From Candidatus Poribacteria bacterium (GTDB taxonomy: Bacteria > Poribacteria > WGA-4E > WGA-3G), in the NCBI GenBank assembly GCA_028824125.1, contig JAPPES010000007.1, positions 1 through 64,000 on the forward strand: a stretch of 64,000 bases of DNA, read 5' to 3'. Shown here piece by piece: positions 1 to 64,000 of the stretch; position 1 is the first letter of the stretch, and the number at the start of each line of letters is the position of its first letter. The translations under genes and the position numbers were made by a program. The notes under the pieces are model-generated. The model had not been told where the DNA came from. It was given only the letters and a program-made list of their open reading frames with translations, and made no database searches.

Positions 1-13
1 TATGAATCATGGC

Positions 14-55
14 GAATGCCATACGCGCATTCGTCTTTAGGCATTCCCCGCCTCC
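14..55 (+). repeat. Palindromic repeat, GAATGCC/GGCATTC family
   Basis: Arms GAATGCC (14-20) and GGCATTC (40-46) flank a 19-nt loop and are followed by CCCGCCTC. The same arms and CCCGCCT tail recur near 56248 and 62792 with a 5-nt loop, so this looks like a longer-looped member of a dispersed hairpin repeat family. No gene is seen in bases 1-133. Confidence 0.6.
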
Positions 56-133
56 CAGCGTTATGGTATGAGGATTGTTGTTCATTGAGCTGTCCACATA
101 TTTTCGGATTTTACTATAATTCTATATCGCCAA

Positions 134-1255
134 TTAATGAACCTCACCAAATTCCAGTCCGACTCGGATAGCAGAACCTTCATTTGCATAGGAAAAAGCG
201 TCATTAATATGGTCAAACGAGAAGGTATCAGAGATGATTTTATGGAACGGATACTTATCTCGTGTCCTGCTCAGGAAATCAAGCGCACGTGGAATTACCC
301 ACGGTTCATAAACAATCACACCTCGAATTACTTTACTACACCGAACAATATTGCCAGGGTCAATTTCGGTTGGAAATCCGAGATTGATATTACCGATCCA
401 GAGATAACGTCCGCCCCATCGGAGCATTCCTACACCTTCGGTGAGTACTTTCGGAGAACCGACAAATTCTGCGACAAGATCGGCACCGATGCCGCTTGTC
501 CGGCCAAGCACGTAATCAACACGTTCACCCATTTCAGATTCATCAACGTTGAGCGTATAATCCGCGCCAAACTCCTGTGCAAGCATAAGACGTGCAGGAA
601 GCCGATCAAGAACAATGATTTGACCTGCACCCATCTCCCTTGCCACCGCGGTCGCATAAAGCCCGAGCCCACCAGCACCTTGGATAACAACCGTATCCCC
701 AAGTGTGATACCGATCTGATGGAGTCCGTAGATAACTTCCGATAAAGCACAGTTGATAGGGGAAACAAGCGTGTCCGGTAGTTCATCAGGCACTTTAAAA
801 ACCCAATGCCCTGCTTTCATGTAGTAGTATTCACCATAAGCACCGTGGAAATGTGGATGCTGTTCGCTTGAGACACCGAGCCAATCTCTGTAGCGGTTCG
901 GACATCCGGGTTTTCCGTTGAGACACATCCAACAGCGTTGGCACGGTTTGAAATAGGAATAGACAATTCGGTCACCTTCAGTTAGTGGTTGTCCGATACT
1001 GTCAACTTGCACATTACGTCCCATCGCTTCAATCGTGCCGATCATTTCATGCCCCAGCACTTGCGGGATACCACTTGTAATTTTGGGACCGTGTCCTCGC
1101 CAAAAATGTAGATCAGAACCACAAATATTCGCCATTCGGATTCGGACGAGCATATCGTCCGGTGTCACGGATGGAATCGGATATTCCCTAAATTCTAACG
1201 GCGTTTGTGGTTGTGTAAAGATTGCTACTTTGCCGGTTCTCATGGAAACTTTCAC
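134..1255 (-). CDS. Zinc-binding alcohol dehydrogenase, MDR superfamily
   Basis: Predicted NAD(P)-dependent, zinc-containing dehydrogenase of 373 aa, the usual length for the family. The N-terminal GroES-like half carries the catalytic-zinc cysteine in NICGSDLHF, the GHE motif in VLGHEMIGT, and a cluster of four cysteines (CQRCWMCLNGKPGC) typical of the structural zinc lobe. The Rossmann half has the glycine-rich GAGGLGLYATAVA. Substrate cannot be read from sequence; threonine/sorbitol-type and other polyol dehydrogenases share this layout. It is followed on the same strand side by unrelated secreted proteins, so neighbours do not help. Confidence 0.9.
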   Translation of the reverse strand: MKVSMRTGKVAIFTQPQTPLEFREYPIPSVTPDDMLVRIRMANICGSDLHFWRGHGPKITSGIPQVLGHEMIGTIEAMGRNVQVDSIGQPLTEGDRIVYSYFKPCQRCWMCLNGKPGCPNRYRDWLGVSSEQHPHFHGAYGEYYYMKAGHWVFKVPDELPDTLVSPINCALSEVIYGLHQIGITLGDTVVIQGAGGLGLYATAVAREMGAGQIIVLDRLPARLMLAQEFGADYTLNVDESEMGERVDYVLGRTSGIGADLVAEFVGSPKVLTEGVGMLRWGGRYLWIGNINLGFPTEIDPGNIVRCSKVIRGVIVYEPWVIPRALDFLSRTRDKYPFHKIISDTFSFDHINDAFSYANEGSAIRVGLEFGEVH

Positions 1256-1301
1256 TGGATAAGTTTAGGATTCTCGCGTTATCTCAAACTACAATACCTT
1301 T

Positions 1302-1712
1302 TTAGTATTCATCAAAATTGACGACCCTCCACTGTCCGTCAATATTTTCAGTCGTAATCACAACTTTTCGGGTATGCGTTGTTTTGCCGCCACGATTTTT
1401 GATTGTCAATTGATAGTTAAATAATACGTGTGTTACGTTTTCGACTTCACTTGACGTTTCTTTTCCGGTCTGTTTATATTCCATTTTCGGCATTTCGGGG
1501 GCAGGGTCGCCTGGCGCACGCACCTCTTGCAATCGTCCTATTTCGGCTTCCAACATCTCTGTGGCAAGTCCAGAGGTTAACTGGAGGGCTGCTTCTTGGT
1601 TAGCAAGTTTGTAATAATTATAGATAAAATCTTCAGTGACTGCTTGCGGGGTATTCCTGTTTGAACACGCTACTAACAACAAGATGGTAAGGATGGCGTA
1701 TCGTGGTTTCAT
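1302..1712 (-). CDS. Small lipoprotein, NTF2-like fold suspected
   Basis: 136-aa protein with a lipoprotein signal peptide: ILTILLLVAC gives a lipobox with the acceptor Cys at about residue 16. The rest resembles small DUF4878/lumazine-binding (NTF2-like) lipoproteins: an early helix (TEDFIYNYYKLAN), then beta strands ending in DGQWRVVNFDEY. It starts 4 nt after the phosphodiester glycosidase-like gene ends, so the two are almost certainly cotranscribed and both are exported. Function unknown; the NTF2-like call rests on the pattern only. Confidence 0.75.
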   Translation of the reverse strand: MKPRYAILTILLLVACSNRNTPQAVTEDFIYNYYKLANQEAALQLTSGLATEMLEAEIGRLQEVRAPGDPAPEMPKMEYKQTGKETSSEVENVTHVLFNYQLTIKNRGGKTTHTRKVVITTENIDGQWRVVNFDEY

Positions 1713-1716
1713 GTGC

Positions 1717-3096
1717 TTACTTTTCTTTAGTGCGGATCATCGCTACGTTGAAAATAGGTCTTTCAAAAGGGTGTGCAGGACGGTTCACAATTTTGCCCAA
1801 TGCCCACAAAGCGGAGGAACTACCACCATCAAAGTTAATAGCGTGTTCGATCCCAATATCATTGAAAAAATCTGCCATTTGATAAAGAGTCATTCCCATG
1901 CTATATCCGGGTTCTCTGCCATCAATAACAATTAGAAACAGCTTCTCATCGCTAAACCCTAAAGCGCTCCGGGGATGCCGATGTGCAGCGTTGCTGTGTC
2001 TGTAAGCACTACTGTTTCTGCCTTGTGCAAAATCAATTAATTCCGGTTCAATTTCTCCATTTCGTAAAAGGCGTAAATTTCCACCGATGCCTTCCTGAAT
2101 TGTTTGCCATTTTTCAGGCGTAAGTGCAATATCCAAAATACCAGTCGTAGAGTCGGTAATTTCTCGGTACCAGCGGGGTCCCAAGCGCGGTTCTATAGCC
2201 AGAACAACCCCATCAGACGGAATAGGACTGTCTCCGCGTGGATTGACTGCGGTCACGACAAAACGACTCGTGTATTTCCCGGTGAGTGGAAGCGTCAGTT
2301 CTTTAAGAGTGAATTCATAGCATCGTCTTGTTAAAGTTGACCTTCCAAAACGAGGTGTGTAAAGCACTACCGAACACGATGAATCGCAGATTTGGTTAAT
2401 CGCGTCTATCGCAAGGGTTTCTTTGCCAATGCGAAGTTTGCCGTTTAATTGAACCGCATCTAAGCGGAATTCACCATCTGGCGTAACTCCAAAACTTGTT
2501 TCACCCCAGGGTGAAGGTGGTGAATAGCCCCATCTATCAATCAATTTGGGAATACTAATGAGTTCACCTGCTTGAATATAGAGGTTGAAAATCATGCCGC
2601 CGCGCCCATAACTGTCTCCACGAATTCCGAAACTCCCGTTTACACCCGCCAGAGGTAGTATTCCTTTTTTTCTGAGCTTTCTCGTAGCTCCTGTGACAGT
2701 TTCACGCCCGAGGATTTGGGAGTTTGCAAGTGCCACATCAAATCTAAGGTTTTTGGCATCACGGTCCATCTCTGCTACGTAAACGACAGCACCACCCACC
2801 CAAGAATAGCGGTAAAGTCGAAACCCGTCGGGCCATCGTCTTGTATCAAGGGCATCTCTGCGTCTAACAGAATTTGGCAGTGTTTCCTTTGCCTTAACCT
2901 TAATAAGTTTTGGCTGTACTTCTTTAATAGGTTTTGGCTGTGCTTCTTTCACATCAACCTGAGTGGTGGATGGCTGGAACACCTCTTTCTCAAAAACCTG
3001 TACAGCATTAATGACTAAAATGAAAAGCAGGAGAAGTCCACATATAGCAATCAACTTAGGCAGAGGGTTTCGGTAATTATTTTCTGTGTACATCAA
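1717..3096 (-). CDS. Phosphodiester glycosidase family protein (NAGPA-like)
   Basis: 459-aa exported or anchored protein. Residues about 11-30 form one hydrophobic segment (signal anchor), followed by a Lys/Pro/Glu-rich linker with repeated KPIKEVQPKLIK. The C-terminal 330 residues look like the DUF2233/phosphodiester glycosidase domain related to the mammalian uncovering enzyme: GVNGSFG early, LIVIDGREPGYSMGMTLYQMADFF, and the hallmark NFDGGGSSALW near the end. Such enzymes hydrolyse sugar-phosphodiester bonds in the envelope. It overlaps nothing and leads a two-gene unit with the lipoprotein downstream. The substrate is not deducible. Confidence 0.82.
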   Translation of the reverse strand: MMYTENNYRNPLPKLIAICGLLLLFILVINAVQVFEKEVFQPSTTQVDVKEAQPKPIKEVQPKLIKVKAKETLPNSVRRRDALDTRRWPDGFRLYRYSWVGGAVVYVAEMDRDAKNLRFDVALANSQILGRETVTGATRKLRKKGILPLAGVNGSFGIRGDSYGRGGMIFNLYIQAGELISIPKLIDRWGYSPPSPWGETSFGVTPDGEFRLDAVQLNGKLRIGKETLAIDAINQICDSSCSVVLYTPRFGRSTLTRRCYEFTLKELTLPLTGKYTSRFVVTAVNPRGDSPIPSDGVVLAIEPRLGPRWYREITDSTTGILDIALTPEKWQTIQEGIGGNLRLLRNGEIEPELIDFAQGRNSSAYRHSNAAHRHPRSALGFSDEKLFLIVIDGREPGYSMGMTLYQMADFFNDIGIEHAINFDGGSSSALWALGKIVNRPAHPFERPIFNVAMIRTKEK

Positions 3097-3347
3097 ATTT
3101 ACCTACATTCGTGTTAGTGATAGACGTCTCTTTTCCTATGACAGAGATTATGCATTCGTTCCATTTCGAAAAGTTTGTTACCATAACGCTGCGTCCCAGA
3201 ACTATTCTCAATTATAACTGATTTTTTTCTATATTGCAAAGAGTTTATTGGGTAAGTCGCGAAGCTCGGAGGGGGTTACTGGTGCTTCTCTATTCAACTG
3301 GAAATGCGTATCTATAAGGCAGTATAAGCTGTGTTTCGCTTCAAGAA

Positions 3348-3635
3348 TCATTCAGATTGTTTAGGTTGAACTATTTTGTATTTGACCTCACCAGGTTTGA
3401 CATAACCAAACCTTTTTCTGACAAGACGTTCTTTGGTTAAGGTATCATTTTTTAGCAGTTCAACACGCTGCTTGCGTTGATCGCGCTCGGTTTGCAGCTC
3501 TTGTATCTCTGCTTGATACCCTTTCTCATCGATTTGCGCTTGTTGCCAGTCTTTATAACCGCGCATGAATTGTCTAACGCTGACTATCAACAAAGCTAAT
3601 GCGATAATAAGTAGGATTGCGCGAAGAATACGCAT
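3348..3635 (-). CDS. FtsB/DivIC-like septum formation initiator
   Basis: 95-aa bitopic protein: one N-terminal membrane helix (residues about 4-21), then a coiled coil (QAEIQELQTERDQRKQRVELL) and the family-like end with EERLVRKRFGYVKPGE-type sequence (here TKERLVRKRFGYVKPGEVKY). FtsB/DivIC proteins bridge FtsL/FtsQ in the divisome. It sits 65 nt downstream of enolase on the same strand, an arrangement also seen in proteobacteria, which supports the call. Divergent from E. coli FtsB, hence no symbol. Confidence 0.78.
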   Translation of the reverse strand: MRILRAILLIIALALLIVSVRQFMRGYKDWQQAQIDEKGYQAEIQELQTERDQRKQRVELLKNDTLTKERLVRKRFGYVKPGEVKYKIVQPKQSE

Positions 3636-3700
3636 AAAGCCGACCTTTAAAAAAGAATATTTGAGGAAGCACAGACACTGTACTAATATGAAACAGGAGT

Positions 3701-5044
<1,344 letters not shown>

Positions 5045-5094
5045 CTAATACAATTGTATCATATCCATATTCATATTCAGATTTTTAAGCCACA

Positions 5095-5790
5095 CTATTC
5101 CTCAATAACGGCATCAGCAAGCAAATATGCCGATGCCAAAAAGATAAGACTTGAGCCTACCAACATTCCCAGCCAGAATCTGTCTTCCAACCCGCCAGTC
5201 ACTAAAATAGAGACAGTACATTTTGTGCCGCCCATAATAATTGGAATGACAAGCGGCAGAAGAATGACAGAGAGTAGACTTTCACCACCATTTGTGCTTG
5301 TAGACATACCTGCTAACAGCACACCGACAGCACAAAAACCGAGCGTGCCGATACTCAGCACACCAAGCAATTTCAAAAAAATGCCCACCGTCACATCATC
5401 AAATAGCTCAAAGAATTGAAGTGCGATAGGTGTAATAACAATTTCCAATAGAAATAGGAAAACAACGTTGCTAACGACTTTGGATAGGTAAACATGGCTT
5501 GCATCAACACCGGTAAGACGAATGCCGTGTAACGCACCGTGTGATCGTTCTATTGTGAATGAACGGTTTAAGGTAATAATTCCTGCAAAAACAAATGCTG
5601 CCCACAGGACACTCGCGGTTAATTTTCCACGTTCAGTCTTTTCGGTAGGAAATTCCGGTCCAAACGCAAAAGCAAAAATGAGGACAACAAGTACGCTAAA
5701 AACAAAAATTAATGCCAGCGTCTCCTTTGAGCGGAATTGAAGCCCAAGGTCTTTACGGATCAACGCGGCAATCTGACGAAGTGCCTTCAT
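5095..5790 (-). CDS. ccmB: Heme exporter membrane protein CcmB
   Basis: 231-aa polytopic membrane protein with about six hydrophobic segments. It begins with the family-typical cytosolic start (ALIRKDLGLQFRSKETL), followed by ERSHGALHGIRLTGVDASHVYLSKV. CcmB is the permease partner of CcmA in System I cytochrome c maturation. It begins 7 nt after ccmA, so CcmA and CcmB are one unit, but they are 6 kb away from ccmEFH and no CcmC is present in the window. Confidence 0.93.
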   Translation of the reverse strand: MKALRQIAALIRKDLGLQFRSKETLALIFVFSVLVVLIFAFAFGPEFPTEKTERGKLTASVLWAAFVFAGIITLNRSFTIERSHGALHGIRLTGVDASHVYLSKVVSNVVFLFLLEIVITPIALQFFELFDDVTVGIFLKLLGVLSIGTLGFCAVGVLLAGMSTSTNGGESLLSVILLPLVIPIIMGGTKCTVSILVTGGLEDRFWLGMLVGSSLIFLASAYLLADAVIEE

Positions 5791-5797
5791 GTTTGTC

Positions 5798-6511
5798 TCA
5801 ATTTGAAGTGGTGTCTATCAACCTCTCTTCGTATAAATGTAGTAACGTCTCTACTTCAATTTCACCTTTTTTTGCGATCTCTTCCAATTCCCCATTTATC
5901 ATAAAGAAAAACCGTGTGCCTACAAGATATCCCAACTCTGTGTTATGTGTTGTAATGAGAATACTCTTGCCATCCTGCCGTTCTTGTGTGATACGATCTA
6001 TCGCAAACTGCTTAGCAGATGCATCAAGTCCAGAGAAAGGTTCATCAAGAAGCAGAATTGAAGGGTGATGGAGAAGGGCTCTGGCAATCATAAAGCGCTG
6101 CGTCATACCCCGTGAAAAGATATGAAGTGGTTCGTGCAAAAAACGTTGTAAACCGACTTCAGCAAGAAGTGTTTTGCAGCGGTTTTCTAAATCATTGATG
6201 CCGTACATCTGTCCGAAAAACTTGAGATTCTCAAATGGGGTCAATGTGGAATAAGCTAAATGCTCATGGACAATTACTCCTAAAGTTTTTCGGACTTGTG
6301 CGTAGTCGGCAATGGCATCCATGCCTTCAATATCAAGCTTTCCAGATGTTGGACGTAGCAAAGTCGCAAGTATTTTGATGAAAGTCGTTTTGCCTGCACC
6401 GTTGGGGCCAAAAATTGCTACTACTTCTCCAGGGTTAATCGTGAGATTAACGTTTTTGACAATCGTACGGTGTCCAAAATTCTTTGTGATCTGAGAAGCG
6501 TTAAGGCGCAT
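5798..6511 (-). CDS. ccmA: Heme exporter ATP-binding protein CcmA
   Basis: 237-aa ABC ATPase. Walker A is GPNGAGKTT (residues about 35-43), the signature loop is FSRGMTQRFMIARALL, Walker B is ILLLDEPFSGLDAS, and a switch His is in ITTHNTE. Together with the adjacent CcmB this identifies CcmA, the ATPase that drives release of holo-CcmE in System I. A lone ATPase of this type could be assigned to other exporters, but the CcmB neighbour settles it. It is separated from korB by a terminator. Confidence 0.92.
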   Translation of the reverse strand: MRLNASQITKNFGHRTIVKNVNLTINPGEVVAIFGPNGAGKTTFIKILATLLRPTSGKLDIEGMDAIADYAQVRKTLGVIVHEHLAYSTLTPFENLKFFGQMYGINDLENRCKTLLAEVGLQRFLHEPLHIFSRGMTQRFMIARALLHHPSILLLDEPFSGLDASAKQFAIDRITQERQDGKSILITTHNTELGYLVGTRFFFMINGELEEIAKKGEIEVETLLHLYEERLIDTTSN

Positions 6512-6543
6512 AGTATGTAGAAAAATTTGTAATTCTGGCGGAT

Positions 6544-6579
6544 AAACAAAAAGAAAAGGGCAGGTATTCTACCTGCCCT
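6544..6579 (-). terminator. Rho-independent terminator after korAB
   Basis: A perfect 10-bp stem (AGGGCAGGTA, 6557-6566, with TACCTGCCCT, 6570-6579) with a 3-nt loop. Read on the minus strand it is followed by a T-rich run (TTTTCTTTTTGTTT). It lies just past the korB stop codon and before ccmA, so it isolates the oxidoreductase operon from ccmAB. Confidence 0.88.
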
Positions 6580-6591
6580 AACCGTTTCATT

Positions 6592-7524
6592 TTACATCAT
6601 GCGCTTGATAATTGCAGCACCCTGTTCGGGAGTAACACCAAGAGGTTGATGTGCCATAGGCCCATTTTCCAAAACGGGTTCCATCTGATCTAAGGATGAG
6701 CGACTTGTGTCATGGTAGAACAACCCAAGCTGCGTTTCATGGCCGTCCTTAACCGCTTGCTCAAGTGCCGCAGCCTTATCACCTGTGTCGTGATCTTCAA
6801 GAACATTGACTCGCTCTTTCCAATAATCGAATATTTTAAACTCCCCTTTATCTTTCCATGTTACACAAGGACTGATAACATCAATAAAGGCAAATCCTTT
6901 GTGCTGCATCCCGTTGTACATTAATTCAGCAAGGTGTTTTCCGTCAGAACTAAATGCTCTTGCGACATACGTAGCACCTCCGACAATCGCCATCGCGACC
7001 GGATTGAGTGGTGTTTCTATATTACCGAACGGCGTGCTATAGGTTTGCTCACCAATTTGCGTCGTAGGTGAGGCTTGACCTACGGTCAACCCATAAACCT
7101 CATTGTTCATCACAATATAGAGTAGGTCAACATTTTTCCGCATCGTATGAATGAAATGGTTGCCGCCGATGCCGTATCCATCTCCATCACCACCTGTGAC
7201 AACCACATTCAATTCATGGTTAGCAAACTTAGCACCTGTAGCTACGGCAAGCGCTCGCCCATGCAGCGTGTGCATGCCGTAAGTACGGATGAAGCCAGGG
7301 AGATTAGAGGAACACCCGATTCCACTAACGGTAAGATGATCATGATTGCCACGACCACATTTTGCATAAGCATTTTGCAACGCATTCAGTACACCGAAAT
7401 CACCACAACCGGGACACCAATCGGGATTAACATCACCTTTAAAATCTTTCGCTGTGGGAGCCCCTTTAATAGGTCTTTCTCTTTTTGTGGGAGCCCCTTT
7501 AATAGGTCTCTCTTTTTTTGCCAT
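6592..7524 (-). CDS. korB: 2-oxoacid:ferredoxin oxidoreductase, beta subunit
   Basis: TPP-binding beta subunit, 310 aa from the chosen start. WCPGCGDFGVLNAL and GIGCSSN supply cysteines of the [4Fe-4S] site, and GGDGDGYGIGGNHF is the TPP/Mg motif (GDG). With KorA it oxidatively decarboxylates a 2-oxoacid (2-oxoglutarate most likely) to acyl-CoA with reduced ferredoxin. I place the start at the second in-frame ATG (7524), because AAAGGAGG abuts the first ATG at 7533 and is properly spaced from the second. The N-terminus holds a tandem repeat of an 11-residue unit (ERPIKGAPT twice) absent from usual KorB proteins. Confidence 0.93.
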   Translation of the reverse strand: MAKKERPIKGAPTKRERPIKGAPTAKDFKGDVNPDWCPGCGDFGVLNALQNAYAKCGRGNHDHLTVSGIGCSSNLPGFIRTYGMHTLHGRALAVATGAKFANHELNVVVTGGDGDGYGIGGNHFIHTMRKNVDLLYIVMNNEVYGLTVGQASPTTQIGEQTYSTPFGNIETPLNPVAMAIVGGATYVARAFSSDGKHLAELMYNGMQHKGFAFIDVISPCVTWKDKGEFKIFDYWKERVNVLEDHDTGDKAAALEQAVKDGHETQLGLFYHDTSRSSLDQMEPVLENGPMAHQPLGVTPEQGAAIIKRMM

Positions 7525-7542
7525 CTGATTCATCCTCCTTTG

Positions 7543-9330
7543 TTAAACAACAATTTCTTGGTATGGAACATAGAGTTCTGTTTTACCGATTAAAAGTTCA
7601 CGAGTTCCGTCAACAATGTGGTGCGGCATAAATGGTTCGCCATCATACTTACGGATATGCCCATCTGCTTTAAAGCCTGTTTCTCCACGCAAGAACCGAG
7701 CAAACTGACCTGTGTAGTTGCATTCAACAATAATTGCATGCCCTGATTTTGCTAATACTTCGTTGACAGCATCTTCGTCCATCGGATAGAGCCATTTGAA
7801 TTGAATATGGTTAGTTACGATGCCATCTTTAGTTAAAGTCTGTGCCGCTTCAGAAATCACACCGTGTGTTGAACCCCATCCAATGAGTGTAATTTCCGCA
7901 TCTTCAGGTCCTTCAAGCGTTGGCGGTGGGAGAAGTTCAACGATACCGTCCATCTTCCGTTGCCGTTTCTCCATGATGTCGCGCCGCTTATGTGGATTCG
8001 TAAATTCATCACTAATTAGCCCACCATCTTCATCGTGATCATCAGTAGCAACCACGTGCACGTGACCTGGAGTGCCCGGAATGGCACGGGGTGAAATTCC
8101 ACTGTCCGTAATCTGGTAGCGTAGGTATTCGCCATCTGTTTGGCCAAGCTCAGTGATCATCTCACCACGGTCAATTTTCGGTTGCCAGTTGATGGAATCA
8201 GGATCAAACGTTGTAAAACCCATTGCGAGTGTGAGATCGGACAGGACCATACCGGGGCATTGGAACTTGTCAACAAGATTAAAAAGTTCGGGAATAGTGT
8301 GAAAGCCATCCATGATACTGGTGGGCGCAACGATAATTTTTGGAAAATCGCCTTGGCTGGCACCGAGGAGTTGCCACAAGTCACCCTGTTCCGTTTTTGT
8401 AGGCAAACCTGTAGAGGGGCCACCACGTTGAACATTAATAACAACGATCGGAATTTCCATCATCGCTGCACTGCCGATCGCTTCAGACATGAGGGCGAAA
8501 CCTCCTCCTGAAGTAGCACACATTGCACGGCATCCAGCGTGTGCAGCACCTATGACCATGTTGATAACACTAATTTCGTCTTCACACTGGCGGACCATAA
8601 TACCGAGGTCACGGGCGTTGTCTGCCATCCATTTGAGAACACCTGTTGAGGGACTCATCGGATAAGCACTGTAGAACTTAACACCCGCGGCTGCACCTCC
8701 CATTGCCATTGCCCCATTACCTTCGGTAAAGGCAAGGTCAAGTTCGCGCTTTTCTGCCTTAGTGTCAAATGGCGTGAAGTGTTCAGATGCATAATCGTAA
8801 CCGGCTCTCGCAGCAGCAATATTTGCGTCTACGACTTCCTGCCCTTTACGTTTGAGGAATGTAAGGGTAATGATGTCCTCAAGGACCTTTAAGTCACCAC
8901 CTACTAAATTGAGAGCAACACTGAACGTACAAATGTTCAACATTCTCTTTTTTCTATCAGGGTCGCCAGTTAACTCTTTGTAAGAAATAGGACACAATTG
9001 AATGTCGTCTCGTTCCGGTGCCTGTTTTCTGACATCATCACTATTATAGATCAGTGCGCCGCCGGGTCTGACATGCGGAAGATGTTTTTCTAAACTGTTT
9101 CGATCAAGGGCAATGATAAGGTCAATCTTGTCACCGTGGTTGGCAACTGGATCTGAACTAATTCTGACGGTAAGGAAGGTGTGACCGCCGCGTATAAGGG
9201 ATTGATAAGCACTATAGGTATAAACATGTAGACCGTGCCGGGCAAAAATTTGGCTCATGCTTTTCCCAACGGTGTCTATACCTTGCCCGGGTGCCCCTCC
9301 TACAGCGATTACAAAATCGTACTTAGCCAT
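7543..9330 (-). CDS. korA: 2-oxoacid:acceptor oxidoreductase, alpha subunit fused to gamma domain
   Basis: 595-aa protein with the gamma domain first (residues about 1-190, GGAPGQGIDTVGKSM and SLIRGGHTFLTVRIS) and the pyrimidine-binding alpha domain after it (from about 200; YPMSPSTGVLKWM, TSGGGFALMSEAIG, QRGGPSTGLPTKTEQGDL), then domain II (ITLIGWGSTHGVISEA). This gamma-alpha fusion is the standard KorA architecture. It is cotranscribed with korB, which begins about 18 nt downstream. The complex is cytosolic and feeds ferredoxin reduction in the TCA cycle or its reverse; the direction is not readable. Confidence 0.93.
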   Translation of the reverse strand: MAKYDFVIAVGGAPGQGIDTVGKSMSQIFARHGLHVYTYSAYQSLIRGGHTFLTVRISSDPVANHGDKIDLIIALDRNSLEKHLPHVRPGGALIYNSDDVRKQAPERDDIQLCPISYKELTGDPDRKKRMLNICTFSVALNLVGGDLKVLEDIITLTFLKRKGQEVVDANIAAARAGYDYASEHFTPFDTKAEKRELDLAFTEGNGAMAMGGAAAGVKFYSAYPMSPSTGVLKWMADNARDLGIMVRQCEDEISVINMVIGAAHAGCRAMCATSGGGFALMSEAIGSAAMMEIPIVVINVQRGGPSTGLPTKTEQGDLWQLLGASQGDFPKIIVAPTSIMDGFHTIPELFNLVDKFQCPGMVLSDLTLAMGFTTFDPDSINWQPKIDRGEMITELGQTDGEYLRYQITDSGISPRAIPGTPGHVHVVATDDHDEDGGLISDEFTNPHKRRDIMEKRQRKMDGIVELLPPPTLEGPEDAEITLIGWGSTHGVISEAAQTLTKDGIVTNHIQFKWLYPMDEDAVNEVLAKSGHAIIVECNYTGQFARFLRGETGFKADGHIRKYDGEPFMPHHIVDGTRELLIGKTELYVPYQEIVV

Positions 9331-9539
9331 CTTGGCTCCTTTCTAATTCTAAGCAATTTGTTCAATCTATTAACTATTTTATTAATTCGTGCCTTCTTTC
9401 GTAAAATTTCCTTTGTCAACAATCCTAATATTCTTCTTTATATAATTATACAATATTTACAAATCGTTTTCAAGTTTTATTTTAATCCAGCGAATTTACC
9501 TAATGTCCACAAGAGTATTAACTTCCAGAACACCAAGTC

Positions 9540-10049
9540 CTATATACCCGTACCACCTATCATAGTGTGCCTATTCAGGTTCGCTGTAGCCATATCCCAC
9601 TGTGCAACGACAACCTGTCGCGGCAATTTTCCCGCCTCCCAATAATACTCCAGCACATCACGCCTCTGATATTTTTGCAGCAATGAAACAAGTGTTAGTG
9701 AAAAGCCTTCAGGGGAAATCAGAAATGAATAAAAAGGTTGGGCAATACGACTGTAACCCAGAAGTTGTGAAAGGTGTGCAAGCGTGAGTTTAGTGTTTTT
9801 ACATTCCACAAAAACTAAATCTGTTGGTTCGTTAGGATGATGCACAAATCCAACAACATCAACCTTGATATTCCACGTAACCCATTCTGAGGGGAAATTG
9901 CCTTTGTTATATGTGCTAAGGAAACGAGAGATTGACTTTTGAGAAAGTTCATAAACCTCAATATGTGCCTTTTTGAAGCGGTCCTTTAGAAAATTCTCCA
10001 ACCACTTGCAAACATCAGGGTACATATCCTTTTCAGATTTATATTTCAT
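9540..10049 (-). CDS. PD-(D/E)XK nuclease-like protein
   Basis: 169-aa protein with a restriction-nuclease-like core: an early acidic helix (EKDMYPDVCKWLENFL), Asp64 in KVDVVGF, then Glu82-x-Lys84 in FVECKN, followed by a helix with Gln (AHLSQLLGYSR), matching the D...ExK-Q pattern of the PD-(D/E)XK fold. It overlaps the 3' end of the LAGLIDADG-fold gene by 11 nt, indicating translational coupling, and is last in a cluster with a DNA methyltransferase. I infer that it is the cleavage subunit of a restriction-modification system. Alternatively it could be a Holliday-junction-type or repair nuclease. Confidence 0.65.
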   Translation of the reverse strand: MKYKSEKDMYPDVCKWLENFLKDRFKKAHIEVYELSQKSISRFLSTYNKGNFPSEWVTWNIKVDVVGFVHHPNEPTDLVFVECKNTKLTLAHLSQLLGYSRIAQPFYSFLISPEGFSLTLVSLLQKYQRRDVLEYYWEAGKLPRQVVVAQWDMATANLNRHTMIGGTGI

Positions 10050-10995
10050 TCTCTACTGATTCCTCTGATGCATTCTGCATGTAACGCTGCCAATCTTTTT
10101 GCTGGAGAATTTTTGAGGTGCGCGGACATCCAAGTTTTTTACAAATTTGCCAGTACGCATTGAAATGTTTTCCATTTAACCGCTCATCAAGTTTTTCGGA
10201 AATTTCTCTTTTATCCTTTGGCTTTCGTTTTCTTAACTTCCTTCTTCCAGGGCAGGGCTTATAAGTCTTCTGAGGATAATTTCCCCTGTCCTGTTTAATA
10301 AATTCTTCCAAGATAGCTTGCTTGTGCGGCAATGAAAAACCTATATTCTCAAAAGGCACAGCAAAAATATTGATTTGATGTTCACGAAAATCCCGCCCCA
10401 GATTGGGATGTCCCCAAGTGATTAACTGGACAGGGATCGTTAAATGCTCCTCCAGAAGGGTACAAAGTTGAACCGGCATATTCCAATTTGTAGGGTAGTT
10501 TAATACATCAAGTCGGACTCGGTTTGTATCATCTATGTAACGATTGGCCCGTCGGACATTTCCAGCAACATCGGCAAAACCTCTGAGATATTCTCGCTTC
10601 CAGTCGTTAGGGACAGCTGAAGAAAAAAATATCTCTGGGACTCTAAAATATTCATATCCTGTCTGTTCCTGTGTATGCATCAAAATATTTCTCCACACCA
10701 TCGTATTTCTAAGAAAACGCAACACAAGTGTAACACTATTCTCACCACTAGCAATACTGACATCCGCCCCAGTTAACTCCAAAATCCGTTCCTGTATCTG
10801 TTGCAAACCGAGTCGGATTGATGTGTTAGTATCAAAAGTTCCAGAAACCCCATCAACTTTAAGAGATTGATATGGAAATTCAATAATAATTTGCTTTACA
10901 CTACCACTTTCCGAGATTTTACCTCGTGCCGTAATCAGGCCTAACAAATAGGCAACATCTGCATCAATGTAGTCTACTACCTCAATTAAACTCAT
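10039..10995 (-). CDS. LAGLIDADG-fold protein with degenerate active sites
   Basis: 318 aa. Two LAGLIDADG-like helices are visible: LLGLITARG (residues 17-25) and LRGFADVAG (137-145), about 120 residues apart as in monomeric two-repeat enzymes. In both, the residue that normally coordinates metal (penultimate Asp/Glu) is replaced, by Arg24 and Ala144. The second repeat has the usual continuation (NVRRANRYI...RVRLDVLN). The C-terminal 90 residues are very basic (RRKLRKRKPKDKRE). It lies 16 nt after a DNA methyltransferase and overlaps a PD-(D/E)XK-like gene. I infer a DNA-recognition rather than cutting role; a homing-endonuclease relic is the alternative. Confidence 0.6.
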   Translation of the reverse strand: MSLIEVVDYIDADVAYLLGLITARGKISESGSVKQIIIEFPYQSLKVDGVSGTFDTNTSIRLGLQQIQERILELTGADVSIASGENSVTLVLRFLRNTMVWRNILMHTQEQTGYEYFRVPEIFFSSAVPNDWKREYLRGFADVAGNVRRANRYIDDTNRVRLDVLNYPTNWNMPVQLCTLLEEHLTIPVQLITWGHPNLGRDFREHQINIFAVPFENIGFSLPHKQAILEEFIKQDRGNYPQKTYKPCPGRRKLRKRKPKDKREISEKLDERLNGKHFNAYWQICKKLGCPRTSKILQQKDWQRYMQNASEESVENEI

Positions 10996-11011
10996 TTTAT
11001 ATGTCCGATTC

Positions 11012-11869
11012 CTACAAGGCTGTAGATGCCTCTGCTGGTTTTTGGAAAATCAAGATAAATTCATGGATTTTATTAACCCTGAAAACACTTGGATATCCTA
11101 ACGGCCGTAAATTATTATATTCTTGTGCTCGGTCCCATATAATAGTATCGTCAAAAATAAAACCAATATCCGTCATTAATTGAGAAATGTCAATATGATA
11201 AGGATAAAAACGATTCTTTTTTCGCAAATCCATCACAATAACGCAGCAATAACTTTTGGGCTTCATTACGCCATAAACTTGCTCAAAAATTTTGCGAAGT
11301 TCTAACAAGAATTTCTCATAGTCTCGTATTTTTCCCAAATCTGCCTCTGTATCTCCATAATCCCGCTGCTGTTTATTATCTGCAGTTCTCTTCTGTAGTA
11401 GAATATCCCAATACGGTGGTGATGTTACTACCATATCCACGCTGTTTGGGGAAACATATTGGTAAAGTTCTCGGCTATCGGCAGCATGAATTTTTGTCTC
11501 AGTTTCCTCTCCAAATAGAGACATTTGACTTAGACGTCCTTCAGTGATTTGTACGAATTCCGGGGAAATCTCTAATCCAATAGCGTTTTTTCCTTTCTCC
11601 CTTGCAGCGAGCAATGTAGAACCAACACCCGCGAACGGATCAAGTACTAAGGAGACTCCGGAGTATGTAAAGCATTCAATAAGACGACGTGCTAATGCAA
11701 TGGGAAACATTGCTGGATGTTTTAGATCAGTTTCTTCTTTTGTTTTTCTAATGTCACTCCATACTGACACTGAATATCGTAACCATGTTTTACCATCAAG
11801 TTCATTGGCACGCTTTCGTAGGTTGCCTTCCTTTTTTATATCATTAGGTTCCTGTCTTACTTGAGACAT
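11012..11869 (-). CDS. Site-specific DNA methyltransferase (amino-MTase, TSPPY type)
   Basis: 285 aa. AdoMet motif I is DPFAGVGST (residues 77-85) and the catalytic motif IV is TSPPYWD (149-155), typical of N4-cytosine or N6-adenine methyltransferases. Motif I precedes motif IV here, the reverse of the common beta-class order. The segment HPAMFPIALARRLI before motif I matches motif X. There is little room for a separate target-recognition domain, so specificity may come from a partner. It follows the HEAT gene by 17 nt and precedes the LAGLIDADG-fold gene by 16 nt, so this is one operon. Confidence 0.88.
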   Translation of the reverse strand: MSQVRQEPNDIKKEGNLRKRANELDGKTWLRYSVSVWSDIRKTKEETDLKHPAMFPIALARRLIECFTYSGVSLVLDPFAGVGSTLLAAREKGKNAIGLEISPEFVQITEGRLSQMSLFGEETETKIHAADSRELYQYVSPNSVDMVVTSPPYWDILLQKRTADNKQQRDYGDTEADLGKIRDYEKFLLELRKIFEQVYGVMKPKSYCCVIVMDLRKKNRFYPYHIDISQLMTDIGFIFDDTIIWDRAQEYNNLRPLGYPSVFRVNKIHEFILIFQKPAEASTAL

Positions 11870-11886
11870 GATTTTCTCCTTTTCTA

Positions 11887-12492
11887 CTATAACGTTCTGA
11901 GTGCTTCCTGTGCTTCTGGCGTTCCAATTTTATCTAATGCAAAAGCCACATGGTGTTTAACACGTTCTGATTCATCTTCAAGTGCCTTGATAAGAGCAGG
12001 TACCGCATCCGCTGCTGCTGTCTCCATTCTGGCAAGCGCATAAGCAGCATAAGCACGAATCTCATCCGCGGGGTCGGTCAAAGCTTGAATAAGAGCCGGT
12101 ATTGCGCTAATTGCCGTGACTCCCATCCCGCTGAGTGCTCGAGCTGCATATTCGCGGAACTCTTCATTTAGTTTGTTAGATAATGCTTTAACCAAAGCTG
12201 GTATTGCCGGTTCACCAATATACGTTAGCGTACTGCTGATAGCGAGTCCATGATGGCTCTCAGCTATCTCCATCTCATCAATAAGTTGTGGTATAGCAGG
12301 TTCACCGATGGCTGCCAAGACTTCAATAGTTTGATTAACAACATCCCCAAGATTATGCGCCAATGCTTCAACGAGTTGTGGGACAGCAGGCTCACCGATT
12401 GTAATTAATTCAGTCTTTGCAGCATCAAGCACGTCATCGTCAAACGCCTCTAAATCTTCTATCAAATCTGCGATACGTTGTTCATCACTCAT
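11887..12492 (-). CDS. HEAT-repeat protein
   Basis: 201 aa made of about six HEAT/PBS-lyase-like repeats with the recurring pattern GEPA(V/I)PxLVxAL and AIPALIQAL, an alpha solenoid for protein interaction. No signal peptide or catalytic residues are seen. It sits 17 nt upstream of the methyltransferase and may belong to the restriction-modification-like operon, or be the last gene of the cytochrome c maturation operon, from which it is separated by only 64 nt. HEAT proteins of this type are common in this kind of genome, so the link is tentative. Confidence 0.85.
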   Translation of the reverse strand: MSDEQRIADLIEDLEAFDDDVLDAAKTELITIGEPAVPQLVEALAHNLGDVVNQTIEVLAAIGEPAIPQLIDEMEIAESHHGLAISSTLTYIGEPAIPALVKALSNKLNEEFREYAARALSGMGVTAISAIPALIQALTDPADEIRAYAAYALARMETAAADAVPALIKALEDESERVKHHVAFALDKIGTPEAQEALRTL

Positions 12493-12556
12493 CCCATTAA
12501 ATCCTTCGCTATTTCCAAAAAGTGGTTGTTCTGTTGATAATCCTCAATCGTAAATG

Positions 12557-13852
12557 TTAGTTGTCTAATCCGCGTTCTTTGCTCTGGTCAAGAATCTCAG
12601 TCAACCGTTCAGTTTGTTCCTTTCGTAATCGGTTGTAAACCCGTTCCGAAATACCCTGTTTTTCGTTTACCTCATCAAGCAGTGTTATAAATTCAAGCCT
12701 TGCTGTGCGGGCATGCTCAAGGTCAGCATCGCTCAGTTTGCGGAGCCAGCCAGTGTCCGTTGCCGTAGGCTGCGCATCATCAGATTCTGCAGAAGCACGT
12801 TTTGCACGGCGGAGCATGAAAATCGCTGCAACAAGAAACCCACCAGCTAAAGCAGCAGCCATCGCAATAAATGCCATTTGACCGATATTAGATTTTGGTT
12901 TAGGTATTCCCAAATTTAAGTTAACCATTTTACCTGCTGCGAACCCGCCTTCGCGAGCTGCTGCGTAAACTTTGTAAACGACATTGCCAATCGCCTCATA
13001 TTTAGATGTCTTGAAATACTTTGAACGTGGTGCCAAATTGAGACCGTCTTGTATAAGAAAGGTAATTTGGTCCGTGCCAAAAAGCATCTGTCGGGATAAA
13101 TCAAGTTTAGGTTCATTTGCCGGATAAATGTACCTGTACCCTATGTCCGTTTGACCGTGAGGTAAAGGTTCAGTGAGCATGACATGATTGCTGGCAGAAC
13201 TACGTGTTAGCGTGGCAGGCGCATGAGGGAAAAATGCCTTATGCCCTTTCGGAAGACCGTGATGGAATCCAACTGCTTGTTTTTCGTGAAGAGTTTGGAA
13301 AGGTGAGATGCTCCGGTTTTCAGCAACTATAGCCTCAATGACTGACAGGGTGCCTTCTGTTGCGTGTTCTGCTGAAGGTACTTGGATAACAATTGTATAT
13401 GATTTTATTCGAGTCTGCGACGTGTCATTTGTTACCCCACTAATATCCATGTTAATCGTAAGACTTGACACCCAGGTAGACAGCACTAAATCTTTTTCTA
13501 TATGTTCAGCACCATTGTAGGTTGTAGAAACTGAATAATGTGTGTCAACATCTATTGGCAAATTATCAAAGCGGTAGTTGCCGTTTTCATCAGTTTTGGT
13601 TTCCTGTTGTGTAACGTCCTCCGCTTTATGAATATTAAGGGTAACAGGGTGATTTGCAATAGATTCTCCCAACTTTTTGTCAGTCAGTTTGCCGTGAATA
13701 TTGCCGACTTCGTTTTGGGAATGGGTCACAGGAACTAACAACAGAAATGCAATTACTATTAGCAACAGATTACGGAAACACCCAAAGGTTTCCGCCCGTT
13801 TTATGAGGCTGCAGCTGTTTTTGATTAAAAATAGGTCTCTGTATATTTTCAT
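12557..13852 (-). CDS. Membrane-anchored protein with carboxypeptidase-regulatory-like domain, in ccm operon
   Basis: 431 aa. A hydrophobic segment at about residues 27-45 acts as signal sequence. Residues about 50-130 form a CarboxypepD_reg-like beta domain (IHGKLTDKKLGES...TDENGNYRFDNLP). A second membrane helix (FIAMAAALAGGFLVAAIFML, about residue 345) leads to a charged cytosolic tail (LEHARTARLEFITLLDEVNEKQG). Its ATG overlaps the stop of the CcmI-like gene in TAATG, so it is translationally coupled to cytochrome c maturation genes. A role in heme or apocytochrome handling is inferred from position only. Confidence 0.75.
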   Translation of the reverse strand: MKIYRDLFLIKNSCSLIKRAETFGCFRNLLLIVIAFLLLVPVTHSQNEVGNIHGKLTDKKLGESIANHPVTLNIHKAEDVTQQETKTDENGNYRFDNLPIDVDTHYSVSTTYNGAEHIEKDLVLSTWVSSLTINMDISGVTNDTSQTRIKSYTIVIQVPSAEHATEGTLSVIEAIVAENRSISPFQTLHEKQAVGFHHGLPKGHKAFFPHAPATLTRSSASNHVMLTEPLPHGQTDIGYRYIYPANEPKLDLSRQMLFGTDQITFLIQDGLNLAPRSKYFKTSKYEAIGNVVYKVYAAAREGGFAAGKMVNLNLGIPKPKSNIGQMAFIAMAAALAGGFLVAAIFMLRRAKRASAESDDAQPTATDTGWLRKLSDADLEHARTARLEFITLLDEVNEKQGISERVYNRLRKEQTERLTEILDQSKERGLDN

Positions 13853-14187
13853 TATCCGCGTTTTTGCTGTTTGTACCTTTCAATTTCAGATTCTATATCT
13901 GTTTTCGCAGCGGTTTCCAGTTGACTAACAATGCGCGCTGTCTCTTGCATGAGCTCATCACGTAATTCCCTATAATCTCTTTCGGAAAGTTTACCGGATT
14001 CATAGTCTTCATCAAGGTCAGCCAGTGCAGAATAACTCTGTTCGCGTTCCAGAGCTAAAGTTTGCATGCGCGCTTCTGTTGGGTCAACTTCTGGCAAAAT
14101 ATCTGCCTTGCCAAAAAGTGGAAATATGAGATATACCAAAAGCACAGTGCCAAGTAAAATTATCCACAAAAGTACAAGAAAAGTCAT
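13852..14187 (-). CDS. CcmI-like short cytochrome c biogenesis protein
   Basis: 111 aa: an N-terminal membrane helix (residues about 2-22), then a charged helical region including EREQSYSALADLDEDYESGKLSE and DYRELRDEL, the pattern of the N-terminal part of CcmI and related short proteins found in ccm operons. The TPR domain of full CcmI is missing. It lies 9 nt after ccmH and overlaps the next gene by one base. Confidence 0.7.
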   Translation of the reverse strand: MTFLVLLWIILLGTVLLVYLIFPLFGKADILPEVDPTEARMQTLALEREQSYSALADLDEDYESGKLSERDYRELRDELMQETARIVSQLETAAKTDIESEIERYKQQKRG

Positions 14188-14196
14188 AACAGTGTC

Positions 14197-14736
14197 CTAA
14201 TTTCGATCCTTGTATTTTTCAAGTTCTGCCTCAACCTGTCGCTGCAATTTATCAGAAATCTGCTGGTCAGGTTTTGTTGACGATATATCTTTGCTTCGTG
14301 ATTGATACCGAACAATAAAAATGACACCACCGCTAACTATTAGGATAACTGCAGGCATTATATAAGCAAGCCAATTAATACCTTCTGCCTTCATAACTGC
14401 GGAAAACTCAGAACCGTAAGTTTTAAGGTAAAGAGTGCGGATTTCCTCAACGGTTTGGCCTTCGGTCAACGCATCGCGAAAGCTGGCTTCAATTGCCTGA
14501 GCAGTACCACATACACATGCTTTGTTCGTTTCTCGGACACACCCACATGGACAGTACAATGTTGTCAGCAACTCTTCTAACTGAGCCTCAAACTTAAAAT
14601 CTTTTGATGCGTCGCTATCCGCTGTCTGTGCTTGTGCTGTAACAACACTCACGAAAATAAATGGAACTACTATCAGAAAAAGAAAAAAACGATTCTTTTC
14701 AACAAGTCTTAAATTGAAGGTTTTCATTGTGTTCAC
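14197..14736 (-). CDS. ccmH: CcmH/CycL-type cytochrome c maturation protein, cysteine-rich variant
   Basis: 179 aa with a signal peptide (about 1-36), a periplasmic CcmH domain and a membrane helix (YIMPAVILIVSGGVIFIV). The canonical LRCxxC is replaced by LYCPCGC, with a further CVC ten residues on (Cys62, 64, 66, 74, 76), a cysteine-rich version seen in several non-proteobacterial System I operons. TYGSEFSAVM is typical of the family. CcmH holds apocytochrome thiols reduced for heme attachment. The GTG at 14736 directly follows the ccmF stop; the ATG at 14727, preceded by AGGTG, is the likelier start. Confidence 0.9.
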   Translation of the reverse strand: MNTMKTFNLRLVEKNRFFLFLIVVPFIFVSVVTAQAQTADSDASKDFKFEAQLEELLTTLYCPCGCVRETNKACVCGTAQAIEASFRDALTEGQTVEEIRTLYLKTYGSEFSAVMKAEGINWLAYIMPAVILIVSGGVIFIVRYQSRSKDISSTKPDQQISDKLQRQVEAELEKYKDRN

Positions 14737-16899
14737 CTATGCTGTTTGGGAACGTGGATTAGGATCGGATTTCTGTGCAATCGCGATAATGCCACCCAAC
14801 ACCATCACAGCAACACCGATCCAGACAACCTTAATCAATGGATTGTGATAAACCTGAACGTTTAAATAGGTATCTGTGCCAATCTTTTCTGGTAAAGGAC
14901 CAAGGGCAGTATAGAGATCGTTTAGACCGATCGCGTGTATCGCTGACTCAATAGTACCTTGCTCCCCTTCTGCTTGCTCTGCCTGGTCGTAGTAGTGACG
15001 CGCAGGTTTCATAGTCGTAACGTGTTTCCCCTTCTTTTCTACATCAAAAACGACTCCTCTCCGTAAGTAATTTTCATGTTCCTCCTCAAACGTATCTTTC
15101 ATTGTCAATTGATAGGTGCCAACTTCCATTGAATCGCCAAGTTTAAGATGGGCCGATTCAAGCAAGAAATACCCCTTAGAACCCATAATACCTATGTAGA
15201 CAATAACGATACCAATATGAACAATGTAACCACCATATCGGCGTTTGTTACGCTGGATAAGAAGCCACAAGCCATTGAGAAAGGAGGTTTCTTGTCGTTT
15301 TGTCCGGAGTTTGGTACCACGATAAAATTCACTAAAGATCGCAACAATCACAAACACACTTGCAAAAACACAAAGCACTGAATAAATAGGAATCGCCTGC
15401 CCTTTGAAAATAAGAAATTCCCATACACGCATAAACAAATTAGGTGTGGCAACTTCAGCAACCGCTACATTTGCTGCTTCAGCAGCTGCTACACTTGCAG
15501 CGTGTGCTTTGAAAGCAAGAAATATCCATGCCACTGCTGCTGCTACCAAGCCGATTAAAAGCGGTGATACAAACATGCGCCGGAAATTATTGGGCGTAAT
15601 TTTTTTCCATGAAATAATAGGACCGGCACCCGTCAAAAAGAGAAGTAAAAGTCCTGGGATAATAACAACCTTGTTGAAAAATGCTTCGGGAACAGCTGCT
15701 TTTTCACCTTGAATTGCTTCAGAGATAATAGGCCACAACGTTCCCCATAGGATAATTCCAGTCAAACCCACAAGAAGCCAATTGTTCGCAATGAAAGCGC
15801 TCTCGCGGGAAAGGAGAGATTGAAGGCGGTTAGCACTTTTGAGGCGTTGCCAACGGTGGACGATAAGTCCGATAACACCGGCTGTTGAAGCAAGAATAAA
15901 ACCCAAAAAATACCAACCGATATCCGATTGCGCAAAGGAATGCACTGATGTAATAACCCCACTTCGGGTTATAAATGTTCCTAATAAAGTGAATTGGAAG
16001 GCTAAGGTAATCAGGAGGATATTCCACAGCTTGAGCATGTTCCGCTTCTCTTGAATCATCACAGAATGCAGATAAGCGGTGCCAAGTAGCCATGGCATAA
16101 AGGAAGCGTTTTCAACCGGATCCCATGCCCAGTATCCTCCCCAGCCAAGTTCTTGATATGCCCAATTTCCTCCGAGTGTGATGCCAATAGTTAAAATAAT
16201 CCAAGAGAACAACATCCATCTTCGAGAACGGAGGACCCAATCACTGCCGATTCTACCGGATGCAAGTGCTCCCACAGCAAAAGCAAAAGGAACTGTTAGA
16301 CCAATCCATCCGACGTACAAGGAGGGTGGATGGAGCGCCATGCTGGGTGTCTGAAGGAGCTCGTTCATACCACGCCCATCTGGCATGGCTATACCATCAG
16401 GAAATCGGGCAAGTGGGTTGTAAACACCTTCAATTACCCCAGTGACGACAATGAGAAAAAAGAGTTGTACAATGGCAATGGGAATTAGTGCGTAATCTGC
16501 AAGTGTGTCACTCGCTTTTTTGTTTTGCCAGACAACGATAGCACCAGCGATGGTAAGTATCCAAAGCCAGAGTAGGAGCGAACCAGACATTGCCCCCCAA
16601 AGTGCCGTGATTTTATAGAGGAGAGGTTGTGCTGCACTGGATACCTCAACGACATACATCATTGAGAAATCATCCGTCACAAAGCCAAAGATTAACGCAC
16701 CCGTGGCAATAGTAATGAGAATAAAGATGGCAATAATAGCGTTTCGACCACTCCGCACAATTTGGGCATTGCGCTGACGTAGTCCAATGAGCAGGGCACC
16801 AATTGCCCATATTGCAGAGAGGACAGAAAGCCATATCGCAGCTTGTCCAAGTTCAGCTGTTACCCTTTGGACGCTTTCAACAAGTTCTTCTATGAACAT
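14737..16899 (-). CDS. ccmF: Cytochrome c heme lyase subunit CcmF
   Basis: 720-aa polytopic protein of the CcmF/CcsA family, which attaches heme to apocytochromes c in the periplasm. The WWD heme-binding motif is WGGYWAWDPVENASF (residues about 253-267). Other hallmarks are LLQTPSMALHPPSLYVGW (His190), TRSGVITSVHSFA (His320) and a large periplasmic domain before the final helix. More than a dozen membrane segments, and length close to CcmF proteins. It lies between ccmE (45 nt upstream) and ccmH (adjacent). Confidence 0.95.
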   Translation of the reverse strand: MFIEELVESVQRVTAELGQAAIWLSVLSAIWAIGALLIGLRQRNAQIVRSGRNAIIAIFILITIATGALIFGFVTDDFSMMYVVEVSSAAQPLLYKITALWGAMSGSLLLWLWILTIAGAIVVWQNKKASDTLADYALIPIAIVQLFFLIVVTGVIEGVYNPLARFPDGIAMPDGRGMNELLQTPSMALHPPSLYVGWIGLTVPFAFAVGALASGRIGSDWVLRSRRWMLFSWIILTIGITLGGNWAYQELGWGGYWAWDPVENASFMPWLLGTAYLHSVMIQEKRNMLKLWNILLITLAFQFTLLGTFITRSGVITSVHSFAQSDIGWYFLGFILASTAGVIGLIVHRWQRLKSANRLQSLLSRESAFIANNWLLVGLTGIILWGTLWPIISEAIQGEKAAVPEAFFNKVVIIPGLLLLFLTGAGPIISWKKITPNNFRRMFVSPLLIGLVAAAVAWIFLAFKAHAASVAAAEAANVAVAEVATPNLFMRVWEFLIFKGQAIPIYSVLCVFASVFVIVAIFSEFYRGTKLRTKRQETSFLNGLWLLIQRNKRRYGGYIVHIGIVIVYIGIMGSKGYFLLESAHLKLGDSMEVGTYQLTMKDTFEEEHENYLRRGVVFDVEKKGKHVTTMKPARHYYDQAEQAEGEQGTIESAIHAIGLNDLYTALGPLPEKIGTDTYLNVQVYHNPLIKVVWIGVAVMVLGGIIAIAQKSDPNPRSQTA

Positions 16900-16944
16900 A
16901 ACGATCCTCTATCATCTGAGTGATGCAAAATATACGAAAGTTCT

Positions 16945-17385
16945 CTAACGTGAAAGATATGAGGAGCTCTTTTGAGTTGTCGCACTCTCTGCGCCTTCGT
17001 ATTTAGACGCACATTTTGTTGTTAGCTTAGTCGCAACAACAAGGTTTTTCTCTGCATTGTATGTCCCCTCAACAAAAACGTTACCGCCATCAGTGAAGTT
17101 ATCCGGTTTGAGTTCATTGTAAACTACATTCACTGTCTCACTGCCTTCAGGTTCGCGTATTGCAAATGTCAGTTTTGTATTGGCAGCATCCCATGTAGAA
17201 CTCTCCTCTGAAATAACTCCAACAACTTTGACATTTTGATTATCCGTTCTATCTGCGTTAACGAGAAGTTTAGCAGGCGTAAGTTCTGGCATGCTCTCTT
17301 TTTTGGTCGTAGATAACACCAAAACCACGAAACCACTGAGCAAAATAGCACTGGCAGCAATAATTTTCAGCCTTCTCTGTTTCAT
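16945..17385 (-). CDS. ccmE: Heme chaperone CcmE, CxxxY variant
   Basis: 146 aa with one N-terminal membrane anchor (residues about 7-25) and an OB-fold domain (VKVVGVISEESSTWD, LTFAIREPEGSETVNVVYNELKPDNFTDG, NVFVEGTYN), ending in VVATKLTTKCASKYEG. The usual heme-binding HxxxY is replaced by Cys125-x3-Tyr129. Such C-type CcmE proteins are known from some archaea and Desulfovibrio, where the Cys binds heme. First gene of the ccmEFH operon. The spot where the motif sits, just after the last OB strand, is right for the family. Confidence 0.92.
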   Translation of the reverse strand: MKQRRLKIIAASAILLSGFVVLVLSTTKKESMPELTPAKLLVNADRTDNQNVKVVGVISEESSTWDAANTKLTFAIREPEGSETVNVVYNELKPDNFTDGGNVFVEGTYNAEKNLVVATKLTTKCASKYEGAESATTQKSSSYLSR

Positions 17386-17700
17386 GTGAAAATCCTCCGT
17401 GACAGGACTAAATTTCCTAAAACACTCCCATGAGAGACATAATTGTCTATCAATGATGTTATTGAATACCCCTAAAATAGATATGATAAATCCTTTTCCT
17501 TATAAAAATAATACTTGACTTTGGATTTTAAATCAAGTTAAAATGATGTCAAATTGAAACATATTACGGAATTCCGTGTTTATCCTTCACATATTAGGTA
17601 GTGCTATATCAACACTGAATGCACATTTATCATTCAGCAGATATTTTGATCAGGCAATGTCCCTTCCTCATCTGTGTAAAAAGAGGAATTATAAATTCTT
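17386..17700. other. Divergent intergenic region between ccmE and the DapA-like gene
   Basis: 315 nt without a gene. AT-rich; it must hold the promoter of the minus-strand ccm operon and the plus-strand promoter given separately. No strong hairpin or riboswitch-like fold was noticed. Confidence 0.6.
17515..17544 (+). promoter_or_regulatory. Sigma70-type promoter for the DapA-like gene
   Basis: TTGACT (17515-17520), an 18-nt spacer, and TAAAAT (17539-17544). It lies about 155 nt upstream of the ATG. Sequence match only. Confidence 0.45.
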
Positions 17701-18648
17701 ATGAATCTTAATTGGCAACAGCATCCCTGGGCGGGTGTATTTCCTGCAACGCTCTGCCCTTTCCATTCAGATGAATCAATTGATGGAGCAGGTTTACATC
17801 AGTATATGCAGGAACTCGCCAGCGTAGACGGTATAAAAGGTGTTGTCTGTAACGGACACACAGGTGAAATTATGTCGCTCCGCCTACATGAACGGCAGCG
17901 CGTGACTCAAATCACTGCTGAGGCTGTTGGCGAAAAGGTAAAGGTTGTTTCGGGTGTTAGTGCGGAAGGCAGCCTACCCGCAATTGATGATGCACTCGCA
18001 GCAAAGGAAGCAGGGGCAGATGCGATTCTGCTGATGCCTGCACATCACTGGTTACGTTTCGGCAGAACACCTGAAACAGCAGTCGGCTATTTTCAAGATG
18101 TAGCGGAGGGAGCAGACATACCCATTATTGTACATCAATATCCTGCTTGGACAAAGGCGGGATATAGTCTTGATGAAATGCTGGAGATGGTAAAAATCCC
18201 ACAAGTTGTCTGTATAAAAATGGGCACTCGCGACATGGCACGCTGGCGGTGGGATTATGAACAACTGAAAGAAGCAGCGCCACACGTCCCAATCTTAACC
18301 TGTCATGACGAATATCTACTCGCTTCGCTTTTGGAAGGTAGCGATGGCGCTCTTATCGGATTTGCTGGATTTGTCCCCGAATTGATGGTTGATGTCGTGC
18401 ACGCCGCACTCAACAATGATTTAATCGGTGCACGCAAAGCGCGTAATCAGGTGGATACGTTGGCTCGGATTGTTTACAACTTCGGCGAACCAAGCAGTGA
18501 TGCACACCAACGTATGAAGTGTGCCCGATGGTTAATGGGCAGATTCCCATCAATGACCATGCGCCGCCCATTGCGTCAATTGTCTACTGCTGAAATAGAC
18601 AAAATACGAAATGAACTTGAGACAGTTGGCTATCAATGTGTTAACTAA
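17701..18648 (+). CDS. Dihydrodipicolinate synthase family protein
   Basis: 315-aa TIM-barrel class I aldolase-like protein of the DapA/N-acetylneuraminate lyase family. The Schiff-base Lys is Lys173 in CIKMGTRD and the proton-relay Tyr is Tyr147 in VHQYPAW. GHTGEIMSL replaces the usual GTTGE. The family covers DHDPS, sialic acid lyase, KDG aldolase and others; the reaction here is undetermined, and biosynthetic DapA is less likely because GTTGE and other positions differ. RBS GAGGAA upstream. Stands alone. Confidence 0.85.
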   Translation: MNLNWQQHPWAGVFPATLCPFHSDESIDGAGLHQYMQELASVDGIKGVVCNGHTGEIMSLRLHERQRVTQITAEAVGEKVKVVSGVSAEGSLPAIDDALAAKEAGADAILLMPAHHWLRFGRTPETAVGYFQDVAEGADIPIIVHQYPAWTKAGYSLDEMLEMVKIPQVVCIKMGTRDMARWRWDYEQLKEAAPHVPILTCHDEYLLASLLEGSDGALIGFAGFVPELMVDVVHAALNNDLIGARKARNQVDTLARIVYNFGEPSSDAHQRMKCARWLMGRFPSMTMRRPLRQLSTAEIDKIRNELETVGYQCVN

Positions 18649-18673
18649 TACCATTTCTGAATAAGACCTCGAT

Positions 18674-19123
18674 ATGAAACAGTATTCGCGATTTATCACA
18701 CTTGCCGGTGGAATTCTGGCATTTTTTAGCTTTGCTTTACCGTGGGATGACGATTATTTAGGCGTTGAATACGTCAACATGAGTTTCAACACAATCACAG
18801 TTATGTTTTTTGCATCATTAGCGGTTATTGGGATAAGCCTTATATTAAACCGAAAAGAACCTTGGAAAGCAGGGGCATCCAAAGTTCTTGTAATAATAAG
18901 TAGTTATACCGGTTTCTGCTGCTTTGCGATATTATTCTATGGAACGAGTTTAGAGCTCAAAATAGGTGGTAGTTGGTTTGACAAAATCCAATATGGTGTG
19001 TTTTTAAATGCCATAGGATTTGTATTAGCTATCTTTGGGGTATTGGATTTCCCTGAAACTAAGGATGGTTCTGAAACAAAAGATAGACAGGAAAATGAGG
19101 AAAATTCTGAAGGAAATGAATGA
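18674..19123 (+). CDS. Small four-helix membrane protein, tandem paralog 1
   Basis: 149 aa with about four membrane segments and a charged tail (KDGSETKDRQENEENSEGNE). Starts MKQYSRFITLAGGILAFFSFALPW, a pattern repeated almost exactly by the next gene. No family recognised. The stop overlaps the start region of the second copy (ATGA), so the pair is translationally coupled. Confidence 0.75.
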   Translation: MKQYSRFITLAGGILAFFSFALPWDDDYLGVEYVNMSFNTITVMFFASLAVIGISLILNRKEPWKAGASKVLVIISSYTGFCCFAILFYGTSLELKIGGSWFDKIQYGVFLNAIGFVLAIFGVLDFPETKDGSETKDRQENEENSEGNE

Positions 19124-19572
19124 TGAAACAGTATTCGCGCTTTATCACACTTGCCGGCGGCGTTTTGGCACTTTTCAGTTTTATGCTGCCGTGGGAATAT
19201 GGCTACAGAAATTCAGGTGTTGAATTCGCCCAATCAAGCTTCAACATCATCACGGTTCTATTTTTGGCATCCTTTGTAATTGTTCTAACCTGCCTTATGT
19301 TAAATCAACATACCTCTTGGAAAGTAAAGATGTCAAAATTCCTGGTATTCAATTGTGGTGGTATAGGACTCTTCGGTTTTTTCATCTTATTTTTTGGAGA
19401 TAGCCTAAACATCAGAATTGATGGCAGCTCGTTTGATGAACTCAGTTTGGGCGGATTTGTATCAGTGGTTGGTTTTATCCTTGCTATCTATGGTGTAACG
19501 GAATATCCAAAGACCTTGAAAAGTTCGGCAACTAAAGATAAACAAGAGGACGAGACAAATGATCCCAGCTGA
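19123..19572 (+). CDS. Small four-helix membrane protein, tandem paralog 2
   Basis: 149-150 aa paralog of the gene before it, sharing the N-terminus MKQYSRFITLAGG, the LPW turn, the SFN-IT segment and the VGFILAI helix. I prefer the ATG at 19123, which aligns with the start of copy 1 and has AAGGA 8 nt upstream; an ATG at 19120 overlaps the previous stop. The two have diverged strongly in the middle, so the duplication is old. Function unknown. Confidence 0.72.
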   Translation: MKQYSRFITLAGGVLALFSFMLPWEYGYRNSGVEFAQSSFNIITVLFLASFVIVLTCLMLNQHTSWKVKMSKFLVFNCGGIGLFGFFILFFGDSLNIRIDGSSFDELSLGGFVSVVGFILAIYGVTEYPKTLKSSATKDKQEDETNDPS

Positions 19573-19594
19573 ATTAGAGCGTTTCAAAACTTAC

Positions 19595-20389
19595 CTACTG
19601 AAGACTAATCTCTGACAACGGGATACCACGATTAAACATCTTGACTGGTGGAAGCGTTTCCTCTACTTCTGTCAATCCGCACAACCAGTTCCACGTCAAT
19701 TGTCCTCTCTGCCGATCTCGGTAAGATTCCACCTCTGTTACATACGGATGCCTACCTTTGTGTTGGTAAGGCGGAATTTCATCGGACTCACGGACCCAAT
19801 CCCGCTTAGGCATCGCAGTACGAAAATACGAAAACTTAATCATGCCGCGTCTGTCCGCATTGAGTTTTGGGCCAGCCTTATGCCAAATGCCATAGCGTGT
19901 CATCGCAACAGTGCCAGCTGGCACAGTGAGCGATAGTTGTCCGAGGATATCTCCGTAGTGCGCAATCGCCTCTCGGTCAACAAGTCGAAAGTGTGATCCC
20001 GGCAAAATCATCGTGGGACCATCCTCAATTTTTACTTCTTTTGGATAGTAGTAGCACTGAAGGTGTGTGATACCGTATCCGTATTCGGTGAGTCCATCCG
20101 AATGCCACGTCTGTCCACGGTGTGGTGCTTCAAAGAGGTGATGATGTGCATTTGTCGGCACAATGAAGTTTTCACCTAACAGGGAACGGACAACACCAGC
20201 AACCTCCGGATGAAGCAGGACGTTTCGGCGAAATTCATCGGTTTGCACAAAATCGCCCATACCTCCCCCACCAACGGATTCACACTGCCGATTGTAATCC
20301 GCATCAATAATGTTTTCTAATGTAATATAGCCGTTATGGATAAACTGCATAACTTGGTCATCATTTAGTGTTGGTTCTACGTTAAACAT
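19595..20389 (-). CDS. Phytanoyl-CoA dioxygenase (PhyH) family protein
   Basis: 264-aa Fe(II)/2-oxoglutarate dioxygenase of the PhyH group. The iron ligands are His96 and Asp98 (WHSDG) and His170 (GIWHKAGP); Arg181 a little downstream is placed to bind 2-oxoglutarate. Full length. PhyH proteins are unusually abundant in Poribacteria-like genomes; substrates are mostly unknown. It is 12 nt upstream-adjacent to the gene at 20402 on the same strand. Confidence 0.9.
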   Translation of the reverse strand: MFNVEPTLNDDQVMQFIHNGYITLENIIDADYNRQCESVGGGGMGDFVQTDEFRRNVLLHPEVAGVVRSLLGENFIVPTNAHHHLFEAPHRGQTWHSDGLTEYGYGITHLQCYYYPKEVKIEDGPTMILPGSHFRLVDREAIAHYGDILGQLSLTVPAGTVAMTRYGIWHKAGPKLNADRRGMIKFSYFRTAMPKRDWVRESDEIPPYQHKGRHPYVTEVESYRDRQRGQLTWNWLCGLTEVEETLPPVKMFNRGIPLSEISLQ

Positions 20390-20401
20390 TTGTGTTGTTC
20401 C

Positions 20402-20761
20402 TTATACGATTTTCTCTAAAATGAATTCAAAGCTGAGATAAGCGTTTTTAACATCCGAAAAGTTGTAGAGTTCGGGGCGCGGAAATTGCACAATTCGCCA
20501 CCCGTCACGAACTGCATCAAGCACAGATGCATAAGGCGGATCTTGTGATGGTAACGCTGGTTCGTCAGGTGCGGTTGGGTCATATAATGCCCAGGCGCCA
20601 AGCGGTGAACGCAGATTGGTTGATTTGGAATAGAGGTAAAGGATGAGTTGTTTCTCCGAATTCAACGCCGCTTGCACAGCGGACAAATCTTCCTCTGTCA
20701 GTTCACCTGCGTTAAGTTTTTTAGTGCAATCGTTAAGCCACTCTTTTATTGCTGATTTCAC
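20402..20761 (-). CDS. Hypothetical protein upstream of PhyH gene
   Basis: 119 aa from a GTG at 20761, chosen because GAAGGGAG lies 7 nt before it; a TTG further upstream would overlap this ribosome site. The protein is soluble, helical at the N-terminus, with LYLYSKSTNLRSPLGAWALYDP and a C-terminal half around WRIVQFPRPELYNF. I do not recognise a family. It probably forms a two-gene unit with the PhyH gene that follows. Confidence 0.65.
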   Translation of the reverse strand: MKSAIKEWLNDCTKKLNAGELTEEDLSAVQAALNSEKQLILYLYSKSTNLRSPLGAWALYDPTAPDEPALPSQDPPYASVLDAVRDGWRIVQFPRPELYNFSDVKNAYLSFEFILEKIV

Positions 20762-20863
20762 GCAAAGGTCTCCCTTCAATTAAGTTTTTGCATTATAGCA
20801 TATTAACGAAAAATGTGGTATAATAGTTCAAGAGTTTGCGAATTACTAAGAAAGGAATTGATT

Positions 20864-21694
20864 ATGAGGTTGGAAGGAAAAGTTGCAATTGTTGCTGGTG
20901 CTGCGTGGGGCGGTATCGGGGCGGCAACTGCTTATAAATTTGGTTGCGAAGGCGCAAAAGTGGTTGTCAACACGCGCCACCGAGAAGGAAAACTTGCTGA
21001 AACCGTCCAACATATACAAGACGCTGGCGGCGAAGCAGTTGCTGTGATGGGAGATGTCGCCGATGAAAAGACGTGGCAAGCACTTGTTGAAACAGCGCTG
21101 ACAAACTACGGAAAAATAACAACACTGGTCCATAATGCCGCACATTCATACACTAAAAAGGCAATTGAATTCACGCCTGAAGAATGGAACGAAAGTCTTG
21201 GTGTAACGCTTGGCGGTCCGTGGCTCGGTGCAAAATATTGTATACCTGAAATGATTAAAAACGGCGGTGGCACGTTGGTCTTTATCTCAACCGTCAATGC
21301 CACAATTACAAATCCAGGTTTTGGACTTTACGGTGCGGGCAAAGGTGGACTAAACGCTTTAACGCGGAGCATTGCACTTGATTATGGCAGAGAAGGCATC
21401 CGTGCAAACGCTATTGCTCCTGGCCAAATAGTTGGTGAACGCGGAGAAGCATCGCTCGCTGCAGATGCGCTTGAGGAACAAGCCTCGCGTGATTGCTATC
21501 CGATAGGACGTTACGGTAAACCTGAAGATATAGCGAATGTTGCGCTCTTCTTGGCATCCGATGAGGCGGATTTCGTTACAGGCATTGTGTTGACAGCAGA
21601 TGGCGGTTTGACACTCCAGTCACCGGAAGCACTCGTCCGTCCATCCTTCCGTCTTCGTTGGAGAGACGATATTCTGGTCCCGCAACCGAAATAG
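20864..21694 (+). CDS. Short-chain dehydrogenase/reductase
   Basis: 276-aa Rossmann oxidoreductase from the ATG at 20864 (AGAAAGGAATTG gives the ribosome site; an earlier ATG would add 17 unrelated residues). The nucleotide-binding loop is VAGAAWGGIGAATA, slightly atypical for TGxxxGIG; catalytic residues are Ser142, Tyr156 and Lys160 (YGAGK), and APGQIVGERG follows. Typical classical SDR; substrate unknown. Its promoter region contains TATAAT-like DNA just upstream of 20830. Confidence 0.88.
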   Translation: MRLEGKVAIVAGAAWGGIGAATAYKFGCEGAKVVVNTRHREGKLAETVQHIQDAGGEAVAVMGDVADEKTWQALVETALTNYGKITTLVHNAAHSYTKKAIEFTPEEWNESLGVTLGGPWLGAKYCIPEMIKNGGGTLVFISTVNATITNPGFGLYGAGKGGLNALTRSIALDYGREGIRANAIAPGQIVGERGEASLAADALEEQASRDCYPIGRYGKPEDIANVALFLASDEADFVTGIVLTADGGLTLQSPEALVRPSFRLRWRDDILVPQPK

Positions 21695-21802
21695 GTTTCA
21701 AAATCTGGATTAAAGTGTAGAGATATGTCTCCGTACGAGTTAGTTTTCTTAATTCAAATAGAAGCAAGTTTTTAAACTCATTTGCTATGAAAGGAGATAA
21801 AA

Positions 21803-22534
21803 ATGTGTGGACGATTTACCTTCACAAGCGCCCCTGTACTATTAAGGCAAATTTTTCGTGGTTGTAAATTACCAACAAATATTTCTCCACGGTACAATAT
21901 CACACCAACACAGGATGTAGCTGTGATTGCCAACACGCAGAATGATGGAGATGCGAAAAAAGTGGAATTCTTCCACTGGGGACTTATTCCATCTTGGGCA
22001 AAAGACCCTAAAATTGGAAGCCGGATGATAAATGCGCGTTCAGAAACGCTAATAGAAAAACCTTCTTTCCGAAGCGCCTACAAACGTAGAAGATGTCTCA
22101 TCTTGGCGGATGGTTACTATGAATGGCAAGAGGTCCTCGGGACTAAACTCAAACAACCGGTTTACATTCGTCTCAAATCGAAAAATCCGTTTGCATTCGC
22201 AGGATTATGGGAGAAATGGCAGGCAAATTGGATGGATAAACCGCTCCGATCCTGCACTATCATTACATGTTCACCCAACCCCATGTTGGAGAAAATTCAC
22301 CACAGGATGCCTGTAATTTTGCCACAAAACCGTTATCCACAATGGCTTGCACCTGAAGAACAATCACCAGAGACGCTTCAACCGCTCCTCACGCCTTATC
22401 CAGATGAGGAGATGGAGGCGTACCCTGTGTCAAGGCTTGTCAATCGTCCGGCGAATGATTCTCCAGAATGTATTGCGCCAATGTCGGATGTGAACGGAAG
22501 TCGTGAACAGAAATTAGATGGAACTTTATTTTAA
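21803..22534 (+). CDS. SRAP domain protein (HMCES/YedK family)
   Basis: 243 aa. SRAP proteins crosslink to abasic sites in single-stranded DNA through Cys2 and protect them. Seen here: MCGRFTF with catalytic Cys2, Asn77 in NARSETL, Glu107 in YYEW and the His166/His167-Arg-Met-Pro motif. Full length. A strong AAGGAG site lies before the ATG. No SOS-type operator was noticed. Confidence 0.93.
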   Translation: MCGRFTFTSAPVLLRQIFRGCKLPTNISPRYNITPTQDVAVIANTQNDGDAKKVEFFHWGLIPSWAKDPKIGSRMINARSETLIEKPSFRSAYKRRRCLILADGYYEWQEVLGTKLKQPVYIRLKSKNPFAFAGLWEKWQANWMDKPLRSCTIITCSPNPMLEKIHHRMPVILPQNRYPQWLAPEEQSPETLQPLLTPYPDEEMEAYPVSRLVNRPANDSPECIAPMSDVNGSREQKLDGTLF

Positions 22535-22571
22535 TTTTTGGGAGAGAACTTTATTTTTATAGGAAGGATTT

Positions 22572-23555
22572 ATGTCAAAACCAACCAAAAAGCAGATGCT
22601 CTTCATGTATCGTAAAATGGTAGAGATTCGCCAATTTGAAGAAGCAGCTGGAACGCTTTATCAAAGTGGTCAACTCCCAGGTTTTCTTCACCTTTACATT
22701 GGTGAAGAGGCTACGGCAGTAGGTGTCTGCGTACACTTGAAAGATGATGATTACATCACGAGCACGCATCGGGGACACGGACATCTCATTGCAAAGGGTG
22801 GCAAACGCGACCGGATGATGGCAGAATTATTTGCACGTACGACTGGCTACTGTAAGGGCAAAGGCGGTTCCATGCACATTGCTGATAAAGAGACCGGTAT
22901 CCTCGGCGCAAATGGTGTTGTCGGTGCAGGGATTCCGCTTGCAGCGGGTGCAGCACTTTCTGCAAAATACCGTGGCACGCAGCAGATCGCTGTATCCTTC
23001 TTCGGTGACGGTGCCACAAATCAAGGTGTCTTCCATGAAACGCTCAACCTTGCCGCTGTGTGGGAGCTGCCTGTCGTTTTTGTCTGTGAAAATAACCGAT
23101 TCGGGATGGGAACGCCGCAACATGAGCATCAGCGGGTAGAGGATATCGCAGTCCGTGCTCCTGCTTACGATATACCAGGAGTCACCGTTGATGGAAACGA
23201 TGTTTTGAAGGTTTACGCAGCAGCAGACGAAGCTGTTAAACGCGCACGCGACGGTGGTGGACCTACGCTCCTCAATTGTGATACCTACCGCTTCCGAGGA
23301 CATCACATTGGCGACCCAGGCACATCCTACCGCGACCGCGAAGAGGTTCAAGAACAGGAACGCCAACGTGATCCCATCCGAAGACTCGCCCGGGTACTCA
23401 CTGAAGTGGAAGGTGTAACGCAAGAAGAACTTGACTCACTTGAAACCGAGCTTGCAAATGAACTTGAAGAAGCGTTAGAGTTTGCTAAGAATAGCCCTGA
23501 ACCACTCCCCGAAGATGCTTTAGATGACGTTTATGCTGGTGCTATTCAACCGTGA
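22572..23555 (+). CDS. TPP-dependent dehydrogenase E1 component, alpha subunit
   Basis: 327-aa alpha subunit of a 2-oxoacid or acetoin dehydrogenase. TPP motif is FGDGATNQG...CENN; THRGHGHLIAKG and GKGGSMHI are family landmarks, with a phosphorylation-loop-like YRFRGHHIGDPGTSYR. Normally paired with a beta subunit, but none follows; the next gene is a nucleotidyltransferase. The beta subunit must be elsewhere in the genome. RBS GGAAGG upstream. Confidence 0.9.
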   Translation: MSKPTKKQMLFMYRKMVEIRQFEEAAGTLYQSGQLPGFLHLYIGEEATAVGVCVHLKDDDYITSTHRGHGHLIAKGGKRDRMMAELFARTTGYCKGKGGSMHIADKETGILGANGVVGAGIPLAAGAALSAKYRGTQQIAVSFFGDGATNQGVFHETLNLAAVWELPVVFVCENNRFGMGTPQHEHQRVEDIAVRAPAYDIPGVTVDGNDVLKVYAAADEAVKRARDGGGPTLLNCDTYRFRGHHIGDPGTSYRDREEVQEQERQRDPIRRLARVLTEVEGVTQEELDSLETELANELEEALEFAKNSPEPLPEDALDDVYAGAIQP

Positions 23556-23573
23556 TTGCGAAATCCCAGTAAT

Positions 23574-23600
23574 GTAGGCACGATTTGAAATCGTGCCTAC
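23574..23600. repeat. 27-bp perfect palindrome, possible terminator
   Basis: GTAGGCACGATTT and its exact complement (23588-23600) flank one base, then CCGCA. No T-run follows on the plus strand, so it is an imperfect terminator. The CCTACCG end is shared with palindromes at 44349 and 55965, which suggests one dispersed repeat family. Confidence 0.7.
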
Positions 23601-23645
23601 CGCAGCATATCAATAATTATATGGTGAAAACACGGAGATTTTAAA

Positions 23646-24581
23646 GTGTCCAACACAACTACGGCGACAGAAATGTCCCCCTCCGAACTCGCGGAATGCA
23701 GAGAAAACCTTAAACGACAGTGGGAAAACCGACAAGTTGACGAGGAATTGCTGCAACGCGCATGGACGGTTGCACACCGTCTTGCTGCCGTACTTTACCA
23801 AGATTATGGCGCGTCAAAAGTTGCCGTCTTCGGTTCTCTTGCTGAACGGGAATGGTTTACTGAACACTCCGATATTGATATAGTTGTATGGGGTGTCTCA
23901 TATAACAGATGTCTTGATGCGCTTTGGGATACAGAAGGTTTGGGTTCTGAATTTAAGATAGATATCATCAATTTCAAATCCATTAACAGGTCATTTCGTG
24001 AAAGGATTCTTAGCCAGGCTATTCTAATTGATAGAGGAGAACCAGACGCGCCTAAAATGATCAAAGAAACAGATGGCAGCGCAAACACCGAAACAGTAAA
24101 AATTGATAAAGTGAATCGAGAAAAATTGATTCAACGCATCTTTGATGAACGGGCGAAAATAGAGCGAACCGTCCGGGGCATCACGAACGCGTTACAAGAT
24201 ATTGATGTCGTTGCTGAAAATTATAGAAAATATGTAGAGAAAACCATAGCCTCTGATCTTGCTGATATCTACAGAGGCATTGAGAAAATTTTTGAGCGAA
24301 TTGCTAATGAAGTCGACAAGTACGTTCCAAGCGGAGGTCGATGGCACAACGATTTGCTTATACAAATGGCAGAACATCATGAAAAGCGGCCACCCGTAAT
24401 TACTCCAAGGACCGCCCGGAGATTAAAACGACTTTTGAGGTTCCGACACCGTGTAAATAACATCTATCGGTACGAATTGATTTATGAAAAGGCCGAGAAA
24501 CACGCAAAGCGGGTAGGCAAACTTTTTGATAATATCTCCGAAGAACTTGATGCTTTCGCAACTTTTTTACGCGAAACCTAA
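23646..24581 (+). CDS. Single-chain nucleotidyltransferase-HEPN (MntA-HepT-like) protein, copy 1
   Basis: 311 aa with a GTG start behind GGAGATTTTAAA. Residues about 40-140 are a minimal nucleotidyltransferase domain: FGSLAEREWFTEHSDIDIVVWG gives Gly63-Ser64 and Asp76/Asp78. From about 155 on it matches HepT-like HEPN proteins (IYRGIEKIFERIANEVDKYVPSGGRWHNDLL, RPPVITP). The HEPN catalytic region RFRHRVNNIY (265-274) keeps the Arg and Tyr but has Asn272 where the family usually has His. In known systems MntA and HepT are separate antitoxin and toxin; here they are fused. A paralog lies at 30013. Confidence 0.8.
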   Translation: MSNTTTATEMSPSELAECRENLKRQWENRQVDEELLQRAWTVAHRLAAVLYQDYGASKVAVFGSLAEREWFTEHSDIDIVVWGVSYNRCLDALWDTEGLGSEFKIDIINFKSINRSFRERILSQAILIDRGEPDAPKMIKETDGSANTETVKIDKVNREKLIQRIFDERAKIERTVRGITNALQDIDVVAENYRKYVEKTIASDLADIYRGIEKIFERIANEVDKYVPSGGRWHNDLLIQMAEHHEKRPPVITPRTARRLKRLLRFRHRVNNIYRYELIYEKAEKHAKRVGKLFDNISEELDAFATFLRET

Positions 24582-24587
24582 GGCAAC

Positions 24588-26531
24588 ATGAAAGAAAATG
24601 AACAGTTGAAATTGAACGGAGTCACATGGAAATCTGTTGTTATTACGCTTGTGTTGATTCCGTTTAATTTCTACTGGATTATCGCGGGCGAAGTTGGTCT
24701 TGTTGGCTATGCACTAAATACTTACGCTGTCCCGTTTTACAACGTCGTTTTTGTTGTATTCACATTTACCCTAATCAATCTTGCCGTTCGATATACATCC
24801 CGTATCCGTCTGCTCACCGATGCTGAACTCCTCACCATCTATATTTTGCTAAGTACTGCCTGCGCTTTCCCTTCCATTACCTTAATGACGATCCTCGTCA
24901 CGACTGTCGGACACGCCTTTTGGTTCGCAACCCCCGAAAACGAATGGAAACAACTCTTTTGGGACTACCTGCCGAAATGGCTGCTTGTAGATGACTCAAA
25001 AGCGCTCACAGGCTACTATACAGGTGCATCCAACTTCTCAACATTGGAAATCGTCAGCGCGTGGATAGTGCCAATCCTATCTTGGACACTTTTCATAACT
25101 GCACTTATCCTCGTAATGCTGTGTATCAACGTTATCTTGCGAAAACAGTGGGTAGAACGCGAGCGTCTGGCATATCCTATTACACAAATTGCCTTTCACG
25201 TAACACATAACACGAAATCGTTGTTTTCGCACCGCATTATGTGGATCGGTTTCGGAATCGCAGCATCCATCGCAATTCTTAACGGATTCAGTTTTCTATA
25301 TCCGACAATTCCCTCTCTGCCGATCAAACGGATTGGCGGATGGCGAGGATTTGGACATCTTTTCACAGAAAAGCCGTGGAATGCCATCGGTGGCATTAGT
25401 ATGTCCTACTATCCATTCGTTATCGGACTCGGATTGTTGATGCCGCTTGACCTTTCCTTCTCCAGCTGGTTTTTCTTCTTTTTCTATAAGGCACAATTAG
25501 TGTTTTCAAGTGCCGTTGGAATGTCCAGTCTGCCCGGATTTCCATATATTGACCGACAATGCTTTGGTGCTGCTATTGGGATTTTTATCTCTGTTTTAGT
25601 GTTAAACCTGCGCCATTTTCGGGGTGTGTTTCGCATTGCACGGCATCGTACAGGTGAAGATTCTGCAGAACCGATTCCGTATAGATTCGCGCTATGGGGG
25701 ATCGTTGGTGGACTTGCCATACTTTTTATTTTTTCTAAACGCATCGGCATGTCGCTATGGTTGATACCTCTGTTTTTTGCTATCTATTTCATTATCGTGT
25801 TGGTGCTGACACGGATGCGTGCAGAGCAAGGGTTTCCTGTGCATGCGATGGAAAACATGCCGAACCATCATATCCTCATTGATAGCTTCGGCACACGCAT
25901 GTTAGGCACAAACAACCTTGTTGCCATGACACTTTACCGTTGGTTCAATCGGAGTTACACAAGCAACCCGATGCCACATCAGTTAGAGGGATTTAAACTA
26001 TCGGAACGTTCCGCTATTGCCCCAAGGCGATTATTCTTCGCACTGCTTGGTGTTTCGGCTTTTGCCTCCATCATGGTATTCGGGGTTATTCTCTATCTCT
26101 ATTACACTTATGGCGCTTTGAATATGAGTGGGAGTAGCAGTTGGAACATAGGTTTCGGTGAACGTGTGTTCAGCGGACTGCAACGTTGGCTTTATTATCC
26201 TACCGAACCGAATTTCTATGCAACTGGTGGTATCGTTTTCGGCTTACTTTTTTCGACGTGTCTTATGTTTATGCGGGCGCGGTTTTTCTGGTGGCCCTTT
26301 CATCCAATCGGGTTTGTTGTCTCAAGCGATTGGGGTATGCGGTATTTGTGGAGTTGTATGTTAGTAAGCTCAATCGTGAAGTGGTCGGTCTTGAAAATCG
26401 GGGGACCGCGGGCATCTCAGCAATTAGTGATGTTTGCTGTTGGCTTGATGTTAGGTGATTTCACTGTCGGTGGGATATGGAGTCTTGTTAGCGTTGTTAC
26501 GCAGCAGCCTATGTATAACTTTTGGCCGTAG
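24588..26531 (+). CDS. Large polytopic membrane protein, DUF6785-like
   Basis: 647 aa with about 12-14 membrane segments, starting 6 nt after the NTase-HEPN gene. It resembles the DUF6784/DUF6785 proteins frequent in Planctomycetes- and Poribacteria-like genomes: RIRLLTDAELLTIYILLSTACAFPS early, then SYYPFVIGLGLLMPLDLSFSSWFF and MRAEQGFPVHAME. Such proteins look like transporters of the oligopeptide type but no function is established. The last codons (VTQQPMYNFWP) are duplicated, as a relic, at 27379. Confidence 0.75.
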   Translation: MKENEQLKLNGVTWKSVVITLVLIPFNFYWIIAGEVGLVGYALNTYAVPFYNVVFVVFTFTLINLAVRYTSRIRLLTDAELLTIYILLSTACAFPSITLMTILVTTVGHAFWFATPENEWKQLFWDYLPKWLLVDDSKALTGYYTGASNFSTLEIVSAWIVPILSWTLFITALILVMLCINVILRKQWVERERLAYPITQIAFHVTHNTKSLFSHRIMWIGFGIAASIAILNGFSFLYPTIPSLPIKRIGGWRGFGHLFTEKPWNAIGGISMSYYPFVIGLGLLMPLDLSFSSWFFFFFYKAQLVFSSAVGMSSLPGFPYIDRQCFGAAIGIFISVLVLNLRHFRGVFRIARHRTGEDSAEPIPYRFALWGIVGGLAILFIFSKRIGMSLWLIPLFFAIYFIIVLVLTRMRAEQGFPVHAMENMPNHHILIDSFGTRMLGTNNLVAMTLYRWFNRSYTSNPMPHQLEGFKLSERSAIAPRRLFFALLGVSAFASIMVFGVILYLYYTYGALNMSGSSSWNIGFGERVFSGLQRWLYYPTEPNFYATGGIVFGLLFSTCLMFMRARFFWWPFHPIGFVVSSDWGMRYLWSCMLVSSIVKWSVLKIGGPRASQQLVMFAVGLMLGDFTVGGIWSLVSVVTQQPMYNFWP

Positions 26532-26542
26532 GGGAAAACGTG
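26479..26542 (+). repeat. Direct repeat, copy 1 (3' end of DUF6785-like gene)
   Basis: 64 bp covering the last codons, stop and first bases beyond. The same stretch, 51 of 64 bases identical and without gaps, recurs at 27379-27442, so the two copies bracket the HigBA-like module. Confidence 0.85.
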
Positions 26543-26584
26543 TACATTATGGAAATGCTCAGCACGGATTCTGTGAATCTTCAT

Positions 26585-26613
26585 TTGACAAGAGGTACAG
26601 GATGTGTTACCAT
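26585..26613 (+). promoter_or_regulatory. Sigma70-type promoter of the HigBA-like module
   Basis: TTGACA (26585-26590), a 17-nt spacer and TACCAT (26608-26613), about 30 nt before the toxin start. Perfect -35 and spacing, moderate -10. Confidence 0.55.
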
Positions 26614-26641
26614 AATTGCATAAGATTCAGTGTAACAAAAC

Positions 26642-26992
26642 ATGGAAACCTCAATGCATAACACCCATTTAAGAGAGTTGCAATTCTACCAGACTCCAAG
26701 TGGTAGAGAACCTTTTACTGAGTGGTTTGAATCAATTCGAGACCAGAGGACACAAGACCGGATCCAGACACGACTCGACGCAATGGCACTTGGTAATTTG
26801 GGGGATCGCAAATCTGTGGGCGCGGGTGTCTATGAATTGCGTTTTCATTTTGGTGCAGGATATCGTGTCTATTATGGAGAAATTGGTAATACAATTGTTC
26901 TCCTGCTATGTGGTGGCGACAAGTCTACACAAAGACAGGATATTAAACAAGCAAAAGCCTATTGGGCAAAATATAAGGAAATACAACAATGA
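26642..26992 (+). CDS. RelE/HigB-type toxin (addiction module killer protein)
   Basis: 116 aa or 112 aa (ATG at 26642 or 26654; neither has a good ribosome site). The sequence fits the killer-protein branch of the RelE superfamily: F-x-EWF-SIRDQRTQDRIQTRLDAMALGNLGD, GVYELRFHFGAGYRVYYGEIG, then LLLCGGDKSTQRQDIKQAKAYW. Predicted ribosome-dependent or free mRNA endonuclease. Its stop overlaps the start of the HTH antitoxin (ATGA), and toxin-first order is usual for this group. Confidence 0.9.
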   Translation: METSMHNTHLRELQFYQTPSGREPFTEWFESIRDQRTQDRIQTRLDAMALGNLGDRKSVGAGVYELRFHFGAGYRVYYGEIGNTIVLLLCGGDKSTQRQDIKQAKAYWAKYKEIQQ

Positions 26993-27369
26993 GAAAACTA
27001 CGGACATGGCGCGAGTATCTGATCAAACGACTTGCCTCCGACCCGGAGAGAGCAAGTGGATATCTGCAAGCAGCACTGGAAGAGTCCCAAATCCATGGGG
27101 ATCCTGCTGTATTTCTGCTGGCCCTTCAAACCGTTATAGAATCACAGGGTGGAATTTCTACACTTGCAAAGCAAATTGAAACAGACCCACAAATCCTTTT
27201 GGAAATACTCAATAGCAATGAACTGCCACGGGTTGAGATGCTCACTGCTATCCTTAACGCACTTGGGTGTCAGATTTCTATTCAGTCGGTAGAGGCTGCG
27301 AAATCCGGTGTTGAAATTGCACCAACGGAGTCCGCACATCTTGACTTTGAAGTCGCTGCTGAGAATTAG
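26989..27369 (+). CDS. HigA-like HTH antitoxin (addiction module antidote)
   Basis: 126 aa, partner of the toxin just upstream with a 4-nt overlap. The C-terminal part is an XRE-like helix-turn-helix of the antidote family: VIESQGGISTLAKQIETDPQILLEILNSNELPRVEMLTAILNALGCQI. The N-terminal half (YLIKRLASDPERASGYLQAALEE) is as in the family. Likely neutralises the toxin and represses the operon. The family's usual R in the third HTH helix region is replaced, but the fold pattern is intact. Confidence 0.88.
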   Translation: MRKLRTWREYLIKRLASDPERASGYLQAALEESQIHGDPAVFLLALQTVIESQGGISTLAKQIETDPQILLEILNSNELPRVEMLTAILNALGCQISIQSVEAAKSGVEIAPTESAHLDFEVAAEN

Positions 27370-27901
27370 GATTTTACCGGAGTCTCATTAGTATTGTGAC
27401 GCGACAACCGATGTATAATTTTTGACCGTAGGGAGAAACGTGCGTTTCACATGCTAATAAGGTTCTATGGCGTTTTTGAGAAATCGTTTGAGGTATTAAA
27501 ATTATCTAAATAAAATGGACATAAAGAGAACCAATTACCTCGGTCTCATAACGCCTGAATCAAGTATTCTTGGTATCCAACACCTTTGGTTAAGTTGGAT
27601 ATCGTACGCAACAATTGCAAGTTCTTTAGGTTTCGGAACTCCCATTCCGATGGGATGATCCAGCTGTATCCAATGTGTTTAATTCAAGAGTTTGAGTAGA
27701 CTTGTCACCTTTCTTGTAGATGATTTTTATTTTCTGAAAACTTACATTTTGCGATCTACTCTTTCCACAGATACGCTTAACCACTTAATGGAATAGGTTA
27801 TTCTTGTCACGATAAATCGGATGGACTTCACTGACTATCATTTTCTTTCTTCTCATCAGGTAGTATTTGTTTCTCCGCATTTTCCTCTGAAGGTTTCTCA
27901 T
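27370..27901. other. Intergenic region with gene relic
   Basis: 532 nt. Apart from the relic at 27379-27442 I see no gene, hairpin or motif. AT-rich, probably decayed coding DNA. Confidence 0.6.
27379..27442 (+). pseudogene. C-terminal relic of a second DUF6785-like gene
   Basis: Translated in phase with the intact gene this gives SLISIVTRQPMYNF, a stop in place of Trp, Pro, and the same TAG end; the intact gene has SLVSVVTQQPMYNFWP. Differences are mostly silent or conservative (V to I, Q to R), so the copy descended from a once functional paralog rather than a recent copying error. Confidence 0.75.
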
Positions 27902-28738
27902 CTAAAGATTTCCCTTGCTTTCCATTAGGTTGAACAATTTGTTCAGTTGTAGTTTTTTCTGAACCCATCTCTGAGGATTTTCATTTATAGATTCCGCTTC
28001 TTTAATATTCACAAAACTACTATCTATCAAATTTGGCAGAAAAACCATGAAAGATAGATACGCTAACATAATAGCAAAAGAAACTCGATTTATCTTTTTA
28101 TTCGTCCATCTTTCCAACCCTCTAATTTCCCTGTCTATTTGCCACGACTGGAATCCACTACCACAGATAAAACCGACTATAGCTGATGGATACGATATAA
28201 TTATAAAGTATAATTTACCAGGAGAATTAGTAGATAAAAGGAACAGCAACAGCGAGGAGATTAGAAAAAAGAGAATTGGTACAAGGATTTCAATATAAGA
28301 AATTTCCCAGTAGGTTCTATGCTTTCCATATTTTTCAAGAAATTTCCATTCATCTTTAAAAAATTGATATTTGAGTTCATCTTCTAGATTTTTTAAGGCC
28401 TCATACTTTATCATATTTAGTCGAAGGTTAGAATTTATTGAGATGAACCATGCTAATGATATAGTTATGCCCAATAACGCCAGACCTGTTATAAGATATT
28501 CAATTGCTACTAATCCTTGTATTTTCTCGGGTAATTTGAAGAACGCAGGAAATATGAGAACTAATCCAGACATTACCAGAATATAAAATCGATTTATTGT
28601 GAAACGTCTATTGCTGATGCTGTTCGCTAATTGTGACTGAAGTTTGTATATTTCAATTAATTGACTGTGATCTTCCTCAGATTGTTCCAGTTTTTCATTT
28701 AATTGGATCTCTTCAGATTGTTCCAATTCTTCATTCAT
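27902..28738 (-). CDS. RipA-like membrane protein
   Basis: 278 aa with four membrane helices in two pairs (about 53-75, 80-105, 150-170, 178-198) and a fifth weaker one near 225. The N-terminal consensus YKLQSQLANSISNRRFTINRFYI, followed by LAWFISINSNLRLNMIKYEAL and DEWKFLEKYGKHRTYWEISYIEILVP, resembles the RipA-family octameric membrane proteins. The first 20 residues are a small internal duplication (LEQSEE twice). Start ATG has AAAGGAG upstream. Surrounded by toxin-antitoxin genes; a defence effector role is possible but not shown. Confidence 0.6.
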   Translation of the reverse strand: MNEELEQSEEIQLNEKLEQSEEDHSQLIEIYKLQSQLANSISNRRFTINRFYILVMSGLVLIFPAFFKLPEKIQGLVAIEYLITGLALLGITISLAWFISINSNLRLNMIKYEALKNLEDELKYQFFKDEWKFLEKYGKHRTYWEISYIEILVPILFFLISSLLLFLLSTNSPGKLYFIIISYPSAIVGFICGSGFQSWQIDREIRGLERWTNKKINRVSFAIMLAYLSFMVFLPNLIDSSFVNIKEAESINENPQRWVQKKLQLNKLFNLMESKGNL

Positions 28739-29276
28739 TTGTCCATGTCGCTCCTTTACTCCACCACAATCAGCATCTCTACCGTCGCAGATTGGATCAT
28801 TTATTACTCTGTCTGTGCTGCAGGTTGGATATAATTATATGACATCTTATCCCTAAAGTCAATACCTTTATGTTTTCATAGTTGGGATTTTCAAAAGATT
28901 AATCCGCTGATCTTAACTTGCATAGAAACCATCTCCCTTTTCTATCTTTTACAAAGGGCTATACAATTTACGCTTTATTCAAAAAACTCTTAAATTTCAC
29001 TTTGAAAATCCTTACAAGTGTGCTAAAATTAACCGTGCAATTACGAGAAACGACACCATTGAGGCACTTCGAATTCTGCTATAGGAACGTTACGCATGCC
29101 CACTAACAATTTCATTACCAGATTATCTCTATGAGAAATTGACACAACAAGCACAAGCGTCCGAAACTTCTCTTGCAATTTAACTTGCAAGCGGTTTTGA
29201 AATATGTTAAAATCAGAATAGCGCAAACAGAAAATCAAAGAATTAAATTTCATTGTTGAAAATAAGGAGTGACCTT
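28739..29276. other. Intergenic region with decayed antitoxin
   Basis: 538 nt. Holds the RHH-type antitoxin relic at 29096-29183 and the upstream region of the MazEF-like pair. Nothing else recognisable. Confidence 0.55.
29096..29183 (+). pseudogene. Decayed ribbon-helix-helix-type antitoxin
   Basis: An ATG at 29096 is followed, after a one-base shift, by codons 29103-29180 reading LTISLPDYLYEKLTQQAQAS and ETSLAI, then TAA. TISLPDYLYEKL is the typical start of CopG/RHH antitoxins. The frame is broken near the start and the gene is truncated after about 30 codons. It lies directly before an intact MazF module. Confidence 0.7.
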
Positions 29277-29528
29277 ATGCCAAAACCGAGTGCCTCCTCC
29301 AAACAAAATATATCAACATTCAGAAAACCTGATATGCCTGACCAGGATAACACAGTAACAGATGCCAATGTGCCTCCACCCAAAAAAGAAGGAGGACCTG
29401 TCCCACCGCCAAAATATACGCTTGAACAACTTCTTGCAAACATACCAGAACCAGATTTCAAAGTGTTGAAGTCTAATTCTTCCGAAGAAGTAGATACAGG
29501 AAAACCGGTAGGCAAGGAGGTATGGTAA
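29277..29528 (+). CDS. MazE-like antitoxin lacking the AbrB DNA-binding domain
   Basis: 83 aa from the ATG at 29277, chosen for AAGGAG 7 nt upstream. The C-terminal 37 residues match the toxin-wrapping tail of MazE/ChpI antitoxins (YTLEQLLANIPEPD, then EEVDTGKPVGKEVW). Residues 1-46 are a low-complexity Pro/Lys/Asp-rich stretch (NVPPPKKEGGPVPPPK) with no trace of the swapped-hairpin AbrB fold. It is 7 nt upstream of the MazF gene. I infer that it neutralises MazF but cannot autoregulate by itself. Confidence 0.72.
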   Translation: MPKPSASSKQNISTFRKPDMPDQDNTVTDANVPPPKKEGGPVPPPKYTLEQLLANIPEPDFKVLKSNSSEEVDTGKPVGKEVW

Positions 29529-29535
29529 ATTTGCC

Positions 29536-29919
29536 ATGTATATTCCACGACGTGGTGATATAGTTTGGATTAACTTTGATCCTCAAGCGGGACATGAACA
29601 AGCAAATGTGCGTCCTGCGCTTGTGCTTTCAGATGAACTGTATAATCGTAGGTTACGTCTTGCAATAATGTGTCCAATTACGACCCGCCGTGCTTCCTAT
29701 CGAAGAGATCTTGATGTCTCAATTCCTCCAAAAGTAACAATTCGAAACAAAAACTCTACAGGTTTAATCAAACTAACTGGCGTAATTCAGGCTGATCATA
29801 TCAAAAGTCTTGATTGGTTAGAAAGAGACGCGAGGTACGCGGGTGATATGCCCAATGATGCAGTAAATCAGGTTCTACAAATAGTTGGAACACTCGTTAA
29901 AATTTGGGATGTTCAATAA
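29536..29919 (+). CDS. mazF: MazF/PemK-family mRNA interferase toxin
   Basis: 127 aa, full family length. Landmarks are RRGDIVWINFDPQAGHEQANVRPALVLS (the RGD-W-x-F-P-GxEQ-xxRPALV signature with Arg in place), CPITTR, and the LIKLTGVIQADHIKSLDW segment. Predicted sequence-specific endoribonuclease. The partner antitoxin is directly upstream in one operon. Confidence 0.93.
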   Translation: MYIPRRGDIVWINFDPQAGHEQANVRPALVLSDELYNRRLRLAIMCPITTRRASYRRDLDVSIPPKVTIRNKNSTGLIKLTGVIQADHIKSLDWLERDARYAGDMPNDAVNQVLQIVGTLVKIWDVQ

Positions 29920-30012
29920 TTCAACTACCTATTGCTGTTGAAAAGGTTTTGTTGTCTACCTTGCAAGCATAGAAATCACATATTCGCATACATTCTTTAA
30001 GGAAATAATGAT

Positions 30013-30969
30013 ATGCATCAACCCACAGATACCCATTACACAGCGAAAGACCTATCGCCAGAAGAATTAAAAGAATACCGCCAAAGGCTTAACGAGCACT
30101 TGCAAAATCGGAAAGTAGATGAGGCGTTACTGCAGCGTGCCTGGGACACCGCACACCGGGTAGCAGCCATGCTTTATGAAGACTTTGGTGCAAAACAAGT
30201 TGCCGTGTTCGGTTCTCTTGCACAAGGAACGTGGTTTTCAAAATCGTCGGATATTGATGTGGTAGTCTGGGGTCTTCCTGGAAACACATATCTGGATGCG
30301 TTGTGGGAAACTAAAAACTTCAGCCGAGAGTTCAAAATCGATCTTGTCAATTTCGACAGCGCCAAAGGGCGTTTTCGTGATCGGATTCAAAGTCAAGCTG
30401 TACCGTTGCAGCGAGGGGAAACAGAATACAGTAGATTGCTCTTTAAATATCAACCCTTCCCCACAGAAAGAAAGAAAATTTACTACGAAATGAATAAACA
30501 AGAACTCATTGAGCGAATTGTTGATGAACACATCAAAATAGAGCGAACTGTTGAAGAAATCAGGATTCGTTTACGAAAAATGGAATCCACATCTGCTGAC
30601 GATATAGAAGATCTCAAAGCATTAATCGCCTTGCGTCTTTTTCTTTTCTACACTGGATTGGAGAAGATTTTTGGGATCGTTGCCCAAGAAATAGATATGG
30701 ATGAACCTAAAGGAGCAGAATGGCATAAAAACCTATTACAGCAAATGGTAGAGACGCGCCCCTCGCGCCCACCTGTGATTTCTGAAGAAACATTTGCAGC
30801 TTTAACGCTTGTTTTAAAATTTTGCCACCGTATTAGGAATATCTACGTATTTGAATTAGAACTCGAAGGAACGGTTGAAAACGGAAAGCGGGTCTGTGAA
30901 CTATTTGGCACCTTATCTGGCGAACTTGATGCTTTCATCACTTACCTAAAGAAAGAAAAAAATGATTAA
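30013..30969 (+). CDS. Single-chain nucleotidyltransferase-HEPN (MntA-HepT-like) protein, copy 2
   Basis: 318 aa paralog of the gene at 23646. NTase domain: FGSLAQGTWFSKSSDIDVVVWG with Gly67-Ser68 and Asp80/Asp82. HEPN-like half: FYTGLEKIFGIVAQEIDMDEPKGAEWHKNLLQQM and RPPVISEETFAALTLVL. The active region reads KFCHRIRNIY (269-278): Cys271 replaces the Arg kept in copy 1, and Asn276 again stands where His is usual. So both presumed HEPN catalytic residues are gone here. RBS AAGGAA precedes the ATG. Confidence 0.8.
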   Translation: MHQPTDTHYTAKDLSPEELKEYRQRLNEHLQNRKVDEALLQRAWDTAHRVAAMLYEDFGAKQVAVFGSLAQGTWFSKSSDIDVVVWGLPGNTYLDALWETKNFSREFKIDLVNFDSAKGRFRDRIQSQAVPLQRGETEYSRLLFKYQPFPTERKKIYYEMNKQELIERIVDEHIKIERTVEEIRIRLRKMESTSADDIEDLKALIALRLFLFYTGLEKIFGIVAQEIDMDEPKGAEWHKNLLQQMVETRPSRPPVISEETFAALTLVLKFCHRIRNIYVFELELEGTVENGKRVCELFGTLSGELDAFITYLKKEKND

Positions 30970-31009
30970 TACAGTATCCTTAACACTAAATACAGAACTT
31001 TGGAGAATC

Positions 31010-31315
31010 ATGATGTCAAATTCAGATTACACATCCGAAACTATCGTTGCGCGTGGCAAAGCCATATATGATCGACTCAAAGACGAAGTCGAACTGCACC
31101 ACAGCGGAAAATTCTTAGCGATTGACATTGAAACGGAAGATTATGAAATTAATGTTAGGGGGACAGCAGCAATAACCCGCCTTATGACAAAGCATCCTAA
31201 CGCTGTCATTTACATGGTCCGAATTGGACATCAAACGGTGTATAAACTCGGTTTTAGGAGCACGTATGGCACTCTGACGAACAAAGTTGAGGCAGATATT
31301 AAGCAATTGAAATGA
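31010..31315 (+). CDS. Small hypothetical protein paired with retropepsin-like gene
   Basis: About 101 aa; two adjacent ATGs (31010, 31013) follow GGAG. Contains SETIVARGKAIYDRLKDEVE, GKFLAIDIETEDYEI and NAVIYMVRIGHQTVYKLGF. Similar small proteins occur in cyanobacteria and other phyla next to clan AA aspartic protease genes, as here, but their role is unknown. Its stop overlaps the ATG of the broken protease gene (ATGA at 31312). Alternative upstream starts would overlap the NTase-HEPN gene. Confidence 0.68.
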   Translation: MMSNSDYTSETIVARGKAIYDRLKDEVELHHSGKFLAIDIETEDYEINVRGTAAITRLMTKHPNAVIYMVRIGHQTVYKLGFRSTYGTLTNKVEADIKQLK

Positions 31316-31675
31316 TAATCGGAAAAATTGCAAACAATCAAGAAGCTACCATTGAATTGGAAGTTGTTGGTATAGCTGGAAAAAATTGAAGCAATCATTG
31401 ATACAGGTTTCACTGGAGAATTAATGCTATCGGGCGGTGTGATTGATCGTCTTGAAATTCCGAGAGTTGGAGAACTTCCTATAACTCTCGGCGATGGAAG
31501 TGAGGTCTATGTCAGTCTATATCTGGCAATTGTGGTATGGCATGGTGAAAAACGTATCGTACAAGCATTACGGACAGACAGCAACTCGTTAGTTGGGATG
31601 TCTTTGCTCTTTGGAAATCGTCTAATATTAGATGTTGTAACAGATGGTGAGGTATCAATTGAAATTTTGCCGTAA
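31312..31675 (+). pseudogene. Clan AA aspartic protease (retropepsin-like), frameshifted
   Basis: The first frame runs IIGKIANNQEATIELEVVG to a TGA at 31387; a shift at the A6 tract 31380-31385 restores IEAIIDTGFTGELMLSGGVID, containing the catalytic DTG, and continues to 31675 with GMSLLFGNRLILDV. Removing one A joins the two halves into a typical small retropepsin-like protein. Either a pseudogene, transcriptional slippage on the A6 run, or an assembly error. Confidence 0.75.
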
Positions 31676-31931
31676 GAAAATCACAATGCAATATCGGGTA
31701 CCGAAATAACTATTAACTTGACTTTTTGTTTAGAAAATGACTGAACATACCCTCCTCCAACAAATCACTGATTTCTGCCGATTACTCGACAGATGGGCGT
31801 TAATGTAACAAGAATCAATCAGCTCAGTTGGTGCAAGAGCGTCGAGTTGGTTGAGATTTTTTTAGCAAAATATCCCTTTTCTGCTCAATTTGCGTCCATC
31901 CTGATTAATTTCAGACTTGTAGGATAAAGAC

Positions 31932-34900
31932 ATGCGTGAATCCGTAAAAAAATCAATTTTGCTAACCGTAAAATCACGTAATTTTGCAATGATCGGTATA
32001 ATTATACTGATAGGATGGTTTTATAGTTTCACTCCTTACCTCCACGCTGATCCTTGGAAATGCGGTACTCCACTGTTAATTGAAAGGTCAGCCTCGGCTA
32101 TCGATTTTAATTTAGGAAAGAGCGAACCTGTTTTAGCGGCCCCCGCAGCACCAGCTCAATTAGGGCAGATAGACCGATTTTTTATTCATATTCCAGAAAC
32201 GTCTGTTAAGGCAACCTGCGTTGTAGTAGGTGTGCATTGCTATATCTACATTGATAATACTGTTCAGAATATGCTAACTGAAGCTGAGGCTGTAGCAATT
32301 GCTAATACTTTTGACACGAATATTTACCCTAAAGTTCAGCATTGGCTTGGCTCGGAATTCCAACCCGGTTTAGACCGTGACAACAAGATAACAATTTTAT
32401 TTCACGATGTCGGCATGAACGCCTCTGGGAAGGATTACGGAGGTTACTTTTCGCCTGTTGACCAACATCCGACCCATCCGACCAGCAATCGCCGCGATAT
32501 GCTCTATATGGATATCTTTCAATTCAAAGAACGCTCGCGGCATACCTTTTATAGTAGTCTGGCACACGAATTTGCGCATCTTATTAACTGGTACCAGAAT
32601 GGTGGTACCACAGACCAGCGTTGGTTAGAGGAAGGCATTGCGTCCTTCACAGAATGGGGTGTTTATGGAACGGTTCACAATTTGTTTGTTGATGGTTACC
32701 TCGCAAACCCAGCTATGTCCTTAACGACTGCTAATAATACGGATACCTATTATGGTGCAGCGTTTATGCTTCTCCTCTACCTCTATGAAAACCACGGTGG
32801 CATTAACTTTATTCGGCAACTTGCCGCAGAAGATACACTTGGCTTGTCTGCTATTGATACCACTTTAGGCAAAAACAGACATTTCGTTGACGTGTTTCTC
32901 AACTGGGGAATTGCAAATTGGTTGAACGATCCCAGGCGGGGAAAACACATTAGTTATTTGAACTTGCCCAATCGCAGAATTACAGCACGCACTCCACGCA
33001 TCACACGTTATCCTACAACTTCTAACGAAATTCTAATTGATAGTTGGAGCTCACAATACGTTCTATTTGAAAATCTACCGGAAACCTTTGAACTCACGTT
33101 ACAAGCAAACACGCAGGCATATCTGTACGCCAATATCGCCTATCTCGCGCCGAACACTAAAGTAACGTTTGTCAAACCTATTCCGTTTGGACCAGATCCA
33201 AATGGCGCTGCGACACTTCGGACGAATAAGATTGAAATTGGCAACTTGCATAATCAGGGACAGATTTTGTTAATCGTCACCTCCGAATATCCCCAAACTT
33301 TTCGCTACGTTGCTAAGGCCGGAACAGGTGACGCACCGATTAACATTGAGGATCCGATAAATGCAACCAGATGGGACACAGAACAACCTCGATACATTTT
33401 GCATCCTAATTCAGTAACCTACCTCCCAGAAAGCCGTTCACAACCGATTGGTTCAAATGGCAGTTTAGGAACTTCCTTAATCGCAAGATTAGAACCGACA
33501 ACCCAAATCCATCTCTCAAGTAACTATAACCAAATTGTTATTCAGGATGAGAAAGCTTTTGCTGCCAGTGATTGGGGACTTGAAATTTTTTCCTTAAACC
33601 CTACGCCTATCCAAATAGGTGAAATTGCAACACCCGGTAACGCGCAAGCCATTGCTACTGATGGCGACAATGTCTATGTTGCAGACGGCGCATCAGGGGT
33701 GCATCTTATCAAAGTGAATCCACCGACTTCACCTCAGATTGTCAAAACACTGGGTGGGTTCCAAGATGCGCGCGATGTGCATTTAGCAAACGGTAACCTA
33801 TACGCACTTGATACAGTTCGTGGTCTTTTGGTCTTTAAACATCAAGATGTACTCAACAGTAAGAACCCACATCCGCGGCGAACTTTTAAAACAGCAGGAG
33901 TCCCTTTCAAAGTTTCAACAAACGAAGAAGGAACCATTTATTTAAGCGATAATGCCCAGGGGTTGTCTATTTTAAATCCAGATCCGCTTGGTGGATTTGT
34001 GGTTACAGGCACTGTACCATTGCTCGTCTTAGATTTCGAAATTATTGGGAAATATGCCCTCACCGTTTCTAATAACCTACGCATTCTAAATATAGATCTT
34101 CCTATAACACCAGAGCCAATTTCTCAGGTCAGGACACCAGGACTCGCTTCTGGGATAAAATACTATCAAGGTTTGCTTTACTTGACTGATCGGCAAACCG
34201 GGCTTCAAATTGTTAATGTTAATAGTCTTGATAAACCGCGTCTGATTTCATCGCATCCCACTATTGGAAATGCACAAGACGTTGCGTTAAGGTATTCAGC
34301 TGCAGAAAAGGCAACCTATGCTTATGTTGCAGATGGAAAGGGCGGCATACAAACACTTGATGTAACAAAGCCTCGGACACCAATCTGGGTAAATCACTAT
34401 AATGCAAGCGGCATTCCTTATGGGCTTGATGCAAGCAGCGCCGATGGTAAAACGACTATTGCCATAGCGAATGGGCCCGGGGGACTAAAAATAGCGGAAA
34501 TGACTGATCCTCACAACGGAAAAATTACACAAGATATTCGCACTTTTACCAGTGATCGAGGCGTGCTAAGTGTTCAGATTGAAAAGCAACACGTCTTCGT
34601 TGGTACGGATGTAGGGATGGATGTTGTTGATCTGGAAACAGGAAACACTCTAACACATGTTCCGACTACAAACCCTGTTTGGGCAATTGCAATAATTGAC
34701 GATTATGCATATCTATGCGCGAAATCTCTTGTTATCGTAGATATTAGCGATCCAGAACGTAGCCAAATTGTTTTTCAACGCGAGTTCATAGGGAACGCAT
34801 ATAAAATTGCTTTTAACACTTCACACGCTTATGTGGCTTCACTTGAAGGTGGAGTCCACATTTTAGACATTTCTATGCCAGAACGTCCCCATCCAATCGC

Positions 34901-35585
34901 ACACTATGCTACCAAAGGCGCAGCAACAAATGTATCTCTTGCAGGTGAATTCGTATATGTTTTAGATAGTCATCACGGTGTCTTAAAATTAGATGGGACA
35001 AATCCACAGCAGCTTACGCTGTTGTCGAACTATGTTGAGACCCAGCTACCTATTGATGCGGCAATTCAGGGGAACTATCTCTATTTACTTGATAGTAATA
35101 GTCTTCAAATTATTGACTCGCGTACGATGCACCGTCGTGCCCGCTATTCACAATTACAGTCACCTACTGATCTTGCTGTGATCAACTCAGCATTATATGT
35201 TACCGATTTATACCAACTTAGTATATTTCGCGTTAACACAAACCCATTAAATCTTGCAGTAGAAGAACAGAACGTTCTGTATCAACCAACACAATCGACT
35301 GTCCCCTCCCTAAACGGACTTTTCCAAAACTTCCCTAATCCATTTAACCCTGAAACTTGGATACCTTATTCTCTTGCGAAAGGGACTAAGGTTACCCTCT
35401 CAATTCACGATGTGAATGGTCGTTTGATCTCCCATCACTTGCTTGGATTTCAACGATCTGGAAAACATATTGCGCATTGGAATGGGCAAAATGTAATGGG
35501 TGAACCAGTTGCCAGTGGTATCTATTTTTACACGCTTAATGCAGGCAATTTTTCAGCTACTCGGAAAATGGTCGTGCAGCACTAA
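31932..35585 (+). CDS. Large secreted metallopeptidase-like protein with LVIVD propeller and FlgD-like tail
   Basis: 1217 aa. Signal anchor at about 18-33. A zinc-peptidase-like domain carries HEFAH (residues 212-216) with a downstream ligand in WLEEGIASFTEW (Glu233/234), like immune-inhibitor-A or peplysin-type enzymes. From about 520 to 1110 there are some dozen LVIVD-type beta-propeller repeats (VYVADGASGVHLIKVN, AYVADGKGGIQTLDVT, AYVASLEGGVHILDIS). The end has FQNFPNPFNPETWIPY, then a FlgD Ig-like domain (about 1130-1217) used as a sorting tail in Poribacteria-like organisms. Probably cell-surface or secreted. Confidence 0.85.
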   Translation: MRESVKKSILLTVKSRNFAMIGIIILIGWFYSFTPYLHADPWKCGTPLLIERSASAIDFNLGKSEPVLAAPAAPAQLGQIDRFFIHIPETSVKATCVVVGVHCYIYIDNTVQNMLTEAEAVAIANTFDTNIYPKVQHWLGSEFQPGLDRDNKITILFHDVGMNASGKDYGGYFSPVDQHPTHPTSNRRDMLYMDIFQFKERSRHTFYSSLAHEFAHLINWYQNGGTTDQRWLEEGIASFTEWGVYGTVHNLFVDGYLANPAMSLTTANNTDTYYGAAFMLLLYLYENHGGINFIRQLAAEDTLGLSAIDTTLGKNRHFVDVFLNWGIANWLNDPRRGKHISYLNLPNRRITARTPRITRYPTTSNEILIDSWSSQYVLFENLPETFELTLQANTQAYLYANIAYLAPNTKVTFVKPIPFGPDPNGAATLRTNKIEIGNLHNQGQILLIVTSEYPQTFRYVAKAGTGDAPINIEDPINATRWDTEQPRYILHPNSVTYLPESRSQPIGSNGSLGTSLIARLEPTTQIHLSSNYNQIVIQDEKAFAASDWGLEIFSLNPTPIQIGEIATPGNAQAIATDGDNVYVADGASGVHLIKVNPPTSPQIVKTLGGFQDARDVHLANGNLYALDTVRGLLVFKHQDVLNSKNPHPRRTFKTAGVPFKVSTNEEGTIYLSDNAQGLSILNPDPLGGFVVTGTVPLLVLDFEIIGKYALTVSNNLRILNIDLPITPEPISQVRTPGLASGIKYYQGLLYLTDRQTGLQIVNVNSLDKPRLISSHPTIGNAQDVALRYSAAEKATYAYVADGKGGIQTLDVTKPRTPIWVNHYNASGIPYGLDASSADGKTTIAIANGPGGLKIAEMTDPHNGKITQDIRTFTSDRGVLSVQIEKQHVFVGTDVGMDVVDLETGNTLTHVPTTNPVWAIAIIDDYAYLCAKSLVIVDISDPERSQIVFQREFIGNAYKIAFNTSHAYVASLEGGVHILDISMPERPHPIAHYATKGAATNVSLAGEFVYVLDSHHGVLKLDGTNPQQLTLLSNYVETQLPIDAAIQGNYLYLLDSNSLQIIDSRTMHRRARYSQLQSPTDLAVINSALYVTDLYQLSIFRVNTNPLNLAVEEQNVLYQPTQSTVPSLNGLFQNFPNPFNPETWIPYSLAKGTKVTLSIHDVNGRLISHHLLGFQRSGKHIAHWNGQNVMGEPVASGIYFYTLNAGNFSATRKMVVQH

Positions 35586-35638
35586 GATACATTGCTGAAG
35601 ATCAGAAAATATCCTCCCTGCTGTTTTTCTGTTTATGC

Positions 35639-35661
35639 TTAAAATATTTTGATATATTTGT
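35639..35661 (+). repeat. 23-bp direct repeat, copy 1
   Basis: TTAAAATATTTTGATATATT plus TGT; identical sequence at 36175-36197. This copy abuts the left end of the miniature element at 35664, the other abuts a second repeated segment, suggesting duplication during element insertion or recombination. Confidence 0.75.
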
Positions 35662-35663
35662 AA

Positions 35664-35813
35664 TATAGTGACATTTAGAATTAAAGGGACATTTTTGTAG
35701 CGTAAACTTTTAGTTTGCGCACGGATATGCACAAACTAAAAGTTTACGCTACAACACCGCTGGTAGATGCGGTTTCCTAACCGAATGTCCGATTAATTCT
35801 AAAGTCTACTATA
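35664..35813. mobile_element. MITE-like element, 150 bp
   Basis: Ends are inverted: left TATAGTGACATTTAGAATTA..., right (complement) TATAGTAGACTTTAGAATTA followed by ATCGGACAT. That right end matches the left end of the element at 55929 in 28 of 29 bases. Inside lies a 21-bp perfect hairpin (35697-35717 with 35732-35752). No coding capacity. TATAGT ends and TA flanks recall IS630/Tc1-type non-autonomous elements. Confidence 0.75.
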
Positions 35814-36174
35814 AACTGTCCAAACTATAGTATACCTGAATATATACCTTCTGTAAGAGGGAGCTTTGCTCGCGACCGTTCGTCCAATGTAGTGAGCAAA
35901 GCTCCCTCTTACAAGAAGAGATAATCCAGCAATTTCTCTAAAATTGACGCATAACGTGCGGTTAGGAAGCCTCACCTACCGCAGTGTCCAAGTAATTATA
36001 GCTACATTATGAACCAACATCCCCGCTCCAGCGGAGCGGTATATGGTTTCCGCACATAGCACTCTGCTGGAGTGCCGCATTTTCTCGGGTTTCCACTCAT
36101 AATCGAAACTCGTCCAAAAATAGACTTTCTGTTGGAAACTTAAATAAAACGGTCATAAACTGTCCAAACTATAG

Positions 36175-36197
36175 TTAAAATATTTTGATATATTTGT
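36175..36197 (+). repeat. 23-bp direct repeat, copy 2
   Basis: Identical to 35639-35661. Just before it, 36155-36174 repeats 35811-35830 exactly (ATAAACTGTCCAAACTATAG). Confidence 0.75.
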
Positions 36198-36424
36198 TAT
36201 AAAAGAGTGTTTCTGTAACCCATAATTAATTGCATACGTTAAAGTGCTTAAGTAGGGATGGAATACTGTGCGCAAACGTTTCTGTTTCCGTAATGGATAT
36301 GTAGCGCGTAAGTTGCTACCTGAGATGTGTACTGATAGCGTTTGTATTCCTTTATGTCCGACGGTTCTATTGCACAAACATGGATAGGTTAGCAAAACTT
36401 AATATAACCGTCCGGACCCCTTCT

Positions 36425-36526
36425 TATTAGTAAAACCTACAATTATTGGGACATTTTTAAAGTATAGTGCCAAGGCTACCGTGAATGTAAAGAAAATGTA
36501 TAGGTGTTTTAGATTTTACTATAAAT
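36425..36526. mobile_element. Possible third, degenerate MITE-like element
   Basis: Left end TAGTAAAACCTACAATTATT then GGGACAT matches the inverted right end of the 55929 element; the right side ends in TTTTAGATTTTACTATA. Divergent, so tentative. Confidence 0.4.
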
Positions 36527-36594
36527 CTGATATAGTAAATGGGAAAAAATGAAAATTCATTTTGCGGAAGCAGTTTTAAGAAGGAGGCTTAGGG

Positions 36595-38271
36595 ATGGCG
36601 GCAAGTAGTGTAACTGGTAGTTTTCGGGGTATAGAGGTAAGTTTCACATTTAACGGGCCCCATATTGTCATGAGTGTTTTGAATAAAGCAGAGGAAGGGC
36701 GGCGGTTACGCGTGATGTTCCAACAACAACCCCTGAGTGGGCGCGTAAATTGGACTGCTTTCCAACTAAGTGGACAAAAACAAAAGGTTGTCGTTCCTTT
36801 AGAGGTTATTCAGTCACACAAGCTGGCATTTTACGTTGACAATCATGAGCCAATTTCCACTTTTACAGAAAAGATATTAGAAGAATTAAAACAGATTCAA
36901 GATCAACACTTGATAGATAATCAGTCAAACAGTTCAGCGTCCGAGTCGGATCCGCAGCTTCTTCAACATTCCCAAGATGAACGCGTGGAAACAACAGATC
37001 TGGATGAAACCCATAAACATGAAAATGGGGTAAAGGACACAACACCAGAAAAGGAAACTGAGGTAACGGCATCAGTAGCAACTCCTCAGATTGCTGATAA
37101 CCTTAACGCTGAGCAAAAAATTGATGAATTAGACAGTCCCAAATCCGACTTAGAAACCCCTATATCCCTTGATTCACAAGGCACAAGTGCTAATCAAAAC
37201 GGAGATGGAAACCACACAGTGGCACTTGAAAATGTGCCAGATGAAGCGGTACCGGAAGTGGAATCTGAGGTGACACCTATATCAACAAATGGTAACTCCG
37301 TTGATGAATCTATTTCAACTCTTAAAAAGAAATCTATAGGTCAGTACATTCCGAGCGCGAACACTGAAATACAATTTTCAATTAAAGTGCCAGCATATCC
37401 GAAGAGTGCCTCTAAGAAGCAAACCACTTTTATACCGCCACGTACTGCCTCAACTTCTAAATCTAATGGCAAAAAACACGGTTTTTTGGGACAGTTAGCA
37501 GGGACCTTTGGGTTTACTCTTCCGAAGAGAAAAGAATATTATGTCCAGCAGAACAGACATATATATGATAAGTTTCATGCCAATTTAGAAAGCTTAGAAA
37601 GCGCCTACAACAATGGAAGCGGAATTCCGCTTGATAATTGGGACCTTGAATCATTGAGTGAACGAGAGATCGCTGTCCTTCTTCTGAATCTGATGGTTAA
37701 TGAGCTGAGCGAGTGGAAAAAAGCTGCAAAACAAGGAGACGCTACTAAAGATACCCTTGCAAAATCTCTGGAAACTATTGAGGGCGAACTTAAGGAAACT
37801 CTAAAGCAGACAAGAGGCATTGAGGCACCAGCCCCAACGCTTTTCCCTGATAGAACTGCATCAACTGACAAAGATTTGATGGATATTCAGAAGGAGTGTG
37901 ACAAATATCTCCAGCGCTTTTCTAAAAAATTGGCTGTTCTTGAACAGAAACATGCCGAAAAAGTTAAAGTGCCAGCATTCAAAAGATTCCTCGTGGATTT
38001 TGTAAAAGATAAGCTCTTTCCAAGCGTAGCTGAGTTCAGTTCACTCAACATGGTTCAATCCCGGTTAAATTGGTTTCTTGATTTAGTTGATTACGAATTA
38101 ATGCCGATTGAACCAGGGAAAACAAAATTCTCCCCGGAATTCCATGAACTTAAAAAGAAATGCAGCAGCGAATATGAACCCGATACGATTGTTGAAGTTG
38201 TTTCACCAGGTTTGCAATCAAAAGGTGGAAAACGTGTTATCCAAAACGCAGTCGTCGTTCAAGCGGAGTAG
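36595..38271 (+). CDS. Protein with GrpE-like C-terminal domain, function unknown
   Basis: 558 aa, three parts. Residues 1-90 form a beta-rich domain (VTGSFRGIEVSFTFNGPHIVMSVL). Residues about 95-290 are acidic, repetitive and probably disordered. From about 320 it is helical, with a coiled stretch (DIQKECDKYLQRFSKKLAVLEQKHAEK), and ends (512-558) in FSPEFHELKKKCSSEYEPDT and IVEVVSPG...RVIQNAVVVQAE, which lines up with the beta-wing end of GrpE nucleotide-exchange factors. Divergent from housekeeping GrpE; perhaps an exchange factor for a specialised Hsp70. RBS GAAGGAGG before the ATG. Confidence 0.65.
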   Translation: MAASSVTGSFRGIEVSFTFNGPHIVMSVLNKAEEGRRLRVMFQQQPLSGRVNWTAFQLSGQKQKVVVPLEVIQSHKLAFYVDNHEPISTFTEKILEELKQIQDQHLIDNQSNSSASESDPQLLQHSQDERVETTDLDETHKHENGVKDTTPEKETEVTASVATPQIADNLNAEQKIDELDSPKSDLETPISLDSQGTSANQNGDGNHTVALENVPDEAVPEVESEVTPISTNGNSVDESISTLKKKSIGQYIPSANTEIQFSIKVPAYPKSASKKQTTFIPPRTASTSKSNGKKHGFLGQLAGTFGFTLPKRKEYYVQQNRHIYDKFHANLESLESAYNNGSGIPLDNWDLESLSEREIAVLLLNLMVNELSEWKKAAKQGDATKDTLAKSLETIEGELKETLKQTRGIEAPAPTLFPDRTASTDKDLMDIQKECDKYLQRFSKKLAVLEQKHAEKVKVPAFKRFLVDFVKDKLFPSVAEFSSLNMVQSRLNWFLDLVDYELMPIEPGKTKFSPEFHELKKKCSSEYEPDTIVEVVSPGLQSKGGKRVIQNAVVVQAE

Positions 38272-38274
38272 GTT

Positions 38275-39291
38275 GTGATAACCAGACAAAATCTACTTCA
38301 ACGTATAGATCAAATCCCGCAAGTAAATATTGGGCATTTTCCTACCCCTTTTGAGGAATGCCCGCGCCTATCTGATGTGCTCGGCGGTCCACGCATCTTC
38401 ATGAAACGTGAAGATTGTTCAGGGTTAGCATTCGGTGGAAATAAGGTAAGACAACTGACTTTTACTATTGGTGAAGGTGTGGATCAGGGGGCGGACACAA
38501 TTATCCAGGGAGCTGCTTCACAATCAAACCATTGCCGACAAGCTGCGGCAGCTTGTAGTAAACTTGGCTTAAATTGTTATTTACGCCTTGCACGGGACCA
38601 CAAAAGCATCATACAAGGCAATCTCTTGTTAGACCATTTGGCGGGGGCGGATGTTGAAGTTGTTGATGTTCCATTTGGACCAGAATTAGATGAATTCAAA
38701 TTCAGACTTGCTGAGAAATTGAAAGCAGATGGGTTAAAACCTTATGTTATTGCCTCACCTCGTTCTACTGCACTCGCAGCAGTTGCCTTTACCTGGTGCA
38801 TCGCCGAAATTCATGAACAGCAAACACAAATTGGGATTGACGCTGATTGGATCTATACCGCTTCTGTCGGTGGAACGCAGGCAGGATTAGTGCTTGGTAC
38901 CAAAGCACTTGGAACAAAACTTAAACCTTATGGATGTGCGCCGATCCATTGGAAAGGAAAGATAGATCGGATACGCGATGCTGCAAATACGGCTGCTTCT
39001 ATTCTAAAACTTGATGTCAAAATCACTGATTCAGATATTCAAAATACCGATGATTACATTGGAAAAGCTTACGGATACCTTACGCCGGAGTGCATCTCCG
39101 CTCTCAAATTGGTAGCAAGCACAGAAGGCATTATTCTTGATCCTGTTTACACTGCTAAAGCAATGGCATGTCTTATTGAACATATCAAACAGGGTAAGTT
39201 TGATTCAAATGATACTGTTATCTTCCTGCATACCGGTGGTACGCCAGCACTGTTTGCATATCATGACGAGTTATATGAAAGCGATTTATGA
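38275..39291 (+). CDS. D-cysteine desulfhydrase / ACC deaminase family PLP enzyme
   Basis: 338 aa with a GTG start 3 nt after the preceding stop. Fold-type II PLP protein: LGGPRIFMKREDCSGLAFGGNKVRQL contains the PLP Lys (GGNK), GAASQSNHCRQAAAAC follows, and TASVGGTQAGLVLG is the phosphate-binding loop. The family splits D-cysteine, 1-aminocyclopropane-1-carboxylate or L-cysteate; these are hard to tell apart without the active-site Tyr/Glu positions, and I leave it open. Probably cotranscribed with the GrpE-tailed gene. Confidence 0.87.
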   Translation: MITRQNLLQRIDQIPQVNIGHFPTPFEECPRLSDVLGGPRIFMKREDCSGLAFGGNKVRQLTFTIGEGVDQGADTIIQGAASQSNHCRQAAAACSKLGLNCYLRLARDHKSIIQGNLLLDHLAGADVEVVDVPFGPELDEFKFRLAEKLKADGLKPYVIASPRSTALAAVAFTWCIAEIHEQQTQIGIDADWIYTASVGGTQAGLVLGTKALGTKLKPYGCAPIHWKGKIDRIRDAANTAASILKLDVKITDSDIQNTDDYIGKAYGYLTPECISALKLVASTEGIILDPVYTAKAMACLIEHIKQGKFDSNDTVIFLHTGGTPALFAYHDELYESDL

Positions 39292-39335
39292 TTATTTGTC
39301 CGTGAAGACTTTCCTAATCCCAGCCTGCTTAGCAT

Positions 39336-40121
39336 TCATTCCACAACTTTTTCAAAATGCACAAACTCAGACGGTTCCAGTCTGACAGTGCTCCCACCTT
39401 CTGAACTTACATATCCCATCCTTAAGAGCGTCATCACTTCATGAAAGTCAGGAATATTAAAAAGTTGGCTGATATTCTTGCGGTCCGCTTCGGTTTCTAA
39501 AGGTGCACTAACAAATTGCACACCGATATCAAGTGAGGTTGCAGCGAGGAGCATGTTCTGTATTAACATCCCGATGCTAAGCCACATCCATCGGGTTCCG
39601 CCTTCACCCGGGGGACGCCTTTCAGTATTCATGGTAACCAAGATCAACAATGGTGCTTCGCGCACCTGGGTAGCAATCTCCTTTGCGGGTATTTTCCCGG
39701 CTCCTAAATGCCCCATAATTGTTAATGACTTTGCATTTTTTAACAATCCCTTCAAAATACTTCCTGTCAGTTTCTCAGGGCAATTTTGCAGCAATTTCGG
39801 TAAGGTAACATGGTCTGTGAGCAGCACGCCATCGCCACGTTTCTGCCATTCTGTTTCGTTGAGACACATCCACAGGCTATTGTCTTCCAGAAACTGGGCA
39901 TCTTTGAATTGTTCAATAATTGCTTGTTCAGTTATCTCAGCGAGTGCATCTTTTCCTGCGGATTCTTGGATAATGATTAATTCCCACGGTTGCACGTTAA
40001 AAGGGGAAGGTGTCCATCGTGCTGCTTCAATCAACCGATTTAGGTCTCCCTCATTAACTGGACGCCTCTGGAATTCACCCCGATAGCTGCGACGTTGTGT
40101 GATAGCATCAAATATGTGCAT
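39336..40121 (-). CDS. Nitroreductase family protein
   Basis: 261-aa FMN-dependent nitroreductase-fold protein. The N-terminal AITQRRSYRGEFQRRPVNEGDLNRLIEAARWTPSPFNVQPWELIII is the flavin-binding signature (RRSxR, SPxNxQPW). An insertion of about 60 residues follows the first domain. C-terminal LRMGYVSSEGGS is also typical. Substrate unknown. It directly abuts the RfaE1-like gene upstream (1-nt spacing), so both are one unit. Confidence 0.88.
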   Translation of the reverse strand: MHIFDAITQRRSYRGEFQRRPVNEGDLNRLIEAARWTPSPFNVQPWELIIIQESAGKDALAEITEQAIIEQFKDAQFLEDNSLWMCLNETEWQKRGDGVLLTDHVTLPKLLQNCPEKLTGSILKGLLKNAKSLTIMGHLGAGKIPAKEIATQVREAPLLILVTMNTERRPPGEGGTRWMWLSIGMLIQNMLLAATSLDIGVQFVSAPLETEADRKNISQLFNIPDFHEVMTLLRMGYVSSEGGSTVRLEPSEFVHFEKVVE

Positions 40122-41153
40122 TTAGACTCCAATACTTTCTAAAACTTCCTCTGGTGTGGCTGTACCTGTTGTGCCTATTTTTGTTACAGTAATGGAAGCA
40201 ACCAGATTTCCAAGATATGCGGCTTCAACAGCAGCCTCAGTTCCTAAGCTACAGAGTGTAGGGACTATCCCTGCTGAAACGCTATCCCCTGCCCCAACCG
40301 GATCAATTTTGTCGTCAATCCGAATTCCTGGAATAAGGGTAAGTTGATCGTTGTGATACACAAGAATACCTTCTTCACCAAGTGTAATGAACACTGTGTT
40401 TTGTGTCTGTTCTGCGAGCGTAATTGCACATCGCTTTGCTGCTTCAACATCAACAGTTTTTCCTTTCCAATCCGGAACAAGTGCGCGTTGTGCTTCAAAT
40501 CGGTTTGGTTTTATGATAACGTTTTGATATGATCCAATTCGGGTACGCGAATCAGCCAAGAATACTTTATCGGGATGAGTCTCCGCGAGATCACACAATT
40601 CTTTGCGCACGCGATTAGTAATCACGCCTAAATTCTCATGTCGCGTTTGATCTCCGATGATTATTCCATCAACCTCCGGAATACACGTTTGAAGTGCATC
40701 CAAAACCTCTGTTTCAACACTGTCATTCATCGGGTCTTGGTTCTCAATATCAAACCGCGGTCCTTCGGTCTCCACATCTTCATAGCCACGGTGAATCGGT
40801 TTTAGATATGTAGGTGTAACCCAATTCGGCGCGCTTACCATAAAATCTGTTCGGCATCCTCTTTCCTGCAAACACCCCAGAAGCGTCTCTCCGAATCCGT
40901 CTTCTCCGATGACACCTAAAGTATAGACTATCCCTACCCCCAACGCTTTTAGATTATTTGTGACGGTTCCTGCTGCCCCCGGACTATAACGTTGTTCAAC
41001 CACAGGATTGTTATGCCAAGGTGTTTCCAGCGACAATGTTGAACGTGTTTTGTCTATATACCAATAGGCATCCAGATAAAAATCCCCAATCACGAGGATT
41101 CGCAGGTCTTGAAATTGGGAAAGAAGTGCTTTTAGGTTAGCTTTATCAATCAA
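40122..41153 (-). CDS. PfkB family kinase, RfaE1/HldE-N-like
   Basis: 343 aa. ILVIGDFYLDAYWYID and VEQRYSPGAAGTVTNNLKALG are typical of the heptose-7-phosphate kinase half of HldE, and IDPVGAGDSVSAGI is the PfkB signature with the catalytic Asp. A separate RfaE2-like adenylyltransferase is at 58831, so the two HldE activities may be split in this genome. The specificity is inferred; ADP-heptose or another sugar could be the product. Confidence 0.82.
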   Translation of the reverse strand: MIDKANLKALLSQFQDLRILVIGDFYLDAYWYIDKTRSTLSLETPWHNNPVVEQRYSPGAAGTVTNNLKALGVGIVYTLGVIGEDGFGETLLGCLQERGCRTDFMVSAPNWVTPTYLKPIHRGYEDVETEGPRFDIENQDPMNDSVETEVLDALQTCIPEVDGIIIGDQTRHENLGVITNRVRKELCDLAETHPDKVFLADSRTRIGSYQNVIIKPNRFEAQRALVPDWKGKTVDVEAAKRCAITLAEQTQNTVFITLGEEGILVYHNDQLTLIPGIRIDDKIDPVGAGDSVSAGIVPTLCSLGTEAAVEAAYLGNLVASITVTKIGTTGTATPEEVLESIGV

Positions 41154-41293
41154 CGCTATTCTCCAAAATTCTTACGTTAATCGGTCTTTACGGGCGGCAG
41201 TATCCAAAAGTGTGTCACCTTATCGCGTCTGCGTCATGTCATCGTAAAACACTGATAAACATTGAATTATGAACGAATTTGATAAATATTAGG

Positions 41294-42340
41294 CTATTTC
41301 CAACTCTCTATCGGTTCTGTTGATTGGACTATATGCATGCCCGCTTCAGAAAATTGGGCAAAAGCCACATTTGCAGAGTCCGTATAGTCTACAATACCTT
41401 GCACCACTACAGGTGAAGTGAGGTCCTCTATCAGATAGATTTTCTTGGCAAGCATCGAGTCAGTCTGCTGGATTTCTTCAAGTAGATCGCTTACTGTCCA
41501 CGCGACACAGTGGCTCTTTGCTTGACCTGCAATAATCACGCGGTCGTATTCTAATAGCGTTTCCAAAAAACCGCTGTTCTTTTGGGCAATGGGTTCCCCT
41601 TCTGCGTCAATAAGTACTTCTGGCCGCAGCACCGAGTAGTTTTCTGTCAACGGGTTTCGCCCTTTGAGTTCATAATGGGTTTGGCTGTTCCGGGTAATTG
41701 CATGAAAAAAGCACGCTTCGTCAACAGCAGAAACTATAGCATGCCCAATCCCACCGAGCATTGCGTGATAGGGCCATATCGTAAGTGGGTACTTACCGTC
41801 GGATGTAAGGGTTTTGACATAATGTGCGCCATATTCTTTGAGCCGGACATATTGATTGGCATTTTTCATTAGGTTGCCAACGATCTCTGGGTTAACGCGC
41901 CACTTTCCTGTTTCAATATCATCTTGTGTAATAAGCGTCTGCAACGGAACAGGATGCTCACCAGTATCATCAACCCAAAAAATTTCGTGGAATATCTGCA
42001 TCACAGTGTGTGTATCCAACGTGCAAGCGATTTTCGTAATATGCGGAAGATTGCGATAGATGAACTCACATAAGCGCACATTATCCTCTACAGCACCATT
42101 TCCCGATCTGCCGCCAACAAACAGTTCATAATCTGGAATACAGAACGTATTTTGGACATCAACAAGCAATAAGCAGGTACGGAGAGTATCTTTAGATGCG
42201 GAGGGAATGTCGTATTGTTGTGCCCATGCACGCGCCTCATGCAGCCGATCTTGATACGGAACGCGCCAAACCTGTCCTACCTGATCAGAATCAAAATGCG
42301 TTGGGATTGGGATGTGAGATGTTGAAGGTGTGCCGCTCAT
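41294..42340 (-). CDS. Cysteine hydrolase, isochorismatase/nicotinamidase fold
   Basis: 348 aa, longer than the usual 200. LLLVDVQNTFCIPDYELFVGG supplies Asp61; Cys278 in GQAKSHCVAWTVSDLL is the catalytic nucleophile, and DLTSPVV follows in place. Insertions of about 80 residues lie between the catalytic elements, and the N-terminus has an extra 50 residues. It could be a nicotinamidase-like amidase; the reaction is not certain. Confidence 0.85.
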   Translation of the reverse strand: MSGTPSTSHIPIPTHFDSDQVGQVWRVPYQDRLHEARAWAQQYDIPSASKDTLRTCLLLVDVQNTFCIPDYELFVGGRSGNGAVEDNVRLCEFIYRNLPHITKIACTLDTHTVMQIFHEIFWVDDTGEHPVPLQTLITQDDIETGKWRVNPEIVGNLMKNANQYVRLKEYGAHYVKTLTSDGKYPLTIWPYHAMLGGIGHAIVSAVDEACFFHAITRNSQTHYELKGRNPLTENYSVLRPEVLIDAEGEPIAQKNSGFLETLLEYDRVIIAGQAKSHCVAWTVSDLLEEIQQTDSMLAKKIYLIEDLTSPVVVQGIVDYTDSANVAFAQFSEAGMHIVQSTEPIESWK

Positions 42341-42766
42341 TTCTTCTATCTTTTGGTTTTAAAATATGCGAATTATATATAACTAAGAAAATATGGTGTT
42401 TTTTCCTATCTTTTTAAGGACAAATGCGTCTATAATATATAACAAGAATAAAATTGGAAACGTTTATTTTTCTTACTCTTACAGTTTTAACTATTTCGGT
42501 AAAGAGAGAACCTTTAGGTTTAGACGTGAACGAATTGTCGTTATTTTATAGCACACTCTGTTTTTTTACAAGAAAAAATGGGTTTATCACATCTAAAACG
42601 TAGTGATAACTTTGAAATTGATCAAATTTTTGAAAAATTATGAATTCTTTTAGAAAATATTTCGTTATTAACTTTGCAGGATGACGTATAAAGGTTTTTT
42701 TGTTTCTTCAGAAATATAAGAAATCAAATACGGACGTCCGGGTGTTTAAAAGGGACTAATTCTATT
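42341..42766. other. AT-rich intergenic region
   Basis: 426 nt between divergent genes. Very AT-rich, with no hairpin or ORF that I can support; it presumably carries promoters for both sides. A weak AAAAGGGA ribosome site precedes the next gene. Confidence 0.5.
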
Positions 42767-43384
42767 ATGCGAAGATCAAAAAAACGACGTCCAGAAATGG
42801 AGGAGAAACTTGCCCAAGCAGAAAGGCAGATGCGTGATGCACGCAGAAGTTTGCGATGGCGAGTCGATGATGCACTCCTCCCACTTGAAATTCAAGAGAG
42901 TCACTCTATTTCTCAATTGAAAGGCGATGTGTTGGTCATATCTTATAATCGTGATGTGCGGGACAAAATTGTAAATGTACTTGAATCAGAAAACTATCGA
43001 TGTGATGTAATAGGGCGCGGTTCGCGGGCAGTCGCAATGTTGAAGCTGGCAAAATATCGGATGGTAATTGCAGATTTCTCACGATTTCGGCGTACTCGTA
43101 TCTTTGAATTTATCCAAAGATATCAATCCCACGTTAAAATCATCTCAATTGTTTCTGATGACAGGACAGCACGTTATCTAATGCAAAGGGGAAGTTATAG
43201 TTTCCTGATGGGGCGGAATTTTGATCCTGAGCAACTGCGTACCTGTCTGGTTAGTTCTCTGCGGTTGAAGCATCGCGTTTGTGGGTTACAGGTGCACGGA
43301 GAACGATGCAACCGCTCCTGTGTCAATAGTTACCAAACCGAAGAAGATTTAGATTTAGATGCAGATTTATTGGAACTTGAATGA
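42767..43384 (+). CDS. Degenerate receiver-domain protein with N-terminal coiled coil
   Basis: 205 aa. Residues 1-45 are a basic coiled coil (KKRRPEMEEKLAQAERQMRDA). About 55-165 follow the response-regulator receiver fold: DVLVISYNRDVRDKIVNVLE, YRMVIADFSRF, IISIVSDDRTARYLMQRGSYSFLMG. The acidic pair is replaced by Ser-Tyr and the conserved Lys is missing, though an Asp remains at the phospho-acceptor spot. The tail has CGLQVHGERCNRSC and an acidic end. Likely a phosphorylation-independent receiver, role unknown. Confidence 0.68.
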   Translation: MRRSKKRRPEMEEKLAQAERQMRDARRSLRWRVDDALLPLEIQESHSISQLKGDVLVISYNRDVRDKIVNVLESENYRCDVIGRGSRAVAMLKLAKYRMVIADFSRFRRTRIFEFIQRYQSHVKIISIVSDDRTARYLMQRGSYSFLMGRNFDPEQLRTCLVSSLRLKHRVCGLQVHGERCNRSCVNSYQTEEDLDLDADLLELE

Positions 43385-43452
43385 GACCTATGGTGTGTAG
43401 TACTAAATACTTGAGACGTTGAATTCACTAAACACAACTATTAAATCATATA

Positions 43453-43953
43453 ATGGCAAAAAACTTAGAGTTCAAAGTGCGGTATGAATCGCTTGACACA
43501 CTCTTACCGAGGTTAGCAGGCTTAGAGGCAACACACCGTGAAACAATATACCAAGTAGATACCTATTTCCACAATCCGAAAGGTAGGCTAAAACTACGCG
43601 AGACAGATGATGCAGATGAAGGTTGGCTAATCTACTATGAACGTCCGAATGAATTGGAATCTCGCTACAGTATATATCAACTCTGTAAAATTGCTGAACC
43701 GACAGCACTAAAAGACCTGTTAGCTGCGGCGTTAGGTATAAAAACAATTGTCAAAAAACAACGATCACTGTGGATGTATAACAATACCCGAATTCACTTA
43801 GACAGAGTTGAAAGTTTAGGGGAATTCGTTGAATTAGAAACCGTTTTTCAGGGGCAATCCGAAACAGAGGCAATCAAAGAACATCAACACGTAAAAACCA
43901 TTCTTGACTTAAACGCGGCAGAACCGATTGCCGTTTCTTACAGTGAACTGTAA
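43453..43953 (+). CDS. CYTH domain protein (class IV adenylate cyclase/ThTPase fold)
   Basis: 166 aa. NLEFKVRYESL corresponds to the ExExK start of CYTH proteins, followed by YQVDTYFHNPKGRLKLRE (the R-L-K-L-R-E strand), IYYERPN, and HLDRVESLGEFVELET. The family hydrolyses triphosphates or makes cAMP; variants like this are commonly called class IV adenylate cyclase, but the activity cannot be assigned. Confidence 0.85.
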   Translation: MAKNLEFKVRYESLDTLLPRLAGLEATHRETIYQVDTYFHNPKGRLKLRETDDADEGWLIYYERPNELESRYSIYQLCKIAEPTALKDLLAAALGIKTIVKKQRSLWMYNNTRIHLDRVESLGEFVELETVFQGQSETEAIKEHQHVKTILDLNAAEPIAVSYSEL

Positions 43954-44027
43954 AACTTTCAAAAACATAAATAGACAGAATAAAAATACAACTGCATATC
44001 TAAAACGCATGAATTGGAGACACAACT

Positions 44028-44255
44028 ATGGACTATTCACAATATTGTAAACTCCTTAAATCACAAGACGAAATAGATAGTGCCGAAAAAAAAGAATTGT
44101 TAAAAATATATCTGCAAACCCCATCGCTGCCGCAGTTGCAAGCTGTTCGAGCACTGTTAGTCGAACTAAAAACTGCTTTAAATCGCTGTGATGTTTCTAA
44201 AAAGAAGTGTCTAAAAGCGGTTCGACACAAGCTACATAAAAAACGTTCAGTATGA
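44028..44255 (+). CDS. Small basic hypothetical protein
   Basis: 75 aa, helical, with a Lys/Arg-rich C-terminus (KKKCLKAVRHKLHKKRSV). An AATTGGAGACACAAC ribosome site precedes the ATG, and a strong hairpin terminator follows. No family recognised. It may be in one unit with the CYTH gene 74 nt upstream. Confidence 0.6.
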   Translation: MDYSQYCKLLKSQDEIDSAEKKELLKIYLQTPSLPQLQAVRALLVELKTALNRCDVSKKKCLKAVRHKLHKKRSV

Positions 44256-44292
44256 CGTTGTTTGATGTAAAATATAAATGTTGCTGTACACT

Positions 44293-44333
44293 AAATCAAC
44301 GCCAAGTGTGTAAACTGCACTTGGCGTTGATTT
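44293..44333 (+). terminator. Strong hairpin, probable terminator
   Basis: A perfect 16-bp stem (AAATCAACGCCAAGTG with CACTTGGCGTTGATTT) with a 9-nt loop. The flanking T-rich run is short (TTTGTTGTG). It follows the small gene at 44028. Confidence 0.75.
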
Positions 44334-44348
44334 GTTGTGCTTGAGTTA

Positions 44349-44375
44349 GGTTCGGTTTCCTAACCGAACCTACCG
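44349..44375. repeat. Palindromic repeat, GGTTCGGTT/AACCGAACC family
   Basis: GGTTCGGTT (44349-44357), loop TCCT, AACCGAACC (44362-44370), then TACCG. The copy at 55965 has the same stem with the loop inverted (AGGA). Confidence 0.75.
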
Positions 44376-44420
44376 AGAAGAATCGCGAAAATTGGGTATA
44401 ATACCAGCTATCAGAAGCAT

Positions 44421-45368
44421 TTAAAACCGGGAAAGTACTGCCTGTACCAAAAGCGGAATCATCAACTCATGATGTCCTGTGAAAGTCCAACCTTTACCTC
44501 CCATCTCAGTTGGGCGCTTGACGACATTCTCTGCGGGGCGATATTGTTGGAGCATATCAAAATCAGCAGCGGTGAAACGAGATACGGTATGCCCTAAATT
44601 CCGCGCGATTGTTAATGCCTTTAGAAACACCTCTGGCAAAATTACGGCTGAACCGAAATTTAGGACAACCCCACCATCTTCTAATTGCGTCACAAGTTGC
44701 GTTAGCAAACGAAAATCGGTAAAACTTGCCTCGCCAATGGCAGCGCCGTTCGCTGATGGGTGCTGATGAATTATATCTGTGCCGATAGCAACGTGGACAG
44801 TAATCGGAATACCATGTTGAATTCCTGCAGCGAGGAGACTATAAGCGTTGTAAGGTGCGTCTAAAGCTATAAGCTTTTTGCCTAATGCTTCCCCCATGCC
44901 GATGCCTATATCAGCAGCATGCTGAATTGCCTCGTTCATTAGTTTTCCTGTTTCCTCCCACATCCCGAATTGTCCGGTTTGTAGGTAGGCAGAAACATCT
45001 TCAGAAGTTTCACCGATGAGAGCAATCTCAAAATCGTGAATGCTACTTGCTCCGTTAAAGGCGAAACCGGTAACTATTCCTCGCTCAGCAAGTGCAATTA
45101 AGTGAGGCGTTAAACCACACTTGATGACATGTCCACCCATCATAACAATCACCGCTTTTTCACGTTGATGGGCAGTAACAATTTTGTCAAGCAGTTCTAA
45201 AAAATCTTGTCCTTTAAGTATCCTTGGAAGGCATGCTAAAAACGGAGATAGATCCACTTGTCCGTTTGGCAGTGTTGCAAAGTCGTTGACAGATACTTTA
45301 TTAGCACGATCCTGTAACGGATAAGTTTTCACGGAAGACATGTCAATCGGTTTCAAATCCTTTGTCAT
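44421..45368 (-). CDS. Deoxyhypusine synthase-like protein
   Basis: 315 aa. VIVMMGGHVIKCGLTPHLIALAERGIVTGFAFNGASSIHDFEIAL followed by ETSEDVSAYL and ALDAPYNAYSLLAAGIQHGIPITVHVAIGTDI looks like the NAD-binding core of the deoxyhypusine/homospermidine synthase group as found in bacterial proteins of unknown substrate. Bacteria lack eIF5A, so a polyamine or sugar-related reaction is more plausible. Its start overlaps the O-antigen ligase stop by 26 nt. The family call is by pattern memory, moderately sure. Confidence 0.55.
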   Translation of the reverse strand: MTKDLKPIDMSSVKTYPLQDRANKVSVNDFATLPNGQVDLSPFLACLPRILKGQDFLELLDKIVTAHQREKAVIVMMGGHVIKCGLTPHLIALAERGIVTGFAFNGASSIHDFEIALIGETSEDVSAYLQTGQFGMWEETGKLMNEAIQHAADIGIGMGEALGKKLIALDAPYNAYSLLAAGIQHGIPITVHVAIGTDIIHQHPSANGAAIGEASFTDFRLLTQLVTQLEDGGVVLNFGSAVILPEVFLKALTIARNLGHTVSRFTAADFDMLQQYRPAENVVKRPTEMGGKGWTFTGHHELMIPLLVQAVLSRF

Positions 45369-46914
45369 CTGTTTCGTCCTTGTAGAGTTGGATATAATAT
45401 ATTATGCCAATAATAAACCAGAAAAGCAATATTGAACGATGGTGAAATATATAATCTACTGTGCCGTAGGTAAGCACAGAGATCAGAAATCCGCTTCCGC
45501 CGATAAATGCTCCCATGTGCCAAAAAAGTCCTTCACTATCCATTATGGAACGGATCGCCCAAATCCGCTTCCAAATTAACACGATTATCCACAAAAACAG
45601 GAATAGGGAAGGAATACCGTGTTCAACGGCGATATGCAGATAGATGTTATGGGCATGATAGGGAACATCGGACAGATCAGGTGGTGCGTTTAATTGTGCT
45701 TCATAGCGAAACCTACCCAATCCGATACCGGTAATAGGATATTTCTGAATGAGTTCAAGTGAGGTGCGCCACCATTGCGGCCGTTCTCCCATAAAACCCG
45801 CAGGTCGCTCAATCATAGTGTTGAAACGTGTCTTAATATGCTGAGGCATCAGAAATACGGAGACACCTAAAATCGTTATTATTAGGGTGGCACCTATCAA
45901 CACATGTTTCAAAGAACCACTATCTGATAACCTATTCACAACTAAGTAAATACCGATACATACTGTTGCAACAGCAACACTCACCCACGCACCACGCGTG
46001 AGTGTTAACGCCAGATTCGCAGTCATCATGGCAACAACAGCACCAAGCACAGAAATAATCCATATTCCATTCTTCTGTTTGTGTAATAATTGCCAGCTTG
46101 CAACAAAGTACCCTAATATATAAGGCAGGCTAAGCGCAAGGTATGCTCCGAGGTAATTCGGTGCCTTGAAGGTACCAGCGAGACGTTGTTCAATCATGTA
46201 GACCATGAGATGTGTTTCGTCCTTACGAACTACGTAGCGTCTATTCCTTGCTAAGTCATCAATCCGCCATTCATCAGGTTTTTTGGATGGCAAGATGGAT
46301 GCACTCTGAGAAAGTGGAATATTAATTTGACGCAATTCACCACGTAATTCATCTGAAAAACCTTCACCTGTCGAAAATTCGCTATGATATTCTAATCCGA
46401 CTTGTCCCATCAAACTGTGTGCTAAACCTGTCCCGTTCACATAGGACCAGAGACCGAGTATTGAAGATAAACCCGCTGCTGCAACAAAACCGATGACAAT
46501 ATGTCGCCACCGAATTTCCAAACGACTCTGAATAACTGCATAAAAAAGTAGAATTGCCCGCAGCAGCTTCCAAAAATACCCAAAACTACTACTTGCACGA
46601 TGTGGCGCAAACAGCGAAGCGACCAGTGCTAATGCTAAAAATAGCACAATGGGAACGTCAAGAGGTGTGCGACACCAATTGAGTTTCCGTTCTGCTATCA
46701 TGCGTCCCACCCATCCGAATAGTACAAACGACATTCCTATATTTAGGAACACTGTTAAATAGTCGAATGGAAGTGACACAACAAAGATTAAAAATCCGAT
46801 ATAAATCGCTGAATCCGAAATTTTCGCTGATGTGAAGTTTAAGGCAAAAGAGGGTTTTAATTTTAACATAAATAATGAATTGTGGTTGAACGTTATAACG
46901 CTTGAAAAAGGCAA
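45343..46914 (-). CDS. O-antigen ligase family membrane protein (Wzy_C)
   Basis: 523 aa with about 11-12 membrane segments. The large periplasmic loop between helices carries NYLGAYLALSLPYILGYF, ALTLTRGAWVSV, and the conserved TGIGLGRFRYEAQL...DVPYHAHNIYLHIAVEHGIPSL, typical of the Wzy_C family (O-antigen ligase/polymerase). The start is uncertain: ATG at 46869 (LKLKPSFALNF) would trim 15 residues; neither has a clear ribosome site. Acts at the periplasmic face in surface polysaccharide assembly. Confidence 0.85.
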   Translation of the reverse strand: MPFSSVITFNHNSLFMLKLKPSFALNFTSAKISDSAIYIGFLIFVVSLPFDYLTVFLNIGMSFVLFGWVGRMIAERKLNWCRTPLDVPIVLFLALALVASLFAPHRASSSFGYFWKLLRAILLFYAVIQSRLEIRWRHIVIGFVAAAGLSSILGLWSYVNGTGLAHSLMGQVGLEYHSEFSTGEGFSDELRGELRQINIPLSQSASILPSKKPDEWRIDDLARNRRYVVRKDETHLMVYMIEQRLAGTFKAPNYLGAYLALSLPYILGYFVASWQLLHKQKNGIWIISVLGAVVAMMTANLALTLTRGAWVSVAVATVCIGIYLVVNRLSDSGSLKHVLIGATLIITILGVSVFLMPQHIKTRFNTMIERPAGFMGERPQWWRTSLELIQKYPITGIGLGRFRYEAQLNAPPDLSDVPYHAHNIYLHIAVEHGIPSLFLFLWIIVLIWKRIWAIRSIMDSEGLFWHMGAFIGGSGFLISVLTYGTVDYIFHHRSILLFWFIIGIIYYIQLYKDETDDKGFETD

Positions 46915-47046
46915 AATGCGTCAAGAAATAGGAAGGGTTAGATATGGACAAGGGACCTGCCTTACGTTGAGGAAAGCATAAGCAGGTGAAACTTGCCCAT
47001 TCTATCAGGAATTGTAGGTTAGGAGAGAGATTTATTCATTGATCCG

Positions 47047-49692
47047 TTATTGTGACGATGTAGAATAGTCATCTATCGCCTCATTAACCGTTTCACGCCA
47101 AGTATCCTCAAACAACAGGCGAAAAGACATTGGTTTATCATTGGGCCCGGTAGTTTCCATCGTTCCGTATTCTGTAGCATTTTTATACGTCGCTTCCAAG
47201 GTCTTAAGAAGTTCTTGTTTATAGGTAGTATCGCTGTTACCTTCAAGTTGTTGCCCCTTGGTTTCATATATGACGAGACGTTGATGTCCTTCATTGTTTC
47301 TCCGCAAACAGGCAATAAAGTCAGGATAGACGCGATCGCGCCGCCAACCTTGCAGATAATATCCTTGCTTCGCGGCGATGCGATGCCACCACTTAAATGC
47401 ATCTTTTTCATCAAGGTAAAGTGCAAAATCTTTCTCTAAATTGTTAAATTCTGCCTCATATACCGGGTTAAAGAGATTGAGCTGCAAAGAGCTGTTATCC
47501 TCACGGGTTAAACGTTTTGGGTTTTTTGGTACATAAACTTCAATCGTCTTTTCCAACTCAAAATTCAACGCGACATCTGTTTCAAGACTAAACCGAATTT
47601 TGTTATTGTCCAGTTTCTCTCGAAAAATAGTTTCAGCAAGAGAATCTATCTGTGTGCGGAGTTTGTTTTTCATAACTTCGGAGAGATACAACCGATTTGC
47701 AAATAACTTATTCTCATCATCGCCTTGTTCCCAATAGGCTTGGAGAGTGGCTTTCACGATACGCGCGGCTTGCCAAGGATTCGGAATAACATCGTTCAAA
47801 CGTCTAACAAAAAACGATATTTCCAATTTTTCCGATGTATTTTCTGATATAATTTTCTCTGGGTCGTCATGGTCTTGCAAATGGATAGTAGCGCGAATTT
47901 CTTGTAGAAGTTTTTGGTCATCTAAATTCACTGGTTCTACTGCTCCGAGTTGACTCCAATTGATCGCGCTGAGAATATCACGCTCATAATTTAGCATCTC
48001 CCAACTACGTCCCGTTTTGTGCAGTACTTGTGGCAGGAAAATATCCATCTTACGATATTTCTTCCTACGTTGGATACTTTTCTTTTCACGGTCCGCATCC
48101 GTGCTTTCAACGTATTCCGCAAGTCCTGTTAATCCTTCCGCCTCTAAACCCTTTTTAACGTTGTCAACTGCATCGCCCACTTTCTGATTGAAGCAATAGA
48201 TATAACAAGTATCTAATTCTGGTTGATTCGTTGCGCGGGCATGCGGTTGCCGCATGACTCTACCGATAAGCTGCGTCATAGCTGTTTGTGCTGTGGTATT
48301 ATCAAGTAGTGCCAATTGATAGGCAAAGGGACAATCCCATCCTTCCTTTAAGGCATCTTTGGTGATAATATAGCGCACAGGGCAAAAAGGACTGAGCAGA
48401 TCCACACCCGCAAGTTCATCCTGTTCAGAAGATTTCACTTTAATGTGTTCTTCTGGAACACCGAGTACTTTGATGAGTTCGTCGCGGGCATCTTCCGCAT
48501 GCACCTTAACGCCATCACGCTGCTTTTTACCGGTACGATCAACCCGAATTACTGCGATAGGACGGATGTAGCGATCTTCTGCTTGCTGGAACTGCTTCGC
48601 TGCTTCTTCCAATTTATCCCGTTCGGTTTTTGCTTTAGCAAGTGTCCATTTCCAATCGGAATTGGGAAAATTCCGAAGTCGGATCGGAATTTTAATCATC
48701 TCCTCCTCTTTAAGTGCTGTGCCAGAGATGTTGACAAGGATATTACTGATTCCGAGCTGCGGCGTAGCAGATAACTCCAGCACAAAGCGCGGATTAAGGC
48801 GATTCACTGCTTTCACAAACTCCCGATTGTTTTCGGCTTTTTTGCTCCCGTAAGCTTTGTGTGCTTCGTCTAAAATCACCGTTGGTCGGACCAACTTTAG
48901 CACATTAAAGAGACTCTGCTTAATCAGTCTATCTGCAGGGTTTGCAGCGAGCATACCACGTATCTGTCCTGGTTCATCGGGTTTTACAGTCTCAAGGTCG
49001 GGGTGTTCCTCCGATAACGCCTGATGTTTCCTTATGTCGTCTTCAATAGGAAAGAAAGAGTCGTAACCGCTGCTATCACGAAATATTTTCAGAAATTCTT
49101 TGTTTTTCTCTCGGTTTGCGGAGGGTAGCATCAAAAGCATCACGCAGAGGTGATTTTCAACATCTTGCTTTGTAAATCTGTCATCTTTTTCCAGCAGTTT
49201 AACGCGGTCACCAGAGGCGCGATCCAAAATCTGTCGGTAGGGGTGTTCTTGATTACGAAATGCATCCCGCGTTTGTGAATAGATGGCTTTGGTCGGCACA
49301 ATCCAGAGCAGAAATCCTGTGCCGATTTTGAGTCGCCGCACCGCCTCAACTCCTAACAACGTCTTTCCACCACCTGTTGGCACTTTCAAGCAGACATGCG
49401 GGATCGGTTCGCCAGAAGCTGCCTCACGTGAAATATATTCTGGAATATGGTTCTCACCGTTTTCATTTGGCACGCCCGGTAACCCCGATTTTTCGCGTAA
49501 ACTTTCCCACGCGGCGCGCGGGAAATCCGCCGCTGCGCTGGCTAAGGCAGCAGATTGTTGTCTTAAAGCTTGTGGTAGTGTACTGAGATCAAGCGTAGAG
49601 AATTCATCAGCTATCTTGCGTGCCTCTTTCAGTGCATCAAGGTAGCGGTCTAAAGTGTCTAATGCTTCTTGTTGGTAGTTTTTCAGTTCCAT
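47047..49692 (-). CDS. Type III restriction enzyme Res subunit
   Basis: 881-aa SF2 helicase-nuclease. Walker A is VPTGGGKT (residues 104-111), the DEAH box is in VILDEAHKAYG, and TKDALKEGWDCPFAYQLALLD plus MTQLIGRVMRQPHA are motifs V and VI. The C-terminal nuclease has PD(790-791)...ETK(810-812), a PD-(D/E)XK site. With Mod at 50622 it forms a type III restriction system. Between the two genes lie a small coiled-coil gene and a 440-bp repeat-bearing region, so Res is not directly adjacent to Mod. Confidence 0.93.
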   Translation of the reverse strand: MELKNYQQEALDTLDRYLDALKEARKIADEFSTLDLSTLPQALRQQSAALASAAADFPRAAWESLREKSGLPGVPNENGENHIPEYISREAASGEPIPHVCLKVPTGGGKTLLGVEAVRRLKIGTGFLLWIVPTKAIYSQTRDAFRNQEHPYRQILDRASGDRVKLLEKDDRFTKQDVENHLCVMLLMLPSANREKNKEFLKIFRDSSGYDSFFPIEDDIRKHQALSEEHPDLETVKPDEPGQIRGMLAANPADRLIKQSLFNVLKLVRPTVILDEAHKAYGSKKAENNREFVKAVNRLNPRFVLELSATPQLGISNILVNISGTALKEEEMIKIPIRLRNFPNSDWKWTLAKAKTERDKLEEAAKQFQQAEDRYIRPIAVIRVDRTGKKQRDGVKVHAEDARDELIKVLGVPEEHIKVKSSEQDELAGVDLLSPFCPVRYIITKDALKEGWDCPFAYQLALLDNTTAQTAMTQLIGRVMRQPHARATNQPELDTCYIYCFNQKVGDAVDNVKKGLEAEGLTGLAEYVESTDADREKKSIQRRKKYRKMDIFLPQVLHKTGRSWEMLNYERDILSAINWSQLGAVEPVNLDDQKLLQEIRATIHLQDHDDPEKIISENTSEKLEISFFVRRLNDVIPNPWQAARIVKATLQAYWEQGDDENKLFANRLYLSEVMKNKLRTQIDSLAETIFREKLDNNKIRFSLETDVALNFELEKTIEVYVPKNPKRLTREDNSSLQLNLFNPVYEAEFNNLEKDFALYLDEKDAFKWWHRIAAKQGYYLQGWRRDRVYPDFIACLRRNNEGHQRLVIYETKGQQLEGNSDTTYKQELLKTLEATYKNATEYGTMETTGPNDKPMSFRLLFEDTWRETVNEAIDDYSTSSQ

Positions 49693-49761
49693 TTTTATGT
49701 GTTTGCGATTCGCAATACGTTATTAACGTTCCGCTTTCCCGCGTAGTGATGCCTTAAGGTG

Positions 49762-50181
49762 TCAAGATGTGCTTATGTTTCTCTCATTCATTTCGTGCCG
49801 CATTGCATCAATCTCTTGCTGCAACGCCTCAATGCGTTGGTTTAGTGATTGTATCTCTTTTCCTTGCCTTGCGACGAGAATATGCGGAATTCCGACAGCC
49901 ACAGCAATCAAAGCGATTAAAGCAATCACAAGTGCAAATAATTGATTCAACCGCCCGTCTAATCCTTCAATTTTTCCGCTTAACTTCGCGTCTAAAGTAT
50001 CGATTTTGAGATCGATGTATTCCTTAATCTGTTTTTCAGATTTTTCAATAGACTTTTCAACCTTTTCAACAGATTTGTCAATAATGGATTGAATCTTATC
50101 AAAATCGGATTGTTCGAGTTCTGTGAATGCACAAGTCGTTGAGATAAGAAAACAGAGTGCCAAGAGTAAAACCTTCTTCAT
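49762..50181 (-). CDS. Secreted or anchored coiled-coil protein inside the type III locus
   Basis: 139 aa: signal peptide (LLALCFLISTTCAFTEL), a Lys/Glu heptad coiled coil (DKIQSIIDKSVEKVEKSIEKSEKQIKEYID), a membrane helix (LFALVIALIALIAVAVGIPHIL), and a second coiled coil. Similar small proteins are common and usually unassigned. It lies 69 nt upstream of Res and downstream of the GACGT dyad array. Whether it belongs to the restriction system is unknown. Confidence 0.7.
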   Translation of the reverse strand: MKKVLLLALCFLISTTCAFTELEQSDFDKIQSIIDKSVEKVEKSIEKSEKQIKEYIDLKIDTLDAKLSGKIEGLDGRLNQLFALVIALIALIAVAVGIPHILVARQGKEIQSLNQRIEALQQEIDAMRHEMNERNISTS

Positions 50182-50621
50182 TTGTGTACTCCTTCAGGGG
50201 TGTGTAAAGTTTTCGGACAAAGCATATTGTCGGTTGAGTTTCGCTTCGCCCTCCCCGATGGACACCTTCAATTAGGACGTTTGCACGTCACATTTAGGAC
50301 GTTTGCACGTCACATTTAGGACGTTACACGTCACATTTAGGACGTTTTTCACGTCACAGTGACGTGCAGAAGTCAATCAGGACAAGGATTGTGACGTGAT
50401 TTTCAGCTTTTTTGTTTTTCTTCTCTTTGTTCTTTAGAAATTTTGAGTATATTGAGAACTCTATTTAATTATGTGATAATAATATTAACATAAATATGTT
50501 GGTTTGTCAAGTTAATTTTGTAAAAAATAATCAGTGACAAAAACTTTACACATCCTCCTTCAGTAAACACTTGACTACATTATAGGACAAAAAACGATAT
50601 AATTCAAGACAAGAATGCGTG
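50182..50621. other. Intergenic region between Mod and the coiled-coil gene
   Basis: 440 nt. Contains the dyad array at 50271-50366 and, between 50400 and 50600, AT-rich DNA likely to hold a promoter. No gene. Confidence 0.6.
50271..50366. repeat. Four-unit GACGT dyad array
   Basis: Four tandem units (50271-50291, 50292-50313, 50314-50334, 50335-50357; 21-23 bp) each contain the dyad GACGT, a 3-5 nt spacer, and ACGTCAC. The arms are unchanged while the spacers vary (TTGC, TTGC, TAC, TTTTC). The array closes with a 17-bp palindrome CACGTCAC-A-GTGACGTG (50350-50366), and a further GTGACGTG lies at 50391. It looks like a repeated protein-binding site upstream of the coiled-coil and Res genes. 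Confidence 0.75.
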
Positions 50622-52238
50622 TTATGCGATTTGATAAATGCCATAGGGGAGTTGGCAGAAGGTAATACCCATCGGTGTAAGTTCTTTTTGACTCATAAAT
50701 TTATGAGACGCATAGACGTAGGCTTTTTTGCCTGCCGCTTTACATTCCTTGGCTATCTGCTCAGCGCGTTTTGCATCTAAAGCGGACTCGTTGCTCTCTA
50801 AAAATTCAAGTGTCGGTTCATAGATGAGATAAAACCGGATATCCTTTGTTTCACCGAAGCAGTAATTTTTCTGTTTTGCTTTGACCTCCAATTTACTGCC
50901 AGTAGCAGTATAAGCAACATAGTTTGCTAAGGTTTGATATGTAGGAAGTGAATCACCCGTAAGCATTCCCTCAGTGTCAATCGTTTCACCGAGCGTGCAG
51001 TAAGTAAAAGAACCGCCAAGTCCTTTCTGCAAGTTTTCATCTTTGGCATTTTCAACGCCATCTATGACGCGGCGGGCGCGTTCGGCAGTGATGTTATCAG
51101 TGTAATCTTCACATTCAACGAGGATAAACTTTCGGTTACCGCCATCCGCTTTGTTGAGCGCGAGAACAGCATGGGCAGTGGTACCGCTGCCAGCGAAGGA
51201 ATCAAGGATGATGTCGTTTTTATTTGTAGATACTCTGATTATTTTTGCAATTAAATCTGTTGGTTTTGGAGTTGGAAAGAGTTGACCACGTCCAAAAATG
51301 TTAATAAGCTCTTTCGTTCCATCGGTAGCAGTTCCTACATCACTCCATATTGTGAAGATATTGACTCCTTTTTCACGGGCTTCGCTGAGAAACCTTTTAT
51401 ACTGCGGCTTAGAAGTTCCTCTTTTACCAAAGACAATTCGTTTTTCTTTTAGTGCGGCTTCGTACTTATCTTTAGAAAATCTCCAATGTCTACCTGCTGG
51501 AGGAAGATAGACTTTACCAGTGTTGGGGTTGCTAATTTCGTACGTCAAATTTTTCCTGATGTGAGGTGCGTCCATTGGATCTGCCGCCCACGGACCACGA
51601 GGGTCTTTATCGGGATTCGAGAATTTACTTTCATCAACATCTCCTGCGTTAAAAGAAAATGCAGACTTTTCAAGGGCATAGCAAAGTATGTGATTATGAG
51701 AAAGTGAAACATCTATGTCGTTTTGACTTGATTTTCTGTGATGCCACACAATATTAGCAACAAAGTTACTTACTCCAAAAATCTCGTCCATCAACATTCG
51801 CAAGTGATGCACTTCATGATCATCAATTGAGATAAAAAGGATGCCATCATCGGATAGCAACTCACGCAAAAGATGTAACCGAGGCCACATCATACACAAC
51901 CACTTATCATGTCGTTCTAAATCTTCAACGTCAATAGGGCTATTTTTCTCAAGCCACGCTTGCATCATGGGACTGTTCACATTGTCGTTGTAAACCCAAT
52001 TTTCGTTGCCGGTATTGTAAGGCGGGTCAATATAGATACACTTGATTTTGCCAGCGTATTTCGGGAGGAGGGCTTTTAAGGCGTGTAGGTTGTCGCCGTG
52101 AATGATGAGGTTATCGTCTAATGATGGAAGGTTTTCGCTTGTATGGGATTTGTCTTTATCTATTTCAAGGGTGCGGAAGGGGACGGTGAGGTGGTGTGCG
52201 TATATGAATTGTTTGCCTTTGAAGTCAAGTGTAGGCAT
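50622..52238 (-). CDS. Type III restriction-modification methyltransferase (Mod)
   Basis: 538 aa, beta-class N6-adenine methyltransferase: DPPYNTG (DPPY at 71-74) precedes the AdoMet motif FAGSGTT (348-354). SIDDHEVHHLRMLMDEIFG and WRFSKDKYEAALKE lie between and probably form the target-recognition region. The C-terminal 190 residues (VECEDYTDNITAERARRV and beyond) are typical of Mod subunits. Mod sets the recognition site for both methylation and Res cutting. Overlapping nothing, it begins 22 nt after the TIR-like gene. Confidence 0.93.
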   Translation of the reverse strand: MPTLDFKGKQFIYAHHLTVPFRTLEIDKDKSHTSENLPSLDDNLIIHGDNLHALKALLPKYAGKIKCIYIDPPYNTGNENWVYNDNVNSPMMQAWLEKNSPIDVEDLERHDKWLCMMWPRLHLLRELLSDDGILFISIDDHEVHHLRMLMDEIFGVSNFVANIVWHHRKSSQNDIDVSLSHNHILCYALEKSAFSFNAGDVDESKFSNPDKDPRGPWAADPMDAPHIRKNLTYEISNPNTGKVYLPPAGRHWRFSKDKYEAALKEKRIVFGKRGTSKPQYKRFLSEAREKGVNIFTIWSDVGTATDGTKELINIFGRGQLFPTPKPTDLIAKIIRVSTNKNDIILDSFAGSGTTAHAVLALNKADGGNRKFILVECEDYTDNITAERARRVIDGVENAKDENLQKGLGGSFTYCTLGETIDTEGMLTGDSLPTYQTLANYVAYTATGSKLEVKAKQKNYCFGETKDIRFYLIYEPTLEFLESNESALDAKRAEQIAKECKAAGKKAYVYASHKFMSQKELTPMGITFCQLPYGIYQIA

Positions 52239-52260
52239 TAGGTTTCCTTACAAGCAATTT

Positions 52261-53082
52261 CTAAATTTGGTTCAAATCAACTGTGAAACCTGCGGCGCGC
52301 ATTCCCTTTGCTAACTTTATTTTCCAGCCATCCGCATTATCAAGCGGTATGTATTCTAAACCCTCAATATCTGATGGTCGTTCAACACCTTCTTCATAGA
52401 GAACGCCTATTCTTTTCCTACCTAACTCAGCAAGAAAATATCCAAATTCCAAGATCACGTTTTGACGTGCCCTTGGTTGTAAATTATCTTCTTGATTTTT
52501 TGGTGCGCCAATATCATCAGCTGTCAACAAAACAATGGCAAAACCTGCTTCATCTGCATGCTCTTCAAACTTATCAATGATTGTATGTCCGGGTGACTGT
52601 TCGTCAAGTATTATTGCTGTCAAGTCTAAGTTCTCAATAAACCTGGCGATCTTATGTTTAGCTGCTTCGTCATGTCCGTGTACGATGAAAATGTGCATAT
52701 CATTTTCCATAATGGTATTTGAAGATGTTTCTAATAGTTCATCGTATAGTTCAAGTTGGTCAATGATTCCTTTTAGGCAATTAACCATTTCTAATACATA
52801 ATCACTTCGGTACCGGTCTATTCGATCATTCAAGGTGGAATTTATCAATGCTGCAGGAATACGCAGACGACCGTATTGATCTGCAATTTCAGAATTTATT
52901 TTTAACAAGAGCGTTTTATTGTAATCTGACCAATTATCAAAGTCTGCTTTAGCTTTGTCCAATTCCTCTTGTGAATTTATCTGCCTGTCGTATAGTTGTT
53001 GCCCGATAACAATTCGCTCTTGTATCTTCTTTTCTGCCTCTTTTCTACTTACAAGCAGTTTTAGCTGTGTTTTCTCTTCCAT
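52261..53082 (-). CDS. TIR-like (CAP12/Pycsar-type) nucleotide-binding effector
   Basis: 273 aa from the ATG at 53082, preferred because GGAG lies 7 nt upstream; a longer frame begins at 53148. The N-terminal 125 residues are helical (EEKTQLKLLVSRKEAEKKIQERI). The C-terminal 145 hold a TIR-like domain: MHIFIVHGHDEAAKHKIARFIE, ILDEQSPGHTIIDKFEEHADEAGFAIVLLTADD and RQNVILEFGYFLAELGRKRI. Relatives are predicted NADases in phage defence. It is the first gene of an operon with type III Mod, so a combined defence island is likely. The NADase Glu in TIIDKFEEH is present. Confidence 0.85.
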   Translation of the reverse strand: MEEKTQLKLLVSRKEAEKKIQERIVIGQQLYDRQINSQEELDKAKADFDNWSDYNKTLLLKINSEIADQYGRLRIPAALINSTLNDRIDRYRSDYVLEMVNCLKGIIDQLELYDELLETSSNTIMENDMHIFIVHGHDEAAKHKIARFIENLDLTAIILDEQSPGHTIIDKFEEHADEAGFAIVLLTADDIGAPKNQEDNLQPRARQNVILEFGYFLAELGRKRIGVLYEEGVERPSDIEGLEYIPLDNADGWKIKLAKGMRAAGFTVDLNQI

Positions 53083-53295
53083 AGTTTCTCCGTCAATAGA
53101 TGCCCTTGAATTTCTTACATAGCAGGGCGTGATTCTTGACAACTGCAATTATAACATTAACTTGAAGATATTTCAACTTGAAAATAATTTTCGATGTGTG
53201 AAGTTTTGACATTCACGACATCTTCTCTCTTGTGGTAAGATCGATTTATCAGACTCCCAAAATCCGCGATTCAGACAGATAATTCAACAAAAGAG

Positions 53296-53325
53296 TTGTC
53301 AAGTTAACATAAAATATGATAGAAT
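53296..53325 (+). promoter_or_regulatory. Sigma70-type promoter for the gene at 53366
   Basis: TTGTCA (53296-53301), an 18-nt spacer and TAGAAT (53320-53325), about 40 nt before the ATG; GGAGG precedes the start at a good distance. Confidence 0.5.
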
Positions 53326-53365
53326 CTTTGTTAATAATACAGAGTCCCCAGATGGAGGTCTGAAA

Positions 53366-54583
53366 ATGCGTTTTACACATGCCCTAACAACGTTGATTGT
53401 TTCCCTATTTCTTATCAGTTTTCTCGCTGCATCCCCCGCACTTGGCTTCATTGAACGTGAATATACAATTCGCGAAGTTCTTGATGCTTGTACAAACATC
53501 GTTTTTGGAGAGGTTAAGAGTGTTGATACACGGCGGTTGCAGGCAATTATTACGGTTAAAGAAGATGTGAAAGGTAATAGTCATCTGAAACAGATTAAAA
53601 TGAATTTTGCGACCGGACAATATAAAAAGAACACCTCACCGCAAAAGATGGTTAAGCTCCTTAAACAGGGTATGCCAATTATCGTTTTCTACCGAGACCA
53701 TTACAGTATTGATAGTATGTGCTTTATTGATGACACATGGTTTCAAATGCGATTATATCAGGGTAGAAGGCGCAATTTTGACAGAAGTGGCAATTCATGG
53801 TGGAGTTTTACCCACATTGATCCGATGATGAACCGAACGTTTAAAGGAAAAACAAAAGCGTTCCAAAAAGTTGTTCGCGACATGTTAGCAGGTAAAATGT
53901 GGGTTACCGCTACCAAGGACGCGTTAAAAATACTGGTTTTGACAGGTAATAGCACATCACCAACTTGGGGACAAACCCAGGTTCATACCAATACGATGAC
54001 CTACGAATATCAGGCGTTACGAAATATTAAAAAAGTTGGTAAACGACCGGCTGCTTTAGAATCTACCAAAATGCGAGTGCTACCAAACTTACAAGAGGCA
54101 GATATTTTGTGGCTCGGATACGAAGAGATATCAAGTTTTGGTCGGTACCTCCTCCCGAAAAAGACAGAAACAGCAATTAAAGACTTCGTCAAGAATGGCG
54201 GTATTGTGGTTGTTTCAGGACAAGATAGTACTATGCAAAAACCGTGTGGAGTTGGATGGTTACAGGGCAAATTGACAGGCGTTGAAAGTCCACCAGATAG
54301 ATTTTTTGAAGTTACCGACAAAGAATCTACGCTCTTTTTAACACCGAATAAAATCCGATCAGGTCAAATTTATATTGATGATGCATGGGTTGGCTGGGAT
54401 GAGAACGACATGATTTTTGCAACGACCCCAGAACGCAACGAACTCGTTATCGGTGCACGACGATATGGAAAGGGGTTGTACATTATTACCAGCCTTCGCA
54501 ACGATAACCAATATACCGTTTCTATGAACAAAGCTCTGATGGAAAACATTATTCATTATGCTGCGAATCATATTAAAAAATAG
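53366..54583 (+). CDS. Secreted protein with glutamine-amidotransferase-like domain
   Basis: 405 aa. Signal peptide cleaved about residue 28 (LISFLAASPALG). Residues 35-140 look like a small beta domain (EVLDACTNIVFGEVKSVDTRRLQAIITVKEDVKG). Around 200-395 is a GATase1-like Rossmann-type domain: LKILVLTGNSTS, EADILWLGYEEIS, IKDFVKNGGIVVVSGQD and FATTPERNELVIGARRYGKGLYIITSLRND. No catalytic Cys-His-Glu triad is evident. Exported; role unknown, as in other such secreted proteins of these genomes. Confidence 0.75.
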   Translation: MRFTHALTTLIVSLFLISFLAASPALGFIEREYTIREVLDACTNIVFGEVKSVDTRRLQAIITVKEDVKGNSHLKQIKMNFATGQYKKNTSPQKMVKLLKQGMPIIVFYRDHYSIDSMCFIDDTWFQMRLYQGRRRNFDRSGNSWWSFTHIDPMMNRTFKGKTKAFQKVVRDMLAGKMWVTATKDALKILVLTGNSTSPTWGQTQVHTNTMTYEYQALRNIKKVGKRPAALESTKMRVLPNLQEADILWLGYEEISSFGRYLLPKKTETAIKDFVKNGGIVVVSGQDSTMQKPCGVGWLQGKLTGVESPPDRFFEVTDKESTLFLTPNKIRSGQIYIDDAWVGWDENDMIFATTPERNELVIGARRYGKGLYIITSLRNDNQYTVSMNKALMENIIHYAANHIKK

Positions 54584-54618
54584 AATCTATGATTCAACCC
54601 GAACAGCTTCTTTAAACA

Positions 54619-55800
54619 CTACAGAAATTTGGCAATGACTAACGTAATGTCATCATGCGGGTTCTCATCTTGTTGATATACCTCAAGATCAGACAGAATT
54701 TCTTTCCTAATTTCATCTGCGGGCAAGTGTCGCTTTTCAGTCAAAAGGTTTTTGAGTCGTTCAACACCATACATCTCAATATCCTCATTTAGTGCTTCTG
54801 TGATACCGTCCGAATAAAGCACGAGTAAATCGCCGGGTTCCCATCTTGCTTCTGTGCTATGGTATTGCGTTATTGAATTTTCACTTGGTAACGCAATACC
54901 TACAGGTGGAAATTGCGATTCCAACTCAATAAATTCTTTACTTTTTTCCCGGAAAAGAAGCATTGCCGGATGTCCCGCATTGGCAAACTCAAACCGATTG
55001 TCCTGATGGACGATAACGTAACAACAGGTCATATAAATAAAAGCTTGCGTATCCTCCTCAGTGACTCGTTTGACTGCCTTCATGACTTCAGGCACGGAAG
55101 CATCAAAACGGATTTGCGTTTGTATACCGCTTTTTGTCATTGCGGCGACCATGGCGGAATGAAACCCGTGCCCCATTACGTCACCAATAAAAATCCCAAC
55201 CCGATTATCCGGAAGATACAGATAATCGTAATAATCACCGCCAACATTGTTTGTGGGTTGGCAATATCCTGCAGAGGTTAAACACGGATGGGTAATCTCT
55301 TCGTTCGGCAAGATTGATTGTTGGACCTCAGCTGCGAGCCGCATTGACTCCTCTTGTGCAACCTCTTTGCGGATCGCACTCATCTGAATTTCAAGATCAT
55401 GGCGAATTTTGTTATTTAGGACCCGAAACATACCTCTACCGATCAACGGCTCACGCGCCAATGCTTGATAAAAATCAGGGCGGGCAATTCGTAGGAGACA
55501 TGTTGAAGTAACTGTTTTAATCGTCGCGCTTCTCGGTTTATCGTCAATCAACGCAACTTCGCCGATACAATATCCTTTCTCTTTAAACGACAATACCTCA
55601 GTTTCCGCTTTTATGATGCTAATTTCGCCATCAACAAGCAGATAAAGTGAATCACCCTTATCCCCTTCTTCAAAGATGGTATGCTCTGCGGGATAGGCTA
55701 CCTCGTTTGCGATATCGCAAATTGAATTTAAAGCTGCTTTTGAGAGTTCAGCAAAAAGTTCGGTTTTCTGAAGAAACTGTAGTTTCTGTTCTGCTAACAT
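54619..55800 (-). CDS. PP2C-type phosphatase SpoIIE with cyclic-nucleotide-binding domain
   Basis: 393 aa. Residues about 1-130 are a CNB/CAP-ED domain (YPAEHTIFEEGDKGDSLYLLVDGEISI, GEVALIDDKPRSATIKT). A helical linker follows (IRKEVAQEESMRLAAEVQQSILP). The C-terminal 210 residues are a SpoIIE/RsbU-type PP2C phosphatase: NNVGGDYYDYLYLPDNRVGIFIGDVMGHG, VLYSDGITEALN and NPHDDITLVI, with metal-binding Asp residues present. Such proteins act in partner-switching control of sigma or anti-sigma factors. Soluble. Confidence 0.92.
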   Translation of the reverse strand: MLAEQKLQFLQKTELFAELSKAALNSICDIANEVAYPAEHTIFEEGDKGDSLYLLVDGEISIIKAETEVLSFKEKGYCIGEVALIDDKPRSATIKTVTSTCLLRIARPDFYQALAREPLIGRGMFRVLNNKIRHDLEIQMSAIRKEVAQEESMRLAAEVQQSILPNEEITHPCLTSAGYCQPTNNVGGDYYDYLYLPDNRVGIFIGDVMGHGFHSAMVAAMTKSGIQTQIRFDASVPEVMKAVKRVTEEDTQAFIYMTCCYVIVHQDNRFEFANAGHPAMLLFREKSKEFIELESQFPPVGIALPSENSITQYHSTEARWEPGDLLVLYSDGITEALNEDIEMYGVERLKNLLTEKRHLPADEIRKEILSDLEVYQQDENPHDDITLVIAKFL

Positions 55801-55928
55801 AAACGCTTAAAACCTTGCGTTGTAATCAGTTAAGAGTTGGTTGAGTATGCACAAGACGGATTTTGCCAACACACCGCGCTATTATAATCATCTATGCAGC
55901 ATTTGTCAATTCTCTTTTTTTCACATAA

Positions 55929-56060
55929 TATAGTAGACTTTAGAATTAATTGGACATTATGTTCGGTTCGGTTAGGAAACCGAACCTACCGGGGGTGTCG
56001 TAGCACAAACTAACAGTTTGATGCTCAGAAGTGTCCCATTAATTATAGGTTTTTACTATA
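55929..56060. mobile_element. MITE-like element, 132 bp
   Basis: Left end TATAGTAGACTTTAGAATTA then ATTGGACAT; right end, as complement, TATAGTAAAAACCTATAATT then AATGGGACAC. It closely resembles the 35664 element and carries a GGTTCGGTT hairpin (55965-55986) and a second hairpin with CAAACT/AGTTTG inside. No coding capacity. Non-autonomous transposable element by architecture. Confidence 0.75.
55965..55990. repeat. Palindromic repeat, GGTTCGGTT/AACCGAACC family
   Basis: GGTTCGGTT (55965-55973), loop AGGA, AACCGAACC (55978-55986), then TACC. Same stem as 44349 with the loop in the opposite sense. Confidence 0.75.
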
Positions 56061-56219
56061 TCACCGTAGATTCAAAGAAGCACGATTTGGACTTGATACT
56101 TATGACAAAATCTGTTATATTAACCCAAGTTGCTACTTATGTAGCGCAAACTGTATGAAGAGTAAGAAATAAATCGGTCATGTAGCGAGGTTAGGAAGAA
56201 ATCAAGAAATCAACGGTAT

Positions 56220-56270
56220 GAATGACGTTTAGTCATTCCCCAGGTATGAATGCCATTTAGGCATTCCCCG
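56220..56270 (+). repeat. Two adjacent GAATGxC hairpin repeats
   Basis: Hairpin 1: GAATGAC (56220-56226), loop GTTTA, GTCATTC (56232-56238). Hairpin 2: GAATGCC (56248-56254), loop ATTTA, GGCATTC (56260-56266), then CCCGCCTC. Between them the paired base changes on both sides (A-T in hairpin 1, C-G in hairpin 2), so pairing is kept. Confidence 0.8.
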
Positions 56271-56381
56271 CCTCGCCAGCAGTGAGGGACGCGTGTCTTG
56301 TGTTGACAGAAAAGGACCGAATTAATAACTTAATCTTCATTTAATTTGCGTTTTATCGGCACAAACTAAAGGAGAAACATA

Positions 56382-56708
56382 ATGAATATGGGCACACTTT
56401 TATTTTTGATTGCAGTTGGTGTATTTCTGGTGGTGATCTTGAACGTGGTTCAACGTTCAAAAAACAAACAATCACGAAGAAAAAAGCACCAGCAGGATGG
56501 TTATGTTGAAGACCCTGATACTATTGACGGGACAGAGGACGCTCTCTTCACCGGTCTACTACTTGGTAGTATGTTAGGTAGTGACAATCAGAATGATTCG
56601 TCTACCGATTCAGATTCCGGTGGAAGTGATGGTGGATTCGACGGTGGCGGTTTTGATGGCGGTGGATTTGACGGCGGTGGCGGTTTTGATGGCGGAGGGT
56701 TTGAATAA
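56382..56708 (+). CDS. Small anchored protein with Gly-Asp-Phe-rich tail
   Basis: 108 aa. One membrane helix (about 4-22), a basic stretch (RSKNKQSRRKKHQQ), an acidic middle, and a C-terminal tail of GGGFDGGG units. The basic patch after the helix suggests a cytosolic C-terminus. Similar Gly-rich tails occur in many unrelated small membrane proteins. Function unknown. The ribosome site AAGGAGAAACAT is good. Confidence 0.7.
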   Translation: MNMGTLLFLIAVGVFLVVILNVVQRSKNKQSRRKKHQQDGYVEDPDTIDGTEDALFTGLLLGSMLGSDNQNDSSTDSDSGGSDGGFDGGGFDGGGFDGGGGFDGGGFE

Positions 56709-56767
56709 CTCTAATAGAACACCCCGAATTCAGAATATTTTTACGAACAGAAATTATTGGAAACACT

Positions 56768-57853
56768 GTGGCAGATCACACTAAAATCACACTTGACTTT
56801 CGTAAAACTCTCGGCAATTTTACGTTAGACCTCAATTGCACGCTCGAAAAGAAGGTTACAGCTTTTTTAGGTGCGTCTGGCAGTGGAAAAAGTACGCTTC
56901 TCAACTGTATCAGTGGCATTCTCTCTCCGGACGATGGTAGGATTGTGTTCGGAGATGAAGCACTTTACGCCTCTGATGCAAAAATCAATATGCCCCCCGA
57001 AAAACGCCGTTTCGGATACGTTTTTCAAGAGGGGCATCTCTTTCCGCATCTTACCGTTGGGCAGAACATCCACTATGGACAACCACGAAATTTGCGTAAA
57101 AATGCCAATAGCATTTCCCGACTGCTTGAAATTCTTGAAATATCCGCGTTACTTCAACGTTATCCAAAACAATTATCAGGTGGACAACGTCAACGGGTTG
57201 CTATTGCACGCGCGCTCGCGATGGAACCGCGCCTGCTTCTGATGGATGAACCGCTTGCTTCATTGGACAGCGGATTGAAAAATCGCATTATTCCATATCT
57301 TCATCACATTAAGAACGCTTTTGAAATACCAATTCTGTACGTAACCCATGCCATATCAGAAGCGATGGCACTCGCTGATGAGGCTTTTCTCCTCTCTGAC
57401 GGAAGGATTACGGCAAACGGTGAACCTTATCAACTGCTAACAATCCCTTCTGCTTTACCGATTGCCAATTTGGCAGGTGTAGAAAATATCTTATCCCTAC
57501 CCGTTGCCGATTCAGATGAGCACAGAGGTGTAACTGAATTAGAAATTGGGTCTCAACGCCTTATTATCCCTTACATAGGGGCAAAAATCGGAAAAGAAGT
57601 GCCAATCGCTATTCGGGCAGAAGATATAATTATATCGCTTGAACCTAATTTGCCAATTAGTGCGCGGAATATGCTAAAGGGAACAATTGATGCGATTGAT
57701 GACCAAACGCTACTGTCCATTCATGTTGAAGGGTTTCATCTCTCGGTAAAGATTACACACGAAGCACGTGAACAACTTCAATTGTGTAAAGGAAAGGAAG
57801 TTTATTGCGTTATTAAGGCAAACGCTGTCAATCTGCTTTGGCACGATTCATAA
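56768..57853 (+). CDS. modC: Molybdate ABC transporter ATP-binding protein ModC
   Basis: 361 aa with a GTG start. Walker A GASGSGKST (35-43), signature LSGGQRQRVAIARALAMEP, Walker B LLLMDEPLASLD, and C-terminal TOBE domain with ISARNMLKGTIDAIDDQ (about 290-355), typical of ModC. No modA or modB gene lies nearby; they must be elsewhere, or this is a related oxyanion or sulfate ATPase. The 3' end overlaps coaE by 26 nt on the opposite strand. Confidence 0.82.
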   Translation: MADHTKITLDFRKTLGNFTLDLNCTLEKKVTAFLGASGSGKSTLLNCISGILSPDDGRIVFGDEALYASDAKINMPPEKRRFGYVFQEGHLFPHLTVGQNIHYGQPRNLRKNANSISRLLEILEISALLQRYPKQLSGGQRQRVAIARALAMEPRLLLMDEPLASLDSGLKNRIIPYLHHIKNAFEIPILYVTHAISEAMALADEAFLLSDGRITANGEPYQLLTIPSALPIANLAGVENILSLPVADSDEHRGVTELEIGSQRLIIPYIGAKIGKEVPIAIRAEDIIISLEPNLPISARNMLKGTIDAIDDQTLLSIHVEGFHLSVKITHEAREQLQLCKGKEVYCVIKANAVNLLWHDS

Positions 57854-58481
57854 GTTGATTCCAAAGTTGGTTCACCTGTTTATTGAGTTCTTCAAATGTT
57901 CCGTCATTCTCTATAACCACATCCGCATATTTAACCTTTTCAGACACAGACATCTGTGAGTCAATTCGTGCTTGTGCCTCATTTTCGGTGAGAGGGCGGT
58001 TCTGTGCATGGCTACGTTCTAATATTCGTTGCAATTGTGTTTCTGACGAGGCAGTCACAACAACTATCAGATCAACAGAATCATAAGCGCCCGCTTCTAT
58101 AAGAAGAGGCGCGTCAAGTAAGACAACGCATGAAGGGTCTTCCATAACAAGTTGGCGCGCACGGGAACGGGAACGTTGGATTATCAACGGATGCAGGATT
58201 GCATTTAAGCGTTCACGCGCAGACTTATCTTGAAAAACGATTGCGCCTAATTTTTTCCTGCTGACATCCCCCGATTCATCAAGAATTTCCGGCCCGAATG
58301 TGTTGATAAGTTCATCTATCACAGGACTATCCGCTTTAAGAAGTTGATGTCCAATTTCGTCGGCGTTTATAGGAATTGCTCCCTTTTCAGTGAGTAACTC
58401 AGAGACGGTTGTTTTGCCGCACGCGATGCCGCCTGTTATTCCCACGATGATGCCGCGCTCGCGGTGTGTTTCTGCTTTCAT
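57828..58481 (-). CDS. coaE: Dephospho-CoA kinase
   Basis: 217 aa, full length, last step of CoA synthesis. P-loop GITGGIACGKTTVSELL (about 14-30), DADEIGHQLL-like INADEIGHQLLKADSP, and VVLLDAPLLIEAG are family hallmarks, as is DVVIENDGTFEELNKQV. Convergent with modC with overlapping 3' ends. Confidence 0.95.
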   Translation of the reverse strand: MKAETHRERGIIVGITGGIACGKTTVSELLTEKGAIPINADEIGHQLLKADSPVIDELINTFGPEILDESGDVSRKKLGAIVFQDKSARERLNAILHPLIIQRSRSRARQLVMEDPSCVVLLDAPLLIEAGAYDSVDLIVVVTASSETQLQRILERSHAQNRPLTENEAQARIDSQMSVSEKVKYADVVIENDGTFEELNKQVNQLWNQLMNRAKAD

Positions 58482-58830
58482 ACTAATTGAGTATACTTCA
58501 TAATCTAAAATATATCAATGTTTTGATATAAAATTCTTTGATAATGCAGTAAAAAGCCCCATTCAGTTTTCGTGTTTTCCTCAACATTTTGGACATGGGA
58601 GCTGGAGCTCGCTCCTACAGGAAGAAGATAGGAGTTACTGGAAAATTGAATGTCTCTGTGTCACAAAAGTAAAGACTTGTCAAACAGTCCGACGCGTGCT
58701 AAACTGTTAACGCTTAAAACTTACAGAATTTACATGTAAGATGGCATAGGATTTCTACAATACAGGATATTAATTGACAGCAAAATTCGACTTACTCAAT
58801 ACACAACACAGTATCCAGATCAAATAGAAT
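58482..58830. other. Intergenic region upstream of RfaE2
   Basis: 349 nt. One short hairpin-like repeat (GGAGCTGGAGCTCGCTCC near 58600) resembling the GGGAGCTTTGCTC elements at 35861; otherwise nothing recognised. It holds the start region of two divergent genes. Confidence 0.5.
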
Positions 58831-59319
58831 ATGTTAAACCAAAAAATCTATCACCGCAACGAACTTGCATTGCATCTTCAGCAAGCAAAAGCAGACGGAA
58901 ACGTTGTTGTCACGACCAACGGGTGTTTTGATGTGCTACATTTGGGACATCTCCGTTACCTTCAAGCAGCCCGGCAACTCGGAGACCTACTTGTCGTGGC
59001 AGTCAACAGTGATAGTTCGGTGAAAGAATTAAAAGGTGAAAATCGGCCGCTCGTTCCTGAGGATGAACGCGCGGAAATGCTTGCTGGGTTGGAATGTGTA
59101 GATTATGTGGTGATTTTTCCAGAGTCAACACCGATTGAATTGCTTGCTGAACTCAAGCCAAGCATTCACGTTAAAGGCGGCGACTATAAATTGGAGCAAC
59201 TGGTGGAAAGAGAGGTTGTTGAGGAAAACGGCGGTAAGGTGATTGTCGGATTAAACGTGCCCGGGAAATCCACAACGGACCTCATAGAAGTAATATGTGA
59301 ACGATATGGTGATTCGTGA
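58831..59319 (+). CDS. rfaE2: RfaE2-like adenylyltransferase (HldE C-terminal activity)
   Basis: 162 aa. NGCFDVLHLGHLRYLQAAR contains the HxGH nucleotidyltransferase motif (HLGH at 37-40); VAVNSDSSVKELKGENRPLVPEDERAEMLAGL and VKGGDYKLEQLVEREVVEENGGKVIV are typical of the D-glycero-beta-D-manno-heptose-1-phosphate adenylyltransferase. Together with the RfaE1-like kinase at 40122 it implies split HldE functions, relevant to heptose-containing envelope glycans. Confidence 0.93.
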   Translation: MLNQKIYHRNELALHLQQAKADGNVVVTTNGCFDVLHLGHLRYLQAARQLGDLLVVAVNSDSSVKELKGENRPLVPEDERAEMLAGLECVDYVVIFPESTPIELLAELKPSIHVKGGDYKLEQLVEREVVEENGGKVIVGLNVPGKSTTDLIEVICERYGDS

Positions 59320-59374
59320 TATAGCGGACGCGTTTTCATGATGAACAGAACCCTCCTACAAAAACTGAGGATAT

Positions 59375-60745
59375 ATGCAGATAAATAATTCATTGAAAAT
59401 TCATGACCTGAAGCCGCAGATAGAAAGGCTTTTTGAATACTCAGGACAAAAAATTTTGACTATAGAAGAAACGTGGCCTGCAGAAAAAGGCACACCTGTC
59501 TTCACTGTCGCTGGCACTTATACGACGCGAGGCTGGACAGAGTGGACACAAGGATTCCAATTCGGCTCTGCTATTCTTCAATTCGATGCCACAGGTGATG
59601 AGCAGTTTCTTGAAATTGGTAGGCAAAACACGATTCAAAAGATGTCACCACACCTCACCCACATCGGGGTGCATGACCACGGATTTAACAACGTCTCAAC
59701 TTACGGAAACCTCCGTCGACTGATGCGCGAGGGTGTCATTCCGTGGAACGACAATGAGATGCATTTCTATAAATTGGCACTCAAAGCTTCTGCCGCTGTG
59801 CAAGCAAGCCGTTGGACAAAGATTAAAGATGAAACGGGATATATCGCCTCTTTCAATGGACCGCATTCGCTCTTTTCAGATACGATCCGTTCATTGCGTG
59901 TTTTAGCAGTTGGGCACACACTTGGCGCTGTGCTAATGGGTGAAGGCGATGTTGCTATCAATCTATTGGAACGGCTAATTCAGCATTCTCAAACCACAGC
60001 AAAATATAACGTGTATTATGGCGAAGGTCGTGACGCTTTTGACGTGCGTGGACGGGTTGTGCATGAATCTATCTTCAATACAAATGATGGCAATTATCGC
60101 TGTCCAAGTACACAACAAGGTTATTCTCCGTTTTCTACATGGACACGTGGATTGGCATGGATTCTAACTGGTTATGCCGAACAACTTGAGTTTTTTGACA
60201 CACTAACTGAAAGCGATCTTGAACCTTTTGGCGGGTATGCAGCGGTAACTGCACACATGCGCAAAGCAGCGGAAGCTACTGCGGATTTCTACATTGAAAA
60301 CACTGCACAAGATGGTATACCGTATTGGGATACAGGTGCTCCCGGTTTAGTCGAACTCGGTGATTATTTGGCAGCACCTGCAGACCCATATAACGATGTT
60401 GAACCCGTGGATAGTTCCGCAGCCGCGATTGCTGCACAAGGACTCATTCGGCTTGGCAACTATCTGAAAAAACATGGCGAACCAGAGGCAGGCAATTCTT
60501 ATTACCAAGCTGGTTTGACGGTGGCTAAGACTCTTTTTTCTGAACCGTATCTCTCTATTTCTGATGAACATCAAGGATTGCTGTTGCATTCCGTATATCA
60601 CCGTCCGAATGGATGGGATTATGTACCTGAAGGCAGGCAGATTCCGTGCGGAGAGGCGTCTATGTGGGGCGACTACCATGCCCGTGAACTCTCGGTCTTG
60701 TTGTGGCGAGAGATTGTTGGTAAACCGTATTTAACGTTTTTCTAA
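59375..60745 (+). CDS. Glycoside hydrolase family 88/105-like protein
   Basis: 456 aa. An (alpha/alpha)6-barrel-type hydrolase: HIGVHDHGFNNVSTYGNLRRLM, IASFNGPHSLFSDTIRSLRVL with a candidate catalytic Asp, NYRCPSTQQGYSPFSTWTRGLAWILTGYAEQ (the QGYSxxSxWxRGxAW motif of GH88) and QGLLLHSVYHRPNGWDYVPEG near the end. GH88 enzymes release unsaturated uronic acids from polysaccharide fragments. No signal peptide, so it acts in the cytosol. The family fit is good though the second catalytic Asp is not certain. Confidence 0.8.
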   Translation: MQINNSLKIHDLKPQIERLFEYSGQKILTIEETWPAEKGTPVFTVAGTYTTRGWTEWTQGFQFGSAILQFDATGDEQFLEIGRQNTIQKMSPHLTHIGVHDHGFNNVSTYGNLRRLMREGVIPWNDNEMHFYKLALKASAAVQASRWTKIKDETGYIASFNGPHSLFSDTIRSLRVLAVGHTLGAVLMGEGDVAINLLERLIQHSQTTAKYNVYYGEGRDAFDVRGRVVHESIFNTNDGNYRCPSTQQGYSPFSTWTRGLAWILTGYAEQLEFFDTLTESDLEPFGGYAAVTAHMRKAAEATADFYIENTAQDGIPYWDTGAPGLVELGDYLAAPADPYNDVEPVDSSAAAIAAQGLIRLGNYLKKHGEPEAGNSYYQAGLTVAKTLFSEPYLSISDEHQGLLLHSVYHRPNGWDYVPEGRQIPCGEASMWGDYHARELSVLLWREIVGKPYLTFF

Positions 60746-60842
60746 CCTATATCTAAACTTTGGACAATTTTAGGAGTCCTTATTTGATAGCATCGTTTAT
60801 GGAAAAACGTGGATATTAGAATCAGATTTTATCCACACACTT

Positions 60843-60909
60843 TTCGCCCCGCTGGGGCTTTGTCCATGTATATGCCATGCTGCTATACACATTTCGCCCC
60901 GCTGGGGCT
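60843..60909. repeat. Two identical 17-bp CCCCGCTGGGG hairpins
   Basis: TTCGCCCCGCTGGGGCT occurs at 60843-60859 and 60893-60909, 50 nt apart. Each contains an AGCCCC/GGGGCT-type palindrome. Confidence 0.8.
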
Positions 60910-61084
60910 ACTGGTTAGGTGAACACTGAAGATTATTTTTTTACGCGTTACGTTTTTTGTGAAAACTCACAGAAAAAACTTATGTCGGATGCGATAAGAG
61001 CAGCCCCAGCCAAATCAACGCCAAATACGCGTATGGTATTTGGTGGAAATGATATGTTTGTTGCCATGTGCTGCAGAACATATC

Positions 61085-61150
61085 GTCCCTACGGGACTAA
61101 GAGAAGAGGTAGCACCTTTTGCTATAAACATTCTGTCCCTACGGGACTAA
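61085..61150. repeat. Two identical 16-bp GTCCCTACGGGAC hairpins
   Basis: GTCCCTACGGGACTAA at 61085-61100 and 61135-61150, also 50 nt apart. The equal 50-nt spacing of this pair and of the preceding pair is notable. Confidence 0.8.
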
Positions 61151-61216
61151 ACATGGGACAGTCTCAATCGTGCTGCCTATTCAGAGGGGTTTTTAGAACA
61201 AGAAATATTTTCTTAA

Positions 61217-61693
61217 ATTGTTGCTGTGCTGTTTATGTATTCTCGGTATATGGGTAATCGGTTTTATACTCAATTCGGGTTGAAACCGCCACCGCGTGGG
61301 TATGATTACCACTGGGATGAGCCGGGCGTGCCGTATTTAGATAAAAACGGCGATCCCGTTCTACGTAGGTTAGATGAACCGATTATTGAAATCGAGATGG
61401 GGATTGGGTTTGCCCCAACCCTTGAAGAGATGAAACGGCATAAACAACTGATGGATGCTCGGTTAGCGATATATGGGAGCGGTGATGCTGCCGAAATTGC
61501 TCGGTTAGAGGCGGAAATAGAGGCACTGGAAACGTCTGCAGAAGGTATGCGTCCCCTCTCTGTAAGCCCAAGCTCTACAACCGCCGAACAAGCATCAAAA
61601 GCTGACCATCTTCGGAAAGAAAAATATAATGCTGCGCTCCGTGAATACGGATTAGAGCACTTAATATCCTATAAATATAGGGATGGACTTTAG
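61217..61693 (+). pseudogene. 5'-truncated copy of the YDYHW-module gene (A')
   Basis: Matches 63074-63551 closely from ATTGTTGCTGT onward: MYSRYMGNRFYTQFGLKPPP, then RGYDYHWDEPGVPYLDKNG. The first 18-20 codons of the full gene (membrane-helix start) are missing. An ATG at 61226 could still give 155 aa, but the anchor is cut short, and no ribosome site is seen. Probably not functional. Confidence 0.7.
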
Positions 61694-61737
61694 TACACTT
61701 AACATTCCATGAAGCATGGAAATAGGAGGCTCATTTT

Positions 61738-61809
61738 ATGAACAACAAACGTTTCTTAGGCATAGCTGCCCTGACTATTTTTGTGATAGCTGCGGGTGTG
61801 TTTATCTAA
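61738..61809 (+). pseudogene. Truncated copy of the downstream YDYHW-family gene (B')
   Basis: AGGAGG before the ATG and NKRFLGIAALTIFVIAA match the start of the gene at 63563. A TAT to TAA change ends it after 23 codons, and homology stops about 15 nt later. Confidence 0.75.
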
Positions 61810-61933
61810 TGGCAGTTGTCGTAGGATTTTCAGGGTTTTTGCGACCATCCAAAATGATCGCACCCGGAAAGTTGAACTTACACCCGATGTCGCGCAGTCG
61901 CGGACTTTTACGTTTTGACACTGTTTCCTCTCT

Positions 61934-62134
61934 TTACGGCTCTTCACCGTTGCTTTGGGGTTCTTGATTGATTTCATCTTGTTCACTGATGGACTGCTGA
62001 TTTTCAAGGTATGCAGTAATTGTATTACATGCTTGTATCACTGCGTTACAGCATTTATAAATTTTGAGTATAAATATCAAACCAAAAGTAAGATAAAGAA
62101 TGTAAAATAATCCTTCTATAGAAAGCCCCATCAT
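61934..62134 (-). CDS. Small single-helix membrane protein
   Basis: 66 aa with a very strong ribosome site (AGGAGGTTTTTT then ATGATG). One hydrophobic segment (IEGLFYILYLTFGLIFILKIY) followed by a soluble, acidic Gln-rich tail. No family recognised. It follows the broken HTH gene at 62168 closely on the same strand, resembling small genes of prophage or plasmid origin. Confidence 0.6.
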   Translation of the reverse strand: MMGLSIEGLFYILYLTFGLIFILKIYKCCNAVIQACNTITAYLENQQSISEQDEINQEPQSNGEEP

Positions 62135-62167
62135 AAAAAACCTCCTGGGTAGTGTTTTCTGATCTTT

Positions 62168-62385
62168 TCATTTATTTTCTTCAAGTGATGAGGTAAGTCT
62201 TGTAACATTAGACTGAATAGTTGCCTCTACCAACTGATCTTCTGTTTGTTGCCACAACTACAGCTTTTTCCATCTCAGTATCGTCGCCGGAGATACTTTT
62301 AATATTTTAGCAGCTTCAGCATCGGAGCTGCATTCAAAGCGAACGCAACACGCTTCAACAATTTTTTAGGGTTAAGACTTGGCAA
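62168..62385 (-). pseudogene. Broken small HTH protein (terminase-small-subunit-like)
   Basis: From TTG at 62385 (GAGAGGAATCT upstream) the frame reads PSLNPKK; a shift in an A6 run (62361-62366 on the plus strand as T6) gives KIVEACCVRFECSSDAEAAK and ILKVSPATILRWKKL, then a TAG, then LWQQTEDQLVEATIQSNVTR on to TGA at 62168. DAEAAKILKVSPATILRWKK is a helix-turn-helix of the phage terminase-small-subunit-like kind. At least one frameshift and one stop. Confidence 0.6.
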
Positions 62386-63020
62386 AATAGATTCCTCTCA
62401 TTTATGTTGTTATACGTCCTTGTATTTTGATAATACAACTATATCATATCATAGAATTACATAATTTTACAAAAAAACTTGCACAAATAATGAAAATGTG
62501 TTATAATAGAATAATATTATAGGCGATATTGCGAAAAATAGTTGATATTTTTTTTCAATTGTCTTATAATATGTCTTACGTTAAGGGTTTATGGATAATT
62601 CTTAGCGTTGGGGGTGCTAACTTTAGCGCCACCGACAGTGTAAACGTTACTAAAACACTGGCGGCGGCTGGCACTGCCAGGATTGGACTGACAGCGTTGG
62701 TTTCTATTTTAGCAGAGGCGCGTGGTTGTGTCAATGTGAAGGATAGAGACCAACGACCCCTATAGAGATAGCAAAACCAAATCAACGGTATGAATGCCAT
62801 TTAGGCATTCCCCGCCTACTTCTGTAGTCTGTCAAATTAATTAATCTACTCTCGATAAGAGAGGAGAATCAGATGCGACGTGGCTACAAAGTTTTTCCCA
62901 CTTTGTTAACAAGAAGAATAAGGACAGGTGTTGACACCGTGTCCAAACCCAATTCCCTTTGCGCGCTGAATGCAGCGAAGCAAAGCGAGGGATATTTCTA
63001 ATTATGAGGAAGATCGTTTG
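62386..63020. other. Intergenic region
   Basis: 635 nt. One GAATGCC hairpin (62792-62810). A 237-nt frame at 62529 has no ribosome site and no family and I do not accept it. GAGGAAG precedes the next gene. Confidence 0.6.
62792..62817 (+). repeat. Palindromic repeat, GAATGCC/GGCATTC family
   Basis: GAATGCC (62792-62798), loop ATTTA, GGCATTC (62804-62810), then CCCGCCT. The preceding ATCAACGGTAT is also shared with the copy at 56210-56219, so the repeat unit extends upstream of the hairpin. Confidence 0.8.
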
Positions 63021-63551
63021 ATGAACAACCGCAAACGTGACTTTGGCACCGTCGCCGTGATTTTTTTTGTGATTGTTGCTGTTCTGTTTATGTATTCTCG
63101 GTATATGGGTAATCGGTTTTATACTCAATTTGGGTTGAAACCGCCACCGCGCGGCTACGATTATCACTGGGATGAGCCGGGTGTGCCGTATTTAGATAAA
63201 AACGGTGCCCCTGTTCTACGTAAATTAGACGAACCAGCTATTGTAATCAAGATGGGGATTGGGTTTGCCCCGACCCTTGAAGAGTTTAAACGGTACAAAC
63301 GACTGGTAGATGAGGCTATGTGGGCATCAGGGACCGGTGATGTTGCCGAAGCGGCTCGGCTGGATGCGGAAATAGAGGCACTGAAAGCATCTGCACAACG
63401 GATGCGTCCGCTCACTGTAAGCTCAAGCTCGACTACTGCTGAACAAGCATCAAAGTCTGACCGTCTTAGGAAAGAAAAATATAATGCTGCGCTCCGTGAA
63501 TACGGATTAGAGCATTTAATAAACCAAGTAGGTTACGGGTATATAGATTAG
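63021..63551 (+). CDS. Anchored protein with YDYHW module (A)
   Basis: 176 aa from the ATG at 63021 (GAGGAAG upstream). Membrane helix at about 11-25 (TVAVIFFVIVAVLFMY), then QFGLKPPPRGYDYHWDEPGV and a helical, Ala/Glu-rich C-terminal half (DVAEAARLDAEIEALKASAQ). No known family recognised. A truncated copy lies at 61217. Its stop is 11 nt before the next gene, which shares the YDYHW module. Confidence 0.7.
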   Translation: MNNRKRDFGTVAVIFFVIVAVLFMYSRYMGNRFYTQFGLKPPPRGYDYHWDEPGVPYLDKNGAPVLRKLDEPAIVIKMGIGFAPTLEEFKRYKRLVDEAMWASGTGDVAEAARLDAEIEALKASAQRMRPLTVSSSSTTAEQASKSDRLRKEKYNAALREYGLEHLINQVGYGYID

Positions 63552-63562
63552 GAGGCTGATTT

Positions 63563-64000
63563 ATGAACCGAAAACGTTTCTTAGGCATAGCTGCCCTGAC
63601 TATTTTCGTGATAGCTGCTGCTGGGTTTATCTATTGGCAGCTGTCATCAGTGCAGCAGTTCAAAAAAGAGGCTGCAGAAACCGAAAAACTGTTGGAAGAG
63701 ATGCGTAAACCTGTTGAATCGCAGGCACAGCCCGCTGACGCTACGGGGGAAACAGGCGAAGCGACACGTATCTCTGATAATCGCAAAGCCGAACAGGTGG
63801 CTGCTGAGAGTCAACAGGCAGATGGCAGCCTACCGACTGGACAGCAAGCTGGCAAGTTCCCGGATTGGCATTCGCTGACCCCTGAACAAAGGCAGCAGAT
63901 CGCTGACCAGTTTTATATTCAATTCGGGTTAGAAGTGCCGCCGCGTGGCTACGATTATCACTGGAAAGAGCCGGGCGTGCCTTATGTAGACGCAAACGGC
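63563..64000 (+). CDS. Anchored protein with YDYHW module (B), cut by window end
   Basis: At least 146 aa, incomplete at the right edge. AGGAGG precedes the ATG. Membrane helix at about 7-25 (IAALTIFVIAAAGFIYWQL), a charged coil (QQFKKEAAETEKLLEEM), a Gln/Ala-rich linker, LTPEQRQQIADQFYIQFGLE, then PPRGYDYHWKEPGVPYVDANG. The latter is the same module as in gene A. The two appear to be divergent paralogs in one unit. Confidence 0.7.
   Translation, partial: MNRKRFLGIAALTIFVIAAAGFIYWQLSSVQQFKKEAAETEKLLEEMRKPVESQAQPADATGETGEATRISDNRKAEQVAAESQQADGSLPTGQQAGKFPDWHSLTPEQRQQIADQFYIQFGLEVPPRGYDYHWKEPGVPYVDANG

Follow-up and report, generated by a model that had tools for sequence, protein, structure and literature searches.

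Organization of the locus

The window analysed here is a stretch of 64,000 nt (positions 1-64,000, forward strand) of contig JAPPES010000007.1 from the Candidatus Poribacteria bacterium MAG GCA_028824125.1, and all coordinates refer to it. Four genes follow one another on the minus strand with successive gaps of 17, 16 and -11 nt, an order and spacing given in the initial annotation and confirmed by re-reading of the coordinates and translations. They encode a HEAT protein, an amino-methyltransferase (MT) and two proteins of 318 and 169 aa, here called LAG and PD; a neighbour gene is called por.

11887-12492, minus strand: HEAT gene
11012..11869, minus strand: MT, DNA amino-methyltransferase, 285 aa (PF01555, N6_N4_Mtase, E 9.7e-35; PADLOC MTase_II, E 3.7e-49)
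11627..11641, minus strand: MT motif I core DPFAG, residues 77-81 (translation)
11411..11425, minus strand: MT motif IV TSPPY, residues 149-153 (translation)
10039..10995, minus strand: LAG, catalytically degenerate LAGLIDADG-fold protein, 318 aa, proposed DNA reader (AlphaFold2 and Foldseek)
10921..10947, minus strand: end of first LAGLIDADG helix, LLGLITARG, residues 17-25, with R24 replacing the acid (translation, alignment)
10561..10587, minus strand: end of second LAGLIDADG helix, LRGFADVAG, residues 137-145, with A144 replacing the acid (translation, alignment)
9540..10049, minus strand: PD, PD-(D/E)XK-type protein, 169 aa, proposed cleavage subunit (AlphaFold2, alignment)
9858..9860, minus strand: PD Asp64 codon (translation, alignment)
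9798..9806, minus strand: PD Glu82-Cys83-Lys84 codons, ExK (translation, alignment)

The HEAT gene was at first counted as part of the operon, which proved to be wrong. Of 60 fetched regions, 58 contain a HEAT homologue, and G046 and G054, which have none, are contig ends. HEAT lies upstream of por in all 56 genomes that have both on one stretch, 45 of which lack MT; in 44 of these the distance between HEAT and por is under 2.5 kb, the exception being G031 at 6.1 kb. Because HEAT accompanies por, mostly without MT, it is a resident gene beside the system and is rejected as a fourth component.

A LAGLIDADG fold that has lost its metal-binding acids

The window LAG belongs to no family in Pfam, NCBIfam or PADLOC, with nothing at E <= 1 in Pfam or NCBIfam, WhiA included, and its assignment as a LAGLIDADG protein therefore rests on motif and model. 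The AlphaFold2 model (pLDDT 78.9, pTM 0.83) has the helix and strand order of two LAGLIDADG repeats, and all 50 matches listed in a Foldseek comparison with the PDB are LAGLIDADG proteins (best E 1.1e-7), an outcome that agrees with the fold proposed in the initial annotation. Foldseek against BFVD likewise supports two alpha-beta-beta-alpha-beta-beta-alpha repeats.

The loss of both LAGLIDADG acids, first read as Arg24 and Ala144, extends to all aligned members: neither position carries an acid in any of 12 aligned LAGs, which have R or N at 24 and A or T at 144 and so lack the acids that mark a homing endonuclease. Their placement at the metal positions is a prediction, made from the motif and from the helix ends in the model. 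The first motif of the window LAG contains no acid anywhere, and the motifs of the LAG at L028, which is outside the alignment, read GNG and VTG. Conservation lies elsewhere in the protein. D142, which is not a metal position, is invariant, as is the cluster H196-P197-N198/E205-H206-Q207, and invariant positions number 26 of 110 in the second repeat versus 6 of 99 in the first.

A small PD-(D/E)XK-like protein

The predicted catalytic residues of PD, D64, E82 and K84, which had been picked out from the window sequence, are invariant together with Q95 and Y99 in all 11 aligned PDs, and D and ExK are also present in the L028 PD outside the alignment. In the AlphaFold2 model (pLDDT 86.8, pTM 0.87) D64 stands just ahead of strand 65-70, and E82 and K84 are found at the end of strand 77-83. 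The proposal of a PD-(D/E)XK fold was borne out in part: the strand-helix layout is that of the fold and the top PDB matches are MspJI and BstEII, but these matches are weak, the best (MspJI) having E 1.3e-3 and TM 0.38-0.43 by query length, with none at E <= 0.001 and RNA polymerase chains (6exv_E and others) outranking BamHI. A Pfam search with 11 members of the PD family gave nothing above threshold, with weak YhcG_C matches in three (best E 0.019).

Other searches with the two proteins were similarly uninformative. PDB sequence searches with alignments A1 and A2 gave nothing useful, the best match of A1 being a ribosomal protein at E 0.031. LAG and PD members matched no Pfam family, only colicin_Z in NCBIfam (E 0.0065, far under the cut-off, for the L018 LAG), nothing better than E 0.035 in PHROGs, and in PADLOC PtuA for one member (E 7e-4) and PDC-M13B for PD (E 0.035), all of which were taken as chance. 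Alignments A1 and A2 omit L019, which shares accessions with L018, and L028, which was found later; A2 and A4 also omit L017, in which PD carries the in-frame stop seen in G080.

The pair and its methyltransferases in other hosts

The LAG-PD pair occurs in eight of eight non-Poribacterial records (L018-L024 and L028, with L018 and L019 both counted although they share the same three protein accessions), drawn from gut phages, viral contigs and plasmids of Lactiplantibacillus such as NZ_CP060181. In each of them PD directly follows LAG, the genes overlapping by 4-11 nt, and methyltransferase genes lie upstream of LAG, with one other gene between at L028. The genes thus travel together in hosts that are unrelated, with D/E/K kept and the LAGLIDADG acids missing, in line with the initial annotation. 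A contig search with a single window protein found five loci, all Poribacterial (these are the contigs in G033, G063, G062, G037 and G080, and are not double-counted). Viral contigs contained no relatives of the window LAG when it was the only query, and the L028 LAG found only its own contig among them (L034).

The initial reading of MT as an amino-methyltransferase with motif I ahead of TSPPY is upheld by PF01555 and the translation. A serine preceding PPY is typical of N4-cytosine methyltransferases, and the closest PDB relatives of MT are a putative modification methylase (2zie, E 9.9e-31) and then the DNA cytosine-N4 methyltransferases 8s9m and 8s9n, after which come adenine enzymes such as CcrM. 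The second methyltransferase at the viral loci L022 and L023 shares 46% identity with MT. All eight non-Poribacterial records have two methyltransferase genes or domains, and the window locus has one. Their families differ (assigned by Pfam for L018, L022 and L024, by similar ORFs for L023, and by BLAST for the others): an EcoRI_methylase and a C5 methylase are fused in one chain at L018-L021 and encoded by two genes at L024 and L028, and L022 and L023 combine Eco57I/N6_Mtase with N6_N4_Mtase. The methyltransferases are hence exchangeable around LAG-PD, and in the records outside Poribacteria they are paired.

A second methyltransferase acting in trans was sought in G000 with the 469-aa adenine enzyme of L022, which has no full-length match there and one partial match (residues 20-130, 36%). 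The same genome has 32 stretches matching PF01555, two of these within MT itself, and a trans partner of another kind is possible.

Distribution and decay within Poribacteria

Among 84 Poribacteria genomes there is no full-length LAG without MT, and MT is found in all nine that hold more than half of LAG. Median dN/dS is 0.098 for LAG, 0.087 for PD, 0.080 for MT and 0.066 for por in seven genomes, rough values since dS is about or above 1, and they show purifying selection on all three genes of the system in Poribacteria. Given this selection and the repeated finding of the methyltransferase-LAG-PD order across phyla, the arrangement exceeds chance.

Decay of the locus takes several forms. MT is open beside broken LAG/PD in three genomes (G042, G045 and G061), and restriction systems usually decay in this order, the methyltransferase outlasting the nuclease. 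G080 has an in-frame stop in PD with LAG and MT open. Six of the 84 genomes have a nearly full-length PD without LAG and with no MT homologue at E <= 1e-40; these PDs keep D/E/K and have a median dN/dS of 0.106 (0.13-0.31 in the four closest pairs), so PD seems to be useful without LAG. The persistence of PD in genomes lacking both partners fits a PD that is harmless unless targeted by LAG. It also counts against a simple model. The PD-only members have a common new N-terminus that by eye is like the start of MT, which suggests that this form arose by in-frame deletion.

On a tree of por the locus states are scattered, with 22 changes against a shuffled mean of 22.7 (equally low in 68 of 200 shuffles), a pattern that does not distinguish repeated loss from recombination; in this tree G050b and G053b, which are contig pieces, and G054, whose region is cut, were labelled 'none', and G046 and G047 were omitted for their short por. 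The PD tree is poorly resolved, with 2 of 14 inner branches starred, and does not demonstrate a single origin for the PD-only form.

A probable restriction enzyme divided into reader and cutter

We consider it likely that MT, LAG and PD are the parts of a Type II-like restriction-modification system with a two-subunit restriction enzyme, in which LAG reads, PD cuts and one or more methyltransferases protect. The computational checks on sequence and models favour this division of labour, which is also that of the initial annotation. As in Type II systems, a methyltransferase gene adjoins the nuclease genes, the common target being presumed, and Pfam detects no ATPase or helicase domain in MT, LAG or PD. 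LAG, a single-chain LAGLIDADG protein without either metal-binding acid, would bind the target DNA; PD, made from the overlapping gene, would dock on LAG and cut through its D64/E82/K84 site; and the methyltransferase or methyltransferases would shield host DNA. DNA reading by LAG, the LAG-PD complex and cleavage by PD are each steps that we infer. The target would be asymmetric, because LAG has its two repeats in a single chain and two methyltransferases are present at the Bacillota and viral loci. The one local methyltransferase of Poribacteria, together with the lack of a full-length match to the L022 adenine enzyme in G000, is hard to reconcile with an asymmetric target that is protected on both strands. 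The weak fold matches of PD, its conservation in the six PD-only genomes and its in-frame stop in G080 also speak against the model.

A further step is tentative, and we would sooner doubt than assert it: that a homing-endonuclease fold became a pure reading subunit whose DNA word stayed largely fixed while unrelated guarding methyltransferases (EcoRI-type with C5, or Eco57I-type with TSPPY-type) were exchanged. On such a history, it would be the better conserved second repeat of LAG that recognizes the shared half of the word or holds PD.

The strongest competing explanation, itself unlikely, makes LAG a regulator of PD or MT expression, in a WhiA-like or C-protein role, with PD alone an ordinary small Type II enzyme. 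The WhiA structures 3hyi and 3hyj are among the PDB matches of LAG, and PD, which persists without LAG, may be self-sufficient. However, at 158-174 aa PD would have little space for target recognition of its own, and the 4-11 nt overlap of LAG and PD in all eight non-Poribacterial records looks more like that of subunits than of a regulator and its target. A self-sufficient nuclease without a methyltransferase would moreover be expected to be toxic, yet six of 84 genomes are in this state, although an unrelated protecting methyltransferase is possible.

Slightly less probable again is that LAG serves as a specificity subunit common to methyltransferase and nuclease, like HsdS of Type I systems. 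MT is short, so that a target-recognition domain would have little space, and it is present in all nine Poribacteria genomes that retain over half of LAG; against this, MT is open without LAG in the three genomes where the nuclease genes are broken, G065 and G011 have MT homologues (61% and 55% identity) with no LAG match, and the methyltransferases adjoining LAG come from unrelated families, all of which would need to dock on the same LAG.

Two explanations are very improbable, to about the same degree. LAG could be an active homing or restriction endonuclease, acting through D142 or another site, with PD an accessory, and D142 and the cluster H196-P197-N198/E205-H206-Q207 are indeed invariant, but motif position 8 is without an acid in both motifs of all 12 LAGs, the first motif of the window LAG is acid-free, and the catalytic triad is kept in all 11 PDs. 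LAG-PD could instead be a modification-dependent, Type IV-like nuclease that adjoins methyltransferases by happenstance, since the best PDB match of PD, MspJI, is a modification-dependent enzyme, but that match is weak and concerns the nuclease fold only, methyltransferases lie upstream in all eight non-Poribacterial records and at all Poribacterial loci with a full-length LAG, and a Type IV enzyme near active methyltransferases would tend to cut its own host.

Comparison with known systems

The catalytic folds of known restriction enzymes are few, and their recognition domains are diverse. The literature search found no LAGLIDADG reader of a restriction enzyme in print, and the word LAGLIDADG is absent from the main text of a 2014 review of Type II enzymes (PMC4081073) and of a 2025 review of restriction (PMC12707154).

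By analogy, the closest functional precedent for LAG-PD is LlaJI of Lactococcus lactis, a plasmid-borne system described as having two methyltransferases and an asymmetric target, in which R1 binds DNA without an apparent catalytic centre and R2 has the PD-(D/E)XK site (PMC1459862). Both are two-gene restriction enzymes with a separate DNA binder and a PD-(D/E)XK partner. R1.LlaJI, however, is described as an McrB-related GTPase that reads DNA through a B3 domain (PMC12707154), whereas LAG has a LAGLIDADG fold, with no McrB-like GTPase or B3 domain detected. Two-subunit Type II enzymes listed in the 2014 review include BspD6I/BstNBI, BsrDI, BtsI and BbvCI, and BslI, an alpha2:beta2 tetramer; Type IIT enzymes are there given two different catalytic sites and two methyltransferases, separate or fused, per asymmetric site (PMC4081073). 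LAG-PD resembles these enzymes in its two different proposed subunits, and the Bacillota and viral loci also have two methyltransferases, the window locus one. Its larger protein, LAG, is of another fold and without catalytic residues, which only PD keeps.

LAG shares its fold and two-helix motif with the LAGLIDADG homing endonucleases I-DmoI, I-AniI and I-OnuI and with the bI3 maturase, but differs in lacking both metal-binding acids and in being encoded within a restriction-type operon instead of an intron or intein. WhiA, described as a DNA-binding regulator of sporulation and cell-division genes that is related to homing endonucleases, has the same fold, yet LAG has no WhiA family match in Pfam or NCBIfam. 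PD, for its part, has the D...ExK of PD-(D/E)XK restriction nucleases, followed by Q and Y on the next helix, but unlike them it is a standalone protein with no evident recognition domain.

The same pair turns up in distant bacteria and in phages, which suggests the conversion of a gene-cutting enzyme into the pure DNA reader of a restriction enzyme. On the tentative history outlined above, LAG-PD would be a naturally occurring, detachable reader and cutter that uses a fold with well-studied DNA specificity. The swapping of methyltransferases around a constant LAG-PD would make the matching of modification and restriction specificity testable. With LAG as the reader, the system would be a natural nuclease of two parts with a well-understood fold, and restriction enzymes and homing endonucleases, two great sequence-specific groups, would be joined in one machine, an example of a selfish cutter recruited to defence.

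Gene content and natural history of the locus

The four genes previously described as a restriction-like operon lie in one direction with intergenic gaps (HEAT/MT, MT/LAG, LAG/PD) of 17, 16 and -11 nt, and re-reading of the sequence confirmed this order, strand and spacing. In transcription order they are:

12492-11887, minus strand: HEAT-repeat gene (HEAT), first
11869-11012, minus strand: amino-methyltransferase (MT), second
10995-10039, minus strand: LAGLIDADG-fold protein (LAG), third
10049-9540, minus strand: PD-(D/E)XK-type protein (PD), fourth

The four genes are flanked upstream by a gene labelled 'ccm' and downstream by a 2-oxoacid oxidoreductase-like gene labelled 'por', both labels being provisional. 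The source genome (G000, 5.59 Mb), a Candidatus Poribacteria MAG, carries several N6_N4-type methylases, the second in the window being a 538-aa ORF at 50622-52238 (minus strand).

Among 84 Poribacteria genomes scanned, LAG was matched in 12 (8 full length or nearly), MT in 16 (E <= 1e-40; 12 of them at 79% identity or more) and PD in 26, and no full-length LAG was found without MT. The por anchor is present in 68 of the 84, and neighbourhoods were compared in 60, leaving out G014, G017, G019-G023 and G049. HEAT is present in 58 of these 60 regions, the remaining two ending at contig edges.

State of MT, LAG and PD in the 58 regions with HEAT
MT, LAG and PD whole length: 8 (G000, G033, G037, G048, G062, G063, G080, G081), with an in-frame stop in PD of G080 and LAG of G033 five residues short at its end
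MT and LAG reaching the contig end: 1 (G050)
MT with broken LAG and PD: 3 (G042, G045, G061)
nearly full-length PD alone: 6 (G038, G040, G041, G047, G056, G074)
broken or partial PD alone: 9 (G029, G035, G053, G064, G066, G068, G071, G075, G076)
no trace of MT, LAG or PD: 31

Because HEAT is found irrespective of the state of the other three genes, it is a resident gene, and its inclusion in the operon by the initial annotation does not hold. Some Poribacteria have another HEAT gene ahead of it, shorter at 131 aa (3144-3539 in loci L014 and L015, 3146-3541 in L017). Rough median pairwise dN/dS values for seven intact loci, from 12-18 usable pairs of 21 at a median dS of 0.95-1.52, are 0.080 for MT, 0.098 for LAG, 0.087 for PD, 0.163 for HEAT and 0.066 for por. 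Elsewhere, in genome G065 (locus L088, 3087-4728), an MT homologue (59-61% identity) adjoined by an IS1595-type transposase overlaps a gene whose 204-aa product shows the pattern PDF...EYK and is perhaps another PD-(D/E)XK partner, here without LAG.

A LAGLIDADG fold without its acids

Searches of Pfam, NCBIfam and PADLOC to E <= 1 gave no match for the 318-aa window LAG. Its AlphaFold2 model (input alignment of 10 sequences; pLDDT 78.9, pTM 0.83) has the helix and strand succession of two LAGLIDADG repeats, and Foldseek returned 65 PDB matches with E <= 0.001, the best 50 of which are all LAGLIDADG proteins. Matches include bI3 maturase (E 1.1e-7), I-AniI, I-OnuI and VMA inteins, with TM scores of up to 0.66 by target length for I-DmoI and up to 0.62 for WhiA. 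Of the 50 matches listed among predicted viral proteins, several bear names that refer to homing endonucleases, LAGLIDADG or inteins. Many of the rest are large, namely terminases, polymerases and reductases, and are taken to be intein carriers; some are nameless. Model and matches together bear out the predicted LAGLIDADG fold.

Also upheld is the proposed absence of the acids at both motif-helix ends, residue 24 being R or N and residue 144 A or T in all 12 aligned LAGs (R24 and A144 in all 8 full-length Poribacterial copies). D142, sixth in the motif of helix 2, does not vary either, but in LAGLIDADG structures this is not the metal position. Invariant positions are concentrated in the second repeat (26 of 110, versus 6 of 99 in the first; Fisher P 4e-4), where H196-P197-N198 and E205-H206-Q207 lie at or beside strands 189-193 and 205-211. 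We infer that this better-kept repeat reads a constant target half, or else is the side on which PD docks.

The putative nuclease

No Pfam family was assigned to the window PD (169 aa) or 11 members, YhcG_C appearing weakly in 3 of the 11 (best E 0.019). In the AlphaFold2 model, which is good (pLDDT 86.8, pTM 0.87), D64 precedes one core strand and E82-x-K84 closes the following one; PDB matches are weak, namely MspJI (E 1.3e-3), BstEII (0.011), RNA polymerase chains (0.014-0.020) and then BamHI (0.033). The proposed catalytic residues D64, E82 and K84 are unchanged in all 11 PDs aligned, and so are Q95 and Y99.

The LAG-PD pair in plasmids, phages and viral contigs

Searches with tblastn found LAG in 2 of 72,556 plasmids and 2 of 50,697 phages, at 28-30% identity to the window LAG. 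Both plasmids are from L. plantarum, and their three proteins have identical accessions. Window LAG matched nothing in viral contigs; with phage LAG as query, loci L022-L024 were recovered from them, and a PD query added L028. In all eight non-Poribacterial records PD lies directly 3' of LAG with a 4-11 nt overlap and methyltransferase genes lie upstream, so that the expected co-occurrence of the three components is borne out. Four of the records are annotated, and in each of them both LAG and PD are called 'hypothetical protein'. L028 alone has a NOV_C-domain protein (PF13020; 2868-3944) between methyltransferases and LAG.

Methyltransferase families differ among these loci. With Pfam assignment covering L018, L022 and L024 only, an EcoRI_methylase and a C5 methylase are fused into a single chain in L018-L021 and encoded by separate genes in L024 and L028, while L022 and L023 have an Eco57I/N6_Mtase enzyme and a 255-aa N6_N4_Mtase 46% identical to window MT. 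From these pairs each non-Poribacterial locus has two methyltransferase parts, one adenine-type and one C5- or TSPPY-type, in contrast to the single enzyme of the window locus. The fused adenine and cytosine methylases are 700-708 aa long (L018 2180-4282, L020 622-2748, L021 609-2717). TSPPY-type methyltransferases are usually N4-cytosine enzymes, and PDB relatives of window MT include N4-cytosine as well as adenine enzymes.

Mechanism and PD-only genomes

The reported gene set is real, and recognition by LAG with cleavage by PD, as first suggested, is the best-supported mechanism. LAG would sit on DNA as other LAGLIDADG proteins do, without the ability to cut; PD, the product of the overlapping gene, would be brought by LAG and do the cutting; and the methyltransferases would mark host DNA.

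The six genomes with a lone PD in the HEAT-por interval (loci L081-L086, from G038, G041, G040, G056, G047 and G074) gave no LAG or MT match in the genome scan, and all keep D64, E82 and K84. They have in common a new PD N-terminus, similar on visual inspection to the beginning of MT. Their median dN/dS over 15 pairs is 0.106, and the values for the four closest (G038-G041, G047-G056, G047-G074, G056-G074) are 0.13-0.31. A nuclease kept without a methyltransferase should be harmless alone, in keeping with a role of LAG in aiming it; conservation of PD without LAG nevertheless implies some role of its own, which the simple model leaves unexplained.

Comparison with known systems

LAGLIDADG-type insertions within phage methylase genes, reported in PMC9957025, are a different kind of link from the one proposed here. 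Type IIT enzymes, according to PMC4081073, have two methyltransferases and two different catalytic sites. The word LAGLIDADG is absent from the main text of PMC4081073 and PMC12707154, and no title or abstract among the literature matches listed, from a search that did not extend to subscription journals, preprints or REBASE, describes a restriction enzyme with a LAGLIDADG subunit. We classify the system as two-subunit and Type II-like, with a proposed reader whose fold is new as far as the literature was searched. The functional precedent for its proposed division between reader and cutter is LlaJI, in which, according to PMC1459862, one subunit reads DNA, the other has the PD-(D/E)XK site and two methyltransferases are present. 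In LlaJI, however, the reading subunit is a GTPase of the McrB-like kind that has a B3 domain (PMC12707154), whereas LAG is predicted by modelling to have a LAGLIDADG fold.
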